From Magnetovibrio blakemorei (lineage in GTDB: Bacteria > Pseudomonadota > Alphaproteobacteria > Rhodospirillales > Magnetovibrionaceae), in NCBI RefSeq assembly GCF_001746755.1, contig NZ_MCGG01000002.1, positions 1-64,000 of the forward strand: DNA of 64,000 nt, written 5' to 3'. The translations under genes and the position numbers were made by a program. The notes beneath the pieces are model-generated. The model saw only the letters and a list, made by a program, of their open reading frames with translations, was not told the origin of the DNA and searched no databases. How positions within the stretch are numbered: position 1 is the stretch's first letter; each line of letters begins with the position of its first letter. This document shows positions 1 to 64,000 of the stretch, in pieces.

Positions 1-1
1 G

Positions 2-298
2 AATCCCGATCCGGAAATTCAGCAGTCCATTAAGGTCCTCGACAAGAAGACCGGCAAGATCGTCAAGACCATCCGCGTTACGGAAATGAAAAACGCCGTT
101 GCTGTACATAGCGAATTCAACCAAGACGGTTCCGAAGTTTGGGTGTCCGTGTGGGTTCGTGGCGGCAAGGCAACCTGGTTGGACGGTCATATCATTGTAT
201 ATGACTCAAAGACCTTGGAGAAAAAGGCCGAAATTAAAGGCCTCGAAACGCCAACAGGTAAGTTCAACGTGTACAACCGCGTACACCACAACACCTAA
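2..298 (+). CDS. nirS: Cytochrome cd1 nitrite reductase, C-terminal fragment
   Basis: The reading frame is open from the window edge and ends at a TAA at 296-298, giving about 98 residues. The fragment resembles the last blades of the d1-heme beta-propeller of NirS (segments such as KVLDKKTGKIVKTI and EVWVSVW), and the order nirS then nirT fits denitrification clusters. NirS reduces nitrite to NO in the periplasm. The d1 and c heme ligands lie upstream of the window, so catalytic competence cannot be judged. A hairpin follows the stop and precedes nirT. Confidence 0.88.
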   Translation, partial: NPDPEIQQSIKVLDKKTGKIVKTIRVTEMKNAVAVHSEFNQDGSEVWVSVWVRGGKATWLDGHIIVYDSKTLEKKAEIKGLETPTGKFNVYNRVHHNT

Positions 299-312
299 GG
301 CACTGTAAGTGA

Positions 313-342
313 GGGGGAGGACTGCTCTTGCGGTCTTCCCCC
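313..342 (+). terminator. Hairpin between nirS and nirT
   Basis: A 10-bp stem (313-322 with 333-342, one G-T wobble) with a 10-nt loop follows the nirS stop by 14 nt and is trailed by a weak T-rich run. It could be a partial terminator or an mRNA 3' end that sets nirS expression above that of nirT. Confidence 0.55.
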
Positions 343-412
343 TTAACTTTCAAACGATTACACACATTTCAGTACTGTACAGTTTTCTTCATAAAATGGG
401 GCTTGATGAATT

Positions 413-1069
413 ATGCGCGGCTTATGGAAGGCATTTTGGTCACCGACTTCTCGATTTAGCGTCGGGGCCGTGATGATCGTCGGGGGTATTGCAGGGATTA
501 TTTTTTGGGGTGGCTTTAACACCTTTATGGAATACACCAACACCTTGGAATTCTGTGTCTCCTGTCACGAGATGGAACAGAAAGTCTACAAAGAATACAA
601 AAAAAGCGTGCACTATTCTAATCCGTCAGGCGTCCGCGCCATCTGTTCCGACTGCCATGTGCCGAAGGAATGGGGACCGAAGATGATCCGTAAAATCAAA
701 GCGTCCAACGAACTGCTGCACAAAGTTCTCGGCACCATCGACACGCCCGAAAAGTTTGAAGCCAAGCGCTTCCAATTGGCCAAAAATGTCTGGGCCGCGA
801 TGGAAGCTAACGATTCACACGAATGTCGCAATTGCCATGACTACGGCGCCATGCACTGGGAAAAACAGCGTCGCCGCTCAAGCGAAAAAATGCAGGTCGC
901 GTATAAAGAAAAGAAGACCTGTATTGAATGTCACAAAGGCATAGCGCATAATTTACCGGCTGAAGCCATGGCGCAGGAAGAAGATGATGTTCCAGCACGT
1001 CCAGCTGTCGATCCACAGGCTGCGCCCAAACCCCTAAAATCCATGGATAAATTCCTCGAAGAGGAATGA
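413..1069 (+). CDS. nirT: NapC/NirT-family tetraheme cytochrome c
   Basis: A 218-residue protein with one N-terminal membrane anchor (about residues 16-38) and four CxxCH heme sites with cysteines at 48/51, 78/81, 138/141 and 170/173. This is the NapC/NirT quinol dehydrogenase layout; family members carry electrons from membrane quinol to periplasmic reductases. It lies 114 nt after nirS, so delivery of electrons to NirS is the natural inference. The C-terminal 40 residues are acidic and proline-rich, beyond the heme core. The ribosome site is weak. Its last four bases touch the earliest possible start of the next frame. Confidence 0.92.
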   Translation: MRGLWKAFWSPTSRFSVGAVMIVGGIAGIIFWGGFNTFMEYTNTLEFCVSCHEMEQKVYKEYKKSVHYSNPSGVRAICSDCHVPKEWGPKMIRKIKASNELLHKVLGTIDTPEKFEAKRFQLAKNVWAAMEANDSHECRNCHDYGAMHWEKQRRRSSEKMQVAYKEKKTCIECHKGIAHNLPAEAMAQEEDDVPARPAVDPQAAPKPLKSMDKFLEEE

Positions 1070-1116
1070 ACCATAACCTGTCACATCAAATAACATTCTC
1101 ACGAAAGGCAGACGTC

Positions 1117-1800
1117 ATGAATATCACTACTCTTTCTCTACACGGTATGCGCAGTGGCATTTTAAGCGGATTTGTCGTTGCCGCAGGCCTTGTGGCGTTC
1201 GCCCCCCAGGCCCAGGCTCTTTCTCCCGAAGGTATGCTTGCGCGCGGTGGTCAGCTTTACGACTGGTACTATCAGATTACCCAAGGCGACGTTCCCAAAG
1301 ACACCCACGCCTTAATGCCAGCCGATTCCGGATCAAGCGGCAAAAAGACGTGGCGGTGCTCAGAATGTCACGGCTTCAACTATGCGGGTGATCTTGGCCT
1401 GCCCGGCATCCTCAGCGCGGCCGGTAAATCGCCTGACGACATCGTCGCCATCTTGAAAGACGCTAAACACAACTACACGTCAGCCATGTTCACGGATACG
1501 GATTTCCAATCCTTGGGGCTGTTTGTTTCCAAGGGCGTGACGGACGTCTCCAAAGTGTCCGGCGATGCGACCAAGGGTAAAGGGTACTTTGAAACCATTT
1601 GCTTGGCCTGTCATGGCATGGACGGCAAGAAGATCACCGACATGCCACCGGTGGGCGCCGTGGTCAACAAATTGCCGGATCGCTCTTTGCACCGCATTCG
1701 CTTCAGCAAACCTGGTGACAGCATGCCGGCACTGGCTGCATTGCCGTTGGATGTCGCCGTGGATGTCTGGACCTATGCCAAGACACTTCCTCAGGAATAA
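1117..1800 (+). CDS. Periplasmic diheme cytochrome c of the nir cluster
   Basis: A 227-residue protein with a signal peptide (hydrophobic about residues 14-33, ending PQAQA) and two CxxCH sites, CSECH and CLACH, in two cytochrome c domains. I chose the ATG at 1117 because a GAAAGG lies upstream and the signal peptide follows directly; an in-frame ATG at 1066 overlaps nirT. It sits in the nir cluster and probably shuttles electrons between NirT or the bc1 complex and NirS or the CuA-type NO reductase. It resembles NirC/NirM-type accessory cytochromes, but I cannot assign one symbol. Confidence 0.8.
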   Translation: MNITTLSLHGMRSGILSGFVVAAGLVAFAPQAQALSPEGMLARGGQLYDWYYQITQGDVPKDTHALMPADSGSSGKKTWRCSECHGFNYAGDLGLPGILSAAGKSPDDIVAILKDAKHNYTSAMFTDTDFQSLGLFVSKGVTDVSKVSGDATKGKGYFETICLACHGMDGKKITDMPPVGAVVNKLPDRSLHRIRFSKPGDSMPALAALPLDVAVDVWTYAKTLPQE

Positions 1801-1805
1801 ATCGA

Positions 1806-2231
1806 GTGAATCGTTCTGCTCAAATCATTTGTCTTCTTACCACCCTGGCCGTTCCCGTATTTGCGGGAACGGCTCAGGCGACAGATCCTGCTGAACGAGA
1901 AGCCATTTGTGCCAACGCTCAGGCGCGGTTCGACACAATGACAGAGCTGCCGCCCGAAGCCCCCGGCACCGTGCGTGTCTTAATGCTGAAATATACCTTC
2001 TGCCCATCACCCTTGACGGTGGCCAAAGGGACGACGGTGCGTTTCATCAATGTCGAAAAACGAACCTCTCACAGTGTCTGGTTCAAAGACGCAGGCCGCG
2101 AAGAAAGTCCACGCTTATTCCCGATTGAGTTTTGGGAAGAGACCTTCGACACCCCAGGCAAATATCCTTATCTGTGCGGTCCCCATTGGGAACGAAACGA
2201 CATGAGGGGTTTTATCGAAGTCACCGAATAG
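1806..2231 (+). CDS. Periplasmic cupredoxin-like copper protein
   Basis: A 141-residue secreted protein starting at GTG 1806 with AGGA 9 nt upstream. The signal peptide spans about residues 1-25. The C-terminal half is a plastocyanin/azurin-like fold with a plausible type 1 copper set: His89 (in TSHSVWF), Cys124, His127 and Met133. Four further cysteines upstream are unusual for a simple cupredoxin. It follows the diheme cytochrome by 5 nt, so the two are cotranscribed. A role as alternative electron carrier to NirS or to the CuA site of NorS is inferred. A terminator follows. Confidence 0.78.
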   Translation: MNRSAQIICLLTTLAVPVFAGTAQATDPAEREAICANAQARFDTMTELPPEAPGTVRVLMLKYTFCPSPLTVAKGTTVRFINVEKRTSHSVWFKDAGREESPRLFPIEFWEETFDTPGKYPYLCGPHWERNDMRGFIEVTE

Positions 2232-2252
2232 CCCTTTGTCCATCCCTATAGA

Positions 2253-2296
2253 AATAAACCCCGTCAGCGCCCATTGGCACCCGGGGTTATTTTTTG
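2253..2296 (+). terminator. Rho-independent terminator of the nir segment
   Basis: AACCCCG at 2257-2263 pairs with CGGGGTT at 2282-2288, with adjacent A/T pairing, and is followed by six Ts. It lies 20-60 nt after the cupredoxin stop and ends the nirS-nirT-cytochrome-cupredoxin transcript. Confidence 0.75.
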
Positions 2297-2562
2297 TGCT
2301 CACAATTTGAAATACGGTGTGAAGTGGGACGGAGAGAGAGGAGAGGGATGTTCCCTCCGTCCCAATGGTAAAGGTCTGAGCCATTCATCGTCATGTCCGG
2401 CTTAGACACTATAACCACCGCGATGACCAGCCGTTCTCTGGTCACCAGGTGCTGTGACAATCGCAATTATTTCGACTGCTACACAATCCACATCTTGCCA
2501 TCAAGGTCTGACAAGTGGGAAACTTCACAATACATTTATGGAGAAACAGACCCGCTTCGTCC

Positions 2563-2604
2563 TTGATCAAAATCAATCCACGCCTGTTCATTTGACGATA
2601 TGAT
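2563..2604 (+). promoter_or_regulatory. FNR/Dnr box and -10 of the hemerythrin promoter
   Basis: TTGATCAAAATCAA at 2563-2576 is a perfect FNR-family site (TTGAT-N4-ATCAA). A TATGAT at 2599-2604 lies exactly where the -10 should be for activation from -41.5, predicting a start near 2611, about 40 nt before the hemerythrin GTG. Apart from the terminator at 2253-2296 I see nothing else in the 2232-2650 gap. Confidence 0.8.
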
Positions 2605-2650
2605 ATTTTTATAATCCCGCAATAGCGTCCGCAAAAGGAGTCCTGAAAAC

Positions 2651-3049
2651 GTGTCTTTAATCCAATGGACCGAAACAATGAAGGTGGGCATCCCATCAGT
2701 TGATTTTGAACACAAAGCTTTGATCGATGAGATCAATGCATTGGGGGATTTGCTTGAAACGAACACTGCGGTGGATAAAATCACAGCGCGACTTGGCGCC
2801 ATTCACGCCCTGATCGAAGGACACTTTGCGCTGGAAGAAAAGATCATGCTCGACATGGGCTACAACGGCTACCATGCGCATAAAGAAGATCACAATCGAC
2901 TGTTAGAACAAATCCGCGACATCATGGACGATACCGTGGTTGCTGACCAAGTGGATATCGCCGCCACGCTTGGGGCGCGGCTCGACGCTTGGTTCTCCGT
3001 TCACCTGCGCACCTTTGACCGCAGTTTTCACACACATATCAAGTCATAA
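2651..3049 (+). CDS. Bacteriohemerythrin
   Basis: A 132-residue single-domain protein beginning at GTG. The full diiron ligand set is visible: His21, His58, Glu62, His77, His81, His118 and Asp123 in the usual four-helix spacing. Such proteins bind O2 reversibly, and some protect denitrifiers from NO or ferry oxygen. It has its own FNR-type promoter, so induction at low oxygen or by NO is expected. It converges on the membrane-protein gene at the end of the sNOR operon, with only a weak hairpin between them. Confidence 0.93.
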   Translation: MSLIQWTETMKVGIPSVDFEHKALIDEINALGDLLETNTAVDKITARLGAIHALIEGHFALEEKIMLDMGYNGYHAHKEDHNRLLEQIRDIMDDTVVADQVDIAATLGARLDAWFSVHLRTFDRSFHTHIKS

Positions 3050-3064
3050 AACCCGATGGGGTTT
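3049..3064. terminator. Short hairpin between convergent genes
   Basis: AAACCC-GATG-GGGTTT at 3049-3064 is a 6-bp stem with A-rich and T-rich flanks between the convergent hemerythrin and membrane-protein genes. It is short, so termination is only possible. Confidence 0.4.
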
Positions 3065-3068
3065 CCCT

Positions 3069-3800
3069 TCACTTGAAATAAAACTTGTGTTCGTTTTCGT
3101 TGAAACCAACGATCAGGTTTTGCGTCGGCTTGACGTTGACGATTTGACTCAAAACATGGGTAAATGGTTTGCTGGGGTCGCCGTCATTCATACGCACCGT
3201 GATCTGGTGTTCACCAGCTGAAATAAAGAATTTCTCATAGAAGCTGGACGATCCGTCACGCCTAAACCCTGCCGGAACGGCGGTGCCTCTAAAGAGGACT
3301 TGACCATCCATATCCAGTTCCAGCTTGATCTCCGCACGTTCGCGTGAACACTTCATTTGAGAGCGCATGTTTGGTGCCAGTTCCGCCAGTTCCGACTTCG
3401 AGCGTTGCACACACGCCTCGACACGCTGTCCGGGGTGGCTCAAATTCAATTTAATCTGGGCTTCCCCTGCGCCTAAATAAGTGTAGCTTGGGTTGGTTGC
3501 AAACACACTTACGACCGTCATAAACAGCCCATATGTAACACCTTGTGCAAGCCAATATTTTGAAGGCCGGGTCGCCGCATGGTCTTCGCGCTGGAGCGTG
3601 CCCGCTTTGGATTCGCGGCGTTTGTTGATGCGCTCTTGATGTTCCGACTGCAAACGCTTGCGTTCAATTTTGGCGGTGTCTTTGTAAAACAGATTTTTTA
3701 CGCCGATGTGCCACACGAATGAAAAATAAATCGGCGCAAAAACGGCAAACGGAACGGCATAAAACCAAACGGCATTGTCACCAGTGAAAAAATCAAACAT
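3069..3800 (-). CDS. Membrane protein of the sNOR operon, unknown function
   Basis: A 243-residue protein starting at ATG 3800, preceded by GGAG at 7-nt spacing and overlapping the upstream gene by 8 nt. It shows a first hydrophobic segment (about residues 12-33), a basic cytoplasmic stretch rich in Arg/Lys, a second hydrophobic segment (about 85-100), and a 140-residue soluble domain with beta-strand character and two cysteines. I do not recognise the family. Tight coupling to the cytochrome b/ferredoxin gene suggests a structural or assembly partner. It may correspond to the unnamed orf that accompanies norSY-senC in ammonia oxidisers, which I cannot test here. Confidence 0.6.
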   Translation of the reverse strand: MFDFFTGDNAVWFYAVPFAVFAPIYFSFVWHIGVKNLFYKDTAKIERKRLQSEHQERINKRRESKAGTLQREDHAATRPSKYWLAQGVTYGLFMTVVSVFATNPSYTYLGAGEAQIKLNLSHPGQRVEACVQRSKSELAELAPNMRSQMKCSRERAEIKLELDMDGQVLFRGTAVPAGFRRDGSSSFYEKFFISAGEHQITVRMNDGDPSKPFTHVLSQIVNVKPTQNLIVGFNENEHKFYFK

Positions 3801-5337
3801 CGCCGTTCTCCGTCTCGCTGACATGATCACTTAACACCGCGAGTTCATCCTTAAACGTTTTTACGGTGTTGTTGAGCAATTGCTCATCCAATGGCGAAGC
3901 CCACAAGGTGCGAATGCGTTCGCGCGGCACGCGTTTCCTCAGATAAGGATCGCGGCGCCCTTCCAGGCGATCTTGCATCCATTGCACGCCATACCGGAAG
4001 CGACATCCGCATTCAGGACAACCCGCCACCAAAACACCTTTGGCACCCTGGCTGATCATATAATCAATGAACGACGGCGGCATATGGGCCACACACGGAA
4101 GCTTCACAGCAGCCGTACCCGCAATGTTATCGACTTTTTGTCCATGATCGCATCCAACGATGACAATCCCGTCGGTGGCATTTTGCATGGCTTGATCGAC
4201 CATTTTGCGCATGCCTTTGAGCGGCAAGTGGACCAAATCAATACCCGTAATCAATTCATCTTCCGCACGGAAGGGCGTAGACGTTGGGCACGCCCCCACA
4301 CATATGCCACACCGTGTGCACAAGGCGGCATCGACAACCGCTTCTTGTTCGTAGGGCAAACCGTCGCTGCGCGGGACCATTTCAATGGCGCCATAAGGGC
4401 AATCTTCATAACAGCGTTTACAGCCATTACATTTATCCAGCGTTACGACGGCAGGCTCATGTTGACGCATCGGCGGAAGCCACGGCATCGCCATCACAAA
4501 CAATGATCCCCCGATGGCCACAGCCCACATCACGCCCGGTCCCCAAGCGTCAAACAAGGGGTAAAACGCCATGTAGTACCAATCCAATTCCAGTTCCGTC
4601 GGAATGACATCAAGATTGGCCTTGAGATGACTGACCGCCGGATTCACCAGCGACAACACCGTCAACGCCACCAACGTGCCAATGGCCAATCCTCGGGGCG
4701 GATTGATTTTGGGTTGGCTGACGCGGATCACATGGATCCACATCATGAATAACAAAAACAACGGTCCGAAGATGTGGACAAAAACCAGCAGTGTGAAGAA
4801 ACGATCATTCAAAGACCCTTCGGCCAAGAAATTGGTCGCCACCGGTTCCCCAAATATACCCAGCAAGTCGAGCCATTCCATTGACCCGATGGCCACGTAC
4901 TGGGCCAACTGATCCCACACCAGCCAGTAGCCCGATAGGCCCGATACATACAGCAGCCAAATCACCAACACACCCGTAAACCACGCATACCAACGCACAC
5001 CGCGGTACCGATCAAACGACCATTCGCGAATCAAGTGCAGCGACATGGTCAAGACCATGCCGTCCGAAGAGTAGCGATGCAGGCTGCGCATGATACCTGC
5101 GAACCACCACTGCTCATTGGTCATATACTCAACGGATTCGTAGGCCCCATTTACAGACGTTTCAAAAAACACGTACACGATGATGCCGGTGATCGCAGCG
5201 ACAAAGTACAAGTAAAATGCCACCGTCCCCAGTTGACGCATGGGGTTCCATTCCGGACCAAAGGCTCGGTCGTACTCTTTGTCTGCGCGCAGAAAAAAGT
5301 TTTGAATAAAGATGCGAATTGAGGTCAAGACGTTCAC
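3793..5337 (-). CDS. Cytochrome b - 2[4Fe-4S] ferredoxin - MvhD-like fusion protein
   Basis: A 514-residue protein starting at GTG. Residues 1-250 form a cytochrome b N-domain with the diheme ligand pattern His87/His101 and His188/His202, 14 residues apart in each helix. More membrane segments follow to about 285. Residues 303-313 and 340-350 are two CxxCxxCxxxC [4Fe-4S] motifs. Residues 390-480 resemble the MvhD/FlpD iron-sulfur domain of heterodisulfide reductase-linked hydrogenases, with Cys396, Cys415, Cys440, Cys443 and Cys445. The architecture joins a quinone-facing heme module to a cytoplasmic Fe-S relay. Between senC and a membrane protein in the sNOR operon it probably moves electrons between a soluble donor or acceptor and the quinone pool. 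Partner and direction are unknown. Confidence 0.82.
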   Translation of the reverse strand: MNVLTSIRIFIQNFFLRADKEYDRAFGPEWNPMRQLGTVAFYLYFVAAITGIIVYVFFETSVNGAYESVEYMTNEQWWFAGIMRSLHRYSSDGMVLTMSLHLIREWSFDRYRGVRWYAWFTGVLVIWLLYVSGLSGYWLVWDQLAQYVAIGSMEWLDLLGIFGEPVATNFLAEGSLNDRFFTLLVFVHIFGPLFLLFMMWIHVIRVSQPKINPPRGLAIGTLVALTVLSLVNPAVSHLKANLDVIPTELELDWYYMAFYPLFDAWGPGVMWAVAIGGSLFVMAMPWLPPMRQHEPAVVTLDKCNGCKRCYEDCPYGAIEMVPRSDGLPYEQEAVVDAALCTRCGICVGACPTSTPFRAEDELITGIDLVHLPLKGMRKMVDQAMQNATDGIVIVGCDHGQKVDNIAGTAAVKLPCVAHMPPSFIDYMISQGAKGVLVAGCPECGCRFRYGVQWMQDRLEGRRDPYLRKRVPRERIRTLWASPLDEQLLNNTVKTFKDELAVLSDHVSETENGDV

Positions 5338-5381
5338 GGCCAGGGCCCTTTTTTCTCTATTGGTTTGTTTTTAAGTGCCCG

Positions 5382-6290
5382 TTAAAGGCTTGGGCCTGGA
5401 GATGGTTTTTGTTCCCGCAAACGCAATTGATTGCGTTTGTGGTTTTGCCATAGCCATTTCAACAAGAACGTCATCATGCCTAAGATGACCGTTGCCCCGA
5501 CCAATATGCGGAAAAAAATGGAATAGCGAAAACGGTATTGGTCCGCGGTCGGGTCGTAGATGGTGCAAAACAACCGTACCTTGTTGATCAGATCGCTAAG
5601 GCTGGAAAATGGCGACGCCGTGCCAAAAACCAAACTTTTTAACGGCTCGACAAAATGTGGAGCCTCAAACTGCTCGCCGTAAATCTGGCGAAACACAACC
5701 CCGTTTTTGTCCAAAATCGTGGTCTGCGTTAAATGGTCAAATCCTTTGGCGGATTCGAAAAATTGAAATCCTAAGTCTTCGCTTAACGCTGTTACGGCCA
5801 ATAAATCTCCACTGAGAAATTTCCAGTGGTCATTAATCTTTACACCGTACTTGCGCGCAAAACTTTTCATTTGCACAGGGTTGTCCGCCCCAATGTCAAA
5901 GCCTATGGTTACGATCGAATAGCTATCGTCGCCCAGTGCGTCGCGGGCCATTTCATCAACGTTTTGCAACGTCGCCGTAATCACCGGACAAACATCCGCG
6001 CAACTGGAATAGATCAACGAAATCACCAGTGGCTTACCGCGAAAATCTGAAAGAGAAATGCGATTGCCTTGGGTGTCGCGAAAACTGTAATCACCGATGG
6101 CCCGACCAATGGCCGCCTGAGACAGCGCCAATGCTTTTTCTTCATCCAAGGCACCGGTGTACGAATTGGAAATCGTGCCGGGCGCTTGCTGGCCTGCGTG
6201 AGCGTCAGATGACACCGCCACGACCGCTGCACAGAGCGTCGCGGCGAGCATTATTGTCATCATTCGCTTTTTCATGATTTTTTTGTTCAT
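5382..6290 (-). CDS. senC: SCO1/SenC copper chaperone
   Basis: A 302-residue protein with an N-terminal signal or anchor, a thioredoxin-like SCO domain bearing CxxxC at residues 97-101 (CADVC) and the copper-binding His186, and a C-terminal transmembrane helix at about 262-285, which is not typical of short SCO proteins. SCO proteins deliver copper to the CuA centre of subunit II, matching norS upstream. I chose ATG 6290; 6305 is also open. The gene is separated from norY by hairpins and lies 44 nt before the cytochrome b fusion gene. Confidence 0.88.
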   Translation of the reverse strand: MNKKIMKKRMMTIMLAATLCAAVVAVSSDAHAGQQAPGTISNSYTGALDEEKALALSQAAIGRAIGDYSFRDTQGNRISLSDFRGKPLVISLIYSSCADVCPVITATLQNVDEMARDALGDDSYSIVTIGFDIGADNPVQMKSFARKYGVKINDHWKFLSGDLLAVTALSEDLGFQFFESAKGFDHLTQTTILDKNGVVFRQIYGEQFEAPHFVEPLKSLVFGTASPFSSLSDLINKVRLFCTIYDPTADQYRFRYSIFFRILVGATVILGMMTFLLKWLWQNHKRNQLRLREQKPSPGPSL

Positions 6291-6317
6291 TCGGCTCACC
6301 CACAAAGCCTTGAGTGT

Positions 6318-6417
6318 GGCTTGCCCACAAGCCAGCCTGCAAGATTAAGAAAGGGCGGATACTATTCTGTGGGCATCGTAGTATCCGCCCCCCCGGAGCA
6401 CCCTTCTAAAAGGGTGC
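6318..6417 (-). promoter_or_regulatory. Three hairpins between norY and senC
   Basis: On the transcribed strand the norY stop is followed by an 8-bp hairpin (6398-6405 with 6410-6417), then a perfect 12-bp stem (6353-6364 with 6379-6390) trailed by TTTCTT, then a 6-bp hairpin (6318-6323 with 6328-6333) just before senC. The middle one looks like a terminator or mRNA-stabilising stem, which would make structural subunits more abundant than SenC and the downstream proteins. Confidence 0.7.
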
Positions 6418-6423
6418 GTGCGG

Positions 6424-8109
6424 TTAGCTCATACCCCAAACGCTCGCCAAGTATTTCCAGTTGACGAAGTAGTAAAGGACAAAAGCTGTTAGGAACACCA
6501 GAGCCAACACGAAGGTTCCAGGAACCTCCAAGGTGCTGGCACTGCCGTATTCAGTTGCGGCACCACCGATCGGTGCGGCCGGAGCTTCTTCGGCTGCAGG
6601 CGCAGGCACTTTAGCCTTACCAAACAAAATCGTGCTGACCATGTTGAGGATAAAGATACCCCCACCAATGCCGCCGATTACACCCGAAATCCCTGCCAAG
6701 CCCATCATCATATAGGCGGCGGCGGGGAACTCATGCACCATCATGGCGTCGGCGAACGAGATATCCCAGTGACGACGAGGAACACCAAGCGTACCCGCAC
6801 CCATCATGAAGATTGATGCCAGACCCATACCGAGACCGAACAGGTACGGTTGCCATTTGGCAAGACCCGGGAACACCAGTTCTTTCTGCCACAACACCGG
6901 AACCAACCAGTATGCCATCGCCATGAAGGCCAAGGTCGTACCGACCACGACCGTGCCATGGAAGTGACCCGGAACATACAAGGTGTTGTGAATGATGATG
7001 TTGAGCTGTTCTGTGCCCATCATAACGCCCGTGATACCGCCCAAGAAGCCGAACAACACGACCGACAGAGCAAATCCAGCAAATACCGGATTACCCCAAG
7101 GCGCTTTGCGGAGCCACTCGAACAGACCGCGGTTGTAGCCTTTTTTGCGCAACGCGGCTTCGACCGCACCCGGAACCGTCAGGCCATGAAGCATGGAACC
7201 CAAAACAGCCAAGTACAGAGCGTAAGACGTGTTGAAGATTTTCCATTCGGAACTGATGCCCGGATCGACCAAGATGTGGTGAGCGGATGCCAGTTGCAAG
7301 AACAGAATGTAGAACAAAAAGGCGGTGCGGCTGACTTTTTCGGACAGCGGTTTGGCACCGAACAAGATGGCCGCAATAGCGTACCAGCAGGCAATCTGCG
7401 CTGCCACGTTGATCTGCTGAGACGAGTGTCCCAAGCCCCACCAGATGACACGATACATCAACGTATCGATGTTGCCGATAAAACCCAACGACCAGAAGAA
7501 TGTTGGGATCAAAATCACTGCGCCCGCCAAGATGGTGAACACGGCAATAATCGCCGCCGTCATCGCACCAAACGTGACCAGCGGGATTGAACCCTCATAG
7601 GTCTTATCGCGTTTGGCGATATACAAGGTCGAGAAAAAGACCACGCAGCCCATCAACGCACCCACGGCAAACAAAATCACGCCGAGGTAAAAATGCGGTG
7701 CTGCCATCATCGGAACGTAAGACGTGAACATCACGCTGCTTTCGCCCTGCAACACTGCAACGTTGGTGATCAAAGCGCCGACCAACATAAGCGTATACTG
7801 AACCCATCCAAGCCAAGGCGCGGCCAGTCTGGTTTTCAACAATATTGACGACGTGAAATACAGCAAGGCCATCTCGAAAAAGATAATCCAAACCAACAAC
7901 ACGTCTAAACCGTGCGCCGTCAGCGCCAGGTAAAATAAATCAGCGTCCAATAAGTGAACCGCAGGCCAACGCGTCAGCGCGACCAAGATGCCGAACAAGC
8001 CGCCGACGAGCAAGAAGACAACGGCGGTAACCGCGTTCCACTTGATCAATTTGTCAGCCGCAAGATCGATTGCGAACCCGGTGTCCGGGCAAGTTCTAAA
8101 TTGTGCCAT
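6424..8109 (-). CDS. norY: Heme-copper subunit I, predicted sNOR-type NO reductase
   Basis: A 561-residue, about 14-helix heme-copper catalytic subunit. I took ATG 8109 (GAGG upstream); a GTG at 8124 overlaps norS as GTGA. Low-spin heme ligands are His66 and His384, the high-spin ligand is His382, and CuB ligands are His228, His277 and His278. In oxygen reductases of this type helix VI reads GHPxVY, with the Tyr cross-linked to a CuB His. Here it reads GHSSQQ, so Gln232 replaces that Tyr. Loss of the Tyr with three CuB histidines kept, next to CuA subunit II and senC, matches the norSY-senC (sNOR) group of NO reductases. Its proposed role is reduction of NO to N2O with electrons from cytochrome c or cupredoxin. 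Confidence 0.8.
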   Translation of the reverse strand: MAQFRTCPDTGFAIDLAADKLIKWNAVTAVVFLLVGGLFGILVALTRWPAVHLLDADLFYLALTAHGLDVLLVWIIFFEMALLYFTSSILLKTRLAAPWLGWVQYTLMLVGALITNVAVLQGESSVMFTSYVPMMAAPHFYLGVILFAVGALMGCVVFFSTLYIAKRDKTYEGSIPLVTFGAMTAAIIAVFTILAGAVILIPTFFWSLGFIGNIDTLMYRVIWWGLGHSSQQINVAAQIACWYAIAAILFGAKPLSEKVSRTAFLFYILFLQLASAHHILVDPGISSEWKIFNTSYALYLAVLGSMLHGLTVPGAVEAALRKKGYNRGLFEWLRKAPWGNPVFAGFALSVVLFGFLGGITGVMMGTEQLNIIIHNTLYVPGHFHGTVVVGTTLAFMAMAYWLVPVLWQKELVFPGLAKWQPYLFGLGMGLASIFMMGAGTLGVPRRHWDISFADAMMVHEFPAAAYMMMGLAGISGVIGGIGGGIFILNMVSTILFGKAKVPAPAAEEAPAAPIGGAATEYGSASTLEVPGTFVLALVFLTAFVLYYFVNWKYLASVWGMS

Positions 8110-8120
8110 GACCCGTTTCC

Positions 8121-8669
8121 TCACTTATCGACCACATGAATTTTGCCGACCATCGTATGATGGCCAATACCGCAAAATTCGTTACAAACAACACTGAACT
8201 CACCAGAGCTCGTGGGCGTTACCGTCAACACCATGTCGTATCCAGGGTGGATCTCTAAATTGATGTTTTCCGGCTGTAAGGAAAAGCCATGCATCCAGTC
8301 CATGGATGACAAGTGCAAGCGATAGGATTGTCCCTTTTCCAATTCCAGGACCGGCCACCACTCCCACAAACGACCAAGCATATAAACGTCGCTGCCTGCA
8401 GGAGGACGAACCACAGGCACGCCTGTGTCACCTTCTTCGCCAACTTTATATTTCGCAGCCATCTCTTCAGTACGTTTTGCAAACACTTCAGGACGAATGC
8501 GATACGCTTCGTTGGAAAGGTTCTGGCTACCGTTAATGTGCCAATACGGCATCATAAAGAACATCACCAGCGCCCAAATCAGCGCAATAAAAATCCATAA
8601 AACTTCCGATTTTTCAACCGGTTCGTTCCACCAAACCCGTTTTGTTGGGGGAAAAATAGCCATGCTCAT
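8121..8669 (-). CDS. norS: CuA-containing subunit II of the sNOR-type reductase
   Basis: A 182-residue protein with one transmembrane helix (about residues 22-41) and a periplasmic CuA cupredoxin domain. All CuA ligands are visible: His127, Cys162, Glu164 (backbone), Cys166, His170 and Met173. An AAGGGGGGC ribosome site precedes ATG 8669. CuA accepts electrons from a soluble cytochrome c or cupredoxin, both encoded in the neighbouring nir segment. It overlaps or nearly touches norY, indicating translational coupling. It is shorter than canonical CoxB, as in ba3-type enzymes. Confidence 0.87.
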   Translation of the reverse strand: MSMAIFPPTKRVWWNEPVEKSEVLWIFIALIWALVMFFMMPYWHINGSQNLSNEAYRIRPEVFAKRTEEMAAKYKVGEEGDTGVPVVRPPAGSDVYMLGRLWEWWPVLELEKGQSYRLHLSSMDWMHGFSLQPENINLEIHPGYDMVLTVTPTSSGEFSVVCNEFCGIGHHTMVGKIHVVDK

Positions 8670-8676
8670 GCCCCCC

Positions 8677-8844
8677 TTACGGTGCTACGGGGATGGAGAC
8701 GATCTCCATCACACCCCAAATGATATAAATAACCGTCGGCATTGCGACACCGATAAACAGAAGAATAAATGGAGAATCCAATAACTTCTGCATAAAGGGT
8801 ATCGACCCCCCGTCGCCCGCATGTGTGCTGTCATGCTCTGACAT
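8677..8844 (-). CDS. Single-helix subunit, cytochrome oxidase 2A-like
   Basis: A 55-residue protein with one transmembrane helix (about residues 26-48) after a short polar N-terminus. The start at ATG 8844 has GGAGG at 7 nt; an upstream in-frame codon at 8859 is less likely. It is the first gene of the operon, 7 nt before norS. Small subunit IIa of ba3-type oxidases has the same size and place, and supplies the helix that subunit II lacks. Assignment rests on context and topology, not on sequence identity. Confidence 0.7.
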   Translation of the reverse strand: MSEHDSTHAGDGGSIPFMQKLLDSPFILLFIGVAMPTVIYIIWGVMEIVSIPVAP

Positions 8845-8962
8845 ACAACTTCCTCCCAATCAGCAGCCATCTAGGACAGAATTCAGGAGTGGTTGATGGC
8901 CGTTCCACACGTGGTTACCCAGAATTCTGGTTTAATATCTCCTAACTCTGCCCCCGACTTCC

Positions 8963-8976
8963 TTGACCAAGATCAA
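8963..8976. promoter_or_regulatory. FNR/Dnr box in the divergent sNOR-HHE region
   Basis: TTGACCAAGATCAA matches TTGAT-N4-ATCAA with one change. It lies 119 nt before the first sNOR operon ATG and 128 nt before the HHE gene. For the leftward promoter a TATTAA (8937-8932) sits near the -10 position expected for activation from -41.5; the rightward spacing fits less well. The Crp/Fnr gene next door is a likely source of the regulator. Confidence 0.72.
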
Positions 8977-9103
8977 ATTGTCAAAACCTGTGTACGATTG
9001 ACGGTCGTCAATGCATATACCTATCCGCGCGCTCAATATTTCTATCAAGCGACTTGTGGGCAGGCTTGAGCTTTAAAATCCTTCATTAATTAGGGGACAG
9101 TGC

Positions 9104-9685
9104 ATGCCACCCAACGCCGATCAGACGACACTGGATATGTTCGGTATCTTGGTTGAACACATTCCCGATAATTTGTTGCTGGAGCCGCTCGAATATATTT
9201 TTGCCGACCACTGTCGGCAGAAAGATTTATGTCGTGCGTTGAAGGTTTTAGCCAAGCAAAGTCAGGCAAGCGACGTGGCCACGGAAACGGCCACGACCAT
9301 TTTGCAGTGCTTGCGCCACGATCTGGCCCTGCACATTGCGGATGAAGAGCAAGACCTGTTCCCCCGCTTGCGTGAACGTGCCATACCGAGTGATAAAATC
9401 GAAGACACCTTGCGGTTGCTGGGTTCGGAGCATATGCGCGATCGCGAACTGGTTGAAATCGTTATGGTGGGCCTCCAGAAAATCGCTGAAGTCAAACCTG
9501 TCAGCGACATTCAAGCGTTCCGCACAGCGGCAGAGATGCTGTCGGAAATCCATCTATCCCACTTAAATTGGGAAAACACCGTCATTTTGGAATTGGCACG
9601 TCTGCGCCTAAATGCCGATGATCAACGCGAAATGGCCAAAAGCATGGCAGCGCGGCGTGGTATCAATTTACCCCAACTTGACTAA
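9104..9685 (+). CDS. Hemerythrin-like HHE domain protein
   Basis: A 193-residue soluble protein with the HHE cation-binding pattern: His in FADHCRQ, then HIADEE..LFPRL, SEHMRDRE and HLSHLNWE, a probable non-heme diiron site. Members of this group are linked to NO/oxygen sensing or iron-sulfur repair in denitrifiers. It is divergent from the sNOR operon with a shared FNR-type box, and its end overlaps the end of the convergent Crp/Fnr gene by 4 nt. A GGGGAC ribosome site precedes the ATG. An NO-protection role is inferred. Confidence 0.82.
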   Translation: MPPNADQTTLDMFGILVEHIPDNLLLEPLEYIFADHCRQKDLCRALKVLAKQSQASDVATETATTILQCLRHDLALHIADEEQDLFPRLRERAIPSDKIEDTLRLLGSEHMRDRELVEIVMVGLQKIAEVKPVSDIQAFRTAAEMLSEIHLSHLNWENTVILELARLRLNADDQREMAKSMAARRGINLPQLD

Positions 9686-10419
9686 CAGCCCATCGATTGG
9701 GTCGTAATCATCGCGCGTAACGCGTCGAGATCTTTGATCACCACGTCGTGGCCTGCGCTTTGAACGCCAACGGTTTTGAGTTTTGCCAGGGCACGCGAAA
9801 ATGTTTCCGGCTGCATGCCTAGGCGTGCCGCAATCAAAGACTTGTCCAGCGGCAACGTGATGGTCGCCGTTCCGTTGGTGGAATTGGATAAACTGAGAAG
9901 AAAGTCCGCCAAGCGTTCCGTGGAGGACATGCTGCACATTTGATGCAGTTTGGTGACGTTCTGACGCATTTGCCGCGACATGGACCCCAGCATATTGAAG
10001 GTAAAGTTCATGTTTTCATGGAGTTGGCGCACCAAGCCTTCTGCATGAACCACCAACAGCCGGACATCGGTGATGGCAACCGCGCTGACGGGGAAGACGC
10101 TGCTGTCAAATATGGCGGCTTCGGCAAAACTTTCCCCAGGCGACGAAACGGAAATCACCACTTCCTGACCGCTTTCCGTCAATCTGAACAGTTTGATCCA
10201 ACCATCCATAACAACAAAAAAACGATCTGCAGGGTCACCTTCCATAAACAATGTGGTGTGATCGGGATAGCGGCGAATGGAACTGGTCGCCAACAACTTG
10301 CGCAAGTCGCTGGGCACCATCCCAGAAAATAAATACACCTGACCTAAGCGGCGAATGTCATCACGGGTTATCCCCGTGCGCAGCTCAAAATCATCAACTT
10401 CTTTGGACAACTGCCCCAT
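9682..10419 (-). CDS. Crp/Fnr-family regulator, Dnr/NnrR-like
   Basis: A 245-residue regulator with an N-terminal cyclic-nucleotide-binding-type beta barrel (about residues 30-140), a dimer helix, and a C-terminal Crp-type winged helix with recognition region RLGMQPETFSRALAKLK. There is no FNR-like N-terminal cysteine cluster, so it is of the Dnr/NnrR class rather than an [4Fe-4S] oxygen sensor. I took ATG 10419, preceded by AAGGGG; an open extension to 10485 lacks similarity. Its place beside nitrogen-oxide genes with two FNR-family boxes makes NO-responsive activation of them the likely role. Confidence 0.83.
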   Translation of the reverse strand: MGQLSKEVDDFELRTGITRDDIRRLGQVYLFSGMVPSDLRKLLATSSIRRYPDHTTLFMEGDPADRFFVVMDGWIKLFRLTESGQEVVISVSSPGESFAEAAIFDSSVFPVSAVAITDVRLLVVHAEGLVRQLHENMNFTFNMLGSMSRQMRQNVTKLHQMCSMSSTERLADFLLSLSNSTNGTATITLPLDKSLIAARLGMQPETFSRALAKLKTVGVQSAGHDVVIKDLDALRAMITTQSMGC

Positions 10420-10569
10420 GCCCGTTCCCCTTTGCCCACAGCCGTTACGGCAGCACAATTGGCCGCCGAAAATACTTCCCTGCAAAAAGTTACACTATTC
10501 AAATCCAAAAGACGAGTGTTTCAAATTGGCATAAAGCCATAAAATAAATATGGTTTTATCAAGAGGCCA

Positions 10570-13500
10570 TCACTGCGCCGCATCAACCTTTTCATTTGCA
10601 CTGGTGTCCGTTTCACCTTTCGGTTCATTTTTCACCGTCGCCAGCGCTTCGAATACTTGCCGACGATGGCGCAGTTCTTCTTCCAGTTTTTCCACCAACA
10701 TGGCGTAACGTTCTGGATTATTGCGTTGAACCCGACGGAAACGGTTTTCCAACTCCAACAAATCGGTGACCGGCCGGGTGGGCGCTTTGCTGTCCAGTTG
10801 CAGAGGCGCTTTGCCCTCCGTCAGCAACCGTGGATCATACCGATACAGCGGCCAGTAGCCACTTTCCACGGCGATGGCCTGGTGTTCCAGGCTGTGTTCC
10901 AATTCGTAACCATGCTCTCCGCACGGAGAGTTGGCGATGATCAACGAAGGGCCGTCAAATTGTTCCGCTTCCTGGAACGCCTTGATGGTTTGCGCGTCCT
11001 TGGCCCCCAGCGCCACGGACGCCACATACACATGGCCATAGGTGAGCGCCATCAGCCCCAAGTCCTTTTTTGGCAAGGCTTTACCCTCACTGGCAAACTT
11101 CGCCGCCGCCGTGAGCGGTGTGGCCTTGGATTGCTGACCGCCGGTGTTGGAATAGACTTCGGTGTCCATCACCAAGATGTTGACGTTGGCGCCCGACGCC
11201 AACACGTGATCCACGCCGCCAAAACCGATGTCATAGGCCCAGCCGTCACCGCCCAAAATCCACAGGGTCTTTTTCACCAAGTGATCCGCAATCACGCTTA
11301 AGCGGGCCGCCAGTTCGCCATCTATGGTGGCGAGCTTTTCTTTTAACGTTTTCACTCGCTCGCGTTGTGCCTTCACACCGGCCTCGGTGGATTGATCGGC
11401 ACTCAACAGCGCATCGACAAACCCCCCATCGGACAAATCCCCGCGCAAGTTTTCCACCAACTCCATCGCAATGGCGTGGTGTTGATCCAGACCCAAACGC
11501 AGCCCCAAACCAAACTCGGCATTGTCTTCAAACAAGGAATTCGCCCACGCCGGACCGCGGCCGTTGGCATCGCAGGCATAGGGCGTGGTCGGCAGGTTGC
11601 CACCGTAAATCGATGAACACCCGGTGGCGTTGGCGATCACGGCGCGATCGCCATACAACTGGGTCAGCAACTTGATGTAAGGTGTTTCCCCACACCCCGA
11701 ACAGGCCCCGGAAAATTCAAACAGCGGCTCGGCGAACTGAGTCATTTTGACATTACCGCGCATCAAGGTGCGGTCGATTTCGGGCAAGTCGAGGAAAAAC
11801 TTAAAGTTTTCCCGTTCTTGAACACGCAAGGGCGGCTGCGCCTGCATAACCAACGACAGACGCTCCGGATCTTTTTTGTCTTTACCGGGACACACCATCA
11901 CGCACAGTTTGCACCCTGTGCAGTCTTCGGGGGCCACTTGAACCGAATACTTCGCCCCTTCACCAAACTCTTTGCCCTTATAGTCCATGGCCTTAAACGT
12001 CTGAGGCGCACCCGCGATGGCACCACCGTCATACGCCTTCACCCGAATGGCGGCGTGCGGGCAAACCAGGGCACACTTGTTGCACTGGATGCACAGCTCT
12101 TCTATCCAGGTTGGAATTTCCGCCGCCAGATTGCGCTTTTCCCATTGCGCCGTATCGGAAGGCCACGTGCCGTCCACAGGGAACGCGCTGACGGGCAACA
12201 AATCGCCTTTGCCCGCCAACATTTTAGCGGTGACGTTTTTCACAAAATCCGGGGCATCCGCAGACACGATGGGGGGAATGTCGAAAGCTGAACTGACCGT
12301 GTTCGGCACATCGACTTGTTCCATGTGCGCTAACGCCGCGTCCACCACCGCGTTGTTCATCTCCACAACTTTGCGTCCCTTTGAGCCATAGCTTTTGGCA
12401 ATAGCGTCTTTGATATAGCCGATGGATTTGTCATAATCCAAAAAATCGGACAGGGCGAAGAAACACACCATCATCACCGTATTGATGCGCTTGCCCATGC
12501 CGGCATCGGCGGCGATTTTGCGCGCATTGATGACGTAAAACTTCAGCTCTTTTTCAACGATCAGCTTTTGTACCGAACGGGGCAAGTTGTCCCACACATC
12601 ATCCTTGCCATAGGGCGCGTTCAACAAAAACGTTCCGCCTTGGGTGGCGTGGCTCAAGATGTCGAGGGTGTCGAGGAAATGAAACTGGTGGCACGCCAAA
12701 AACTCGGCTTCGTGAATCAAGTATGAAGAGCGAATCGGATCTGTTGCAAATCGCAGATGAGAAATGGTCACCGCACCGGCTTTTTTGGAATCGTAAACAA
12801 AATAGCCCTGCACATAATTGTCGGTGTTGTCGGCAATGATCTTGATGGCGTTTTTGTTTGCGCCGACCGTACCGTCTGAGCCCAAACCAAAAAACATCGC
12901 CCGGTGCATGGTGCCCGGCTCATAACAATTTCCGCACTCGTCCCAATCCAAAGACAAGCCCGATACATCGTCATAAATACCGATGGTGAAGGTTGGCTTG
13001 GGCTTGGGTTTGGACAATTCGTCAAACACCGCTTTGGCCATGGATGCGGTAAAGTCTTTAGACGACAAACCAAACCGTCCACCGATCACTTTTATGTTAC
13101 GTCCCGCCCGGTTCAGCGCTGCAACAACATCCAAATACAAAGGCTCGCCAATCGCACCGCTTTCTTTGGTCCGTTCCAAAACCGCAATCGATTTTACGGA
13201 CGCGGGCAACGCATCGACAAACCGTTCAACACTGAACGGGCGGTACAAACGCACTTGCAAAACGCCAACTTTTTCAGCGCCGCTGTTCAAGACGTCGACG
13301 GTTTCATGCACGGTTTCACCCGCCGAACCCATGACGATCACCACACGTTCAGCATCCGGTGCACCATGATATTCATACAGGGCATATGAACGCCCGGTGA
13401 GTTTTGCGAACTTTTCAAACGCATCAGAGACAAACCCTGGAACCGCGTCGTGATAAAGATTGCGCGCTTCTTGCATCTGGAAAAAGGTATCAGGATTTTG

Positions 13501-14160
13501 GCTGGTGCCGCGCACGATGGGATTGTCCGGTGTCATGCCCCGTTCGCGGTGCGCCTGAATCAAATCGGCGGGCAGCATCTCTTTCAGCACATCATCTTCA
13601 AGGTATTCAATTTTTGACACTTCGTGTGAGGTGCGAAATCCATCAAAAAAGTGCATGAACGGAACCCGCGATGCATAGGTCGCCGCCTGAGCGACACAGG
13701 CAAAGTCCTGGGCCTCTTGCACCGTGGCGCTCGACAACATGGCGACACCGGTTTGGCGACACGCCATCACATCGGAATGATCGCAGAAAATCGACAGCGC
13801 ATGGGTGGCAATGGTGCGCGCCGCAACATGCATGCAAAAGGGCAACAGCTCCCCCGCAATCTTGTACAGATTGGGGATCATCAACAACAAGCCTTGCGAC
13901 GACGTAAAGGTCGTCGTCAAAGCGCCCGACTGCAATGCACCGTGCACCGCGCCCGCAGCCCCGGCTTCGGATTGCATTTCCACCACATGCGGAATGCTGC
14001 CCCAAACGTTACGCCGCTTTTGAGCCGACCAAGCTTCGGACAGCTCTCCCATGGTTGATGAGGGCGTTATCGGATAAATGGCGATCACTTCGTTCATACG
14101 ATGGGCAACAGAGGCGACGGCTTCGTTACCATCAACGGCAACCATGCGTTTTTTTGTCAT
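10570..14160 (-). CDS. nifJ: Pyruvate:ferredoxin (flavodoxin) oxidoreductase
   Basis: A 1196-residue single-chain enzyme of normal family length. It contains the N-terminal pyruvate-binding domain (YPITPSSTMGE), the gamma domain, two [4Fe-4S] motifs (CIQCNKCALVCP and CTGCKLCVMVCPG), a CxxC near the TPP domain (CSGCGETPY) and the TPP/Mg motif GDGWAYDIG..NILVMDTEVYSNTGGQQSKAT. It oxidises pyruvate with CoA to acetyl-CoA and CO2, reducing ferredoxin or flavodoxin, usually under anoxia or for nitrogenase. GGAG lies 8 nt before the ATG. It stands alone on the minus strand, 150 nt upstream of the Dnr-like gene. Confidence 0.97.
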   Translation of the reverse strand: MTKKRMVAVDGNEAVASVAHRMNEVIAIYPITPSSTMGELSEAWSAQKRRNVWGSIPHVVEMQSEAGAAGAVHGALQSGALTTTFTSSQGLLLMIPNLYKIAGELLPFCMHVAARTIATHALSIFCDHSDVMACRQTGVAMLSSATVQEAQDFACVAQAATYASRVPFMHFFDGFRTSHEVSKIEYLEDDVLKEMLPADLIQAHRERGMTPDNPIVRGTSQNPDTFFQMQEARNLYHDAVPGFVSDAFEKFAKLTGRSYALYEYHGAPDAERVVIVMGSAGETVHETVDVLNSGAEKVGVLQVRLYRPFSVERFVDALPASVKSIAVLERTKESGAIGEPLYLDVVAALNRAGRNIKVIGGRFGLSSKDFTASMAKAVFDELSKPKPKPTFTIGIYDDVSGLSLDWDECGNCYEPGTMHRAMFFGLGSDGTVGANKNAIKIIADNTDNYVQGYFVYDSKKAGAVTISHLRFATDPIRSSYLIHEAEFLACHQFHFLDTLDILSHATQGGTFLLNAPYGKDDVWDNLPRSVQKLIVEKELKFYVINARKIAADAGMGKRINTVMMVCFFALSDFLDYDKSIGYIKDAIAKSYGSKGRKVVEMNNAVVDAALAHMEQVDVPNTVSSAFDIPPIVSADAPDFVKNVTAKMLAGKGDLLPVSAFPVDGTWPSDTAQWEKRNLAAEIPTWIEELCIQCNKCALVCPHAAIRVKAYDGGAIAGAPQTFKAMDYKGKEFGEGAKYSVQVAPEDCTGCKLCVMVCPGKDKKDPERLSLVMQAQPPLRVQERENFKFFLDLPEIDRTLMRGNVKMTQFAEPLFEFSGACSGCGETPYIKLLTQLYGDRAVIANATGCSSIYGGNLPTTPYACDANGRGPAWANSLFEDNAEFGLGLRLGLDQHHAIAMELVENLRGDLSDGGFVDALLSADQSTEAGVKAQRERVKTLKEKLATIDGELAARLSVIADHLVKKTLWILGGDGWAYDIGFGGVDHVLASGANVNILVMDTEVYSNTGGQQSKATPLTAAAKFASEGKALPKKDLGLMALTYGHVYVASVALGAKDAQTIKAFQEAEQFDGPSLIIANSPCGEHGYELEHSLEHQAIAVESGYWPLYRYDPRLLTEGKAPLQLDSKAPTRPVTDLLELENRFRRVQRNNPERYAMLVEKLEEELRHRRQVFEALATVKNEPKGETDTSANEKVDAAQ

Positions 14161-14382
14161 TGGAGGGGCTCCGGATTCTTTACGATTGCAAGTCTGTTAT
14201 AGATCTTGCCAACATGCACCAGACGCACTCTGCCATGAGCTGAAAAACCATGTTCTGAGAGCGTCGTTTTTGAGCGCAGTTTAAACCCACATCACCACGT
14301 TCGAGGTCCACCACTTTAAGCGACGAAGCCGAGCCCGGCTAGGCCTTATGCCAAGATTTTGAAAAATTTCCCGGTCAAAAGT

Positions 14383-14396
14383 ATGACTTTCATCAA
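14383..14396 (-). promoter_or_regulatory. Weak FNR-like site upstream of nifJ
   Basis: On the minus strand TTGATGAAAGTCAT keeps one perfect half-site and a poor second half, 223 nt before the nifJ ATG and straddling the cyclase stop. The 14161-14392 gap shows nothing else. Treat this as a candidate only. Confidence 0.25.
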
Positions 14397-16201
14397 GGCT
14401 TCGGTTCAACCGGAGAGGCCGGAGAAACGGGTGGTGAAGACGGCACAGCGGATGCAGACGCCTCTGGCGACTTGGCATTTGGATCCCACAGCGCCGTATA
14501 GACGGTGACAGATTCGTCAAAGCCCTTCATGTCCAAATCGGCAAAGCGCTCAAATTTGAGATCTTTTTTGCCTTGGCACAGGCCGTGTACGGACCCCGAC
14601 ACCAACACCTGTCCGGCACTGGCTTTATCGACGATGCGCGCCGCCAACTGCACGGTCGAGCCGAACAAGTCGTCGTCTTCGGCAATCGGCTCACCGGTAT
14701 TCAGGCCAATTTTGAGACCCAATACGTGTTCCGGATCTGTGGCGTTGTGCGCCTGGGTGCGTCTTTGCATTTCCATGGCGGCCTCAACCCCCGCCGATGC
14801 GGACGGAAACGACGCCATAATGCCGTCACCGGTGTGCTTGATTTCCTTCCCGGAAAAACCTTGAAGGGCTTCGCGAACGATGCGGTTATGCGCGCGCACG
14901 ACCTCTTGCGCGCCCTCATCTCCCAGCATTTGGGTCATTGCGGTGGAGCCCGCAATATCGGTGAACAAAACCGTCACCGGCTGGCCCGCGCCATCGTTTT
15001 TCGACTTTGGTTTTTCCCAATCGCCGAGCGCATCCGAAAGCGCGCCGCGGGGACCGACATTGCTTTCAAGGTAATCCCCCATGGCGGCGCGACCATTTTG
15101 AAACATCTCTGAATAGCGTGGATTGGAAATCAGATACTCATCAATGTGTTGAACAAAGTGCTCGGCGCGCTCTTTGCTCAGCCCCACGCTGCCCAAAGCT
15201 TGCAGCATCACCGTGTTGGCAACGTCGTCAGGCAATTTGTGCTGGTGGCGCAAAGACTGCATCGCGCCAACCAAAAACAGCACCAGTCCAAACACGGTAT
15301 GCGCTTCTTGCTTGGACTTATCCCCTTGCAAAACATCAAAAGCATCTTGGGTGAACGCATTCATGGTGATCAGTTCGGACCGGGCGTCAATTTCGGCGCG
15401 CAGGGCGGCCTCTTCCTCGGCCTTTTTGCGGGCCTCTTCTTCGGCTCGTTTGCGCTGCTCTTCTTCGGCCTTCATCGCGGCTTCTAAAGCATTCTTTTCG
15501 TCTTCTTCAGCCTGCTTCTTGCGCTCTGCCTCGCTCACAGGCTCAAAGTTTTCTTCTTCTTCCGTGTAGTGAGAAGGCGTCAAGCGCGGGTCACGACGGC
15601 GTTTGGCAGGTGAAGGCTGAGCGGCCGGGCGCGCCCGCAAAATCGGCGCAATGGCTTTCATCCCGACCAAGATACGCGTCACCAAAGCCAGAGCCGTAAT
15701 CACGAACACAAACAGGAAAACCAGATTGAGAAAATCTGATTTTTTTAACATCCCCAGCGAGTCGATGTTTTGCAGTGAAATGGAAGTGATCTGCGTCACC
15801 ACCAAGGCCGCCGCCAGCGAGAACAGCAGTGAGACCAAGATTTTGACCAACACAGCCATGATGGAGCCGCCCTTTTTCGGCGATTCTTCGTTGCTGGCCT
15901 CGCGCACATCGCCGACTTTCGATGCCTGTGACGCGTTCGGCATGTTCCGGGGTTTCGACGGCACAGGTTTGCCCGGTTCATGCGGCTTGTGTTCATAAAT
16001 GGTGAGCGAGCGGCTGGCCCCGGCCTTGGCGTCATAATACTCTTTGACCACCTTCACGCCCTTAACGGTGGAGACCTTCGCCAAGGATTTTGCGTCCTGC
16101 ACAGCCGTGTGTTGTCCGCTTGCGGGGTAGACGCCCTGCGCCTCCCACCGCGTACCGGAGTGGACCAAAAGCTCATACGTAACTTCTTCTTTCTGCGCCA
16201 T
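14393..16201 (-). CDS. Membrane class III adenylate/guanylate cyclase
   Basis: A 602-residue protein. The N-terminal 80 residues form a small soluble domain, followed by two hydrophobic segments (about 115-140 and 153-178), a highly charged Ala/Glu/Lys coiled coil (about 215-275), a helical region, and a C-terminal class III cyclase domain. Metal-binding aspartates are visible in LFTDIAGSTA and TGDGIMAS. It makes cAMP or cGMP; the substrate cannot be read safely. The tail is Pro/Ser/Ala-rich. I took ATG 16201; an alternative at 16216 is possible and neither has a strong ribosome site. No cyclase effector is adjacent. Confidence 0.85.
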   Translation of the reverse strand: MAQKEEVTYELLVHSGTRWEAQGVYPASGQHTAVQDAKSLAKVSTVKGVKVVKEYYDAKAGASRSLTIYEHKPHEPGKPVPSKPRNMPNASQASKVGDVREASNEESPKKGGSIMAVLVKILVSLLFSLAAALVVTQITSISLQNIDSLGMLKKSDFLNLVFLFVFVITALALVTRILVGMKAIAPILRARPAAQPSPAKRRRDPRLTPSHYTEEEENFEPVSEAERKKQAEEDEKNALEAAMKAEEEQRKRAEEEARKKAEEEAALRAEIDARSELITMNAFTQDAFDVLQGDKSKQEAHTVFGLVLFLVGAMQSLRHQHKLPDDVANTVMLQALGSVGLSKERAEHFVQHIDEYLISNPRYSEMFQNGRAAMGDYLESNVGPRGALSDALGDWEKPKSKNDGAGQPVTVLFTDIAGSTAMTQMLGDEGAQEVVRAHNRIVREALQGFSGKEIKHTGDGIMASFPSASAGVEAAMEMQRRTQAHNATDPEHVLGLKIGLNTGEPIAEDDDLFGSTVQLAARIVDKASAGQVLVSGSVHGLCQGKKDLKFERFADLDMKGFDESVTVYTALWDPNAKSPEASASAVPSSPPVSPASPVEPKP

Positions 16202-16438
16202 GCACAGGACCCACAATCAGAGCACACCAATACGCCAATGGGTTAATCCCACCAGCTTTTATACGATTTACAAATCAATTTACGCCGAAAAGTCCGAAAT
16301 CCCAAGGGGTTGCGTAAAAATTTGCTAAATTATGAATAATCTTATGATTATCGGGGTTTGCCAAAGCGTCTGCTTTTGCCTAACCTCCGCCCCGCTTGGC
16401 AAAATCATGCCTTCAATCCAGCCCAAAAGGACCCACCT

Positions 16439-18615
<2,177 letters not shown>

Positions 18616-18631
18616 TGTGAGGACGACGCAC

Positions 18632-19105
18632 ATGACGAATGAAAATTTGGGTCACCCCAGTCAATTGGGCCAACTCGGCCACCAAGTCGAAGCCCCCACC
18701 TCTCCGGACGAAGCGATGCTGGAAACCGTGCCCAATCCGCAAGCGGGGACTGATTATGTGGCGCGCTTTTCCGCGCCCGAATTCACCTCCGTGTGCCCCG
18801 TTACCGGACAGCCCGACTTTGCCCATTTGGTGATCGATTACATCCCCGCTGACAAGCTGGTGGAAAGCAAATCGTTCAAACTTTACTTGGGCAGCTTTCG
18901 CAACCACGGCGCTTTTCACGAAGACTGCACCATCGCCATCGCGAAAAAATTCATTGAAGCCGCCAAGCCCAAATGGCTGCGCATCGGCGGCTACTGGTAC
19001 CCCCGCGGCGGCATCCCCATCGACGTCTTCTACCAAACCGGAACCCCACCCGAAGGCGTATGGATTCCCGACCAGGGCGTGCAGGGGTATCGGGGGCGGG
19101 GGTAA
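18632..19105 (+). CDS. queF: NADPH-dependent preQ0 reductase
   Basis: A 157-residue unimodular QueF. It reduces the nitrile of preQ0 to preQ1. The active-site Cys lies in [11 protein letters not shown] and the NADPH/folding motif is [18 protein letters not shown]. The ATG at 18632 follows a GAGGA at good spacing; the frame is open further upstream inside tgt. The N-terminal 35 residues are a polar extension. It is the third gene of the queA-tgt-queF operon. Confidence 0.95.
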
Positions 19106-19171
19106 GTCTCGTGCCTTGACCGCCAAATTGATTACCCTTAAAATTTCTACCACAGGATGTGGGGAGGGCAG

Positions 19172-20299
19172 ATGAAAATATCTCAACGTGAGCTCGTCGA
19201 ATCTGCTGCACTCAACGGCATTGCATCAGACATTGCTGATAACTTGTGGAGAACGCTAGAAGAGCGTGCCCAATGGCGGCCTCGCTTCGATTTGGTTCAT
19301 GTCCTGTATTATGCGGGCGCACTGATCGTGATTTTGGCGATGTCGGTGTTTTTAACCACTGCATGGTCTAAAATCGGTGCCTCCGCGCTGTTCTCATTTG
19401 CAGGCCTCTACGCGGTCTTATTCCTGATGTTGGCGGAATGGATGAAGGGTCGTCCGGGCTTATCCGTTCCAACTGGCTTGGTGGCAACCATGGCGGTGGT
19501 CATGGTGCCGCTGATGATCTACGCCCTGCAAGAATGGTTTCATCTGTGGCCAGCGGATCAATTGCCTGGCACGTACCACAATTTCTACGCCTGGGTCAGA
19601 AGCATGTGGTTGCAAATGGAGCTGTGGACTCTAATCGCCGGAATGCTCATATTCTGGCGCTATCAATATCCCTTTATTGTTTTGCCTATAGCTGTGTGCT
19701 TATGGTTTGTCTCCATGGACTTGGCCCCGCTGATTGTTGGCAGTTATCCCGATCTCCTTAATCATGCAACGGCCTCAAAAGAAGAAAAGGATGCATACTG
19801 GGCAACCGTGACCACGCTCCTCAACCTCAGAAAATGGGTGAGTCTTTTTTTTGGTGCGGCAATGATCGCTCTTTCCTATTCGATCGATCGGCGCACCAAG
19901 CAGGACTATGCCTTTTGGATTTACCTCTTTGGTCTTATGGCCTTTTGGGGTGGCTTGACCACGATGGACAGCACCAATGAACTCGGAAAGTTCATCTATG
20001 CCTTAATTAACTTCGGTCTTTTAGGATTGGGCATTTTTTTGGGACGCCGCGCATTTCTGGTGTTCGGAGCCCTCGGCATTACTTCATACCTCGGACACTT
20101 GGCTTTTAAGATATTTGAAAATTCTTTGTTTTTCCCGGTGGCACTGGTTGCCTTCGGTCTCAGCATGATTGGCTTAGGCGTTTTTTTCTATCGCCATGGC
20201 AAGACGTGGGAAGCTAAAATCATTTCCTCTCTGCCAACGTGGATGATTGGCTTACGCCCGCAACACCGCGAACTGCCGGAAATTGACCGCCCCGTTTGA
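19172..20299 (+). CDS. Polytopic membrane protein, unknown function
   Basis: A 375-residue protein with a 45-residue N-terminal polar helix pair, then about ten hydrophobic segments, and a short basic/polar C-terminus. GGGAGGGC lies just before ATG 19172. The layout (short N-terminal helical domain followed by many helices) resembles DUF2157-type membrane proteins, but I cannot confirm that. It lies within the queuosine genes without an obvious functional link. A transport role for queuosine precursors is conceivable but unsupported. Confidence 0.55.
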   Translation: MKISQRELVESAALNGIASDIADNLWRTLEERAQWRPRFDLVHVLYYAGALIVILAMSVFLTTAWSKIGASALFSFAGLYAVLFLMLAEWMKGRPGLSVPTGLVATMAVVMVPLMIYALQEWFHLWPADQLPGTYHNFYAWVRSMWLQMELWTLIAGMLIFWRYQYPFIVLPIAVCLWFVSMDLAPLIVGSYPDLLNHATASKEEKDAYWATVTTLLNLRKWVSLFFGAAMIALSYSIDRRTKQDYAFWIYLFGLMAFWGGLTTMDSTNELGKFIYALINFGLLGLGIFLGRRAFLVFGALGITSYLGHLAFKIFENSLFFPVALVAFGLSMIGLGVFFYRHGKTWEAKIISSLPTWMIGLRPQHRELPEIDRPV

Positions 20300-20330
20300 G
20301 ACTTGACTGCACACGCATGGAGAAAGCGCC

Positions 20331-20999
20331 TTGTCAAAACCAATCCTCATCATTGGCAACAAAAACTATTCGTCGTGGTCGTTGCGCCCGTGGCTGGCGC
20401 TGTCTGTAGCGGGGATAGCGTTTGAGGAGCAATTGGTCAAATTGTTCGACGACGACTGGGCGGCGAGCAAGGCTAAGTTACCCAGCGGCACGGTGCCGGT
20501 GTTGGAGCATGACGGGCTGGTGATTTGGGAGACTTTGGCGATTTTGGAATATATCGCCGAGACTTGGCCCGACGCCCATTTGTGGCCCCAGGACAAGGCG
20601 GCACGGGCACGGGCGCGGGTGGTGTCCAACGAAATGCATGCGGGCTTTGGCGCGGTGCGTTCTCATATGCCCATGAACATTCGCGCGTCTCACCCGGGGC
20701 GCGGGCGCGGCGAGGGCGATGCGGCCTTGGCCGTTGAGCGCGACATTCGCCGCATTGAAGCGATTTGGACCGAGTGTCGAGACACCTTCGGTCAAGGCGG
20801 CGACTTCCTGTTCGGCGCGTTTTCCAACGCCGACGCCATGTTTGCCCCAGTGGTAAGCCGCTTCACCACGTATGACGTGAACCTCAACACCACTGCGCAA
20901 ATGTATATGGCCGCAATCCAAAACATGCCCGCCATGCAGGCGTGGTCGATTGCTGCCCGGGCCGAGCCGTGGATCGTCAAAGAAGATGAAATCGATTAG
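20331..20999 (+). CDS. Glutathione S-transferase family protein
   Basis: A 222-residue protein beginning at TTG 20331 after a GGAG. The N-terminal thioredoxin-like domain begins [20 protein letters not shown], with the SSWSLRPW motif typical of the YfcF/GSTZ-like group, followed by an all-helical C-domain. It probably conjugates or reduces small electrophiles; the substrate is unknown. It converges on queD, with stops overlapping by 4 nt. Confidence 0.85.
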
Positions 21000-21349
21000 C
21001 CCGTATACACGCAGCCTGCGGTGCATGTTTCTTTCACGGCGACTTTGCTTAAGCCCGGCAATGCAGGTTTGACTTGGGCCCAAATCCACTTCGCGATGTT
21101 TTCGCTGGTGGGGTTTTCCAGGCCCTTGATATCATTCAGGTAATAATGGTCCAGACGATCTAAGGTCGGTTTGAACGCGGCTTTTATATCGGCAAAATCG
21201 ACGACCCATCCGGTCACTTCATCGACAGGGCCGGACACGGTCAAGGTGACCTCGAACGAATGGCCGTGCAAGCGTTTGCATTTGTGGCCCTCGGGAACGT
21301 TGGGCAAGTCGTGAGCCGCCTCGAAGGTGAAAATTTTGTAGATGTCCAT
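20996..21349 (-). CDS. queD: 6-carboxy-5,6,7,8-tetrahydropterin synthase
   Basis: A 117-residue QueD/PTPS-like enzyme converting dihydroneopterin triphosphate to 6-carboxytetrahydropterin. The zinc ligands are His13, His28 and His30, the catalytic Cys24 lies in [10 protein letters not shown], and a Glu lies in VKETCTAG. It is the last gene of the leftward queC-queE-queD operon, 20 nt after queE. GTP cyclohydrolase, the supplier of its substrate, is not in this window. Confidence 0.95.
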
Positions 21350-21369
21350 AAATCCGGTCCGTTTTGGGT

Positions 21370-22005
21370 CTAACGTATGTTGAGCACCTTATGCGTTTGC
21401 AGGCTTAAACGCCACTGGGGATGCGCGCGGCAATAGTCGATCGCCAATACGACGTTTTGCGCCGCATCGGGTCCGTCCTTGGGCTGCACATAAAAATGCG
21501 CGAAGTCCAAGGCGGCGAAGCTGTCCAAGTCCAGGCCCGCTTGCGGATATACCACCTTTAATTCGTCGCCCGCCGTGACCACCAACGCCGCGCCCGCTTT
21601 CGGCGAAATCGCGATCCAGTCGAGGCCGTCGGGCAAAACTTGCGTGCCGTTGCTTTCGATGGCGATTTCAAAACCGTGGCCATGCAAGGCGTCGATCAGC
21701 GCTGCGTCCACCTGCAAGCCCGGCTCACCGCCGGTCAGGATGACGAATTTATGCTCCGCTCCGCCCTTATGCTCCACATGTGTAGGCCACAATTGCAAAA
21801 TTGCAGCGGCCAAGGTCTCGGCATCTGGGTATTTATCACCGCCGACAAAGTCGGTATCGCAAAAATCGCACGCCGCAGCGCTCCGGTCCGCTTCGCGTCC
21901 CGACCACAAATTGCACCCGGCAAAGCGACAAAAGACCGAGGCCCGGCCGCTGTTGGCGCCTTCGCCTTGCAAGGAATAAAACAATTCTTTGACCTGATAG
22001 GTCAT
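21370..22005 (-). CDS. queE: 7-carboxy-7-deazaguanine synthase, radical SAM
   Basis: A 211-residue radical SAM enzyme making 7-carboxy-7-deazaguanine. Its iron-sulfur motif is Cys31-X14-Cys46-X2-Cys49, the atypical CX14CX2C form known from Burkholderia multivorans QueE, rather than the usual CX3CX2C. The GGEP motif (LTGGEPGLQ) and the substrate motif FYSLQGEG are present. It starts 3 nt after the queC stop. Confidence 0.95.
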
Positions 22006-22008
22006 GGC

Positions 22009-22716
22009 TCAAGAGCCCTCTTGGTAACGCATGGGATCAACCAAGCCCGCTTCGTGAAAGCCCTTCAAGCGCAACTGGCAAGCATCACAATGACCGCATG
22101 CCGCACCCGTTACGTCTGGATCATAACACGAAATGGTCAGACCATAATCAACCTGCAACTGGGTTCCCTTGGCGATGATCTCGGCCTTGCTCATGTGGAT
22201 CAGGGGGGTGTGAATGCGCACCGGGGCGGTGCCTTCGACCCCGCCTTTGGTGGCCAGATTGGCCAAAGTCTCGAACGCGGCGATGTATTCGGGGCGGCAA
22301 TCGGGATAGCCGGAATAATCCAGCGCATTGACGCCAATGAAAATATCGCCGGTGCCCAAGGTTTCCGCCCAGCCCAGCGCGCACGACAAAAACACCGTGT
22401 TGCGCGCCGGAACGTAGGTGACGGGAATGGAGCCCTGCATCTCCTGGGCGTTTCGGTCTTTGGGCACGGCGATGTCGGACGTCAAGGCGGAGCCACCGAA
22501 TTGCGACAAGTCCAGGTCCAAAATCACGTGCTGGGCAACCCGGGCAGCTTTGGCGATGCGGGTTGCGCATTCCAGCTCAAAACTGTGGCGCTGGCCGTAA
22601 CGAAAGCTCAGCGCGTGCACGCTGTAGCCCGCATCCTGGGCGATGGCGAGCACGGTGGTGGAATCCAGACCGCCGCTTAGCAGCAGCACGGCGTTTTTAT
22701 TCAGGCTTTGGGGCAT
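22009..22716 (-). CDS. queC: 7-cyano-7-deazaguanine synthase
   Basis: A 235-residue ATP-dependent enzyme making preQ0 from 7-carboxy-7-deazaguanine. The PP-loop SGGLDSTT is near the N-terminus, and a zinc site ([14 protein letters not shown]) is near the C-terminus. I chose ATG 22716 because the family starts a few residues before the PP-loop; the frame runs open to 22905. It is divergent from queG with a gap of 73 nt, which must hold both promoters. Confidence 0.95.
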
Positions 22717-22789
22717 CTTTACTTGCTCAACAGGGGGACTATGGCCCAGGATTAACCCGGTTTGAACTTTAAGGCAACAGCTCACCCCC

Positions 22790-23821
22790 ATGGCGACTTC
22801 TGCACACGATAAAGACACCATCCGCGCCAAGGCCCTGGAACTGGGCTTCGATACCGTGGGCTTTGCCCCGGCTAAACTCGACGCGCACCATGGTGAAAAC
22901 CTCAAAACCTATATTGAGCAAGGCCGTCACGCCACCATGGCATGGATGGAAGGGCGCCATGAGCAACGCGTCAGTCCCGATGCGCTGTGGCCTGACGCCA
23001 AGTCGGTGATCGTTTTGGGGGTCAATTACGGGCCGCGCACGGATCCCATCGCCATTCACGAACTCACAGATCGCGCCGCCATCAGCGTGTATGCCCAGGG
23101 CAAGGATTACCACGACGTGGTGAAAAAGCGCCTCAAAGCTCTGGGCCGCTGGTTGGTGGAAGAGTTCGCGTGTGAAATCAAAGTGTTCGTCGACACCGCC
23201 CCGGTGATGGAAAAGCCTCTGGCACAGTTGGCCGGCGTGGGCTGGCAGGGCAAACACACCAACGTGGTCAGCCGCGAATTCGGCTCATGGCTGTTTTTGG
23301 GTGAGGTGTTTACGACATTGGATTTAAAACCCGATGCGCCCGAAGTCGATCACTGCGGCACCTGCACGGCGTGTTTGGACGCGTGCCCCACCGGAGCCAT
23401 TCAGCCCTACCAGATGGATGCCCGCAAATGCATTTCGTATTTAACCATCGAACACAAAGGGCCGATTGACGAAGATTTGATGGTCAACATGGGCAATCAT
23501 GTTTACGGCTGTGACGATTGTTTGGCCGCCTGTCCGTGGACCAAGTTCAGTGTGCTGCATACGGAACCCAATTTTTTACCCCGTGTCGAGCTGACCGCAC
23601 CGCGCTTGGCCGACATTGCCGGCCTGGGTGAAGAAGAGTTCCGCCAAGTGTTTGCAGGCAGCCCCATCAAACGCACCCGACGTAATGCTTTGGTGCGCAA
23701 CGCCTTGATCGCCATTGCCAACGCCCATAAACCGCATTCGCGCGAAATCGCCCAATCTCTTCTGAACGATTTAAACGAAACCGTGCGCCATACGGCGCGT
23801 TGGGCTTTGGAACGGCTTTAA
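22790..23821 (+). CDS. queG: Epoxyqueuosine reductase
   Basis: A 343-residue B12-dependent enzyme that reduces epoxyqueuosine to queuosine in tRNA, the last step of the pathway. Two [4Fe-4S] motifs are visible ([15 protein letters not shown] and [12 protein letters not shown]), with the catalytic Asp in [10 protein letters not shown]. Length is normal, with the C-terminal HEAT-like helices present. With queA, tgt, queF, queD, queE and queC it nearly completes the pathway. The B12-dependent nrdJ at 48.9-51.3 kb also implies cobalamin supply. Confidence 0.95.
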
Positions 23822-23861
23822 TTAGCATGACAGATGGCCCCGAGTTTTCTACACTCCGCCC

Positions 23862-24677
23862 ATGCACATAAGAAACTTTGCCCTCTCCATGTCTATGTTG
23901 CTGCTGGTTATATCGCTGGCTGGTGTGGCTTGTGCTGACAGTGCCTCCCCTCGGCGTTTTGCCGGCATCAAAGACTGCGACGCCTGCCCTGAACTCAGCA
24001 TCATTCCACCGGGCACCTTCACCATGGGCACAGACAGTCGCCACAAATACGAGCGCCCCGCCCACACGGTCGTTATCGACAAGGCGTTCGCCATCGGCGT
24101 TTTTGAAGTGAGTTTTGACGAATGGCAAATCTGCTTTGACGAAGGCGCTTGTGGCACCGAGATGCCCAACGATCACAAATGGGGCATGGGCAACCGCCCC
24201 GTCATCAACATCACCTGGCATGACACAAAGCTGTATTTAAATTGGCTTCGCAAAAAAACCGGCAGAACCTACCGCTTGCCCAGCGAAGCGGAGTGGGAAT
24301 ACGCGACCCGCGCGGGCACCCAGACTGAATTTTGGTGGGGTGACGACATTGGCCTGGAAAAAGCCAATTGTCGAAATTGCGGTCCCGAAATCAGCCACCA
24401 GTCCTTGCCCGTGGACAGCTTTGCCCCCAATCCGTGGGGGCTCTACAACGTTCACGGCAATGTTTGGGAATGGACCGAAGATTGCTGGAACCCAACTTAC
24501 GACGGTGCCCCCAGCACGGCCAAGCCTCGCATCGACGGCGATTGCCAGCAGCGCGTGATGCGCAGCGGGTCTTGGTATTATTTTTCCAAGAACCTCCGCT
24601 CGGCTTGGCGCGCCAAAAACAATGCAATGGTCAAAAGTTACGGCATCGGCTTTCGGGTCGTGCGTGAGCTGCCTTAA
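23862..24677 (+). CDS. Secreted FGE/SUMF1-fold protein
   Basis: A 271-residue protein with a signal peptide (residues 1-25, ending VACA) and a formylglycine-generating-enzyme-like domain: IPPGTFTMG near the start, RLPSEAEWEYATRAG, NVHGNVWEWTEDCW and a C-terminal GSWYYFSKNLRSAWR..GFRVVRE. The copper-binding Cys pair of true FGE is not evident, and no sulfatase is adjacent. It is therefore probably a structural or regulatory paralog in the periplasm. It follows queG by 40 nt on the same strand. Confidence 0.85.
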   Translation: MHIRNFALSMSMLLLVISLAGVACADSASPRRFAGIKDCDACPELSIIPPGTFTMGTDSRHKYERPAHTVVIDKAFAIGVFEVSFDEWQICFDEGACGTEMPNDHKWGMGNRPVINITWHDTKLYLNWLRKKTGRTYRLPSEAEWEYATRAGTQTEFWWGDDIGLEKANCRNCGPEISHQSLPVDSFAPNPWGLYNVHGNVWEWTEDCWNPTYDGAPSTAKPRIDGDCQQRVMRSGSWYYFSKNLRSAWRAKNNAMVKSYGIGFRVVRELP

Positions 24678-24712
24678 CGATACGATACGGTCTAACTTAA
24701 GGATGCGTCACT

Positions 24713-25552
24713 ATGGATAGCCCTCAACAGATTTCCCAACAACTTCAAGAAATTATTGATCAGGTGATCGCCGTGATCACCACCTACGGCCTGAACGTGT
24801 TGGGCGCAATCGCCATTTTGATCCTCGGGTGGATCGCTGCAGGCTGGGCCAAAAGTGCCGTCGCCAAGGCGCTTAACCGCGTTAAAATGGTCGATGAAAT
24901 GCTTTCGAGCTTCTTTTCGTCCATGGTCAAGTACATCATTTTGGCGTTCACCGTCGTTGCCGTGCTCAATCGCTTCGGTGTAGAAACCACCAGCTTTGTT
25001 GCCGTTATTGGCGCAGCAGGCTTGGCCATCGGCTTAGCATTACAAGGTACGCTTTCTAATGTTGCGGCTGGTGTAATGTTGCTTTTATTCCGCCCATTTC
25101 GCGTTGGTCACTTTGTCGAAGGCGCTGGTTTGGCGGGCACCATCAAGGCGACAGGGCTGTTCACCACAGAAATGGCGACCGGCGACAACATCCACATCGT
25201 GGTTCCCAACTCGCAACTGTGGGGCGCGGCGATCCGCAATTTCAGCCACCATCCGGCCCGGCGCATAGACCTCACCATCGGCATCGGTTACGGCGACGAC
25301 ATCGACAAGGCCATGGACGCGATCAAGCACCTTGCCTCCAGCGATGAGCGCGTCTACGCGGAGCCCGCCCCCTTCGTCGAAGTGGGCAACTTGGGTGACA
25401 GCGCCGTTGAGTTGGTGGTGCGGGTATGGGCCGACAACGGCAACTATTGGCCCGTCCGGTTTGCGCTGCTCAAAGCCATCAAGCAAACCTTTGACAAAGA
25501 AGGCATCTCGTTCCCCTTCCCGCAGCGCGACGTGCATCTTCATCAGGTCTAA
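24713..25552 (+). CDS. mscS: Small-conductance mechanosensitive channel
   Basis: A 279-residue MscS of minimal size. Three N-terminal membrane segments lead into the pore helix (GAAGLAIGLALQGTLSNVAAGVMLLLFRP, about residues 102-130), followed by the beta and alpha/beta vestibule domains ending in VPFP-like ISFPFPQRDVHLHQV. It releases solutes under hypo-osmotic stress. A strong bidirectional terminator separates it from the convergent phaR. Confidence 0.95.
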   Translation: MDSPQQISQQLQEIIDQVIAVITTYGLNVLGAIAILILGWIAAGWAKSAVAKALNRVKMVDEMLSSFFSSMVKYIILAFTVVAVLNRFGVETTSFVAVIGAAGLAIGLALQGTLSNVAAGVMLLLFRPFRVGHFVEGAGLAGTIKATGLFTTEMATGDNIHIVVPNSQLWGAAIRNFSHHPARRIDLTIGIGYGDDIDKAMDAIKHLASSDERVYAEPAPFVEVGNLGDSAVELVVRVWADNGNYWPVRFALLKAIKQTFDKEGISFPFPQRDVHLHQV

Positions 25553-25570
25553 GTTTTAAGCGCACACATT

Positions 25571-25600
25571 AAAAAGGGCTCCCACGCGGGAGCCCTTTTT
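25571..25600. terminator. Bidirectional terminator between mscS and phaR
   Basis: A perfect 8-bp stem (25576-25583 with 25588-25595) with an ACGC loop, five As before and five Ts after, lies between two convergent genes and should end both transcripts. Confidence 0.92.
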
Positions 25601-25619
25601 GTTCAGAACAGACTTAAAA

Positions 25620-26222
25620 TCAGCCGCGTTTGCTGAGCTTGTCCAGTTGCTTTTGCAGCTGGTCGAGCTGGGCGCGCATATCGTCCACGTTGCCGTCATC
25701 TGTTGAGGGTGGTGCGGTTTTTTCGCTTGCAGAAGGCGCTTCCGCACCTACGCCACCGGATGCGGCCAGCGGATTGAACACCTTCAACGCATTTTCAAAC
25801 ATCGCCATGTTTTTGCGCGCCATGTCTTCAAAGGGCTTCATCGCCGGAACAGCACCCAGGGTCTTGTCCATCAATTCGCGCATGTGGTCTTGATTGCCCG
25901 AAAAGGCGTGCATGGTCTGCTCCAGATAACTGGGCACCATCGATTGCAAGCTGTCGCCGTAGAGTGCAATCAACTGACGCAAGAAGCTCAGCGGCAACAA
26001 GTTGGTGCCTTTGGCTTCTTCTTCGACAATGATATGCGTCAACACTTGACGGGTGATGTCTTCGCCGGACTTGGCGTCGTGAACGACAAAATCCACGCCA
26101 TCGCGGACCATCTGCGCCAAGTGATCCAAGGTCACATAACTGCTGGTCGCGGTGTTGTACAAACGCCGATTGGCATATTTCTTAATGGTGATAGGCTCAT
26201 CGCCCCGGTTGGCATCGGCCAT
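25620..26222 (-). CDS. phaR: Polyhydroxyalkanoate synthesis repressor
   Basis: A 200-residue regulator with the conserved N-terminal PHA-binding/DNA-binding domain (ITIKKYANRRLYNTATSSYVTL) and a helical C-terminus ending in a leucine-rich coiled coil (MRAQLDQLQKQLDKLSK). PhaR represses phasin and PHA genes and is titrated by PHA granules. It is divergent from phaA, with palindromic TGCA sites in between. Confidence 0.95.
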   Translation of the reverse strand: MADANRGDEPITIKKYANRRLYNTATSSYVTLDHLAQMVRDGVDFVVHDAKSGEDITRQVLTHIIVEEEAKGTNLLPLSFLRQLIALYGDSLQSMVPSYLEQTMHAFSGNQDHMRELMDKTLGAVPAMKPFEDMARKNMAMFENALKVFNPLAASGGVGAEAPSASEKTAPPSTDDGNVDDMRAQLDQLQKQLDKLSKRG

Positions 26223-26283
26223 GACCGCCCCTTTTAATTGCTAAAATCCCTGAAAACCTGCGCACACTTTGTGCGTCTGATTG

Positions 26284-26337
26284 TTGCAATGCAACGAAAA
26301 AATGCTGCAAGCGCCGAAGAATTTTTTGTGCAGTGCA
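26284..26337. promoter_or_regulatory. Two TGCA palindromes in the phaR-phaA region
   Basis: TTGCAATGCAA (26284-26294, extendable to 13 bp) and TGCAGTGCA (26329-26337) share the form TGCA-N-TGCA and have centres 44 bp apart, about four helical turns. They resemble the TGC-rich sites bound by PhaR proteins and probably give autoregulation of phaR and control of phaA. Confidence 0.6.
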
Positions 26338-26411
26338 ACATTTTCATTGCGCGCGGGGCGTGTCTCCCCCTAATCTGCAGGTTCACAGGGTAATGATACA
26401 GGCTATACTAA

Positions 26412-27623
<1,212 letters not shown>

Positions 27624-27713
27624 AGAAGGACGGCGTGGAACGCGCCTAAATCAAATCACGAAAACAGACACACAACAGGGTAAATTAGAGACTTCCCCAG
27701 GAGGCACAAACAT

Positions 27714-28442
27714 ATGTCACGTACAGCACTCGTCACCGGCGGAACCCGCGGTATCGGTTCAGCCATTTCCATCGCTTTAAAAGAAGCCGGTTATACCGTT
27801 TGCGCGTCCTACGCGGGCAACGATGAAGCCGCCGCGACGTTCAAAGAACTCACCGGCATTCGCGTTCACAAGTTCGACGTCAGCGATTTTAACGACTGCC
27901 ACACGGCTATCTTGGAAATCGAAGGCGAAATCGGGCCCATCGATATTTTGGTCAACAACGCCGGCATCACCCGCGACACCATGTTGCACAAAATGACGTT
28001 GGAGCAATGGAACGAGGTCATCTCGACCAACCTGACGTCTTTGTTCAACACCACCAAAAACGTTATCGACGGCATGCGCGAACGCAACTTCGGGCGCATC
28101 ATCAACATCAGCTCGATCAACGGGCAAAAAGGCCAGATGGGTCAAACCAACTACTCCGCCGCCAAAGCGGGTGTGATTGGCTTCACCAAAGCCTTGGCCC
28201 AAGAAGGGGCGCGCAAAGGCATTACGGTCAACTGTGTAGCGCCGGGTTACGTGGCGACGGAAATGGTCAAAGCCATCCCCGATGACGTGCTCGCCACCCA
28301 AATCCTGCCCTACATCCCCGTCGGCCGCCTGGGCGAACCCGCAGAAATCGCCCGCTGTGTGACGTTCTTGGCGTCGGAAGAAGCTGGCTTCATCACCGGC
28401 TCCACCATCACGGTCAACGGCGGTCAATACATCACGAGCTAA
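27714..28442 (+). CDS. phaB: Acetoacetyl-CoA reductase
   Basis: A 242-residue short-chain dehydrogenase that makes (R)-3-hydroxybutyryl-CoA with NADPH. The nucleotide motif TGGTRGIG, NNAGITRD, the catalytic Ser in INISSINGQKGQ and YSAAKAG are intact. An AGGAGG ribosome site precedes the ATG. It ends the phaAB unit, with a strong terminator 26 nt on. Confidence 0.97.
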   Translation: MSRTALVTGGTRGIGSAISIALKEAGYTVCASYAGNDEAAATFKELTGIRVHKFDVSDFNDCHTAILEIEGEIGPIDILVNNAGITRDTMLHKMTLEQWNEVISTNLTSLFNTTKNVIDGMRERNFGRIINISSINGQKGQMGQTNYSAAKAGVIGFTKALAQEGARKGITVNCVAPGYVATEMVKAIPDDVLATQILPYIPVGRLGEPAEIARCVTFLASEEAGFITGSTITVNGGQYITS

Positions 28443-28468
28443 CCTGAGAAGCAGGCCTGCCAAAACAA

Positions 28469-28501
28469 AGCCGCCCCAGGGAAACCTGGGGCGGCTTTTT
28501 G
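28469..28501 (+). terminator. Terminator after phaB
   Basis: A perfect 12-bp GC-rich stem (28469-28480 with 28485-28496) with a GAAA tetraloop and a T run. It also has A-rich sequence on the other side, so it can serve the convergent small gene. Confidence 0.93.
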
Positions 28502-28524
28502 ATTTTAACGAGGCGTCTTCGGTC

Positions 28525-28812
28525 TTAGTCTTCGTGGATGCTCAAAACACCATCGACGATAAAGACCAGATCGTCGGCTTTGGCTTCAACGGCTTGGCCG
28601 TTCTCCAGGGTGATGATACAGCCTTCACAGATTCCGATCAGGTCCTCTTTCGCGGCGATCTGCACAGACTGCGGCCCCGCCGACGTGGTCACGGTCAGAA
28701 CGTGCCCGGCTTCATCTTGGCTCAAGACATCCGTAGCGCTGGCAAATGTCGCAGCCAAGGACATCGCGGCGGCGGACAGGGAAAATAGGTAAGTTTGGCG
28801 CAAGGTGCGCAT
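28525..28812 (-). CDS. Small secreted protein, unknown function
   Basis: A 95-residue protein with a signal peptide (residues 1-26, ending FASA) and a mature part of about 69 residues containing a CxxC (ICEGCIITLENG). I chose ATG 28812, which has GGAG at 8 nt; the frame extends to 28872 without a ribosome site. The CxxC may bind metal or form a disulfide. I do not recognise the family. Confidence 0.6.
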   Translation of the reverse strand: MRTLRQTYLFSLSAAAMSLAATFASATDVLSQDEAGHVLTVTTSAGPQSVQIAAKEDLIGICEGCIITLENGQAVEAKADDLVFIVDGVLSIHED

Positions 28813-29121
28813 TTTTGGTCTCCTCTGAATAAAGCACAATGCTTTACAAGGGCAATGCTGCGCCTTCTGCAAAGTTTCATCAAATGAATATAATAGATAT
28901 TAAGTATTTATACAGTCGATTAGTCTGTCGGCCCTGACCCTGTCGTGTTTGCGACATGATTTCCCGTGCCCTGTCGGCTTGTCCGCAATCTGCGTCATAA
29001 ATTACGCCCCAAAATCAATGCAATGCCAGAACCAGGTTGCGGCACAACCCTTGCAAGTTCACGACGGGGGATGCGCCCGCGCGTACGCCCCCCCGAACCA
29101 ATGAACCAAGAGGACCGGACG
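28813..29121. other. Intergenic region without a recognised gene
   Basis: About 300 nt between two divergent genes. The first 110 nt are AT-rich and probably hold promoters for both; the rest is GC-rich with repeated CTGTCGG/CGACA words. I found no tRNA, FNR box or conserved RNA. Confidence 0.5.
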
Positions 29122-30369
29122 GTGAGCGCAGTCGAAATTGCCCAAGGGGTGCACTGGATTGGGGCCTTAGATCCGGCCTTACGGCGCTTCGATTTGATTT
29201 TGTCCACGGCCAACGGCACCACCTAAAACAGCTATGTCGTGCGCGGTGAGACGGGCGTGGCGATTATCGACACGGTAAAGCAGGAATTCACCGAGACCTT
29301 TTTTGCCAACTTGGCCGAAGTCGCCAGCACTGACGAAATCACCGCCATCGTGCTCAATCATTTGGAGCCCGACCACACCGGGGCGCTGCCGGAACTGTTG
29401 CGCCGTGCCCCCCACGCCAAGGTCTACATTTCGTGCCGGGCACCGGGCATGTTGAAGGCTTTGTTGAAGTCGGACATGAAAAATTTCGACTATACTCCGG
29501 TTGACACCAACGACGAGTTGGACTTGGGCGGGCGCAAGCTGCGCTTTCTCAACACCCCCTATTTGCATTGGCCCGACACCCAATGCACCTGGTTGGACGA
29601 CGCCCAAGTGTTGTTTCCGGGCGATCTGTTTGGTTGTCATTTTTGTGATGATCGCCTGTTCAACGATCTGGTCGGCGACTTTCGCTTTTCGTTTGAATAT
29701 TACTTCGCCCACATCATGCGCCCGTTCAAAGAATACGTGCTGGAAGCCCTGGAATTGATTGAGCCCCTGGCGCCCAGTTTGGTGGCCCCCGCCCATGGTC
29801 CCATCTTGCGCGACCAGCCCACCAACTACATCCGCCGCTACCGCCAAATGTCCGAACCCCGGCTGCACAACGAGGTGAAGAGCGATGAAAAAAGTCTGCT
29901 GATTTTTTACATCAGCGCCTACGGCAGCACCGCGCGCATGGCCGAAGAAATCCGCAACGGGGCCAGTTCCGTGGCGGGCATTCGCGTATCTCTTTATGAT
30001 TTGGAAGGCGGCGAAGTCGCCCCCTTTGTCAATTTGGTGGAAGAAGCCGATGGTTTGATGTTCGGCACCCCCACCATCAACGGTGATGCGGCGAAGCCCG
30101 TGTGGGATCTGTTGGCATCGCTGTGTTCCATCAAAACCCAAGGCAAAATGGGCGCCGCGTTTGGATCATACGGTTGGACCGGAGAAGCCGTAGAGATGGT
30201 CGAAGCGCGCCTGCGGGGGCTGAAAATTCGTGTCCCCCGATCCGGGCTTAAAATCAAGCTGATCCCCACCGAGGAAGAACTTGCCGAATGCCGCGCGTTC
30301 GGCCAATCGGTTGCAGAACACCTGATGGGCACCAACGTGAACACAGTGATCGACTTCAGCGACTTGTAA
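29122..30369 (+). pseudogene. Flavodiiron protein gene with in-frame TAA
   Basis: From GTG 29122 (AGAGGA 7 nt upstream) the frame encodes 415 residues if the TAA at 29224-29226 (codon 35) is read through; otherwise 34 residues, and then an open frame from 29227. The TAA stands in the family motif GTTYNSY, where Tyr is expected, one base from TAC or TAT. Downstream all parts are intact: diiron motif HLEPDH, GDLFGCHFCDD, AHGPILRD, and a flavodoxin domain (YISAYGSTARMAEEI). The protein would reduce NO or O2 in the cytoplasm. This could be a recent nonsense mutation, a sequencing error, or a gene expressed by re-initiation near GTG 29239. Confidence 0.85.
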
Positions 30370-30437
30370 GACATCGCTTCCAACACCCCTCTCACCCCTT
30401 TTTCCCCTGACTATATTTACATTATTCAACATTTCAG

Positions 30438-30461
30438 TTACTTGGGACTCTGAACAAGTAA
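30438..30461. promoter_or_regulatory. Inverted repeat upstream of norZ
   Basis: TTACTTG-N10-CAAGTAA is a perfect 7-bp dyad 46 nt before the norZ ATG, in an AT-rich promoter region. Its spacer is too long for an FNR box and it does not fit the GT-N7-AC form of NorR sites, so the regulator is unknown. Confidence 0.45.
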
Positions 30462-30506
30462 TGGAACTGTAAATAAAATAAGAATAATTAAACAGGGGCT
30501 TCTCAA

Positions 30507-32876
30507 ATGTCATCCAAGTTAAATGATAAACTAAGATTTAAGAACTTATCTTTAATACTTCTAAATAAGAAATTTTGGTTTACTCATTTTCTCATTGTTA
30601 CAATTATAAGCGTTGCCGGATTAATTTATCTTGGCCAGGCGACGTATTCCGGTGCACCGCCACTTGTTCATTTCAAGTCATCCACAGGCGAAACCGTCAT
30701 TTCCCGGCAGTTGATCAACGCAGGCGAACGGGTGTTTCACCTTCGGGGTTTGATGAGTTACGGTTCATTTTGGGGAGATGGGGCGGAACGCGGTCCGGAC
30801 TTCACCGCCGATGCCCTGCACCGCATGACCGTTTCCATGAGATCGTTTTATGCCGGTGAACTGAAGGCTCAAGGAACGACACAAGACCTCGGTCAATACG
30901 ACCAAGACGCCATCGCCGCCAGGGTCCGGCGCGAAGTTCACACCAACACCTGGGATGAAAGCTCCGACACAATCCTCTTGAACGAAGCGCAGATATTTGC
31001 CCTCGAAGAATTGAACCGTCACTACACCCGCATGTTCACAGATCCACACTACCCCGAGCTGTTCCAAATCGGATACATCACCGAGCCAAAAGACATCCAG
31101 GCCTTAACCGCGTTTTTCTATTGGGGGGCCTGGGTAGCCGCAGCCAACCGCCCCGGGGAGGATTACAGCTACACCCACAATTGGCCTTACGATCCAGACG
31201 CGGGCAACACCCCGACAACCGCAACCTTTATCTGGAGCGCCATGTCCATTTTGGGTCTGTTTCTGGGCATTGGCATCGTCTTGTACGTGTACGGTCAGAT
31301 GAAATCGATGCACTATGATCCGTTCAACGGCAACACCGGAACGTCATTGACGACACACGATCTTGAAAACAATTACATTCGTCCAACCCAAAGGGGGACG
31401 TATAAATTTTTTGCCCTGGCGATTGTGTTGTTTGCGCTTCAAGTTCTCGCCGGCATCATCGGGGCGACGGACTTCGTGCGACCGTTTGGCCTGTTTCTCG
31501 GCGACATCATCCCGTTCACCGTTGCGCGCAGCTACCATACTTTATTTCAGATCTTTTGGTTCTTCATGTGCTGGGTTGGCTACACCATCTTTTTCCTGCC
31601 TCGCCTCTCCGAAGCGCCGCGCGGTCAGACCTTCCTGATCAACCTGTTGTTCACGTTGTGCATCATTGTCGGCGCGGGTGCATTGGTGGGTATTTATCTA
31701 GGTCAAACCGGCATATTGACCGGCGACATGGCCTATTGGCTGGGCAGTCAAGGTTGGGAGTTCATGGAATTTGGACGTCTCTTCCAGATCATCTTGCTGG
31801 TCGCCTTCACGCTATGGATTTTCATCATCTATCGCGGTGTGAAGCCGTGGCTGACGCGCAAAAATATGTGGTCCATTCCCGCTTGGCTTCTCTATGGCAG
31901 CGGCGTGATGGTGTTCTTTTTGTTCTTTGGCCTATTGGTTACCCCGGAAACGAACTTTGCCGTCGCCGATTACTGGCGGTGGATGGTCGTGCATATGTGG
32001 GTTGAGGTCACGTTCGAAGTTTTCACGACCGTGATTGTCGCGTACATCCTTGTGCAGATGAATTTGATCACGCGCGCGATGGCGGAACGGGTGGTGTTTC
32101 TGGCTGTGATGCTTTTCTTCATCACCGCCACCGTCGGCATTGCGCACAATTTTTACTGGATTGCCAAGCCCACCGGCGTCATCGCCTTTGGCAGCGTGTT
32201 TTCAACCCTTCAGGTGTTGCCCCTGCTGTTGCTGACCTTGGACGCCTGGCGCATGCGCCAGGAAAAAACTCGCGCCAACACGTTGCGCGATCAAGGCAAA
32301 CAGACCATTGTGATGGATGAAGTGTGGCTGTTTATTCTCGCCGTTAATTTTTGGAATGTTTTTGGCGCGGGCGTGTTTGGCTCCGTCATCAACCTTCCCA
32401 TTGTGAATTACTATGAGCACGCGACCTACCTCACAGGCAACCATGCCCACGCCGCCATGTTTGGCGTCAAAGGCAACATTGCCCTGGCGGGGTTGCTGTT
32501 TTGTTGCCAGCACATATTTGAAAAATCCAGCTGGAACGCAAAACTGATCCGTCGTTCGTTTTGGTCGTTAAACATCGGCGTCGCCATGATGATGTTTCTG
32601 GACCTTTTTCCGGTGGGCGTATACCAGTTGGTTGATGTCCTTCAAAACGGTCTCTGGCATGCGCGGTCTTACGAGATTGTTCAGGGCGACGTATTTAAGA
32701 CCCTGACCTACTTCCGCTCTCTCGGCGGCGCCGTGTTTGTCATCGGCGGCGTCATTCCGCTGGTCTGGTTCATTTTGTCCCGCGGCCGCCGACTGGTGCG
32801 CGAAGTGCAAATCGAGCCCAATTCCCACACAGACTATGAAAAAGATTGGGCCGCACAAGAAGACGCGCCACACTGA
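30507..32876 (+). CDS. norZ: Quinol-dependent nitric oxide reductase
   Basis: A 789-residue fused NorB-type enzyme: an N-terminal helix and a periplasmic NorC-like domain without a heme c motif (about residues 40-240), then about 13 helices. The catalytic helix shows His496 and Glu500 (HMWVE) with Glu504; the helix X histidines lie in TGNHAHAAMFG. It reduces NO to N2O with electrons from quinol, giving a second, CuA-independent NO reductase in this window. The first 40 codons are markedly AT-rich compared with the rest. It has its own promoter region and a terminator, so it is monocistronic. Confidence 0.96.
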   Translation: MSSKLNDKLRFKNLSLILLNKKFWFTHFLIVTIISVAGLIYLGQATYSGAPPLVHFKSSTGETVISRQLINAGERVFHLRGLMSYGSFWGDGAERGPDFTADALHRMTVSMRSFYAGELKAQGTTQDLGQYDQDAIAARVRREVHTNTWDESSDTILLNEAQIFALEELNRHYTRMFTDPHYPELFQIGYITEPKDIQALTAFFYWGAWVAAANRPGEDYSYTHNWPYDPDAGNTPTTATFIWSAMSILGLFLGIGIVLYVYGQMKSMHYDPFNGNTGTSLTTHDLENNYIRPTQRGTYKFFALAIVLFALQVLAGIIGATDFVRPFGLFLGDIIPFTVARSYHTLFQIFWFFMCWVGYTIFFLPRLSEAPRGQTFLINLLFTLCIIVGAGALVGIYLGQTGILTGDMAYWLGSQGWEFMEFGRLFQIILLVAFTLWIFIIYRGVKPWLTRKNMWSIPAWLLYGSGVMVFFLFFGLLVTPETNFAVADYWRWMVVHMWVEVTFEVFTTVIVAYILVQMNLITRAMAERVVFLAVMLFFITATVGIAHNFYWIAKPTGVIAFGSVFSTLQVLPLLLLTLDAWRMRQEKTRANTLRDQGKQTIVMDEVWLFILAVNFWNVFGAGVFGSVINLPIVNYYEHATYLTGNHAHAAMFGVKGNIALAGLLFCCQHIFEKSSWNAKLIRRSFWSLNIGVAMMMFLDLFPVGVYQLVDVLQNGLWHARSYEIVQGDVFKTLTYFRSLGGAVFVIGGVIPLVWFILSRGRRLVREVQIEPNSHTDYEKDWAAQEDAPH

Positions 32877-32880
32877 AAAA

Positions 32881-32917
32881 TGAGCCACGGAACACAAACG
32901 TTCCGTGGCTCATTTTC
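32881..32917. terminator. Bidirectional terminator after norZ
   Basis: A perfect 13-bp stem (32881-32893 with 32900-32912) with a 6-nt loop, As before and Ts after, lies between the convergent norZ and the PfkB-like gene. Confidence 0.93.
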
Positions 32918-32946
32918 CAAGATTAACCGCTTGAGTGCCGATGTGC

Positions 32947-34932
32947 TCAGGCTTGGCCGCGAAAGACGCCTGCCAGCAAAGCGTCAAGACGCAAGATCAA
33001 TTGATCCGTCATTTCAGCTTCGAAGTCCTCGCGGGTGGTGGCGCTGACCCGGCCAAAACGAAATTGCGGTCGTTGTGCCTGGACCACATAATCGCGCAAC
33101 GACTGACGAATAATCTCGCGGCTTTGTTCCAGGGAAATCCCCCAGCTTTTGGCATGCCACACCAACCGTTCGTCCACGTCTTCGGTGGGGAAATGCCACA
33201 GCTTGATATCGCCAAACATTTCCGCAAAGTCTTCCGATGACAAAATTTCCAACGCTTCCAAAAGCGTCACGCGCAAAACAGATACGCCCTCAAAGCCCGC
33301 CAGATCTGCTTTCAAAACGCCGTGGCGGGTGTCTGTTTCATTTTCCAGATCGCCGACTTCTTTGCAAAATAGACCTAAGTCCGCCATACGGGTCATTTCC
33401 GTTTTGGTGACGGCCACCATATCGGCGCGGTCCAATCCGCCGCCATGCTCGACTTGGCGCACCACCACGCGGATCAAGGGGCTCAAGGTGTAACTGCCGT
33501 CTTGGCATTTTTGTGCCAAATTGGCCAACGCCGCACCCGCGCCGGTGATGCGCGGATGGTCCGGGTCGGCGGGATTGCCCCCCACCACCAACACCAACAC
33601 GTTGCGGCTGGGGCCTCTGGGCGAAATGGGCGCGGGACGAATTTGGCACACGTCACGATCAAAGGTTTCATGCTTGCCGACAAATGCGCCCGAGGTCGTA
33701 GCCTTGTGATAGGCGTATTCGACGAAGCCCTGGTCCTTGTCCGTCAAATTGGGCCGCGCGCGCTGGAAAATGATGCCGGCAATATAGTGGGCAAAGTTTG
33801 CCGCTTGGTTCAGCTTCAGCGCCGAGCCCGACATCAGATAATAGGCCGCGATGGAGGCCGCAAAACTGTCGCCGCACCCGGTGTCTTCTTGAACGGTGCG
33901 ATCGACTTCGATGGAGTTTTCTTGAATCAACGGTGAATAGACGAATTCCACCCGCCCACCGCGGGCCTTGCGCGCCAACGCTGCGCCCTTTGCGCCGTCG
34001 GTGATGATGACGTGGTTGGCCCCGTCTTCCAGAACCCGACGGCTGATTTCGCGGGCATACATGACGCGCAATTCCGCCGCGTCTTTGTGCTTGCGGCGCA
34101 GCGGCTCGAAGCCGAAAAACTGTGCGGCTTCGGCCAAGTTGAGGCTCACCACATCGGCAATGGAGAGAAAATGGCGATATTCGGTGTAGAGCTTTTTCAG
34201 CTGATTCCCGCCCACCAGCCAGAAAACCTTAAGCCCCTTGTCCTTGAGTTTGCGCTTCCAAATCAGATCGAACTTTTCAGAATCCGAGGGTTCTTGACCG
34301 ACGAAAATAAAGTCGTCGCCGCTGCCCAAAAAGTCCTGTTCGGTCTGCCACAAATCAATGGCATCCGCATCATAGCTGGGGCCGCGTTGGGTCAAAATCA
34401 GTTTATCAAAACCTTCGCCGCGAAAGATCAGCGAGGTGCGGGATGCACCGTCGACAACTTGACCAGCAAACGAATCCGCCGCATCCGCCCAGGTCAAATA
34501 ATCGACCTTGGGACGAGGCTGGGGACGCGGGCGCCCTCCACCGTCTTCGGTAACGTCGCCCAACACGTCCAAAATGATTTCAAGGTCTTTGGCCAAATTG
34601 CACAAGCCGCCGCCCAAGGTGCGCTTGAACGGCCCTGCGTCCGCATCCAAAATCACCAAGCGTTCGCCACGGGCGCGGTCCAAAATGACTTCATAGCCAT
34701 CGTCGTTGGCGGTGCGCTGCACACCGTCCACCGCGACTTTCACGGCGTCGGGTGAGCGTTCACGCAGACCTTCCAAGGTGGTGCGCAAATTATCAGACAT
34801 GTTGCCCGCAAACAAATCGATGGTTTGCGAACGCACCAACGAAATCAGCACCCGTTCCGCAGCGCTGTTGACTTGCGCGATGGCCGCTTTGCGGGCGTCT
34901 GGGTTTGCGTTGTGCGATTTGTGTGCGGTCAT
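32947..34932 (-). CDS. PfkB-like kinase-fold fusion protein
   Basis: A 661-residue protein starting at ATG 34932 behind AAAGGGGG. Roughly residues 40-410 resemble a PfkB/ribokinase-fold sugar kinase, with the anion-hole/base motif in the form EDTGCGDSFAASIAAYYL (near residues 347-364) and an upstream acceptor region. About 250 residues follow with a second alpha/beta part (NVLVLVVGGNPADPDHPRITGAGAAL) that I do not recognise. PfkB proteins are normally about 300-350 residues, so this is a large fusion. Kinase activity and substrate are unknown. Confidence 0.6.
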   Translation of the reverse strand: MTAHKSHNANPDARKAAIAQVNSAAERVLISLVRSQTIDLFAGNMSDNLRTTLEGLRERSPDAVKVAVDGVQRTANDDGYEVILDRARGERLVILDADAGPFKRTLGGGLCNLAKDLEIILDVLGDVTEDGGGRPRPQPRPKVDYLTWADAADSFAGQVVDGASRTSLIFRGEGFDKLILTQRGPSYDADAIDLWQTEQDFLGSGDDFIFVGQEPSDSEKFDLIWKRKLKDKGLKVFWLVGGNQLKKLYTEYRHFLSIADVVSLNLAEAAQFFGFEPLRRKHKDAAELRVMYAREISRRVLEDGANHVIITDGAKGAALARKARGGRVEFVYSPLIQENSIEVDRTVQEDTGCGDSFAASIAAYYLMSGSALKLNQAANFAHYIAGIIFQRARPNLTDKDQGFVEYAYHKATTSGAFVGKHETFDRDVCQIRPAPISPRGPSRNVLVLVVGGNPADPDHPRITGAGAALANLAQKCQDGSYTLSPLIRVVVRQVEHGGGLDRADMVAVTKTEMTRMADLGLFCKEVGDLENETDTRHGVLKADLAGFEGVSVLRVTLLEALEILSSEDFAEMFGDIKLWHFPTEDVDERLVWHAKSWGISLEQSREIIRQSLRDYVVQAQRPQFRFGRVSATTREDFEAEMTDQLILRLDALLAGVFRGQA

Positions 34933-35055
34933 AAAGTTTCCCCCTTTAACACCGAGGCGCCGCCCTGAATTCAAGCGGCGCCCGTAACTTGAGTAGGGGG
35001 CATCCTATGCGCAACGATGGGCAATGTCATGCCTCAAAGCAGCACAAAAACGACC

Positions 35056-35583
35056 TTATGCCGTCAGGGTTTTGAGGGCCGAAGTGAGGGCTGCATCCAA
35101 ATCCACGTTGGTGAGCTTTTGGTGCTCCACATCAAAATTGTCATAAAAGCTGGGAATGGACAGGCTGGCTTTCACGTCTGCGGCAAAAAACGTAGCCGAC
35201 TTGGTTGCCGCGTCCAACACGCTCGCGGCACCGCCCGGCCCTGGAGAAGCGGCTAAAAACACCGTGGGCTTGTGGGCGTAAACATCGCGTTTGATGCGCG
35301 AGCTCCAATCAAACAGGTTTTTGTAGGCCGCCGTGTACGAGCCGTTGTGTTCGGCGAACGAAATCACCAAGCCATCGCTGGCGGAAATTTTATCCAAAAA
35401 GGCTTTTGCCAGTTCAGGCTGGCCCAATTCGGCTTCTTTGTCTTCGCTGAACAAGGGCAATTCAAAATCGTTGAGGTCCAAGACCTCTACCGTCGCGCCG
35501 CCCATTTTTTGCGCGGCGTAGGCCACCAACTGTTTGTTGATGGATTTTGTGCTGTTGGTGGCGGCAAAGGCGATGATGTTCAT
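35056..35583 (-). CDS. NADPH-dependent FMN reductase family protein
   Basis: A 175-residue flavodoxin-like protein: MNIIAFAATNSTKS gives the FMN phosphate loop, and LVISFAEHNGSYTAAYKNLFDWSSR is the second FMN-contact motif of this family. It reduces FMN or azo/quinone substrates in the cytoplasm. It is a single gene with an AGGAG ribosome site. No partner is evident. Confidence 0.85.
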   Translation of the reverse strand: MNIIAFAATNSTKSINKQLVAYAAQKMGGATVEVLDLNDFELPLFSEDKEAELGQPELAKAFLDKISASDGLVISFAEHNGSYTAAYKNLFDWSSRIKRDVYAHKPTVFLAASPGPGGAASVLDAATKSATFFAADVKASLSIPSFYDNFDVEHQKLTNVDLDAALTSALKTLTA

Positions 35584-35697
35584 GATGTGGCTCCTAACCT
35601 GAAACTGCTGGGGTTAAGAGCAACTGTAATTGTTATCTGCGCACACCATAATCTGGCAAATATGAAAATTTCAGTTTCGAATACGGATACAATATAT

Positions 35698-36138
35698 TTA
35701 TCCGGGTTCGAATCCAGGCGGTGCCAGTTCAAATCGGGCGAAGTCGAACGCGGGGGCCACTTGGCAGCCCACCAAAGTCCAATCGCCCAAGGGTTTTGCC
35801 GCTTGCCATGCGTTCACAGGGACGATGGCCTGGGGGCGCTGTCCGGCTTGTAAATCCAGGCCCAAAACGTGTGTTTCCAGCTCGGTACCCTCGGCGTGAA
35901 TGGAAAGCTCCAACGCCGCGCCCCCGTGCCAGCACCAAATTTCAACCGCGTCTTGAACCCGGTGCCAGTGCGACACTTCTCCCGCTTTGAGCAAGAAGTA
36001 GATGGTCGTGACTTGGCCGCGGCCCCCATCGGGGCCGTCGGCACGGTAAATTTCTTTAAAGTGCCCGCCTTCGGGGTGGGGCTCTAGGCCCAAAGTGGTG
36101 ATCACCTCATCGGCGTCGAGGCCCGGAAACGCACGCAT
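35698..36138 (-). CDS. Cupin-fold DUF985 protein
   Basis: A 146-residue cupin_5 (DUF985) protein: LEPHPEGGHFKEIYR, TTIYFLLKAGEVSHWHRVQDAVEIWCWHGG and the C-terminal FELAPPGF. The histidine pair in SHWHR marks the cupin metal site. The function is unknown in the family. It lies 5 nt after the second glutathione S-transferase gene in the leftward gloB-GST-cupin unit. Confidence 0.88.
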   Translation of the reverse strand: MRAFPGLDADEVITTLGLEPHPEGGHFKEIYRADGPDGGRGQVTTIYFLLKAGEVSHWHRVQDAVEIWCWHGGAALELSIHAEGTELETHVLGLDLQAGQRPQAIVPVNAWQAAKPLGDWTLVGCQVAPAFDFARFELAPPGFEPG

Positions 36139-36142
36139 AGGC

Positions 36143-36745
36143 TTAGGCGTCTTTCGGCGGGGCGGTGTCGGTTATGAACGGCTCGGCGGCAACGCTGTCC
36201 ATCCATTTGGACAGGTGCGGACGTCCACCGCGAATGCCTTCGACGATATTGCGAAACTCCAGCCAGCCAACGGCAGCGGCCACGGCCAAAATACCGATGT
36301 GGCGGTGCGCGCCAAACTCAGGCACGACCTTTTCGATGGCGTCCAGCCCGGCATTGATTTTGCCCGTCTGAGCGGCAATCCATCCCGGGGAGCGATGCTC
36401 TTCGCGGCGCTTGTTTTCCATAAAAATCAAAATTCCGGCGTCCGTCACGCCATCGGCCAACGCTTCCAGGCACAGGGCTTGCCAGCGGGCCTCTCCCGCA
36501 GACGGGATGACCTTTTGTTCATCGCCGTGACTGGCAATATAGGCGCTGATGACCGGTGAATCGATCAACACCGTGCCGTCGTCACGTTCCAACGCCGGGA
36601 CCTTGCTGAGCGGATTGATCTCTAAATAGGTCTCCGTCTTGTAATCAATTTCGGTGACGGCAACCCGGTCAGAAACGCCGGCGACAATCGCCGCCATCCG
36701 GCATTTGCGGCCAAACGGCGAGGTGAGAGAGGTGAACAGCTTCAT
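36143..36745 (-). CDS. Glutathione S-transferase
   Basis: A 200-residue GST: N-terminal LFTSLTSPFGRKCRMAA loop with the catalytic Ser/Cys region, VPALERDDGTVLIDSPVISAYIA glutathione-binding motif, and a helical C-domain. The ATG at 36745 overlaps the gloB stop as ATGA, so it is translationally coupled to glyoxalase II, a glutathione-dependent neighbour. Confidence 0.92.
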   Translation of the reverse strand: MKLFTSLTSPFGRKCRMAAIVAGVSDRVAVTEIDYKTETYLEINPLSKVPALERDDGTVLIDSPVISAYIASHGDEQKVIPSAGEARWQALCLEALADGVTDAGILIFMENKRREEHRSPGWIAAQTGKINAGLDAIEKVVPEFGAHRHIGILAVAAAVGWLEFRNIVEGIRGGRPHLSKWMDSVAAEPFITDTAPPKDA

Positions 36746-37515
36746 CAAAAATGGTCCTTTCGCTGGCGGATTTCCGCGAAAACGTCTACCGCATCGCGGT
36801 CGCTCATGCCCACTATGGCTTTGAATTCAGGCTGATCGCAACGCAAAAATGGGTTGCACTTGAGTTCTTCTTCAAGGGTCGACGGAACACTCGACAAGCC
36901 TTGTTGGCGCATGCGCAGCACCGCATCAGCGCGGTCTTGCAAATCCGCATTGTCGGGATCAACGCTCAGTGCAAAGTCGGCGTTGGCGTTGGTGTATTCA
37001 TGGGCGCAGTAAACTCGGGTGGCGGGGGGCAGAGTGCGCAGCTTTTGCAGGCTGTCCCACATCTGCTTGGCCGTGCCGCCCAGCAAGCGGCCACAACCCA
37101 GCGAAAACAGCGTATCGCCGACAAACACCGCCTCTGCACCTGCAAAGTGATAGGCGATGTGGTGGGCGGTGTGGCCGGGAACGTCCAGAACCTTGGCCTC
37201 AAACCCGCCCACTTGAACGCTGTCGCCTTGTGCAACGCCATGGTGACAATGAGGGATGTTCGCCTGATCGTCTTTACTGCCATAAACTTCGGCGCCAAAG
37301 GCCGCTACGATTTCATCGATGCCGCCAATGTGATCGAAATGCGGATGGGTGACCAAGATGTGACTGATGGTCCAGCCCACCGCGCGAGCCGCGTCAATCA
37401 CCGGGGCCGCGACCGCGGGATCGACGCAGGCCGTTTGACCGGAAGAACCGTCGTGGATCAGATACACATAATTGTCATTGAGAACTGGAATTTGCCGAAT
37501 TTCGAGACCGCTCAT
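36745..37515 (-). CDS. gloB: Hydroxyacylglutathione hydrolase (glyoxalase II)
   Basis: A 256-residue metallo-beta-lactamase-fold enzyme that hydrolyses S-lactoylglutathione. The metal motif THPHFDHIGG, the NIPHCHHG segment, PGHTAHHIAY and VFVGDTLFSLGCGR are present. I chose ATG 37515 with an AGAGG upstream; the frame is open to 37602. It is first in the leftward gloB-GST-cupin unit and divergent from the methyltransferase gene. Confidence 0.95.
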   Translation of the reverse strand: MSGLEIRQIPVLNDNYVYLIHDGSSGQTACVDPAVAAPVIDAARAVGWTISHILVTHPHFDHIGGIDEIVAAFGAEVYGSKDDQANIPHCHHGVAQGDSVQVGGFEAKVLDVPGHTAHHIAYHFAGAEAVFVGDTLFSLGCGRLLGGTAKQMWDSLQKLRTLPPATRVYCAHEYTNANADFALSVDPDNADLQDRADAVLRMRQQGLSSVPSTLEEELKCNPFLRCDQPEFKAIVGMSDRDAVDVFAEIRQRKDHF

Positions 37516-37637
37516 GGGGGATTTACCTCTTCGCGTTGTCGCAGATCGTGGGCGAAAAGTGACCGTATCACGCTCCCGGCACGCCTGCACCCGTGTTTTC
37601 ACTTTTTGCCGGGCACGATAGGCTCTAGACTGCGCGC

Positions 37638-38384
37638 ATGTGGATGGACGCCGTTGATCTCAGAGAATTTTACGCCACCCCCACCGGGCGGGTGGCGCAG
37701 CGCGTCGTACGTCAAAATCTGCGTCAAATGTGGCCCGATGTAACGGGGATGAATATGTTGGGCATCGGCTACACCACGCCGTACTTAGGCCTGTTTCGCC
37801 CCGAAGCCAGCCGCACCCTGGCAGCCATGCCGGCCCGCCAAGGGGTTTTGCATTGGCCACCGGGAGAACCGGGGCTCACGGCCCTGGTCAATGAACGGGA
37901 ATTGCCGTTCGCCGATTTGTCCATGGACCGGATTTTGCTGATCCATGCGGTGGAATCATCTGAGCGGTTACGCTCGATGTTACGCGAAGTGTGGCGGGTG
38001 TTGTCCGACAGCGGACGGGTGATCATCGTTGCGCCCAATCGCCGCGGCCTTTGGGCGCGCTTGGAGCTTAGCCCCTTCGCCCACGGTCAGCCCTATTCAC
38101 CGACCCAGCTTTCTCGGCTGCTTCGCGACAACATGTTTACGCCGATTCAATCCCAGGTGGGACTCTACGTACCGCCGTCGCGCGCGCGTCTGATGCTCAG
38201 CGCCGCGCCTGCGTGGGAACAAATCGGTCGCCGCCTGTTTCCGGCGTTTGGCGGCGTGGTGATGGTCGAAGCGGGCAAGGAAATCTATGCGGGCCAACTC
38301 ACCGAAAAACGCGCCACCCGACGCGCCTTCGCCTTCGCCCCACCCGGCAAAGGCACCAATCGGGCACATCGAAAAAGCGATTAA
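37638..38384 (+). CDS. SAM-dependent methyltransferase domain protein
   Basis: A 248-residue class I methyltransferase-like protein: LGIGYTTPYLGLFR replaces the usual GxGxG loop, DRILLIHAVESSERLRSMLREVWRVLSDSGRVIIVAPNRRGLWARLE carries the post-II and post-III motifs. Proteins of this kind commonly lie divergent to gloB in alphaproteobacteria. The substrate is unknown; the eroded first SAM motif leaves activity uncertain. Confidence 0.8.
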   Translation: MWMDAVDLREFYATPTGRVAQRVVRQNLRQMWPDVTGMNMLGIGYTTPYLGLFRPEASRTLAAMPARQGVLHWPPGEPGLTALVNERELPFADLSMDRILLIHAVESSERLRSMLREVWRVLSDSGRVIIVAPNRRGLWARLELSPFAHGQPYSPTQLSRLLRDNMFTPIQSQVGLYVPPSRARLMLSAAPAWEQIGRRLFPAFGGVVMVEAGKEIYAGQLTEKRATRRAFAFAPPGKGTNRAHRKSD

Positions 38385-38595
38385 GTTAAAGCACACCATG
38401 TCTTTTTTCCAGGCTCTTTCGGGATGAAAGCAGTCTATACTCATGCCATTGATGAGGCAGGCCTTTAGCCAAGGCAACCTTTGGTTAATCTTTAACGTGA
38501 TTTGGTCAAATGACTTCGCCAGGACCTTGTTAACACTTGTGGATTTCGGTATTATTGTTTCAACCGGACTTTTTTCAAATACAGGAGTTTACACG

Positions 38596-39036
38596 ATGCA
38601 TGTCTCGGAAGTGCTCAGAAAAAAGGGCGGCCTGTTCACCATCAAACCGGACGCCACAGTCGGCGAAGCTGTGAGACGTCTCAAATACCACAAGATCAGC
38701 GCCCTGCCGGTGAGTGAGACGGAAGGTTCGATCACAGGATTGATCACCGAGCGGGATATCATGCACGCCATCGCGGCGCACGGTCCGGATGCTTTAGACA
38801 TGTCGATTGAGCAGTTCATGAGCCAATCCGTTTTCTACTGCGCTCCGGAAGACACCCTGAAACAGATCACGCAGATCATGGTTCTCAACCATGCCCGACA
38901 CCTCCTGGTGGCCACAGACGGCAAAATCGTGGGGATCATCAGCAAGGGCGACATCCTGAGAAATCAACTCGATGAGAGCGAGCTCGAGGTCAATGTTATG
39001 CGCGATTGCGTGCGTCTCATGTCTTTGCGTCCATAG
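38596..39036 (+). CDS. Tandem CBS-domain protein
   Basis: A 146-residue protein of two CBS motifs (about residues 8-66 and 73-130), forming a Bateman module that binds adenosyl nucleotides. ATG 38596 has AGGAG at 8 nt; the longer frame from 38443 lacks a ribosome site. Such stand-alone proteins sense energy status and act on unknown partners. Confidence 0.92.
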   Translation: MHVSEVLRKKGGLFTIKPDATVGEAVRRLKYHKISALPVSETEGSITGLITERDIMHAIAAHGPDALDMSIEQFMSQSVFYCAPEDTLKQITQIMVLNHARHLLVATDGKIVGIISKGDILRNQLDESELEVNVMRDCVRLMSLRP

Positions 39037-39251
39037 ACAAGCCATTTTTAAAGATCCGCAGAGAGTCCAAAAAGGCCCTCGAAACATTCTGTTCTCAATC
39101 AATTTCTGACCAAGGTTTTGTGGCAACGCCTTTAATACCCATATGCTTTTTATGGGCTTGTCGTCGCTGGATTTAGCGCTATGATCCCCACCATAAAAAG
39201 ACTGCAGTCGCCCGAGGCGATTGCCTGTCGGGTCTATGTGGGAGACTTTGA

Positions 39252-39662
39252 TTGACGTCGCGTTCTGGCATAAATCGCCATACACGTCAGGGTCTGGGTT
39301 GGCGAAAATGGAGTGGAAATATCGCATTATGGGCGATGGTGCTTCAGATTATCGCCCCCTTACTGCTGTCTGGAGCAAACGCAGCCAACCTTGACGCTGG
39401 CCTGAAGCAATTCAATGCGATTTGTACGGCGAATGGGATTGTCTATCTCCAGTTCGGGGATGAAGACGATCCAGAAGTTCCCGTTTCGACCGATTGCCCG
39501 TTTTGCCAGCTTCATGCGCTGAGCGCCTTGGCTTTGCCGAGCGAACAGCTCTTGGCATTTGGTGTCAAAGCCAACACACATTTCCCGGTCCCGACATCAC
39601 AGCGTTTTGTTCCTCCGGCGCATTTGACGGATGGTGACCCGACGCGTGGGCCGCCGGCTTAA
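39252..39662 (+). CDS. DUF2946-like small exported protein
   Basis: A 136-residue protein starting at TTG 39252 (GGAG 7 nt upstream). A hydrophobic N-terminal helix (about residues 23-44) is followed by a short region with CTANG and the CPFCQLHALSAL motif seen in DUF2946 proteins, which often accompany copper or other metal transport genes. A ZnuA-like gene follows after a hairpin. Function unknown; metal handling is inferred. The preceding gap (39037-39251) has an ATGCTTTTTAT dyad but no gene. Confidence 0.68.
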   Translation: MTSRSGINRHTRQGLGWRKWSGNIALWAMVLQIIAPLLLSGANAANLDAGLKQFNAICTANGIVYLQFGDEDDPEVPVSTDCPFCQLHALSALALPSEQLLAFGVKANTHFPVPTSQRFVPPAHLTDGDPTRGPPA

Positions 39663-39705
39663 TCCTCTCTCCCCAATCTCAAACATTTTAACTTGATACC
39701 CAGCA

Positions 39706-39747
39706 CACAGAGCTTCGCCACGTCTATGTGGCGTCTGTATCTCTGTG
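39706..39747 (+). promoter_or_regulatory. Long leader hairpin before the ZnuA-like gene
   Basis: CACAGAG (39706-39712) pairs with CTCTGTG (39741-39747), and inside it CGCCAC (39716-39721) pairs with GTGGCG (39728-39733). The structure ends 20 nt before the ATG. It could be an attenuator, an mRNA-stabilising stem or an operator. Confidence 0.5.
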
Positions 39748-39767
39748 ACTGCTGAGAGAGGATTGAC

Positions 39768-40526
39768 ATGACCACTCGACTGTTGAGAACACGAATACTG
39801 CCCTTTTTGGGCGCGATCTTAAGCCTGTTTTTATCTTTATCAGAGGCCCGCGCATCTGATCGCGTTGTCGTCAGCGTACCACCACTTCACTCTTTGGTAA
39901 GCTATCTCCTGGCCGGGGTCGACCAGCCCGCCCTGTTGTTTACAGACCCATCGCATAACCAAGAAACGGTCCCCATGCCCACTGCATTGTCGAAAATTCA
40001 CGCCGCAAAGATGGTTGTCTGGGTTGGTCCCACATACGAAAAACCCCTGGCGGGCTTGTTTTCCATTGATCCCGCAACGACCCTAAAGGGCCTCACCCTT
40101 TCCTCATCCCTGCCCCTGCTTGGTGCACCGGATGCCCAACACCCATCCCGCTCCAATGGTGTTCAGGACATGCGGTTCTGGCTCGACCCGCGTTTGGCAA
40201 AAGTGGCTGTGAGCCGCATTGCGCCCAACCTGACCCGTGTTTACCCCGATCATGTGGAACTGATTCTTGATAATGAAATTGCATTGAAAAAGCGTCTGAC
40301 GGACATGGAACATCAGTTCCGTCACGTTCTGGGCACGCCTCACGGTGTTCCGTTGAATGTGCCTGAATCCGACGTGCTATATCTCGCCTGGCGCTTTAAC
40401 CTCGCTACCCCAACCTGTCCGGACGCGGCGCAAAAGATAGAGGGCTTTGACGGCACCCCGGGGGCAAAAGACTATTTCAAAATGATGGATGCCATTTTAT
40501 CCGACCTGAAAGCCTGCCAAATATAG
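39768..40526 (+). CDS. ZnuA-like periplasmic protein with degraded metal site
   Basis: A 252-residue protein with a signal peptide (ending EARA) and a cluster A-1/TroA-like solute-binding fold. His63 remains in the position of the first metal ligand. The expected HxWLDP motif reads RFWLDP (Arg136), and the third His region lacks His. Family members are usually about 300 residues. No ATPase or permease is adjacent. It may bind another ligand or be a scavenging or regulatory relative rather than a zinc importer component. Confidence 0.7.
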   Translation: MTTRLLRTRILPFLGAILSLFLSLSEARASDRVVVSVPPLHSLVSYLLAGVDQPALLFTDPSHNQETVPMPTALSKIHAAKMVVWVGPTYEKPLAGLFSIDPATTLKGLTLSSSLPLLGAPDAQHPSRSNGVQDMRFWLDPRLAKVAVSRIAPNLTRVYPDHVELILDNEIALKKRLTDMEHQFRHVLGTPHGVPLNVPESDVLYLAWRFNLATPTCPDAAQKIEGFDGTPGAKDYFKMMDAILSDLKACQI

Positions 40527-40552
40527 ACAAAGGCCCAAATATAGATAAAGGC
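40518..40552 (+). repeat. Tandem 17-bp repeat at the end of the ZnuA-like gene
   Basis: CAAATATAGAYAAAGGC occurs at 40518-40534 and 40536-40552 with one difference. The first copy contains the TAG stop. It looks like a small slippage duplication. Confidence 0.8.
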
Positions 40553-40646
40553 AACGTATGGTCCGTGTGGAAGCATAAGCCTTCACGCGGGCCCGTTGCG
40601 CATCTCCGCGCCCCCCGCAATGCAGTCTCGCGCAGACCGCCGGGCA

Positions 40647-41282
40647 CTATTTGCGCAGCAAAAACACCGCCTGTTCGCCCAGCCAGTTGGCGGCGAGGAT
40701 GGATTTGCCGATGGTTTTAGACGTGCCTTCTTCGTCCAAAAACAGGCTTTTTTCGATGCTCAGGTTCATCTCTTGGGCCAGGGCGACAAAGTCGCTGATG
40801 GTGCAAAAATGAATGTTGGGGGTGTTGTACCATTCATAGGGCAGCTTATCGCTGACCGGCATGCGGCCCTTGAACATGATGTACAGACGCAGCCGCCAAT
40901 AAGCGAAGTTCGGCAATGACACGATGGCCCGTTTGCCGATGCGCATCATTTGCGCCAAAACTTCGCGGGGCTCATGCATAGCTTGCAATGTTTGGCTGAG
41001 GATGACGTAATCAAAGGCGTCGTCGGGATAATCTTTGAGATCCGTTTCGACGTTGCCTTGCACGACCGACAGGCCCGCCGACACGCACGCCTGCACCCCT
41101 TGGGTGCTGATTTCAATGCCCCGCGCGTCCACTTGCTTTTCCCGCCACAGATAATCCAACAACATGCCGTTGCCGCAGCCCGCGTCCAACACGCGGGTGC
41201 CGGGTTCGATCATGTCGGCGATCAATTGCAGATCGATCCGAATGGATTTAGGGTTCGCGCCCCCATCTGCCGCCATCATCAT
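40647..41282 (-). CDS. metW: Methionine biosynthesis protein MetW
   Basis: A 211-residue Met[23 protein letters not shown] holds the SAM-binding motif, and [15 protein letters not shown] and [17 protein letters not shown] are family hallmarks. ATG 41282 (AGGA 7 nt upstream) overlaps the metX stop as ATGA. MetW works with MetX in homoserine acylation in many proteobacteria. Confidence 0.95.
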
Positions 41283-42481
41283 GTCGGCTTCCTTTGCAAA
41301 CCCCGGTGTTCGGCACACCCTTCCAAGAAGCCTTCGAAGACCTTGTGAAATTCCGGTTCGTCCAACAAAAACGCGTCGTGGCCTTTGTCCGATTCGATTT
41401 CCACAAAGCTGACGTTGGCCGCACCCGCGTTGAGCGCATGCACGATTTCACGGTTTTCGCGGGTGGGATACAGCCAATCCGAGGTAAACGACATGACCAA
41501 AAAACGCACCGGCGTGTCTTTGAAGGCGCGCGCCAACTGACCGTCATGGTGCTGGCCTAAGTCGAAATAATCCATGGCGCGGGTGATGTAGAGATACGAG
41601 TTGGCATCAAATCGATCGACGAAGGTGCTGCCTTGGTGGCGCAGATAGCTTTCCACCTGAAAATCGGCATCAAAACCATAGGTAACGGCATCTCTGTCTT
41701 GCAGACTGCGGCCAAATTTTCGGGTCAGTGCGGTTTCCGACAAATAAGTGATGTGCGCGGCCATGCGCGCCACCGCCAAGCCCCGATGGGGGTGCTTGTC
41801 CTGGCTGTGATAATCGCCCTCGCACCAGTCCGGATCGGACATGATGGCTTGGCGGCCGACTTCGTTAAACGCAATATTTTGCGCCGAATGACGCGCCGCC
41901 GTGGCGATGGGAATCGCCGCAAACACGCTTTCGGGAAACTGATAGGCCCATTCCAAAACCTGCATGCCGCCCATGGACCCGCCCGCGACCGCAAACAAGG
42001 TTTCAATGCCCAAATGTTCGATCAACAGTTTCTGCGCGCGCACCATGTCGCCAATGGTGATGACCGGAAACTCCAGCCCCCAAGGCTTTTGCGTGTCGGG
42101 ATTGATGTCTTGCGGCCCGGTGGTTCCCATGCAGCCGCCCAAGATGTTGGAGCAAATGACAAAATAGCGGTCCGTGTCGATTACCCGACCCGGCCCGACC
42201 ACATTGCTCCACCACCCCGGTTTGCCGGTTATGGGGTGCGGATCGACGACGTAATGATCGCCCGTCAGCGCATGACACACCAATATGGCGTTGGATTTAT
42301 CCGCATTGAGCGTGCCCCACGTGTCGTACGCGATGTGCACATCGTGCAGTTTGACGCCGCTGTCCAGACGCAATGGCGTTTCCTTGGCCAAACACACGCG
42401 GTGTCCGGGCAAGGTCCAAGGGCCGTTCGCATAGGCTTTTTCGGCTCCGGAGGCATTGGCTTCGTGGGCGCTCATCTGCAC
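41279..42481 (-). CDS. metX: Homoserine O-acetyltransferase
   Basis: A 400-residue alpha/beta-hydrolase acyltransferase activating homoserine for methionine synthesis. The nucleophile elbow [25 protein letters not shown] and the catalytic His in [10 protein letters not shown] are visible. GTG 42481 with AAGGA at 6 nt seems the better start, while ATG 42475 is close. Acetyl versus succinyl donor cannot be told by eye. It is coupled to metW downstream. Confidence 0.95.
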
Positions 42482-42495
42482 AGATGATCCTTATC

Positions 42496-42509
42496 GGCTG
42501 TCGTCAGCC
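42496..42509 (-). promoter_or_regulatory. Small hairpin in the metX leader
   Basis: GGCTG-N4-CAGCC is a perfect 5-bp stem ending 14 nt before the metX start and just before its ribosome site. I compared the leader by eye with SAM-II and SAM/SAH riboswitch features and found no match. Confidence 0.35.
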
Positions 42510-42615
42510 CCCATTGCTATGGTTGCGCCTTTAAAGTGTCAATGTTTTCTTTGATTTCCGCGCCATTTGTCTTTAATTTCCCGGCTTAAGATTCATTGCA
42601 ATTTGGGGCACCTTC

Positions 42616-43476
42616 ATGGCGCGTGATTTAACAGAACTGCGGCGCGAGATTGACGCGATTGACGACCAACTCCACGATTTGCTCAAGCAGCGCACCAAAA
42701 TCGTTGAGGAAGTTCGCCTGTACAAAAAGAACGAGCGGGTCAAAATTCGCCCCGCCCGCGAAGCGGAAATCATCTACCGTTTGTTCGCCCAGCACGACGG
42801 CAAGTTCCCCAAGGCCGAACTTTTTCGCATCTGGCGCGAATTGATCGTCGCCACCTTGCGCCTGGAAGGCCCGTTTTCCGCAGGCGTGTTTATGGCCGAA
42901 GACGACCACGGTTTTTGGGATTTGGCCCGCGATCATTTTGGCAGCTATACCCCCATGACGCCGTTTCCATCAACCCGGCGCATCATTGAAGCGGTGCAAA
43001 AACAAGAAGTCACCGTGGGCATTTTGCCCATTCCGGCGCGCACCGAAGACGATCCCTGGTGGCGACGTTTGGCGTTTGAAGGCGTCGATGTGCCCCGCGT
43101 GATCGCGCGTCTGCCGTTCGTCGGCGGCGGCAATGCACGCAGCCAGGACCAAGAAGCCATCGTTGTGTCGCCCGTGCCCCAAGAAGCCACCGGACGCGAC
43201 CATACCTACCTGGTGATTGAGAGCGCGGAACAATTCGGCACCAATCAGCTCAACAAAGTTTTGGAGCAAGTGGGCCTCAGCCTGGTGTTTTCAACGGTCA
43301 GTCACGATGAAAACCGTCCACAGATGTGGCAAATCCTGATTGAAGTTGACGATTTTTTAAGCTCCGATGACGCCCGCATAGAGGCCATGAAAGACGCCTT
43401 CACCGGAACCGTCGAATACATCGTCAACATTGGCGGCTACGCCACCCCCATAAGTGCAGACGAGTTGGCGCAATGA
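42616..43476 (+). CDS. Chorismate mutase with C-terminal domain
   Basis: A 286-residue protein. Residues 1-90 are an AroQ-type chorismate mutase (LRREIDAIDDQLHDLLKQR, with the Arg/Lys/Glu active-site set in RLYKKNERVKIRPAREAEI). Residues 95-280 look like a degenerate prephenate dehydratase/ACT region (ITPFPSTR-like and YLVIESAEQFG) without a clear catalytic Thr. It overlaps hisC by 4 nt and heads an operon with hisC and tyrA, so it supplies prephenate for tyrosine and phenylalanine. Confidence 0.88.
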   Translation: MARDLTELRREIDAIDDQLHDLLKQRTKIVEEVRLYKKNERVKIRPAREAEIIYRLFAQHDGKFPKAELFRIWRELIVATLRLEGPFSAGVFMAEDDHGFWDLARDHFGSYTPMTPFPSTRRIIEAVQKQEVTVGILPIPARTEDDPWWRRLAFEGVDVPRVIARLPFVGGGNARSQDQEAIVVSPVPQEATGRDHTYLVIESAEQFGTNQLNKVLEQVGLSLVFSTVSHDENRPQMWQILIEVDDFLSSDDARIEAMKDAFTGTVEYIVNIGGYATPISADELAQ

Positions 43477-44567
43477 GCCCCCAAATCATCCCCCGTCCGG
43501 GTATTTTGGACATCAGCCCCTACGTCGGCGGCGATTCAAAAATTGCCGGGGTTGACCGGATCATCAAATTGGCCTCCAACGAAGGACCGTTTGGCCCCTC
43601 GCCCTTGGCCATCGAGGCGATGAAAACCGCTGCCTCATCCGCGCACCGCTATCCCGACGGCGGGGCCTTGGCGTTGCGCGAAGCCATCGCCAAGCGGTTC
43701 GGTTTGGATGTAGAGCGGATCGTCTGCGGGGCTGGATCGGATCAACTGTTGAGCCTGCTCACCTACAGCTACGCCGGACCGGGCGACGAAGTGCTGTACA
43801 CCGAACACGGCTTTTTGATTTACCCCATCGCCGCCAAGGCCGCCGGGGCGACCCCCGTCAAGGCCCCGGAAACGAACTTGAGAACCGATGTGGACGCGCT
43901 GTTGGACGCGGTGACGGACAAAACCCGCATCGTCTTCATCGCCAACCCCAACAATCCGACCGGCACTTATCTGAGCCATGCGGAACTCACCGCATTGCGC
44001 GCCGGACTGCCCGATGATGTGTTGCTGGTGATCGACGCGGCCTACGCCGAATTTGTCGGTCGCAACGACTATACGCCGGGCACGGAATTGGTAGACGCGG
44101 GACAAAACACGGTGATGACGCGGACCTTTTCCAAACTGTTCGCCTTGGGCGGTTTGCGGGTCGGTTGGGGCTACTTCCCCAGCGAAATTGCCGACGTGCT
44201 CAACCGCGTTCGCGAACCGTTTAACGTTTCGGTCATGGGCCAAGCGGCGGGCATCGCATCCATGCAAGACGTGGCGTTTCAACAAAAATGCTTTGAGCAC
44301 AATTTAAGCTGGATCGCCAAGACCGAAGCCGCCTTGCACGATCTCGGCATCGAAACCACGGCCAGCGTCGGCAATTTTGTTTTGGCGCGTTTTGGTGAAG
44401 TCAGCACCGCCGAACGCGCCGATGCGTTTTTGCGCGAACGCGGCATCATTGTGCGCCGGGTGGCCAGTTACGGCTTGCCCGACTGCCTGCGCATTTCCAT
44501 GGGCACGGCAGACGAAATGGAGGCCTTCTTGGCCACTATGCGCGCTTTTATGGGAGCATCTCAATGA
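43473..44567 (+). CDS. hisC: Histidinol-phosphate / aromatic aminotransferase
   Basis: A 364-residue PLP aminotransferase. The PLP lysine lies in TRTFSKLFALGGLRVGWGYFP, with NPNNPTGTYLS and the substrate Arg near the C-terminus. Members next to chorismate mutase and tyrA often act on both histidinol phosphate and prephenate/aromatic acids. It overlaps the genes on both sides by 4 nt. Confidence 0.93.
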   Translation: MSPQIIPRPGILDISPYVGGDSKIAGVDRIIKLASNEGPFGPSPLAIEAMKTAASSAHRYPDGGALALREAIAKRFGLDVERIVCGAGSDQLLSLLTYSYAGPGDEVLYTEHGFLIYPIAAKAAGATPVKAPETNLRTDVDALLDAVTDKTRIVFIANPNNPTGTYLSHAELTALRAGLPDDVLLVIDAAYAEFVGRNDYTPGTELVDAGQNTVMTRTFSKLFALGGLRVGWGYFPSEIADVLNRVREPFNVSVMGQAAGIASMQDVAFQQKCFEHNLSWIAKTEAALHDLGIETTASVGNFVLARFGEVSTAERADAFLRERGIIVRRVASYGLPDCLRISMGTADEMEAFLATMRAFMGASQ

Positions 44568-45481
44568 ACGCCCCCCTGTTTAACCGTGTGGCCTTGATCG
44601 GCATCGGCCTGATCGGGTCGAGCTTGGCCCGTGCGCTCAAACTGCACGGACTGGCCGGACACATCGCCATTTCCACGCGCCGCGCCGAAACCCTGGCCAC
44701 GGCCGAAAAACTGGATCTCGGCGACAGTTACGACCTGGACGCTGCCAGCGCCGTCAAAGACGCAGACTTGGTCATCATCTGCACCCCCATGGGGGCTTAT
44801 GAAGCGGTGGCGAAATCCATTCACGACGCCCTCAAGCCAGGTGCCATCGTGTCCGATGTCGGTTCCGTGAAAGCGTCCGCCGTGCGCGACATCGCCCCCC
44901 ACCTGCCCCAAGGGGTGCACTTGGTGCCGGGCCACCCCATCGCCGGGACCGAACATTCCGGCCCCGAAGCCGGGTATGCCGATTTATTCCCCGATCACTG
45001 GTGCATCCTCACCCCCGGCCCGGACACCCAAACAGAGGCGGTAGACAAAGTCGCCGCTCTATGGAAAGCGTGCGGTGCCAAGGTCGAGATTATGACCCCC
45101 GAACACCATGACCGGGTTTTGGGCATCACCTCGCATTTGCCGCATCTGATTGCCTATACCATCGTCGACACCGCCGACCAGTTGGAAGACGACACCAAAA
45201 AGGAAGTCATCAAGTTTTCGGCATCCGGGTTTCGTGATTTCACCCGCATTGCGGCCTCTGATCCGGTGATGTGGCGCGATGTGTTTTTGAACAACCGCGA
45301 CGCCGTGCTGGAAATCTTGGGACGCTTCACCGAAGACCTGACCGCCATGCAGCGTGCCATTCGCAAAGGTGACGGCGATGCCCTGGAAGAGGTCTTCACC
45401 CGCACCCGGGCCATTCGCCGCTCCATCATCGACGCCAAGCAACACGTGCCCGACATCAAGCCAGACGGTCAGGACACCTAA
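44564..45481 (+). CDS. tyrA: Prephenate/arogenate dehydrogenase
   Basis: A 305-residue NAD(P)-dependent enzyme: GIGLIGSSLARALK nucleotide loop, HPIAGTEHSGPEAGYADLF and the catalytic His in LGITSHLPHLIAY. It makes the tyrosine precursor. It is the last gene of the mutase-hisC-tyrA operon and converges on the DUF2125 gene with a 4-nt overlap. Confidence 0.95.
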   Translation: MNAPLFNRVALIGIGLIGSSLARALKLHGLAGHIAISTRRAETLATAEKLDLGDSYDLDAASAVKDADLVIICTPMGAYEAVAKSIHDALKPGAIVSDVGSVKASAVRDIAPHLPQGVHLVPGHPIAGTEHSGPEAGYADLFPDHWCILTPGPDTQTEAVDKVAALWKACGAKVEIMTPEHHDRVLGITSHLPHLIAYTIVDTADQLEDDTKKEVIKFSASGFRDFTRIAASDPVMWRDVFLNNRDAVLEILGRFTEDLTAMQRAIRKGDGDALEEVFTRTRAIRRSIIDAKQHVPDIKPDGQDT

Positions 45482-46674
45482 AATATAGGTTTGACGTCTT
45501 TGTAATCGCGCGGGGTCGGGGTGGGCTCTTGGACCGTGTCGGTTTCCTCCGCCGTTGTCGGCAGGCCCCAATCGAACTGCGGCATCTTCATGATTTTGAG
45601 CGGCCCGACACTGAGTTCGCTGTCTTGCACCGTCACCGACACGTTCATAAACGGTGCGCCGCCATCCTTGGGCCGTTTGCTCAACGCCGACAGCGCCATG
45701 GTCGCCATCACCGCATCGCCTTCGCGCATGATGCCCTGCGCCCGCAAGATTTCCATGACCTGGAAAAAGCCTTCGATTTTGGCTGTAAAAGCGCCTTCAG
45801 GCTGCAAGTTTTGATCCAATGCAGCGGTGCCGCCTGCGGCGATCCCTAAGGGACCGCTGCGAAACTTAAGGTGCTCAACCTCGATCGCGCCGCCGCTGTC
45901 GCGCCAGGTCACCAGGCTTGATTTGGCTTTGTCAGCCTCACTCGGTGGCACCACCGCGCCGGTCACCCGCAGGGCCAAATCGATGGTGTGGATAAGATCG
46001 CCCAAAGTTCGCGGTAACAGCCCCGGAAAATTGAGGTCATCGCCCTCCACACGCAGGCTTATTCCCGTGCCGCCCGCTTGGGTTGTTGGCGAATGGCTGA
46101 AACGAACGCGCATTTGAGCGATGGCGATGGACTCGGTTCCGCTCATTTGCAAATCTTCAAGGCGCAGGTCCAGAGTTTCCGGCCACACGCCGCCCAGCAC
46201 CGCGTCCACCACCAAGGATTTGGCCTGACCCTCAAACTGCAAAGGCTGTTGTGCACCGTTGTCCAAGTTCAACTGCTGGTGACCCGGGGCGTTCACGTGC
46301 AGCCGCCACGGCGTCCAAGGTTTTGCCGACACCTCAATGAAATCGCTGTTCCACTTGATCATGCGCCCCAAAGCCGCACCCTCATAACGCGGCTCGGCGA
46401 ACGTCAACTTGATGCCTGTGGGAAAGCCAGAGGTTTCCATGCTCGCATATTCGACAACCGCACCCAGGCTCCTTTGCAGGTGAACCCAGTCGGTCACTTC
46501 CTTTTGAGCCCAAGACGTCATCGCGTACCACGCGAACGACCACAGGCCAAACACCAGCGCAGCGCTGGCCAGTATCGCCACCACCAACTGGAACCTTTGC
46601 AGTTCCTTGGGTTTTTGATAGGTCATGGCAGGGTGATTAAAGGCCTGCCGATATGAGTTGGGACGTCTAGCCAA
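45478..46674 (-). CDS. DUF2125 envelope protein
   Basis: A 398-residue protein with one N-terminal membrane helix (about residues 30-53) and a long periplasmic beta-rich domain typical of DUF2125, an alphaproteobacterial family of unknown function. TTG 46674 with GGAG at 7 nt is a plausible start; ATG 46626 is the alternative but has no ribosome site. The C-terminus is proline-rich. Confidence 0.85.
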   Translation of the reverse strand: MARRPNSYRQAFNHPAMTYQKPKELQRFQLVVAILASAALVFGLWSFAWYAMTSWAQKEVTDWVHLQRSLGAVVEYASMETSGFPTGIKLTFAEPRYEGAALGRMIKWNSDFIEVSAKPWTPWRLHVNAPGHQQLNLDNGAQQPLQFEGQAKSLVVDAVLGGVWPETLDLRLEDLQMSGTESIAIAQMRVRFSHSPTTQAGGTGISLRVEGDDLNFPGLLPRTLGDLIHTIDLALRVTGAVVPPSEADKAKSSLVTWRDSGGAIEVEHLKFRSGPLGIAAGGTAALDQNLQPEGAFTAKIEGFFQVMEILRAQGIMREGDAVMATMALSALSKRPKDGGAPFMNVSVTVQDSELSVGPLKIMKMPQFDWGLPTTAEETDTVQEPTPTPRDYKDVKPIF

Positions 46675-46799
46675 AGGGGAACTCCGATATGCCGTTCATA
46701 CCCTCTCTATAGCGCACAGATCGTTAGCGAACCATTGAGAGAACACTTTTGGGTCTGGACCTATTGTGAGGGACGCTAAGAAACGATAGCATACCTGTC

Positions 46800-47378
46800 A
46801 TGAAAGATACGCCCTGCCTACCCGTTGTTCTGCCCGAAGAGTTTTGGGTTTTTGCCTATGGTTCTTTGATGTGGAACCCGGGCTTCCCCTTCCTGGAGGT
46901 CCAGGCGGGACGGATCGACGGCTATCAGCGCAGCTTGTCGGTGCTTTCCACCATTTATCGCGGCACCCCCGAACGCCCCGGATTGGTGATGGGGCTGGAC
47001 AAAGGCGGGTATTGCAGCGGGCTGACCTTTCGCGTCGCCCCGGAAAACGTGCAAGCGACCATCGCCTATTTGGATGAACGCGAACAAGTGACTCGAGTCT
47101 ATTGCCCACACCTGTTCGACACCCTTTTAAACGACGGCCGATGGGTTCAAGCCTACACCTTCGTGGTGCGCCGCGAACACGAACAATACGCGGGCAAGAT
47201 GAGCCTGGAACACCAAGCCCTGCTGGTGGCCCAAGGGGTCGGCCTCAAGGGCCGGGCCATAGATTATCTCGCCAACACCCTCGCGCACATCCAAGAATTG
47301 GGATTTTCCGACCGGCAGCTTGTCAAAGTGTTGGAACTGGCCCGCGCACATGTGGCGCAAGAACAAGCCCCGGCATAA
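46800..47378 (+). CDS. ChaC-like gamma-glutamylcyclotransferase
   Basis: A 192-residue protein with the family motif FAYGSLMWNPGFPF near the N-terminus and a catalytic Glu region (YLDEREQVTRVY). ChaC enzymes cleave glutathione to 5-oxoproline and Cys-Gly. Its stop codon lies inside the left end of the inverted-repeat islet. Confidence 0.92.
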   Translation: MKDTPCLPVVLPEEFWVFAYGSLMWNPGFPFLEVQAGRIDGYQRSLSVLSTIYRGTPERPGLVMGLDKGGYCSGLTFRVAPENVQATIAYLDEREQVTRVYCPHLFDTLLNDGRWVQAYTFVVRREHEQYAGKMSLEHQALLVAQGVGLKGRAIDYLANTLAHIQELGFSDRQLVKVLELARAHVAQEQAPA

Positions 47379-47380
47379 AA

Positions 47381-47409
47381 GCACGCCTATTCGGTTAACA
47401 CAGACACCC
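47381..47409 (+). repeat. Left terminal inverted repeat of the islet
   Basis: This 29-bp end matches the reverse complement of 48818-48846 at 27 of 29 positions, with the core GGTTAACACAGACACCC identical. Weaker similarity extends about 25 nt further inward (shared ATAGAG and GACAC words). Confidence 0.9.
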
Positions 47410-47532
47410 ACGACATAGAGGCTAGCCAGACACATCCGTATTTTGGCTGCTTTTAGCCATTTGCTGACTTGAGGGCAGTCCAACTAACCTCCGTTGATTG
47501 GGACGAGAAGCGAACTAAATGAACGAGCCTAA

Positions 47533-48114
47533 TCAATCCCAAAGACAAATTATCAAGGCTGCCAAATCTTGCCAAGCAAGCCCGATGAGCAAGGCCATAG
47601 ATCCACTGATAAAGGAAATAAATGACATGGGGAAAAAGGCGATACCTGGGTTTTTCCCGATCGCATTCCTTCGGTGCAATGCCGCTAGCACCACGTGCGA
47701 ATACGTCATTTCGTTACGTGAAAAATGCCCCACATCAACAAAGGATTTTTGCACCTCGTCACTGAGCCGCATTCCCATGCTCAAAAGCCACTTACCACAA
47801 AGAGCAAGACCAATAACAAAGAATAATGCGCCCGGCAAAACTTGGATAACCGGCTTTCCATTTGAAACAAGGGTAGTCACCACCCCTAGGCACACCATGA
47901 TGCCGCCCCCATTCACTATGACCAAGTATCGACCCGCATGTTCATTAACTTTTGTTAGGAGAGCCTCGAAAGTTTGTAGGCCGTCCGCTAGGTCACGGCT
48001 TTGCTTTTCAGCGTCATCCGGATCCGATTCATTATTCATGCACCCCAAGGATGAGAACGGCCCTTCTACTGAGGACACGACTGGCGGCACGGCGGGGTCA
48101 TCAGGTGTTTTCAT
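47533..48114 (-). CDS. Orphan membrane protein in the islet
   Basis: A 193-residue protein: an acidic N-terminal part (about 55 residues), three hydrophobic segments (about 70-92, 99-118 and 168-190) and a basic loop. I chose ATG 48114 with GGAG at 8 nt. A long opposite-strand frame covers the same span but lacks a membrane-like or family-like sequence. I do not recognise the family. Confidence 0.55.
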   Translation of the reverse strand: MKTPDDPAVPPVVSSVEGPFSSLGCMNNESDPDDAEKQSRDLADGLQTFEALLTKVNEHAGRYLVIVNGGGIMVCLGVVTTLVSNGKPVIQVLPGALFFVIGLALCGKWLLSMGMRLSDEVQKSFVDVGHFSRNEMTYSHVVLAALHRRNAIGKNPGIAFFPMSFISFISGSMALLIGLAWQDLAALIICLWD

Positions 48115-48170
48115 GGCCAACACTCCAGCAGAGCCTTCATCATACAAAAACGATGAAAACTACACGTTGT

Positions 48171-48647
48171 TTAAGTGAAAAATGGAATAATCAGCACTAT
48201 CGCATTTTGAAGCCATGAATCATCAGCAAGGCTCCATTCAACGAGGTTCCAGACATAGCCGAAGCGCGACACACTTTGCCAGTCATGGGAGATGTTCGTT
48301 CCTTTCAGAACTTCCGTGTAGTAGTCACCGTCACGGAAACCAAACTTGCCGCTTTTGTCATCGTACGTACATGTCCAATTCTCGTCGTCAACAACGGCGC
48401 AGTTGGTATATTTCGTTGGCTCGAAGTTCCCTATCTGCCCCACCACAATTTGATCACTTATTCGATACGTAATGGGGCTCGCCGTCAGCATGCTTGGGAA
48501 ATTCTTTTTATGTACGAGGGTGGGCATAAGTTGATATGCAACAATGGTGTCACTGCCAAATAACTTGAAATTACCAATATTGAAATTAGCAAACACCAAC
48601 CAAGCGATGCCGTACAAGATCAGGCCGGTAAAAAGCTTGTCCTTCAT
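48171..48647 (-). CDS. Orphan exported or anchored protein in the islet
   Basis: A 158-residue protein with an N-terminal hydrophobic segment (about residues 5-22), a soluble middle containing two cysteines (TNCAVVDDENWTC) and a hydrophobic C-terminus. ATG 48647 has AGGAG at 7 nt. It lies 56 nt upstream of the other islet gene in the same direction, so the two probably form an operon. Unknown function. Confidence 0.55.
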   Translation of the reverse strand: MKDKLFTGLILYGIAWLVFANFNIGNFKLFGSDTIVAYQLMPTLVHKKNFPSMLTASPITYRISDQIVVGQIGNFEPTKYTNCAVVDDENWTCTYDDKSGKFGFRDGDYYTEVLKGTNISHDWQSVSRFGYVWNLVEWSLADDSWLQNAIVLIIPFFT

Positions 48648-48817
48648 CCTTAATCTCCTGCGGGTGAGAAGTGGCTTCACCTGCGGTCCTTGGGACGCAG
48701 CCGCCGCCTAGTTGGAAGATAGCCATTATACAGAACCAGCTCACCTGTGTCTGCTCTAGGTCAAAAATGGCCCATTTAACGGGGTCGGCAAGGCGTGTCA
48801 GGTGCACTCTATTTAGG

Positions 48818-48846
48818 GGGTGTCTGTGTTAACCGGATAGGCATGC
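48818..48846 (-). repeat. Right terminal inverted repeat of the islet
   Basis: The partner of the repeat at 47381-47409 in opposite orientation, ending 17 nt before the nrdJ stop. Confidence 0.9.
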
Positions 48847-48862
48847 ATAAAGGCACGCCGAC

Positions 48863-51271
48863 TTACCCGCACTTCGAATAGCCGCATTCCAGGCAGGTGT
48901 CGCAGCCTTCTTGTTTGATCAGGCCCGGTTGGTTGCATTTGGGGCAGAAACGCAGGCGCGAATCGGGTTTTGCGCTGTGGTCATGACCATGGTCGTGTTG
49001 AGAATCCCGTTTTGGCGCTTCGTCAGCCTCACCCGTTCCCAACCCCTGAGGCGTCAGATTCACCACTTGGGCTTGGGGTTCTGGCTCATGGTACTGTTCG
49101 CCGCCTTTGAGAAATCCGGTGGCGATCATGTGGCGTTCGATCACTTCGCCCAGCGCCGCCAGCAGCGACGGCACGTATTTGCCCGCGACCCAATTGCCGC
49201 CACGCGGATCGAACACGTTTTTCAGCTCTTCCACCACAAACGACACATCGCCGCCACGACGGAACACCGCCGAAATCATCCGGCACAGGCCCACCGTCCA
49301 GGCAAAGTGTTCGACGTCTTTGGAATTGATGAAAATTTCAAACGGCCGCACCCGACCGCTGTCGTCCACGATGTCGTTGACCGTGACATAGAGCGCATGC
49401 TCGCTTTGCGGCCAGTGGAGCTTGTAGGTGTGGCCGTGCAGCCCGCCGGGACGTTCCAAGGGCTGGGTCAAATAGTGCACCGGACCGGGTGCATTTTCGC
49501 CGCGCTTGGGCTTGACCGCGACCGGCTTGTCGAACGGCAACACCTGTTGTTCGGGCTGGGCCTTGGCCTTTTTGCCGGGTTTCACTTCCAATACGGCGCC
49601 CGTTACGTCGTTGGGACGATAGGTGGTGCAGCCCTTCAGGCCTAAGTCATAGGCTTCCATATAGATGTCTTTGAAAGCTTCGAAGGTGATGTCTTCGGGG
49701 CAATTGATGGTTTTGGAAATGGAACTGTCGATGTGTGCCTGGACCGCCGCCTGCATGACCAAGTGATCGCGCGGCGATAGTTGCTGGGCGTCGACAAAGG
49801 CGTCGGTCAGCGGGGCCCCGTCGCCGCGCAGCTTACGGAACAAGCGGTACGCATAATCGGAGACTTCTTCTTCCTTGCGGGTGCCGTCGGGCTGCAACAC
49901 ATGGCGGGTGTATTTGAAGCTGAACACCGGTTCCAAACCGCTCGACACGTTATCGGCAAACAGCGAAATGGTGCCCGTGGGCGCGATGGACGTGATGAGC
50001 GCATTGCGAATGCCATGGGCGCGAATGGCGTCTTGCACGTCTTGGTCCAAACGCTGGATGGTTTCGCCTTTTAAGTATTGCTCCGCGTCATAAAGGGGGA
50101 ATGCACCCTTTTCCTGGGCCAATTCGACGGAGGCCAAATACGCCGCGCGTTCAATCGCCTTCATCCACGCATCGGTCAGGCGCACGGCGGTTGCGGAGCC
50201 ATAGCGCGCCCCGCACATGATCAACGCATCGGCCAACCCGGTGACGCCCAAACCGATGCGCCGTTTGGCCTGGGCTTCGTTTTTCTGCGCTTCCAAGGGA
50301 AACCGCGACACGTCGATGACATTGTCCATCAAGCGCACGGCGGTGCCCACCAGACGGCTCAGCGCTTCAATGTTGATGTCGGCGCTGTCGCTAAACGGAT
50401 CGTTCACCAAGCGCGCCAGATTGACCGAACCCAACAAACACGCGCCGTACGGCGGCAGCGGCTGTTCGCCACAGGGGTTGGTGGCGTGAATGGTTTCGCA
50501 GTACGCCAAATTGTTCAAACGGTTGATGCGATCGATAAAGATCACGCCGGGTTCTGCATAGGCATAGGTCGCGCGCATGACCTTTTCCCACAAATCGCGC
50601 GCAGGCAGGGTTTTATAGGTCTCGCCCTCAAACGTTAAATCCCAGCTGTCGTTTGCCTTCACGGCGGCCATAAAATCATCCGTCACCAAAACCGACAGGT
50701 TGAACATGCGCAAGCGCCCAGGCTCTTGTTTGGCTTCGATGAAGGCTTCGATGTCGGGATGGTCGCACCTGAGCACGCCCATCATCGCGCCGCGCCGGGA
50801 ACCCGCGCTCATGATGGTGCGGCACATGCTGTCCCAAACGTCCATAAAGCTCAATGGACCGGAGGCGTCCGCACCGATCTTTTTTACCACCGCGCCACGC
50901 GGGCGCAGGGTTGAAAAATCGTACCCGATGCCGCCACCTTGCTGCATGGTCAAGGCCGCTTCTTTGAGGCTGTCGAAAATGCCGCCCATGGAATCCGGGA
51001 TGTCGCCCATGACGAAACAATTGAACAGCGTGACGTTGCGGTCCACCCCGGCCCCGGCGATGATCCGCCCGGCCGGCAAAAACTGAAACGCCGCCATCAT
51101 GTCAAAGAAGCGTTGCTCCCACACATCGGGGGTTTTTTCCGCTTGAGACAAGGCTTTAGCGACCCGCCGCCACGTGTCTTCAATGCTTTTGTCCACAGGC
51201 CGCCCGTCAGCACCTTTAAGACGGTACTTCATGTCCCAGATGTGTTGGGAAATGGGGGTCATGGGCACCAT
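48863..51271 (-). CDS. nrdJ: Adenosylcobalamin-dependent ribonucleotide reductase
   Basis: An 802-residue class II enzyme reducing ribonucleotides with adenosylcobalamin, oxygen-independent. Visible are the redox Cys region LFNCFVMG, the NPCGEQPLPPYGACLLGSVNL active-site stretch, APTGTISLFADNVSSGLEP, and a C-terminal zinc-ribbon-like tail (FCPKCNQPG..CDTCLECGYSKCG). I took ATG 51271 because short-form NrdJ starts near PISQHIWDMKYR; GTG 51316 is possible. A class II enzyme suits a facultative denitrifier. Confidence 0.95.
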   Translation of the reverse strand: MVPMTPISQHIWDMKYRLKGADGRPVDKSIEDTWRRVAKALSQAEKTPDVWEQRFFDMMAAFQFLPAGRIIAGAGVDRNVTLFNCFVMGDIPDSMGGIFDSLKEAALTMQQGGGIGYDFSTLRPRGAVVKKIGADASGPLSFMDVWDSMCRTIMSAGSRRGAMMGVLRCDHPDIEAFIEAKQEPGRLRMFNLSVLVTDDFMAAVKANDSWDLTFEGETYKTLPARDLWEKVMRATYAYAEPGVIFIDRINRLNNLAYCETIHATNPCGEQPLPPYGACLLGSVNLARLVNDPFSDSADINIEALSRLVGTAVRLMDNVIDVSRFPLEAQKNEAQAKRRIGLGVTGLADALIMCGARYGSATAVRLTDAWMKAIERAAYLASVELAQEKGAFPLYDAEQYLKGETIQRLDQDVQDAIRAHGIRNALITSIAPTGTISLFADNVSSGLEPVFSFKYTRHVLQPDGTRKEEEVSDYAYRLFRKLRGDGAPLTDAFVDAQQLSPRDHLVMQAAVQAHIDSSISKTINCPEDITFEAFKDIYMEAYDLGLKGCTTYRPNDVTGAVLEVKPGKKAKAQPEQQVLPFDKPVAVKPKRGENAPGPVHYLTQPLERPGGLHGHTYKLHWPQSEHALYVTVNDIVDDSGRVRPFEIFINSKDVEHFAWTVGLCRMISAVFRRGGDVSFVVEELKNVFDPRGGNWVAGKYVPSLLAALGEVIERHMIATGFLKGGEQYHEPEPQAQVVNLTPQGLGTGEADEAPKRDSQHDHGHDHSAKPDSRLRFCPKCNQPGLIKQEGCDTCLECGYSKCG

Positions 51272-51424
51272 GGTCTCAATTGCTCCTGCCTGCTGGGCAT
51301 TTTGACGGAAACGCACCTGCGTCTTTCAGGTGCCGTTCAGGCGGTAACGCCAGAACAAAAACGGAAAAGATGAATTTCCATAAGTCATTGAAAAGTAGTC
51401 TATTTATATGACTTGAGACCCCAG

Positions 51425-51456
51425 AGTGTACGCCTTTGATGGTTCTTGGTCAAGAA
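51425..51456 (-). promoter_or_regulatory. Predicted nrdJ promoter with overlapping palindrome
   Basis: On the minus strand TTGACC (51453-51448) and TACACT (51430-51425) are spaced by 17 nt. The palindrome TTCTTG-N2-CAAGAA (51443-51456) covers the -35, as an operator would. It is not a standard NrdR box. I found no cobalamin riboswitch. Confidence 0.5.
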
Positions 51457-51569
51457 ATGTTCACGTTATGTTTTTAATTGAAGCCCACCCCCATCCGCCT
51501 TGAGGGCGCATCCTACTGAGGCCCGCGCCCAAAGGCACGCATTGTCTTATGCACATATCCAGAGGCACC

Positions 51570-51622
51570 TGTGGAAAACATCACCAAGCCCCACGCAAAA
51601 AAAATCCACGCATTTATCCACA
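51570..51622. promoter_or_regulatory. DnaA-box cluster between nrdJ and plsC
   Basis: TTATCCACA at 51614-51622 is a perfect DnaA box, and TTTTCCACA on the other strand (51570-51578) has one mismatch; a weaker ATATCCAGA is at about 51555-51563. They lie in a 390-nt gap otherwise without genes. They may tie nrdJ to the replication cycle. Confidence 0.5.
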
Positions 51623-51706
51623 GGCTAAACCCACATGGGGAATCGTCTTGCTTTCAATGGTTTGCTATGGAGACTTAAGGCCTTCTCAGAACTTTAAGGC
51701 GTAACG

Positions 51707-52495
51707 TTAGACTTCGGATGTCACGTCAGGCTTTTCGTCCTGCGCCTCGTTCGCGTCCTGCTCCAGGGCATGGGGGTATTTGGCCCGACCCTCAATCGCC
51801 AAGCGGTTGGAAGTGTCCTCGATGGCGCCTTGCAACGCCTTCATAAAGGCCTTGCGGTCTTGACCCGGGGCGATGGGCGGCAAAAACTCAAGAACGATGC
51901 AGCCCGGACGTTTGAGAAAACTGCGCCGCTGCCAAAACAGTCCCGAATTCAACGCCACCGGCACGATGGGCGCATCGACGCCCTTATAGAGCGCCGCGAT
52001 GCCGGGGTGATAGGTTCCCGATTTCCCGGGAGCCGAGCGCGTGCCTTCGGGGAAAATAATGACGTTTTGACCGCGCGCCAAACGCTCTTGAGCACCTTTG
52101 ATCATCAGCTTCAACGCCGACGCGCCGGCCTTTCTGTCAATGGCGATGGCCCCGGATTTGGCCACATACCAGCCAAAAAACGGCACCGAGAGCAATTCTT
52201 TTTTCAAGATGTAGGCCGGGTCGTTCACCAGCAGATAAAAGATCCCCGTTTCCCACGCACTTTGATGCTTGCAAGCAAAAATGCACGGACGATCCGGTAT
52301 ATTTTCCAGCCCGCGTATTTCCCAGCTGAGCCCCGCGACGACGCGCAACGCCTTCATCACACTGGTGGCCCACAGGGTCAGGCCCCACTGCATGGCGCGG
52401 CGGGTCAAAAACAAGCACGGCAAAATGAGCAGAGCGAGGAAAAAACCGCCCACGAAAAACACAAAATTTAAAAGCAGGGATCGAACAGCGATCAT
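51707..52495 (-). CDS. plsC: 1-acyl-sn-glycerol-3-phosphate acyltransferase
   Basis: A 262-residue membrane acyltransferase making phosphatidic acid. The N-terminal hydrophobic segment, the acyltransferase motif KHQSAWET (HX4E instead of the textbook HX4D, a variant I believe is common in alphaproteobacteria) and the glycerol-phosphate motif FPEGTRSAPG are present. It is last in the ftsE-ftsX-DUF218-plsC run. Confidence 0.93.
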   Translation of the reverse strand: MIAVRSLLLNFVFFVGGFFLALLILPCLFLTRRAMQWGLTLWATSVMKALRVVAGLSWEIRGLENIPDRPCIFACKHQSAWETGIFYLLVNDPAYILKKELLSVPFFGWYVAKSGAIAIDRKAGASALKLMIKGAQERLARGQNVIIFPEGTRSAPGKSGTYHPGIAALYKGVDAPIVPVALNSGLFWQRRSFLKRPGCIVLEFLPPIAPGQDRKAFMKALQGAIEDTSNRLAIEGRAKYPHALEQDANEAQDEKPDVTSEV

Positions 52496-52518
52496 GCATC
52501 ACCTTTATGCAGAGAGAC

Positions 52519-53136
52519 TTATTTCGTCAGACCCATAAACTTGTGACGCACCCAGGCCAACATAAATTTGTTGTATTCCCCCACAATCAGGCCCGTGGTA
52601 CCGGGCCAAGCCCACCAGTTCTGTTGCTTCACATGGGCCGGGAACACCGGATGCTGAATGAGGGTTACCTCCGGCAAGGCGTAGGAAAACTCCAACACCG
52701 AACGCGGCATATGATAGCCCGACGTCACCAGGCGCACGCTTTTAACATCGTGCTCACGCACCCAATCGCGGGTTTCGGTGGCATTGGCGATGGTGTCTTC
52801 GGCGTGACCGATGCTGACACAGCAATTTAAATCTTGAGGGTTGCGCCGATAGGCTTCCAGCAAGTTGCGCATATCGACGCCTTGGTAAACGCCGGAAATA
52901 AACAACAGATCTGCCGAGCCTTCTTCAAGCAATTTCAGCCCTTCGTCCAGGCGACCGCTGCCGCCGGTCAAAACGACGATGGCGTCGGTGTGAACACCGG
53001 GGTTTGACACTTCCACCGGAATCATGTCGGCGTAACGAAACAGGCCAAAGCCCCACACACCGGCAAGCAGAATCAAGGCCCCGCCTAAGTGACTGATGGT
53101 GCGTCCCGTGGAACGGCGATGCGGTGGACGGCTCAT
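52519..53136 (-). CDS. YdcF/ElyC-type DUF218 protein
   Basis: A 205-residue protein with an N-terminal membrane helix (about 17-35) and a DUF218 domain (AIVVLTGGSGRLDEGLKLL, LFISGVYQGVD, ATETRDWVREH and LVTSGYHMPRS). Relatives such as ElyC affect envelope and peptidoglycan synthesis. It overlaps the ftsX stop by one base, consistent with a shared cell-envelope operon. Confidence 0.9.
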   Translation of the reverse strand: MSRPPHRRSTGRTISHLGGALILLAGVWGFGLFRYADMIPVEVSNPGVHTDAIVVLTGGSGRLDEGLKLLEEGSADLLFISGVYQGVDMRNLLEAYRRNPQDLNCCVSIGHAEDTIANATETRDWVREHDVKSVRLVTSGYHMPRSVLEFSYALPEVTLIQHPVFPAHVKQQNWWAWPGTTGLIVGEYNKFMLAWVRHKFMGLTK

Positions 53137-54023
53137 TAAATCATCCTTCTCAGCGTGCGCATCACAGTCAGACGCGCGGTCAGCCCGGCAACCAATCCCG
53201 CCGCCAACGGCAAAATGGCCAACGACACCCAGCCCACAAGGGGCAGAGACATATCAGGTATCATACCCGCCTGCAAACGACCCGCAACATACCCCAGCAA
53301 CGCCAATGTCAGTGCTGCCAGAACCAGTCCGATCACACCGCCCTTAAAACCCATCGCCCAGGCACGACCGGCAAATTGCTTGGCGATGTAGCTGTCTTGC
53401 GCCCCGGTCAGATGCAAAACTTCGATCGCTTCGGCGTGCACGGTGAGACCCGTGCGGGTGGTGAATATCACCGTGCTCATTGCCGCCAATAAAATCAAGC
53501 CTAAAACGCCTGCCGCCAGGGCTTCAAGGGTGCGCACCATTTCAATCAGCCGCCCCAGCCACACGCCGTGATCGTCAACTTGTGCGCCTTCAATGGTGCG
53601 GGCGAGCTTTTGCTGCAAAATCCGCGCGTCGAGGTCAATATCGGGGTCCGTTTCCACGTCGATGAGACGCGGCAACGGCACATCAATGGCCTGAACCACC
53701 CCCAGCCACGGACTGAGCAGTTGCAGAACCTTGGCCTCGCTGACCACACGGGCGTGCATCACGCCGGGGGTTTCGGAAATCATATTCAAGGTGGTCTGCA
53801 AGCGCCGCGCATTGGCGGCATCGCTGGCATCGGGATCGGCGGGGATTTGCACCGTCAAGGTTGACGCCATACCGGTATCCCAGCGTTGCGCCAGCACGTC
53901 CAAACCAATCAGTCCCGCTTGCGCCAGAGCCGCCAAAAAAACCATGAATGCAATCAACCACGGCAAAAAGCGACTGAGGGGATCTTTGTCCAAGGGCAGG
54001 TCGGTGCGCCGAGAAAACATCAT
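53136..54023 (-). CDS. ftsX: Cell division protein FtsX
   Basis: A 295-residue four-helix permease-like protein: helix 1 (about 20-42), a periplasmic loop of about 120 residues, and three helices in the C-terminal half (FtsX/MacB fold). With FtsE it couples ATP to activation of periplasmic peptidoglycan hydrolases at division. It overlaps the ftsE stop by 4 nt. Confidence 0.92.
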   Translation of the reverse strand: MMFSRRTDLPLDKDPLSRFLPWLIAFMVFLAALAQAGLIGLDVLAQRWDTGMASTLTVQIPADPDASDAANARRLQTTLNMISETPGVMHARVVSEAKVLQLLSPWLGVVQAIDVPLPRLIDVETDPDIDLDARILQQKLARTIEGAQVDDHGVWLGRLIEMVRTLEALAAGVLGLILLAAMSTVIFTTRTGLTVHAEAIEVLHLTGAQDSYIAKQFAGRAWAMGFKGGVIGLVLAALTLALLGYVAGRLQAGMIPDMSLPLVGWVSLAILPLAAGLVAGLTARLTVMRTLRRMI

Positions 54024-54796
54024 TCAAATGCCCCCGGACCACGGGTTAGGCGATGAGGCAAGCCCCGTTCCAGCCCCTGGGGTGAGGTCCGCGCAAAGCT
54101 ATCTGTTTTGGTTCCGGGCGAAACATGCAACGTCCCCGCCCCCAAACGCATCACCGGGTGGCCCAATTCGCGCACCATGGCCTCATTGTGGGTGGCGACG
54201 ACAATGGTGGTGCCCAATTTGTTGAGCTCTTCAAACAAATGCATCAAACGATAGCCCATGCGGTCGTCGACGTTGCCGGTGGGTTCATCGGCCATCAACA
54301 AGCTGGGTCTGGCGATCACCGCACGCGCGATGGAGGCGCGTTGCTTTTGTCCGCCCGAAAGGGTCGGTGGACGCGCGCTCATATGATCTTTGAGGCCAAC
54401 CCAGACGAGCAATTCTTCCACATGGCGTTTGATGTCCGATTCGCGAATCCCCGCCACCCTGAGCGGCAAAGCAACGTTGTCGAAGGTCGAAAGATGCTCC
54501 AACAGGCGGTATTCCTGAAACACCACCCCGATGGAACGGCGCAACGCCGGAAGGGCGTCACGCGCGGCGGTGGCGATGTCGTGACCGAACAAATGAACCA
54601 GGCCCCGCGAGGGTCGATGGGCCAAATACATCAATTTTAAAAGCGAAGATTTGCCAGCCCCGGACGGTCCCACCAAAAAATGATAAGAGCCTGGTTTTAA
54701 CTCGAAAGTCACGTCCTGCAACACTTCCGGGCCAAGGCCATAACGTAACCCAACGTTTTCAAACCGGGCTATGGGGGTGTTTTGGTCGATGTCCAA
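54020..54796 (-). CDS. ftsE: Cell division ATP-binding protein FtsE
   Basis: A 258-residue ABC ATPase: Walker A GPSGAGKSS, signature LSGGQKQRASIARAV and Walker B LLMADEPTGNVDD. The frame starts at TTG 54796 with a GAGGA about 10 nt upstream. The C-terminal 30 residues form a tail longer than usual. First gene of the envelope operon. Confidence 0.94.
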   Translation of the reverse strand: MDIDQNTPIARFENVGLRYGLGPEVLQDVTFELKPGSYHFLVGPSGAGKSSLLKLMYLAHRPSRGLVHLFGHDIATAARDALPALRRSIGVVFQEYRLLEHLSTFDNVALPLRVAGIRESDIKRHVEELLVWVGLKDHMSARPPTLSGGQKQRASIARAVIARPSLLMADEPTGNVDDRMGYRLMHLFEELNKLGTTIVVATHNEAMVRELGHPVMRLGAGTLHVSPGTKTDSFARTSPQGLERGLPHRLTRGPGAFE

Positions 54797-55022
54797 TGCG
54801 ACGATGTCCTCAATTTTCTAGGTCCTGACCTTAAGCCATGCTAGTGCTTATAGCAGAGTTATTTAAGGGCTGCCCCTACAGGTACTTTGGGGCATTTTAA
54901 TGTCGGTGTTTCTACGATGACACGGGCGGGTCTGAGAAGTCTACAATAAGACGAACAGCCTCGCTTGCGTTGAATCTCACAAACACCTATAAAGGCAAGA
55001 GGTTAACACATACTGTGTCGCG

Positions 55023-56123
55023 ATGATTATCACCTGTCCAAATTGTGAAACACACTACGACGTCCGACCCGAGGCCATCCGGCCGAGTGGGTCTATGATG
55101 CGTTGTTCGAACTGCGGCTACACCTGGCAGCAGTCGGTGATTCATTCTGTCGAGGTGCGCGAACAGCAAGTGACCGTCCCTGCAGCGGCCCCAGCGCCGG
55201 TGGTTTCGGCCCCAGCGCCCGCTCCGACCCCGCCGCCAGCTCCGGCCCCAGTGGCTCCGCCACCACCGCCCCCAATTCCTGAGCCGGAACCGATTCCGGA
55301 ACCAGAACCTATTCCTGAGCCAGAACCCGAACCGGAACCCGTTGCGGAACCCGAAGACGTTCCCGCATCCCAAGCCGAAGGTGAGCCGCTGTCGCAAGAC
55401 GAGCTCGACAACCTGTTTGGCTCCGACGACGCCGCACCGCCGTCCATCGAATCGATGATTGACGGCAACATCGATGATGACGAAGCGGAAACCATCGAAG
55501 TCGAAGATGACGATATCGAACCGATTCCCGAAGGCTTAACCCAGCCGCTGGCGCATGACGACGACGAAATTCCCGTCGGACGGCCACGCTTTAAAAACCC
55601 GCCGCCCGACAAAAAGGCTCCGGTCGGCATGATCATCGCCATCGTGTTTGCCGTCCTGTTCATCGGCACCGCCGTGACCGCTTTTGTGGCCAAAGATTCT
55701 CTCATCCAAGCGATGCCGGTCCTCAAGGGCTACTACGAAGCCGCGGGTCTCTATCATCCTGAACCGGGTGAGGGCTTGGCCCATCAAGATGTCAAAGCGC
55801 GGCGCGACGTCAAAAACGCCATTGATTACCTGATAGTCGAGGGCAAGGTCGCCAACACCACCGAGGCCATCATCCATCTGCCCGAGCTTAAGGTGGCGCT
55901 GACCAACACCGAAGGCAAAGAAATCCGCGTGCTGACCCAAAAGCTGTCCAAAGAACAATTGGAACCGGGCGAAACCGTCGATTTCAAGGTTGAATTCGAA
56001 AACCCGCCCGGCACCGCACGGTCCATGGCGCTGGGCTTCGTTGACCCCAAAGCGATGGCGGGCGAAGGCGGCGACGGAGGCGACGCCGGAACCACGCCGG
56101 GCGAAGGCGGTGGTGGCCACTAA
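55023..56123 (+). CDS. Zinc-ribbon MJ0042/DUF3426 membrane protein
   Basis: A 366-residue protein: an N-terminal zinc ribbon (CPNCETHYDV..CSNCGYTW, residues 5-34), a Pro/Glu/Ala-rich linker (about 45-115), an acidic stretch, a membrane helix (about 202-223), then a DUF3426 extracytoplasmic domain of about 110 residues and a Gly-rich tail. Zinc-ribbon/DUF3426 proteins are common in proteobacteria but their role is unknown. Its C-terminal domain is duplicated in the next gene. Confidence 0.88.
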   Translation: MIITCPNCETHYDVRPEAIRPSGSMMRCSNCGYTWQQSVIHSVEVREQQVTVPAAAPAPVVSAPAPAPTPPPAPAPVAPPPPPPIPEPEPIPEPEPIPEPEPEPEPVAEPEDVPASQAEGEPLSQDELDNLFGSDDAAPPSIESMIDGNIDDDEAETIEVEDDDIEPIPEGLTQPLAHDDDEIPVGRPRFKNPPPDKKAPVGMIIAIVFAVLFIGTAVTAFVAKDSLIQAMPVLKGYYEAAGLYHPEPGEGLAHQDVKARRDVKNAIDYLIVEGKVANTTEAIIHLPELKVALTNTEGKEIRVLTQKLSKEQLEPGETVDFKVEFENPPGTARSMALGFVDPKAMAGEGGDGGDAGTTPGEGGGGH

Positions 56124-56958
56124 GCCGCCTAAAAATGCCCCCACGGCTCGATTCATTGAGCTCGAGCCTCAAATGGTTGTCACCGAACAGGATCTTGACG
56201 CCCTGTACGGAACGGATACCCCCAGACAAGATCCCCTAACATCATATTTAGATGATGCCCGCGAAGACCCCTGGCTTGAACCCCTTTTTGATCCCCGCTT
56301 CGATGAATCCGAGGAAACAGATCCTGCAAAATTTTCATTGATGCAGGTCGATGATTTTTACGACGATGTTCCGAGTGATCCGAGCGTTCAGAGCGGCGCG
56401 GCTCCAGGACAAAGGACGCCGTCATCGCCGCTGCCCAGCGCCAACATTCGCCCCGTCATACGTCATCCCGACCAGTTCAAAATCCCCAATGGCCTGTTTC
56501 GCGCCCTGGGGCTTGTGTTGTTTGTGCTGATCGCGGGTGCCGTTTTCTGGTTCAAGGTCGATGGCGAAGATGCCAGAAACACCGTTGCCGGTGTCTTTAA
56601 AACCACGCAAGAACTCACGAAAAAGCTGTTGGCCCTCGAACCGCCCCCCGGTGAGGGGTTCAACCATCGAAACATCAAGACCCGCCGCACCGTGCGAGAC
56701 GGCAATGATTATCTGGTCATCGAAGGCGACGTCGTCAACGAAGTTCATCAGCCCGTTGCCGTACCGATGCTGAGGGCGGCGCTGACCAATTCCGAGCGCC
56801 AAGAAATCCGCGTACTGACCCAAAAGCTATCCAAAGAGCAGTTGCATCCGGGCGAAAAGGTGACGTTCAAGATCGAATTCAAAAACCCGCCCGGCACCGC
56901 ACGCTCCATGAAGCTGAGCTTCGTCAACGCGGCAGAAACAAAAGAATCGACCCGCTGA
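56110..56958 (+). CDS. DUF3426 paralog lacking the zinc ribbon
   Basis: A 282-residue protein starting at GTG 56110 (or 56113), overlapping the preceding gene by about 11-14 nt. A polar N-terminal part of about 130 residues replaces the zinc ribbon. A membrane helix (about 141-158) is followed by a DUF3426 domain closely matching that of the neighbour, including EIRVLTQKLSKEQL and NPPGTARSM. This is a tandem duplication with one divergent N-terminus. Function unknown. Confidence 0.82.
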   Translation: MVATKPPKNAPTARFIELEPQMVVTEQDLDALYGTDTPRQDPLTSYLDDAREDPWLEPLFDPRFDESEETDPAKFSLMQVDDFYDDVPSDPSVQSGAAPGQRTPSSPLPSANIRPVIRHPDQFKIPNGLFRALGLVLFVLIAGAVFWFKVDGEDARNTVAGVFKTTQELTKKLLALEPPPGEGFNHRNIKTRRTVRDGNDYLVIEGDVVNEVHQPVAVPMLRAALTNSERQEIRVLTQKLSKEQLHPGEKVTFKIEFKNPPGTARSMKLSFVNAAETKESTR

Positions 56959-56985
56959 AAAACCGCTCAGTGGATCAGGTTACCC

Positions 56986-58257
56986 TCATTCCAACCAATC
57001 GGGCAATCGATCCAAGGCGATGATGTCTTCGACTTCTAAGCGTTCGCGGACGATGGCGAATTGACTGTCGTTGACCATCACTTCGGGCACCAACGCGCGG
57101 GTGTTGTAGGTTGAAGACTGCACCGCGCCGTAGGCACCCGCTGTGCGCATGACCAACAAATCGCCCGCGTTCACATGGGGCAAGCGGCGACCCTTGGCGA
57201 AGGTGTCGCCGGTTTCGCAAATCGGGCCGACAATATCGACGTCAATCAAGGTTGCCCCTTTGACCGGTTCGCGTTCCGGCACGATGGCATGATACGCCCC
57301 GTACAAGGTGGGGCGGATCAGGTCGTTCATGCCCGCATCGACGATCAAGAACGTGCGCGTCGCGCCTTCTTTGACGTAGACGACGCGGCTGACCAAAATG
57401 CCCGCGTTGCCCACGATCATGCGCCCCGGTTCCAGCACCAGCTCCACGTCCAGGCCGCTCAGGGTATCGCGCACCACTTGGGCGTATTGATCGGGACTAG
57501 GTGCGATGGTTTCGTCGGTTTCGCCGTAAGGAATGCCGAGCCCCCCACCGATGTCGAGGACCTCAACGCTGAGACCATCGGCGCGCAGCATGGCGACCAG
57601 ATCACCCGCCCGCACATAGGCATCGCGAAACGGCTGCAAATCGAGCAATTGCGAACCGATGTGCATGGCTAAGCCGCGCGCTTCAATCCCCGGCAGCTTG
57701 GCAGCTTTGGTGTAAACTTCATGGACCCGCGTCCATTCAATGCCAAATTTGTTCTCCAGCTTTCCGGTGCTGATTTTTTCGTGGGTGTGGGCGTCCACAT
57801 CGGGGTTCACCCGCAACGCCACCGGGGCGACGGTGCCCATCTCGGTCGCGATGGTGCTGATGCGGTCCAACTCGGGCTCGGATTCCACGTTGATCTGTTT
57901 GATGCCAGCCCGCAAAGCCATACGGATTTCTCCGTCCGATTTGCCGACCCCGGAAAAGACGATGTTGCCGGGTTTTACACCCGCTTGCAGGGCGCGGGTC
58001 AATTCCCCGCCCGACACCACATCCGCACCCGCACCCAATTTTGCGAGCGTGCGGATAACAGCTTGGTTGGAATTGGCCTTAACCGCGAAACACACCAGCG
58101 CGTCCAACCCCGCCAAGGCATCGGCAAAGACCTTGTAATGACGCGTCAGAGTGGCACTGGAATAGACATAAAACGGCGTGCCGACCTGTTTGGCAATGTC
58201 CGCCAGGGCGACGTCTTCTGCAAACATGCGCCCGTTTTTATATGTGAAATGATCCAT
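56986..58257 (-). CDS. lysA: Diaminopimelate decarboxylase
   Basis: A 423-residue PLP enzyme making lysine from meso-diaminopimelate. Visible are the PLP lysine in LVCFAVKANSN, the HIGSQLLD motif, VLDIGGGLGIPYGE, EPGRMIVGNAG and CETGDTFAKGR. It is third in the leftward argH-lptM-lysA unit, 9 nt after lptM. Confidence 0.96.
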   Translation of the reverse strand: MDHFTYKNGRMFAEDVALADIAKQVGTPFYVYSSATLTRHYKVFADALAGLDALVCFAVKANSNQAVIRTLAKLGAGADVVSGGELTRALQAGVKPGNIVFSGVGKSDGEIRMALRAGIKQINVESEPELDRISTIATEMGTVAPVALRVNPDVDAHTHEKISTGKLENKFGIEWTRVHEVYTKAAKLPGIEARGLAMHIGSQLLDLQPFRDAYVRAGDLVAMLRADGLSVEVLDIGGGLGIPYGETDETIAPSPDQYAQVVRDTLSGLDVELVLEPGRMIVGNAGILVSRVVYVKEGATRTFLIVDAGMNDLIRPTLYGAYHAIVPEREPVKGATLIDVDIVGPICETGDTFAKGRRLPHVNAGDLLVMRTAGAYGAVQSSTYNTRALVPEVMVNDSQFAIVRERLEVEDIIALDRLPDWLE

Positions 58258-58266
58258 CTTGGGGCC

Positions 58267-58395
58267 TTATTGGCTGGGATATTGACGGGGATAGGTTGTT
58301 CCGGGCGGCTCTTCGGGATCGCCCTTGCGTCCACAGGCCGTGAGCACACCGGCCAGCATCACCAGGGCCAGCAAGAGGGTCATAAACCGCATCAT
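58267..58395 (-). CDS. lptM: Small lipoprotein LptM/YifL-like
   Basis: A 42-residue protein with a lipoprotein signal (lipobox LTAC, Cys21) and the conserved [10 protein letters not shown] tail of LptM. Its ATG overlaps the argH stop as ATGA. LptM assists maturation of the LptDE LPS translocon at the outer membrane in enterobacteria. The argH-lptM-lysA order is common in proteobacteria. Confidence 0.88.
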
Positions 58396-59813
58396 TTCAA
58401 AAACCTTTCACGCGCTTGGGCAACCTGCGCCAACACATTGGCGGGTGCCGTGCCGCCCAAAGAGGTCCGACTGGACACCGAATTGTCGACGCCCAAAACC
58501 GTAAAGATTTCGTCCGTCAAACCCGCATCCACGCTTTGCATATCCGCCAACGCCAAATCTTCCAGGTTAAGGCCTTTGTCTTCGGCCATTTTCACCAACG
58601 CCCCGGTGACATGGTGGGCATCGCGAAACGGCTTACCCAGCACCCGCACCAGCCAATCAGCCAAGTCCGTCGCCGTGGTGAAGCCTTTGCCCGCATCGGC
58701 CTTCATGCGTTCGACGTTAAAGGTAACTGATTTAAACATGCCGGTCATGGCGGTGACGCACAGTTCTGCCGTGTCAGAAGCATCGAACACCGGTTCTTTG
58801 TCTTCTTGCATGTCTTTACCGTACGTCAGCGGTAGCCCCTTCATCACCGTCAACAAGCCCATCAACGCACCGAACACCCGCCCGGCCTTGCCGCGCACCA
58901 GTTCAGACGCATCGGGATTGCGCTTTTGCGGCATGATCGAGCTGCCCGACGAAAAATCGTCCGACACCCGAATGAAACCAAATTGCTGCGATGCCCAAAT
59001 GACCATTTCTTCGGCCATGCGCGACAGATGCACGCTGAGAATCGACAGCACGCTCAAATATTCCAAAGCGAAATCGCGATCCGAGACCGAATCGAGCGAG
59101 TTCTGCGTCGGCCCTTCAAAACCCAAGGCTTTCGCCGTGGCATTGCGATCAATGGGAAACGACGTGCCCGCCAGCGCCGCCGCGCCCAAGGGGCATTCGT
59201 TCATCCGCACCCGACAATCGCGCACCCGGGACCGATCCCGGCCCAGCATTTCCACATAGGCCAGTAGATGATGGCCCAAAGTTACCGGCTGGGCGGCTTG
59301 CAAATGGGTAAAGCCGGGCATAACGGTGCCCGCGTGTTCTTCCGCGCGATCGATCAGCGCGCCTTGCAGGTCCTTCAAGGCGTTATCAAGACCGTCCAAA
59401 GCGTCCCGCACCCACAGCTTTAAATCCGTCGCCACTTGGTCATTGCGCGAGCGCGCCGTGTGCAAACGGCCCGCCGCATCACCGATTTTTTCGCGCAGCC
59501 GACTTTCGACGTTCATGTGAATGTCTTCCAGGGCGCGCGAAAACTGAAACGTACCCGCAACGATTTCCGCTTCGACGGCCTCTAAACCTTCGGTGATGGC
59601 TTTACCGTCCGCTTGGGTTAAGATGCCCTGAGCAACCAGCATCTGGGCGTGCGCGCGCGAGCCCCGAATGTCTTGGGCGTACAGGCGTTTGTCAAAGCCG
59701 ATGGAAGCGTTTATTTCTTCCATGATGGCCGATGGCCCCGCCTCAAAGCGACCGCCCCAAATGGTGCTGGTGGTGCCTGTGGTATTGTCGTTGTTTGAAG
59801 TGTCGTTACTCAT
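58392..59813 (-). CDS. argH: Argininosuccinate lyase
   Basis: A 473-residue enzyme of the fumarase superfamily cleaving argininosuccinate to arginine and fumarate. The [12 protein letters not shown] signature, [15 protein letters not shown] with the catalytic His, and SRNDQVATD are intact. First gene of its unit; divergent from the TlpA-like gene with a gap of 16 nt. Confidence 0.97.
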
Positions 59814-59829
59814 TGTATCAGGACCTAAG

Positions 59830-60453
59830 ATGGACCGAAAAACGCATCAGTCAAAAAGCAAAAATTCCCTCGCCGGAACAAGGCCCCACTGGGGCACGCT
59901 GTGGCGTACCGTGATGGTGGCTACAGTCGCCATTTTGGTGATATCCGGGCGCGTTGCAAGCGCCGAGACCGCTCCGATCAAAATTCCTCTGGAATTGGCC
60001 AACAAACTGCGCCCCGCCATCACCAACGAAGGGGCGCTTGATACGCCCTTTTTCAACATCACCCAAGAGGAAATCACCATTTCCACGCTGAAAGGTCGGG
60101 GCGCGGTTTTGAACTTCTGGGCCACATGGTGTGCACCGTGCGTGCGCGAAATGCCCGCATTGGACCGCCTGGCGGCTAAACTGAAGGACAAAGGCGTCGA
60201 TGTTATCGCCGTTTCCGAAGACCGCAAGGCACTGAAAAAAGTTCCGCCGTTTTTTGCCGCCAACAAAATTGAAAATCTGGCCGTCTATTATGATGAAAAA
60301 GGCAACCTGTCGCGCAAATTGGGCGTAGAAGGATTGCCGACAACGATTTTAATCTCAGCAGATGGTCACGTCAGCGGACGTGTTTTGGGGGTTTTGGAAT
60401 GGGATTCCCCGGACACAGTTGACTATTTGGCCCAATCTCTTGGTCCCAAATGA
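59830..60453 (+). CDS. TlpA-like periplasmic thioredoxin-fold protein
   Basis: A 207-residue protein with a hydrophobic N-terminal signal or anchor (about residues 24-42) and a thioredoxin domain with the redox motif [13 protein letters not shown]. It probably keeps cysteines reduced in the periplasm, for example for cytochrome c maturation or CuA assembly, which would suit the many c-type cytochromes here. ATG 59830 has AGGA at 6 nt. Confidence 0.9.
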
Positions 60454-60604
60454 CATAATGAGGCCATTTCAGGCGTATTGTTGCCCAGATCAGTTGATTG
60501 GAGCGCGCAAACCCTGATACAACGTCAATTGCGTGCGGACGATACGCACCTGCTGGTTTGATAAAGCCTGCCCACTGAAACTGCGACGACCCCCAGAGAC
60601 TGTA

Positions 60605-63361
60605 ATGACGCGAAGCAAAGAGCCCATTTTCGCTGCGGATCACACCAAGCGCGCCGCACGGATCAAAATGCCGCCGCGTCCGGACAGTCCTGAACAGCGC
60701 CTGCACGATATCGTTTCGACCGTGGGCGACTGGATTTGGGAAACCAATGAAATCCTCGAAATCACGTTCATTTCCGACCGGTTTTTTGAAACGACCGGAT
60801 TGGTTCCCGAGGTGCTCATCGGCAAAACCATTCAACAGGTGGTTTTGTCCACGGACAGCTCGGCCCCTCTTGATCGGCCCGTGGTGTTCACCTTAGATCA
60901 CAGAGAACCCTTCCACGATGTGGCCTGTTCTTTGTTGTCCGCCGACAACAAGGTCTTGCACTTTACCCTTTCAGGGGTTCCCTATTACAGTACCAATAAC
61001 ATGTTTCGCGGGTACCGGGGGGCTGCGCATAACATCACGCCACAACTGGAATCCCAGCAAAAATATCACTCCGCCAGACGGTCCTTCACCCATCAGGCGG
61101 GCATTGCCGAAGTCAGTCGATCTGATGCCCTGGCTTATGCGGCCAACGTTAACGGCACCAATGAAGCGTTTGTGATCTACGACCAAGAAGGCCAGTTGAT
61201 GGCGGCCAGTGTTGGCTATGCCAATCTGTACCCCGCTTTGGATGACGTCATCATCCCCGGTGCAACGTTGAAAGACATTTTGACTGAGGCCGCAGGGCGC
61301 TTAAACATCAAAGAAGCCCAGGGCCGCACCTCGCAATGGGTTGAAGAAAAAATAGCCGAACGACTGAATCCCCAGCCCTCACATCAAGAAATTTTCCGCG
61401 GCGGAAGGTGGTGGCGCATCCACGAGCAGCGCACCCGCGAAGGCCAGGTGTTAAGCCTGCATACGGACATCACCCACATCAAAGAGATGGAAGCCACTTT
61501 GATGGATTCCGAAACCCGCTACCGCAAGCTGGTGGAGATGGCGCCCGATCTGACCTGTGTGGTGACGGATGGCATCATCACATTGATGAATTCGGCTGGG
61601 GCCGAAATGCTCCACGCGGACGAACCGTCATCGTTCATCGGCAGAAGCTTCAACACCTACGTTCACCCCGATTTCCGCGAAGTGCTGCGCGACGAGGTTG
61701 AGCAACTGTTTGATGAAAAGTGGATGCCGATCCGCCTCATCCGGTGCGATGGCGTCGCCATTGATGCAGAACTGTCGGTGCTGCCGTTTTCTGAGCGCGG
61801 CCTGAAAACCATCATGTTGGTGGCCCGCGATACGTCTGAGCGCAAACGCGCCGCCGAAGCCTTGATCAATCACGACAATCAACTTCAGGGCGTTATGGAA
61901 GCGGTGATTGACGGCATCATCACCATTGACGAAAAAGGGATTATTCAGTCCTTCAACCCCGCCGCCCAGAAAATTTTCGGTTATAATCGACGTGAAGTGA
62001 TCGATAAAAACATCAAAATGCTTATGCCGGAATCCTTTGCCGTTCACCACGATGAATACCTTCGGCGCTATAGCCAAAGCGGCACACCCTCTATCATTGG
62101 CCAGGGTCGAGAAGTTGTTGGTCGACGCAAAAACGGCAGTACATTCCCACTCGATCTTGCGGTGAGTGTGCTCAAGCGCAGCGGCAAATCTTTGTTCATC
62201 GGAGTGGTGCGCGACATCACCGAACGCAAAAAGGCCGCCCTGGCCCTACACGAAACCAAAGAACGATTCGAGCTGGCCATCAGCGGTGCCGGGGAAGGCA
62301 TTTTTGACTGGAACCTGCATTCCGACCAACTTTACATCTCCGCCAAAATTCGCGATTTGACCGGATACAAAAACCATCAGATCAAGGCCATCTCGTGGGT
62401 GCGCATGATCCACGCCGACGATCGCGGCGATTATCAATATAACCTTATTCGTCACTTGAAAGGCGAAACGCCGACCTTTTTTAAAGAATGCCGCTTGATG
62501 CACAAAGACGGCAGCTTCAAATGGATCCGCATTTCCGGCATGGCGTTGCGCGACAAAGCCGGCTGGGTCTATCGCATGGCAGGATCTGTGGGCGACATCA
62601 CCCAACGCATTGAATTCCAAAACCAATTGATCGATGCCAAGGAACGCGCGGAAATTGCCAGCCGGGTCAAAACAGAATTTCTCGCCAACATGTCCCACGA
62701 ACTGCGCACCCCCTTAAATGCCATCATCGGCTTTTCTGACGTCATGCTGTCGGGGTTATTCGGTACTGTTGCGCCGCGTTACCATGAATACATTGAAAAT
62801 ATTCGCGATTCCGGCGCGCATTTGCTGGCGGTGATCAACGACATCTTGGATGTCTCCAGAATCGAAGCGGGACGGATGGAATTGTACCCGGAGCGCATTT
62901 CCATCACGGACTTGATCGAAGCCTCGATACGCCTGATCCGTGATCGTGCCAACGAAGCCAACTTAGGCATAAAAACGAAAATCGCTCCAAATCTTCCTGA
63001 TTTGTTGGTTGACGGCCAACGCATCAAACAAGTGCTGCTGAACATTTTGTCCAATTCCGTTAAGTTCACCCCTGAAAAGGGTAAAATCGTCATTGAGGCA
63101 CGTCTGAAGCCATCCGGCGAATTGGTGATCGCCATTACCGATACCGGCATCGGGATGAGTCAAAGCGACATCGCCACGGCGTTGACCCCATTTGGTCAAG
63201 TGGACAGTAAAATGAACCGCAAGTTTGAAGGTACAGGCTTGGGTCTGCCGCTGACCAAAAGCTTTGTCGAGTTGCATGATTGCAAACTAGAGATTAAGTC
63301 CGAGTGTGATAAAGGCACCACAGTTTCGGTGATTTTCCCCCGAGCGCGGCTGCTCACCTAG
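60605..63361 (+). CDS. Multi-PAS sensor histidine kinase
   Basis: A 918-residue soluble-looking kinase without clear membrane helices. It has several PAS-like regions (about 35-150, 185-290, 300-420, 425-540 and 545-670). The fourth reads like a FixL PAS, with a His-Asp pair (His482) in the position of the FixL heme-ligand His, followed by ..EYLRRYSQSG. Then come the H-box FLANMSHELRTPLNAIIGF (His698), N-box LNILSNSVKFT, G1 DTGIGM and G2 GTGLGLPLTKS. No receiver domain or response regulator is adjacent. Oxygen or NO sensing through heme is possible but not shown. Confidence 0.88.
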   Translation: MTRSKEPIFAADHTKRAARIKMPPRPDSPEQRLHDIVSTVGDWIWETNEILEITFISDRFFETTGLVPEVLIGKTIQQVVLSTDSSAPLDRPVVFTLDHREPFHDVACSLLSADNKVLHFTLSGVPYYSTNNMFRGYRGAAHNITPQLESQQKYHSARRSFTHQAGIAEVSRSDALAYAANVNGTNEAFVIYDQEGQLMAASVGYANLYPALDDVIIPGATLKDILTEAAGRLNIKEAQGRTSQWVEEKIAERLNPQPSHQEIFRGGRWWRIHEQRTREGQVLSLHTDITHIKEMEATLMDSETRYRKLVEMAPDLTCVVTDGIITLMNSAGAEMLHADEPSSFIGRSFNTYVHPDFREVLRDEVEQLFDEKWMPIRLIRCDGVAIDAELSVLPFSERGLKTIMLVARDTSERKRAAEALINHDNQLQGVMEAVIDGIITIDEKGIIQSFNPAAQKIFGYNRREVIDKNIKMLMPESFAVHHDEYLRRYSQSGTPSIIGQGREVVGRRKNGSTFPLDLAVSVLKRSGKSLFIGVVRDITERKKAALALHETKERFELAISGAGEGIFDWNLHSDQLYISAKIRDLTGYKNHQIKAISWVRMIHADDRGDYQYNLIRHLKGETPTFFKECRLMHKDGSFKWIRISGMALRDKAGWVYRMAGSVGDITQRIEFQNQLIDAKERAEIASRVKTEFLANMSHELRTPLNAIIGFSDVMLSGLFGTVAPRYHEYIENIRDSGAHLLAVINDILDVSRIEAGRMELYPERISITDLIEASIRLIRDRANEANLGIKTKIAPNLPDLLVDGQRIKQVLLNILSNSVKFTPEKGKIVIEARLKPSGELVIAITDTGIGMSQSDIATALTPFGQVDSKMNRKFEGTGLGLPLTKSFVELHDCKLEIKSECDKGTTVSVIFPRARLLT

Positions 63362-63381
63362 ATTGGCAAAAAGGTCCGCGC

Positions 63382-64000
63382 ATGAGCCCGCATGAGCCCG
63401 ACGTTCTGAAAGCGCCCATCCGCATCGCCACGTTCAATATGGAAAGTTTGGACGAACCCCCACGCGCCCGCGTTTCGTTGATTGAGCGCATCCATGCCCT
63501 GCGCCCACAACTGGTCAGACTGCGCGCCGACGTGCTGTGCTTGCAAGAGGTCAACGGACAGCTGAACGAAGATGGTTCGGTACGCGCCCTGCACGCACTG
63601 GACGCCGTCCTGTCCGGCACCCCCTACGAACACTATCACCGCGCCGTTACCCAAAGTCCTTCGGGACGGGGCGTGCGCGACCGCCACAATTTGGTGACCT
63701 TGTCTAAGTTCCCCATCTTAAGCGCGGATGAAGTGTGGAACCATCTGGTCGACCCACCGCTGTTTCGTTGCACCACCTCCGATCCCGCCCAAGAGGCCCC
63801 CATGCCCATTGAATGGGACCGCCCGTTTTTATATGTCGATTTGGATTTAGGTGGTGGCCACAAGTTGGTGGTGGTGAACGTGCATTTGCGCGCGCCCCGC
63901 GCAGCCTTTGTGGCCGGACAAAAGCGCGACCAATACAGCTGGAAAACCATGTCCGGATGGGCCGAAGGCTATTTTCTCGCCACCATCAAAGCGGCCGGTC
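63382..64000 (+). CDS. Endonuclease/exonuclease/phosphatase family, 5' part
   Basis: The frame is open to the window edge, giving 206 residues. The EEP fold begins IRIATFNMESL, followed by ADVLCLQEVNG (metal-binding Glu) and KLVVVNVHLRAPR (catalytic His). Members cleave phosphodiesters in DNA, RNA or lipids; the substrate is unknown. It starts 20 nt after the kinase stop and may be cotranscribed. Confidence 0.82.
   Translation, partial: MSPHEPDVLKAPIRIATFNMESLDEPPRARVSLIERIHALRPQLVRLRADVLCLQEVNGQLNEDGSVRALHALDAVLSGTPYEHYHRAVTQSPSGRGVRDRHNLVTLSKFPILSADEVWNHLVDPPLFRCTTSDPAQEAPMPIEWDRPFLYVDLDLGGGHKLVVVNVHLRAPRAAFVAGQKRDQYSWKTMSGWAEGYFLATIKAAG

Follow-up and report, generated by a model that had tools for sequence, protein, structure and literature searches.

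Several described systems resemble parts of the locus analysed here. The cytochromes b of Rieske/cytochrome b complexes (bc1 and b6f) have a fold with two H-x13-H pairs, a PEWY quinol-oxidation motif on the periplasmic (P) side and a W-D-Q-like cd region, and they are accompanied by a Rieske protein and by cytochrome c1 or f. In Kuenenia, two such complexes (Kuste4569-4574 and Kustd1480-1485), made of separate subunits that include Rieske and multihaem c proteins, join cytochrome b to an NAD(P)-linked Fe-S/flavin module in the cytoplasm, near periplasmic nitrogen-oxide chemistry, and electron bifurcation by these NAD(P) oxidoreductase-carrying complexes has been proposed (PMC12954380). MvhD/FlpD proteins and the C-terminus of HdrA2, associated with HdrA, HdrBC and hydrogenase, display two Fer4 clusters followed by an FlpD domain. 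B-family haem-copper NO reductases with a CuA subunit and an SCO protein are encoded by the norSY-senC-orf1 cluster of ammonia oxidisers (sNOR; PMC4940428) and by the CuANOR clusters of Bacillus (PMC3475470), the latter also specifying a small transmembrane protein. In the available portions of two further papers, eNOR is defined by a Gln at the position of the active-site Tyr, occupied by Asn in sNOR (PMC8756737), and the eNOR or ba3-a1 subtype, which has NO reductase activity and a CuA subunit II, is described as widespread among new marine alphaproteobacterial clades (PMC8879329). Among the NO reductases recognised recently, eNOR produces N2O in marine and other bacteria; those same portions do not describe its metabolic wiring or mention an electron-input cytochrome b. 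The two-gene unit considered below, CBF-DS, apparently encodes a conserved and so far undescribed electron-transfer complex of eNOR/NirS denitrifiers. A literature search whose reach did not include the primary eNOR study returned no description of the domain architecture of CBF.

The window (the whole stretch analysed, 64,000 nucleotides at the start of contig NZ_MCGG01000002.1 of Magnetovibrio blakemorei) carries the CBF gene at positions 3793..5337, exactly where the earlier note had placed it; the frame lies on the minus strand, a point left unstated in that note, and runs from a GTG start codon at 5337 to 3793. The 514-amino-acid product is a fusion of cytochrome b, a 2[4Fe-4S] ferredoxin and an FlpD/MvhD domain. 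All Pfam matches score over the curated cut-offs: Cytochrome_B at residues 34-206 (E 5e-16), two Fer4 stretches at 297-353 (9e-12) and FlpD/MvhD (PF02662) at 409-500 (3e-15; 57 bits). The cytochrome b part (residues ~34-286; 4480..5238, minus strand) comprises helices A-F of the bc1 type, as judged from Pfam (PF00033), Foldseek and hhalign; the two [4Fe-4S] motifs, predicted to be cytoplasmic, occupy 4279..4449 (minus), and the FlpD/MvhD-like [2Fe-2S] domain (residues ~389-500) extends over 3838..4173 (minus). The presumptive haem ligands H87/H101 and H188/H202, the eight ferredoxin cysteines (C303/306/309/313 and C340/343/346/350) and the four FlpD cysteines (C396, C415, C440 and C445) are invariant in 45 CBF homologues with at least 39% identity. 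This invariance argues that the domain make-up did not arise by chance and, together with the Pfam matches, bears out the claim of the earlier note that a single chain unites four bis-His ligands, two [4Fe-4S] motifs and an MvhD-like domain. The chain appears to be one continuous product, since full-length matches were found in 37 of 100 relatives and AlphaFold2 modelled it, as a single chain, confidently throughout (pLDDT 90.7, pTM 0.87). The Foldseek superposition with bc1 cytochrome b extended across about 280-320 columns, exceeding the four-helix Pfam match; from sequence and model, two bis-His b haems are predicted. Among NCBIfam models, the one for the ExtP b-type cytochrome (NF040969) fitted the cytochrome b half best, at 88.7 bits against a cut-off of 290, and that model spans some 205 positions, has no Fe-S fusion and belongs to a different operon.

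The presence of an FlpD domain, likened in the earlier note to MvhD, normally a partner of heterodisulfide reductase or hydrogenase, raised the possibility that CBF is a component of such a system of the Mvh kind. The C-terminal half of CBF does resemble the HdrA2 C-terminus, with the same order of two Fer4 clusters and FlpD and with the Cys ligands kept. The score, however, is 75 bits, far under the 1100-bit cut-off, and this was the best match to the HdrA2 model in the M. blakemorei genome, where HdrA was not found and where the only FlpD domain is that of CBF itself. Unlike MvhD and HdrA2, CBF is fused to a membrane cytochrome b and comes without HdrA, HdrBC or hydrogenase, and such genes were not seen in the neighbourhoods. 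A Hdr/hydrogenase partnership was therefore rejected as barely credible.

Alignment of CBF with bc1 cytochrome b by hhalign in global mode (286 columns, probability 99.6%) set 'PTELELDWYYMAFY' against 'PPHILPEWYFLPFY', so that LDWY, residues 251-254 of CBF (4576..4587, minus strand), falls on the PEWY quinol-oxidation (Qo/QP) motif. The CBF variant has DW where PEWY has EW. Residues D252 and W253 are invariant in the 45 CBF sequences, as are the equivalent D236 and W237 in 16 relatives of a second type (see below). By homology, the DW motif would constitute a P-side quinol site; the chain would then re-cross the membrane, which would place the Fe-S domains in the cytoplasm. CBF shares with bc1 and b6f the fold, the paired H-x13-H ligands and a W-D-Q-like cd region, but ends after helix F, continues into the predicted cytoplasmic Fe-S domains and has no cytochrome c1 or f. 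Neither does it have a Rieske partner: the Rieske motif was absent from all 132 loci scanned, whereas the same pattern recovered the Rieske protein in 7 of 7 bc1 loci.

The protein accompanying CBF is DS, encoded at 3069..3800 on the minus strand, and present as a single copy in the M. blakemorei genome. Here it consists of two N-terminal helices and a beta-sandwich predicted to be periplasmic; shorter homologues have one transmembrane helix. Its cysteines C130 and C151 form an invariant pair. DS matched no Pfam family, and comparison with solved PDB folds gave nothing at E < 1e-3; on these grounds its identification as a Rieske protein (no Rieske fold was detected), FixG_C or another known domain was discarded. 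A scan of 84,980 species genomes yielded 309 stretches encoding CBF relatives, and neighbourhoods were counted in the best 80 of these, from Alpha- and Gammaproteobacteria and mostly metagenome-assembled genomes (MAGs), with all neighbourhoods inside Pseudomonadota. A DS gene was present in 78 of 78 of these loci, and DS also lies beside most of the cytochrome b copies read. DS is the obligate partner of the CBF cytochrome b.

The conserved gene order around CBF-DS is: small transmembrane protein, eNOR subunits II and I, (cyoE), SCO, CBF, DS, hemerythrin. In M. blakemorei, subunit I (6424..8124, minus strand) is a B-family haem-copper protein with the signature GHSSQQIN. It aligned best to the ba3 enzyme of T. 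thermophilus, with Q229 at the position of the cross-linked Tyr237. This Gln was invariant in 15 subunit I sequences; of 99 subunit I ORFs scanned, 88 contained the pattern GHxxQQIN and 11 did not fit it. Immediately upstream lies the gene for subunit II (8121..8669, minus), with the CuA motif CNEFCGIGHHTM, a motif kept in 94 of 94 eNOR subunits II. Since subunit I carries the Gln signature of eNOR and is paired with a CuA subunit, the operon is to be read as eNOR and not as norSY; the sNOR/norSY label of the earlier note, which would call for Asn, was abandoned. Judged from these residues, the adjacent enzyme falls among the B-family haem-copper NO reductases, as one of the eNOR type. Compared with the norSY and Bacillus CuANOR clusters, the present one has CBF-DS in place of orf1/cbaD. 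The cbaA gene annotated as a 'ba3 oxidase' in Ca. Accumulibacter (PMC6446978) might be a misannotated eNOR and constitutes a lead.

SCO1/SenC, a copper chaperone, is encoded at 5382..6305 (minus strand) and recurs in 72 of 72 loci among the best 80. The first gene of the operon (8677..8844, minus) specifies a 55-amino-acid protein with a single transmembrane segment, which has homologues in 93 loci and can be compared with cbaC, the small subunit in the Bacillus clusters. A bacteriohemerythrin gene, convergent here (2651..3049, plus), adjoins CBF-DS in 70 of 78 homologous loci. Upstream of the operon (8963..9011) are two exact FNR/DNR-type boxes, TTGACCAAGATCAA at 8963-8976 and TTGACGGTCGTCAA at 8998-9011, against an expectation of 0.0006 exact matches in 260 bp; the Crp/Fnr-family regulator encoded at 9682..10485 (minus) likely controls them. 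A promoter/terminator scan was uninformative. A pyruvate:ferredoxin oxidoreductase adjoins the operon (10570-14160, minus); it has no homologue in the other loci and was dismissed as a dedicated donor to CBF. Elsewhere in the window, genes for a NapC/NirT-type tetrahaem cytochrome, a cytochrome c and a cupredoxin are found at 413-2231 (plus), homologues of which accompany the eNOR operon at some other loci, and a second match to the haem-copper family lies at 31401-32735 (plus), in a 794-amino-acid frame that is qNOR-like by size. Six COX1-family genes were counted in the M. blakemorei genome, which eNOR may accordingly share with several NO reductases.

Of 250 genomes sampled from one proteobacterial order, 19 encode relatives of the CBF cytochrome b with a different cytoplasmic module. 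In these proteins, the Fer4-FlpD portion is replaced by Fer2, FAD_binding_6 and NAD_binding_1 domains, that is, by a [2Fe-2S]/flavin NAD(P)H reductase (FNR type), comparable with the NAD(P) oxidoreductase module of the Kuenenia complexes. The CBF and FNR types form a single clade apart from bc1 (support 100/100), with internal relationships poorly resolved. The FNR type lies in or beside the eNOR operon in most loci read (L177-L187 and L189), and most operons contain both types; loci L176 and L190 have the FNR type only, located between SCO and DS where CBF would be. Genes for such fusions, for example L136 10639-12615 and others in L176-L190, belong to eNOR operons or lie near nirJ/nirN. Modules of the FNR type react with NAD(P)H and normally pass electrons outward from it. 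On its cytoplasmic side, this cytochrome b would therefore deal with an NAD(P)H-linked pool, and the module swap is our best evidence on the cytoplasmic half, pointing to electron exchange with such a pool. By extension, the Fer4-FlpD version would act likewise, its donor being a ferredoxin or flavoprotein.

The explanation that we favour, with a probability of about 0.45 and thus tentatively, is that CBF-DS is a Rieske-free cytochrome b conduit between a cytoplasmic low-potential pool and P-side quinone, serving periplasmic denitrification by eNOR and/or NirS. In the FNR version, NAD(P)H would donate through the fused flavin reductase; in M. blakemorei, a ferredoxin or flavoprotein docking on the FlpD domain would be the donor. 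Electrons might then travel from the FlpD [2Fe-2S] centre through the two [4Fe-4S] clusters to haem bN and haem bP, and from there to P-side quinone or, through that site, to DS or the CuA centre of eNOR. The reduction of NAD(P)+ by quinol requires an energy source; this fact and the outward flow typical of FNR modules make passage from the cytoplasm to P-side quinone and on to N-oxide reduction the simplest reading. The earlier note had suggested coupling of a cytoplasmic reductant to quinone; the topology that this implies is supported by the P-side motif and by the NAD(P)H-reductase swap, while the direction of electron flow is what we infer from the arguments just given. The conduit is also consistent with the bc1-type fold, the invariant DW residues in both types, the linkage with eNOR set out below, the FNR/DNR boxes, the lack of Rieske ORFs and a genome devoid of HdrA or any other FlpD protein. 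Some observations fit it less well. Having retained CuA, eNOR would be fed by periplasmic carriers unaided, and no donor to the FlpD domain was found. Furthermore, P-side quinone reduction driven from the cytoplasm would dissipate proton-motive force, which would be odd for a respiratory module; as no use would be made of that force, the role may be protective (against NO) or regulatory rather than energy-conserving.

The same topology would permit a half-loop like that of NarI, in which P-side oxidation of quinol would supply a cytoplasmic acceptor of high potential, for instance hemerythrin or NO. The frequent adjacency of the hemerythrin gene agrees with this idea. The FNR-type swap, however, connects the cytoplasmic end with NAD(P)H, which is too negative to be the acceptor, and the nirS-linked copies read had no hemerythrin match next to them, making a half-loop highly improbable.

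The linkage with a respiratory NO reductase assumed in the earlier note proved tight. Both eNOR subunit genes were present in 56 of the 57 loci with enough upstream sequence (among the best 80 of 309), and each CBF neighbourhood read contained eNOR and/or nirS denitrification genes, so that no homologue detached from respiratory genes was encountered. Among 399 genomes of Pseudomonadota, 29 had both CBF and eNOR subunit I, 5 had only CBF, 1 had only eNOR and 364 had neither. The loci of the eNOR-only genome and of one CBF-only genome end at contig breaks; of the other four CBF-only genomes, three are 69-77% complete and the fourth (96%) is in about 730 contigs. CBF is thus a near-obligate genomic partner of eNOR, itself a rare type of NO reductase. 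In one Defluviimonas, the set is carried on a plasmid. CBF-DS can be separated from SCO/cyoE. Six genomes have eNOR-(cyoE)-SCO as one unit and CBF-DS as another, mostly near nirS, and CBF-DS forms a separate unit beside nirS in some gammaproteobacteria.

This separability bears on the proposal that CBF-DS is a maturation or repair reductase, drawing on electrons from the cytoplasm for the periplasmic reduction of Cu(II) or thiols while the copper and haem centres of eNOR are assembled or repaired, in the manner of CcoG or of the PepSY_TM protein CrpH. Such a role would account for the position of CBF-DS directly after cyoE and SCO and for the invariant Cys pair of DS, and haem-mediated periplasmic metal reductases supporting haem-copper enzymes are known or have been proposed (PMC13038864). 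CcoG/FixG and CrpH are putative reductases of this sort, and CcoG likewise links Fe-S clusters to a membrane part. On the other hand, CBF and DS are built on another membrane scaffold, with neither CcoG/FixG nor PepSY_TM domains in Pfam; the product of nirS, beside which CBF-DS is found, contains no copper; the conserved quinone site would be unnecessary; and the two cytochromes b with different donors kept by some operons exceed the needs of an assembly factor. Maturation appears unlikely, and the narrower notion of an SCO-only assembly factor is weakened by the copies of CBF-DS near nirS without SCO/cyoE. The transmembrane conduit accommodates these nirS-linked units, with the reservation that co-location with nirS and eNOR could come from shared regulation and not from electron exchange.

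The main rival of the conduit is quinone bifurcation. Here quinol would be oxidised on the P side, one electron going downhill to eNOR or NirS, with DS or CuA replacing the Rieske protein, and the other uphill via bP, bN and the Fe-S/flavin centres to ferredoxin or NAD(P)+. The conserved quinol-site motif, the ferredoxin or NAD(P)H character of the cytoplasmic modules and the restriction of the neighbours to periplasmic N-oxide reductases are all in line with such a mechanism, for which the proposal made for the anammox complexes provides a direct precedent (PMC12954380). Yet the Kuenenia complexes have a Rieske protein, missing from every locus scanned here, and DS lacks the fold; by our own estimate, too little energy would be available from ubiquinone and an acceptor at the level of CuA to reach NAD(P)+. 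Genomes with CBF show no enrichment of RuBisCO (4 of 34, against 108 of 365), a result that led us to discard reverse electron flow for the Calvin cycle. We regard bifurcation as possible but doubtful, and as somewhat more questionable still the broader formulation in which CBF-DS, with interchangeable modules, bifurcates (or confurcates, an option raised in the earlier note) by coupling NO/nitrite reduction outside to the making (or use) of reduced ferredoxin/NAD(P)H inside. If it were correct, denitrification would possess an energy-coupling site of a new kind.

With the conduit, CBF probably links an internal reductant pool to NO removal, the reaction from which the greenhouse gas N2O arises. 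Such a partner of eNOR, with NAD(P)H- and ferredoxin-type inputs that can be exchanged, would connect denitrification directly to reductant in the cytoplasm, or allow low-potential electrons to be generated from NO, with consequences for energy yield and N2O output. CBF, its FNR-type relative and DS can serve as genomic markers, and the natural module-swap series lends itself to tests. Two features of the wider family are worth recording. Tandem copies of CBF occur in one family of small-genome MAGs (L132-L135). In many non-alphaproteobacterial operons, a second, shorter haem-copper subunit I of about 450 amino acids, possibly another NO reductase, follows DS (L136 7123-8481, L176-L191, L134 and L137).

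Follow-up and report, generated by a model that had tools for sequence, protein, structure and literature searches.

A probable eNOR-type nitric oxide reductase with glutamine at the active-site tyrosine position in Magnetovibrio blakemorei, and its recurrent cytochrome b-FlpD gene neighbour

Based on the combined evidence of active-site residues, phylogeny and genomic context, the norS-norY pair of Magnetovibrio blakemorei probably encodes an eNOR-type NO reductase, understood as a B-type (ba3-like) enzyme of two or three subunits that has an invariant glutamine in place of the active-site tyrosine and would convert 2 NO into N2O. As judged from sequence, norY fits the little-studied, already known eNOR branch and not sNOR, the family to which the first-pass annotation had assigned it. 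The more general part of that annotation, a CuA-fed enzyme derived from the B-type oxidases, lacking the tyrosine and probably reducing NO, is supported by the comparison.

The cluster is encoded on the minus strand of the window, that is, the whole 64-kb stretch of DNA analysed. Its first gene, an ORF upstream of norS (8677-8844), specifies a 55-aa single-helix protein. It is followed by norS (8121-8669), a subunit II with a complete CuA site whose Pfam COX2 match of 20.8 bits lies slightly below the cut-off of 22, and by norY, the heme-copper subunit I, which we place at 6424-8109 from an ATG near which the homologues begin; a GTG start (6424-8124) is also possible. In the ATG numbering used for norY throughout, the motif GHSSQQ comprises residues 227-232 and stands where the B-type oxygen reductases have the cross-linked tyrosine motif GHPxVY, so that the tyrosine place is taken by Gln232 (Gln237 from the GTG). 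All six heme/CuB histidines (H66, H228, H277, H278, H382, H384) are present, their individual roles being assigned as in the family. The reading of these features in the first-pass annotation, including the full CuA site of subunit II, is confirmed. Among 132 related loci (122 distinct proteins), Q231, Q232, H228, H277, H278 and H382 are kept without exception; H66 is kept in 131, the remaining sequence not being aligned there, and H384 likewise in 131. Given that the glutamine and the CuB histidines are retained in 132 of 132 loci, the glutamine of norY reflects neither sequencing error nor chance. The CuA ligands of norS (H127, C162, E164, C166, H170, M173) each occur in at least 98% of 84 aligned rows, and among the matches listed a norS homologue is present at all 83 named loci. 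A similar small ORF precedes norS in 62 of 82 loci, as counted with a loose regular expression and no control, and the 55-aa protein is a candidate for a small third subunit of the IIa-like kind. The structure model of norY has a mean pLDDT of 78.0; in both sequence and fold, the solved structures nearest to norY are the B-type oxidases 7deg and ba3. With the ba3-type (B-family) oxidases norY shares the fold, the histidine ligands and CuA, and it is about 26% identical in sequence to ba3 structures, but in the alignment it has Gln where ba3 has Tyr237 (ba3 numbering). The single exception at H384 is a Gln-type relative on a Thermus thermophilus plasmid (L031, 6980-8665), with Lys (GHFK) in place of the histidine that binds the low-spin heme; one of the ten Thermus plasmid matches was read.

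The residue at the tyrosine place distinguishes the families in print: Tyr in oxygen reductases, Glu in cNOR and qNOR, Asn in sNOR, Gln in eNOR, Asp in gNOR and Asn in CuANor (PMC8756737, Table A4). That source reports eNOR from Proteobacteria and Chloroflexi, with a B-type relationship and a cupredoxin-type subunit II, and another describes eNOR as biochemically characterised (PMC11388526). The norS-norY pair resembles eNOR in the Gln, the B-type relationship, the cupredoxin-type subunit II and the Proteobacteria/Chloroflexi range; this likeness is one to the published description and hallmark. The characterised member is reportedly the eNOR of Rhodothermus marinus, from a PNAS paper of 2024. 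The placement in a heme-copper phylogeny for which the first-pass annotation had called was realised in a subunit I tree of 51 rows, with motif columns removed, that includes sNOR and the ba3/B-type oxidases and is without a characterised eNOR. In it, norY falls within one clade of 20 Gln-type rows (93/90), which is grouped with the B-type oxidases at 100/98, together with a very long, degenerate row (L006); sNOR forms one clade (100/100) outside. Long branches are present, and support for the Gln-type clade is 93/90 only. A constrained tree that joins norY's clade with sNOR was rejected at a p-AU of 0.028, a modest result open to long-branch effects. Two further rows, L002 (labelled A-type by guess) and L130 (guessed as 'other'), group with C-type oxidases. 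Membership in eNOR is therefore proposed by its hallmark, from the diagnostic Gln, the B-type placement and the published taxonomic range.

It is highly improbable that norY is instead an sNOR of the kind encoded by norSY-senC in ammonia oxidisers. The two systems have in common the order norS-norY-senC and a CuA subunit II, but a CuA subunit II and an adjacent senC are also common to the Gln-type loci and so do not discriminate. What does discriminate is the asparagine, present in all eight sNOR-clade rows, which were chosen by similarity to L147 and not by residue. L147 itself is the NorY of G126, a genome with an ammonia-monooxygenase match from which we infer an ammonia oxidiser, and there norS, norY and senC lie in a row; such a match was found in eight genomes, the five strongest of which were searched, and G126 was the one of five to have the gene set. 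Also among the eight rows is Ruegeria pomeroyi, presumably the organism listed under its former name Silicibacter in the published residue table, in which the gene for subunit II is followed directly by those for subunit I and SCO. The ammonia-oxidiser-type NorY, used as query, had no match in the M. blakemorei genome at E 1e-12, and a Thermomicrobium roseum plasmid and the genome G724 each carry one Gln-type and one sNOR copy. As sNOR has Asn both in print and in 8/8 rows and forms a clade apart, whereas norY has Gln, the sNOR label is considered to be wrong. Similarly, we regard it as very unlikely that norY represents another proposed NO reductase family, such as nNOR: among the families whose residues are listed above, the published Gln hallmark is that of eNOR, whose reported range includes Proteobacteria and Chloroflexi (PMC8756737). 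With cNOR and qNOR, the norS-norY enzyme shares the presumed reaction; it differs in that norY exhibits neither a NorB-type sequence nor the FeB-site Glu pattern and is not in the cNOR/qNOR clade. Five haloarchaeal plasmid matches (L033, L034, L148-L150) considered as eNOR references were all Tyr-type and of no help.

NO reduction is likely the best reading of norY function, as suggested by the Gln for Tyr in conjunction with the co-occurrence of nirS, the nir genes in the flanks, the prevailing lack of cNorB and the FNR-type boxes. Gln-type norY occurs in 22 of 60 genomes comprising the organism's own and close relatives. Of 398 phylum genomes, 34 matched norY at 1e-20 (5 matched an sNOR query at 1e-12); subtraction of the own genome, three weak matches of 541-542 aa (G473, G646, G693) and a 92-aa fragment (G587) gives 29 Gln-type genomes. 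A NirS-like match was obtained in 25 of these (24 at E<=5e-115, G455 at 3e-41) and in 17/17 of those of good quality, both figures being counts within the Gln-type genomes. Strong cNorB was restricted to 4 of the 29 (4/17 good-quality), one of these genes containing a TAG in its reading frame, and one further match was weak; the 24 genomes without a cNorB match at E 1e-15 may hold other kinds of NO reductase that the NorB query would miss, and G724 also has an sNOR. In the literature, nirS without nor is described as rare among putative denitrifiers, eNOR not having been part of such counts to the authors' knowledge (PMC8756737). At the level of gene neighbourhood, nirS/heme-d1 genes were among the matches listed for the flanks of 33/102 loci (24/83 named, 9/19 phylum-sample; nirS itself in 29), a count that omits the single match of L031 to a query guessed as nirJ; position alone is expected to give nir genes in less than 1% of flanks, by rough estimate and not by a computed control. 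For norB, norD, norQ and nosZ, some of them query genes named by eye, the corresponding number was 0/102 among the matches listed. The named loci include 80 that are the best 80 of at least 573 matches and thus lean to close relatives; the phylum sample, which is less biased, consists of 19 of the 29 Gln-type genomes.

Regulatory sequence adds to this. The window contains only three perfect copies of TTGAY-N4-RTCAA, the FNR/NNR-type consensus, and all three are at the norY locus: two upstream of the cluster (8963-8976, 8998-9011) and one upstream of a hemerythrin gene (2563-2576). Simulated sequence gave a mean of 0.29 boxes per 64 kb, with three or more in 2/200 simulations. Boxes of this type would also fit a response to low oxygen, hence a role of norY as a high-affinity B-type O2 reductase without the tyrosine, used under such conditions. 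The ba3 oxidases as closest relatives in both fold and sequence are consistent with that role, which has been argued for sNOR in N. europaea (PMC6967387), and so is cyoE (heme o synthase), located near 47/83 named loci (among the matches listed) and 15/19 phylum-sample loci, as it often is near oxidases; the genes scanned in the window's norY cluster do not include a cyoE. The invariant loss of the tyrosine and the link to nirS, found in genomes that for the most part gave no cNOR match, nevertheless make O2 reduction an unlikely function.

For NO reduction by the eNOR-type enzyme, and with the metal content that we infer for it, a c-type cytochrome or a cupredoxin of the periplasm would deliver electrons to CuA of subunit II, from which they would pass to the low-spin heme and onward to the high-spin heme/CuB site, a path suggested by the fold and the ligands. 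There, two molecules of NO, made by NirS, would be converted into N2O. The protons would probably come from the cytoplasm via a modified K-path. Among the candidate positions in norY, identified by eye, Y243 and S305 are kept in 132/132 loci and S256 in 129/132, with the other K-path positions differing. Unlike ba3, norY has an invariant His (H308) at the place of Thr312 and does not keep Tyr244 (alignment by eye), both being K-path residues of ba3. In the database records examined, eNOR-type genes are annotated as oxidases, and nirS organisms can therefore seem to be without NO reductase. The 25/29 Gln-type genomes with NirS-like match, taken together with the 24/29 without cNorB, imply that such Proteobacteria could rely mainly on the Gln-type enzyme to turn NO into N2O, and the family could represent a source of N2O missed by norB surveys.

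Directly downstream of norY and on the same strand is senC (5382-6305, minus), encoding by Pfam a copper-assembly protein of the SCO1/SenC family, at the C-terminus of which a membrane helix was discerned by eye. This much of the first-pass statement that senC belongs to the norY operon stands; the qualification concerns the 118-nt gap, which harbours tandem hairpins of terminator- or attenuator-like appearance (6306-6423, minus) and perhaps reduces read-through. The stretch 6300-6425 folds at a z-score of -5.86, with 0/200 shuffles as stable, and a hairpin after the norY stop was found in 8/8 relatives folded, here without shuffle control. A separate hairpin scan did not list the norY-senC hairpin, because its loop exceeds the length which that scan allows. 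Hairpins at this position would fit lower expression of senC as an assembly gene. Among the matches listed, a SCO homologue is present in 63 of 65 full-flank loci, defined as having 1.5 kb upstream and 5 kb downstream, and it is present in 19/19 phylum-sample loci.

An unusual neighbour is a gene (3793-5337, minus) whose product, according to Pfam, joins a cytochrome b of bc1/b6 type with two [4Fe-4S] motifs and an FlpD (MvhD) domain in one chain. It recurs in 63/65 full-flank loci (among the matches listed), the two loci lacking both it and SCO being those of Thermus and Thermomicrobium. Where phylum-sample loci extend at least 5 kb downstream, it is present in 11/16, once upstream on the other strand, and absent from the stretch in 5/16. 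Two histidine pairs (H87/H101, H188/H202), the Asp-Trp of D252 and W253, eight ferredoxin cysteines and four cysteines of the FlpD part are all kept in 30/30 aligned rows. Fold matches to the structure model (mean pLDDT 82.6) comprise bc1 cytochrome b and the FlpD subunit of heterodisulfide reductase (Hdr) complexes, with E from 7e-4, and by a helix count made by eye the FeS domains would face the cytoplasm. A record combining cytochrome b6, FlpD and a C1 cytochrome domain is tabulated as RME88945.1 (PMC8756737, Table A3). In the literature searched, description of such a partner together with eNOR was not found, and the neighbour thus marks a difference of the present loci from eNOR as known. 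Its recurrence points to a role as partner of the NO reductase. We tentatively suggest, as a possibility of rather low probability, that in Proteobacteria the protein is a dedicated eNOR partner, connecting NO reduction in the periplasm with both the quinone pool and a low-potential carrier of the cytoplasm. Either it would pass electrons outward to CuA or, in the fashion of bc1, it would divide the electrons of quinol, one share going via CuA to NO and the other to the FeS/FlpD domains in the cytoplasm; NO reduction would thereby conserve energy, something that cNOR is not known to do. The recurrent partner provides a testable handle on energy conservation by an eNOR-type NO reductase.

Other neighbours recur to different degrees, always counted in full-flank loci among the matches listed; in the count that covered the phylum sample, hits labelled 'L006p' were left out as mostly weak matches to norY itself. 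A protein of unknown family with two conserved cysteines (C140, C161; 3069-3830, minus), for which Pfam and NCBIfam gave no match at 1e-3, has homologues in 62/65, and the Pfam-assigned bacteriohemerythrin (2651-3049, plus) in 51/65 on either strand. Beside the cluster lie a second hemerythrin-domain protein (9104-9685, plus) and a Crp/Fnr-type regulator (9682-10485, minus), the latter with homologues in 28/65 at varied distance and strand. The window opens with the C-terminal part of a NirS-type cytochrome d1 protein, truncated by the contig start (8-277, plus; PF02239 match), followed by Pfam-assigned genes for a NapC/NirT-type cytochrome (413-1069, plus), a c-type cytochrome (1066-1800, plus) and a cupredoxin (1806-2231, plus). 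These three are candidate electron carriers and were found near norY in 6, 3 and 7 of the 65 loci, respectively.

The proposal that M. blakemorei uses this enzyme rather than cNOR does not hold for the genome, in which there is also a canonical norB, its neighbours resembling norQ and norD by eye. The window itself holds, besides norY, a qNOR-like, NO-dismutase-like (NOD) gene. The genome further gave a nosZ-type match and, for NirK, none over the cut-off. Near norB there is a second nirS (C84:9960-10872), split over two reading frames by a frameshift or an assembly error, with Pfam support on one piece. The NOD-like gene (30507-32876, plus) encodes a 789-aa protein which, in an alignment with 3AYF read by eye, has HN at 547-548 against HH at 559-560, hence Asn for one metal-ligand His, and Gln569 for the catalytic-site Glu581; the quinol-site residues H328 and D746 are not kept. 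The protein thereby bears published marks of NO dismutase and is putatively assigned as such from its residues. A flavodiiron-like gene (29239-30369) lies just upstream. Elsewhere in the genome, the COX1-family protein L006 (C25:87312-88514) lacks the two paired histidines of CuB, having GHVLQF and no HH at the corresponding place; it joins the Gln-type clade only via its very long branch and adjoins an unusual A-type subunit I, L001, with the motif SHPAVY.
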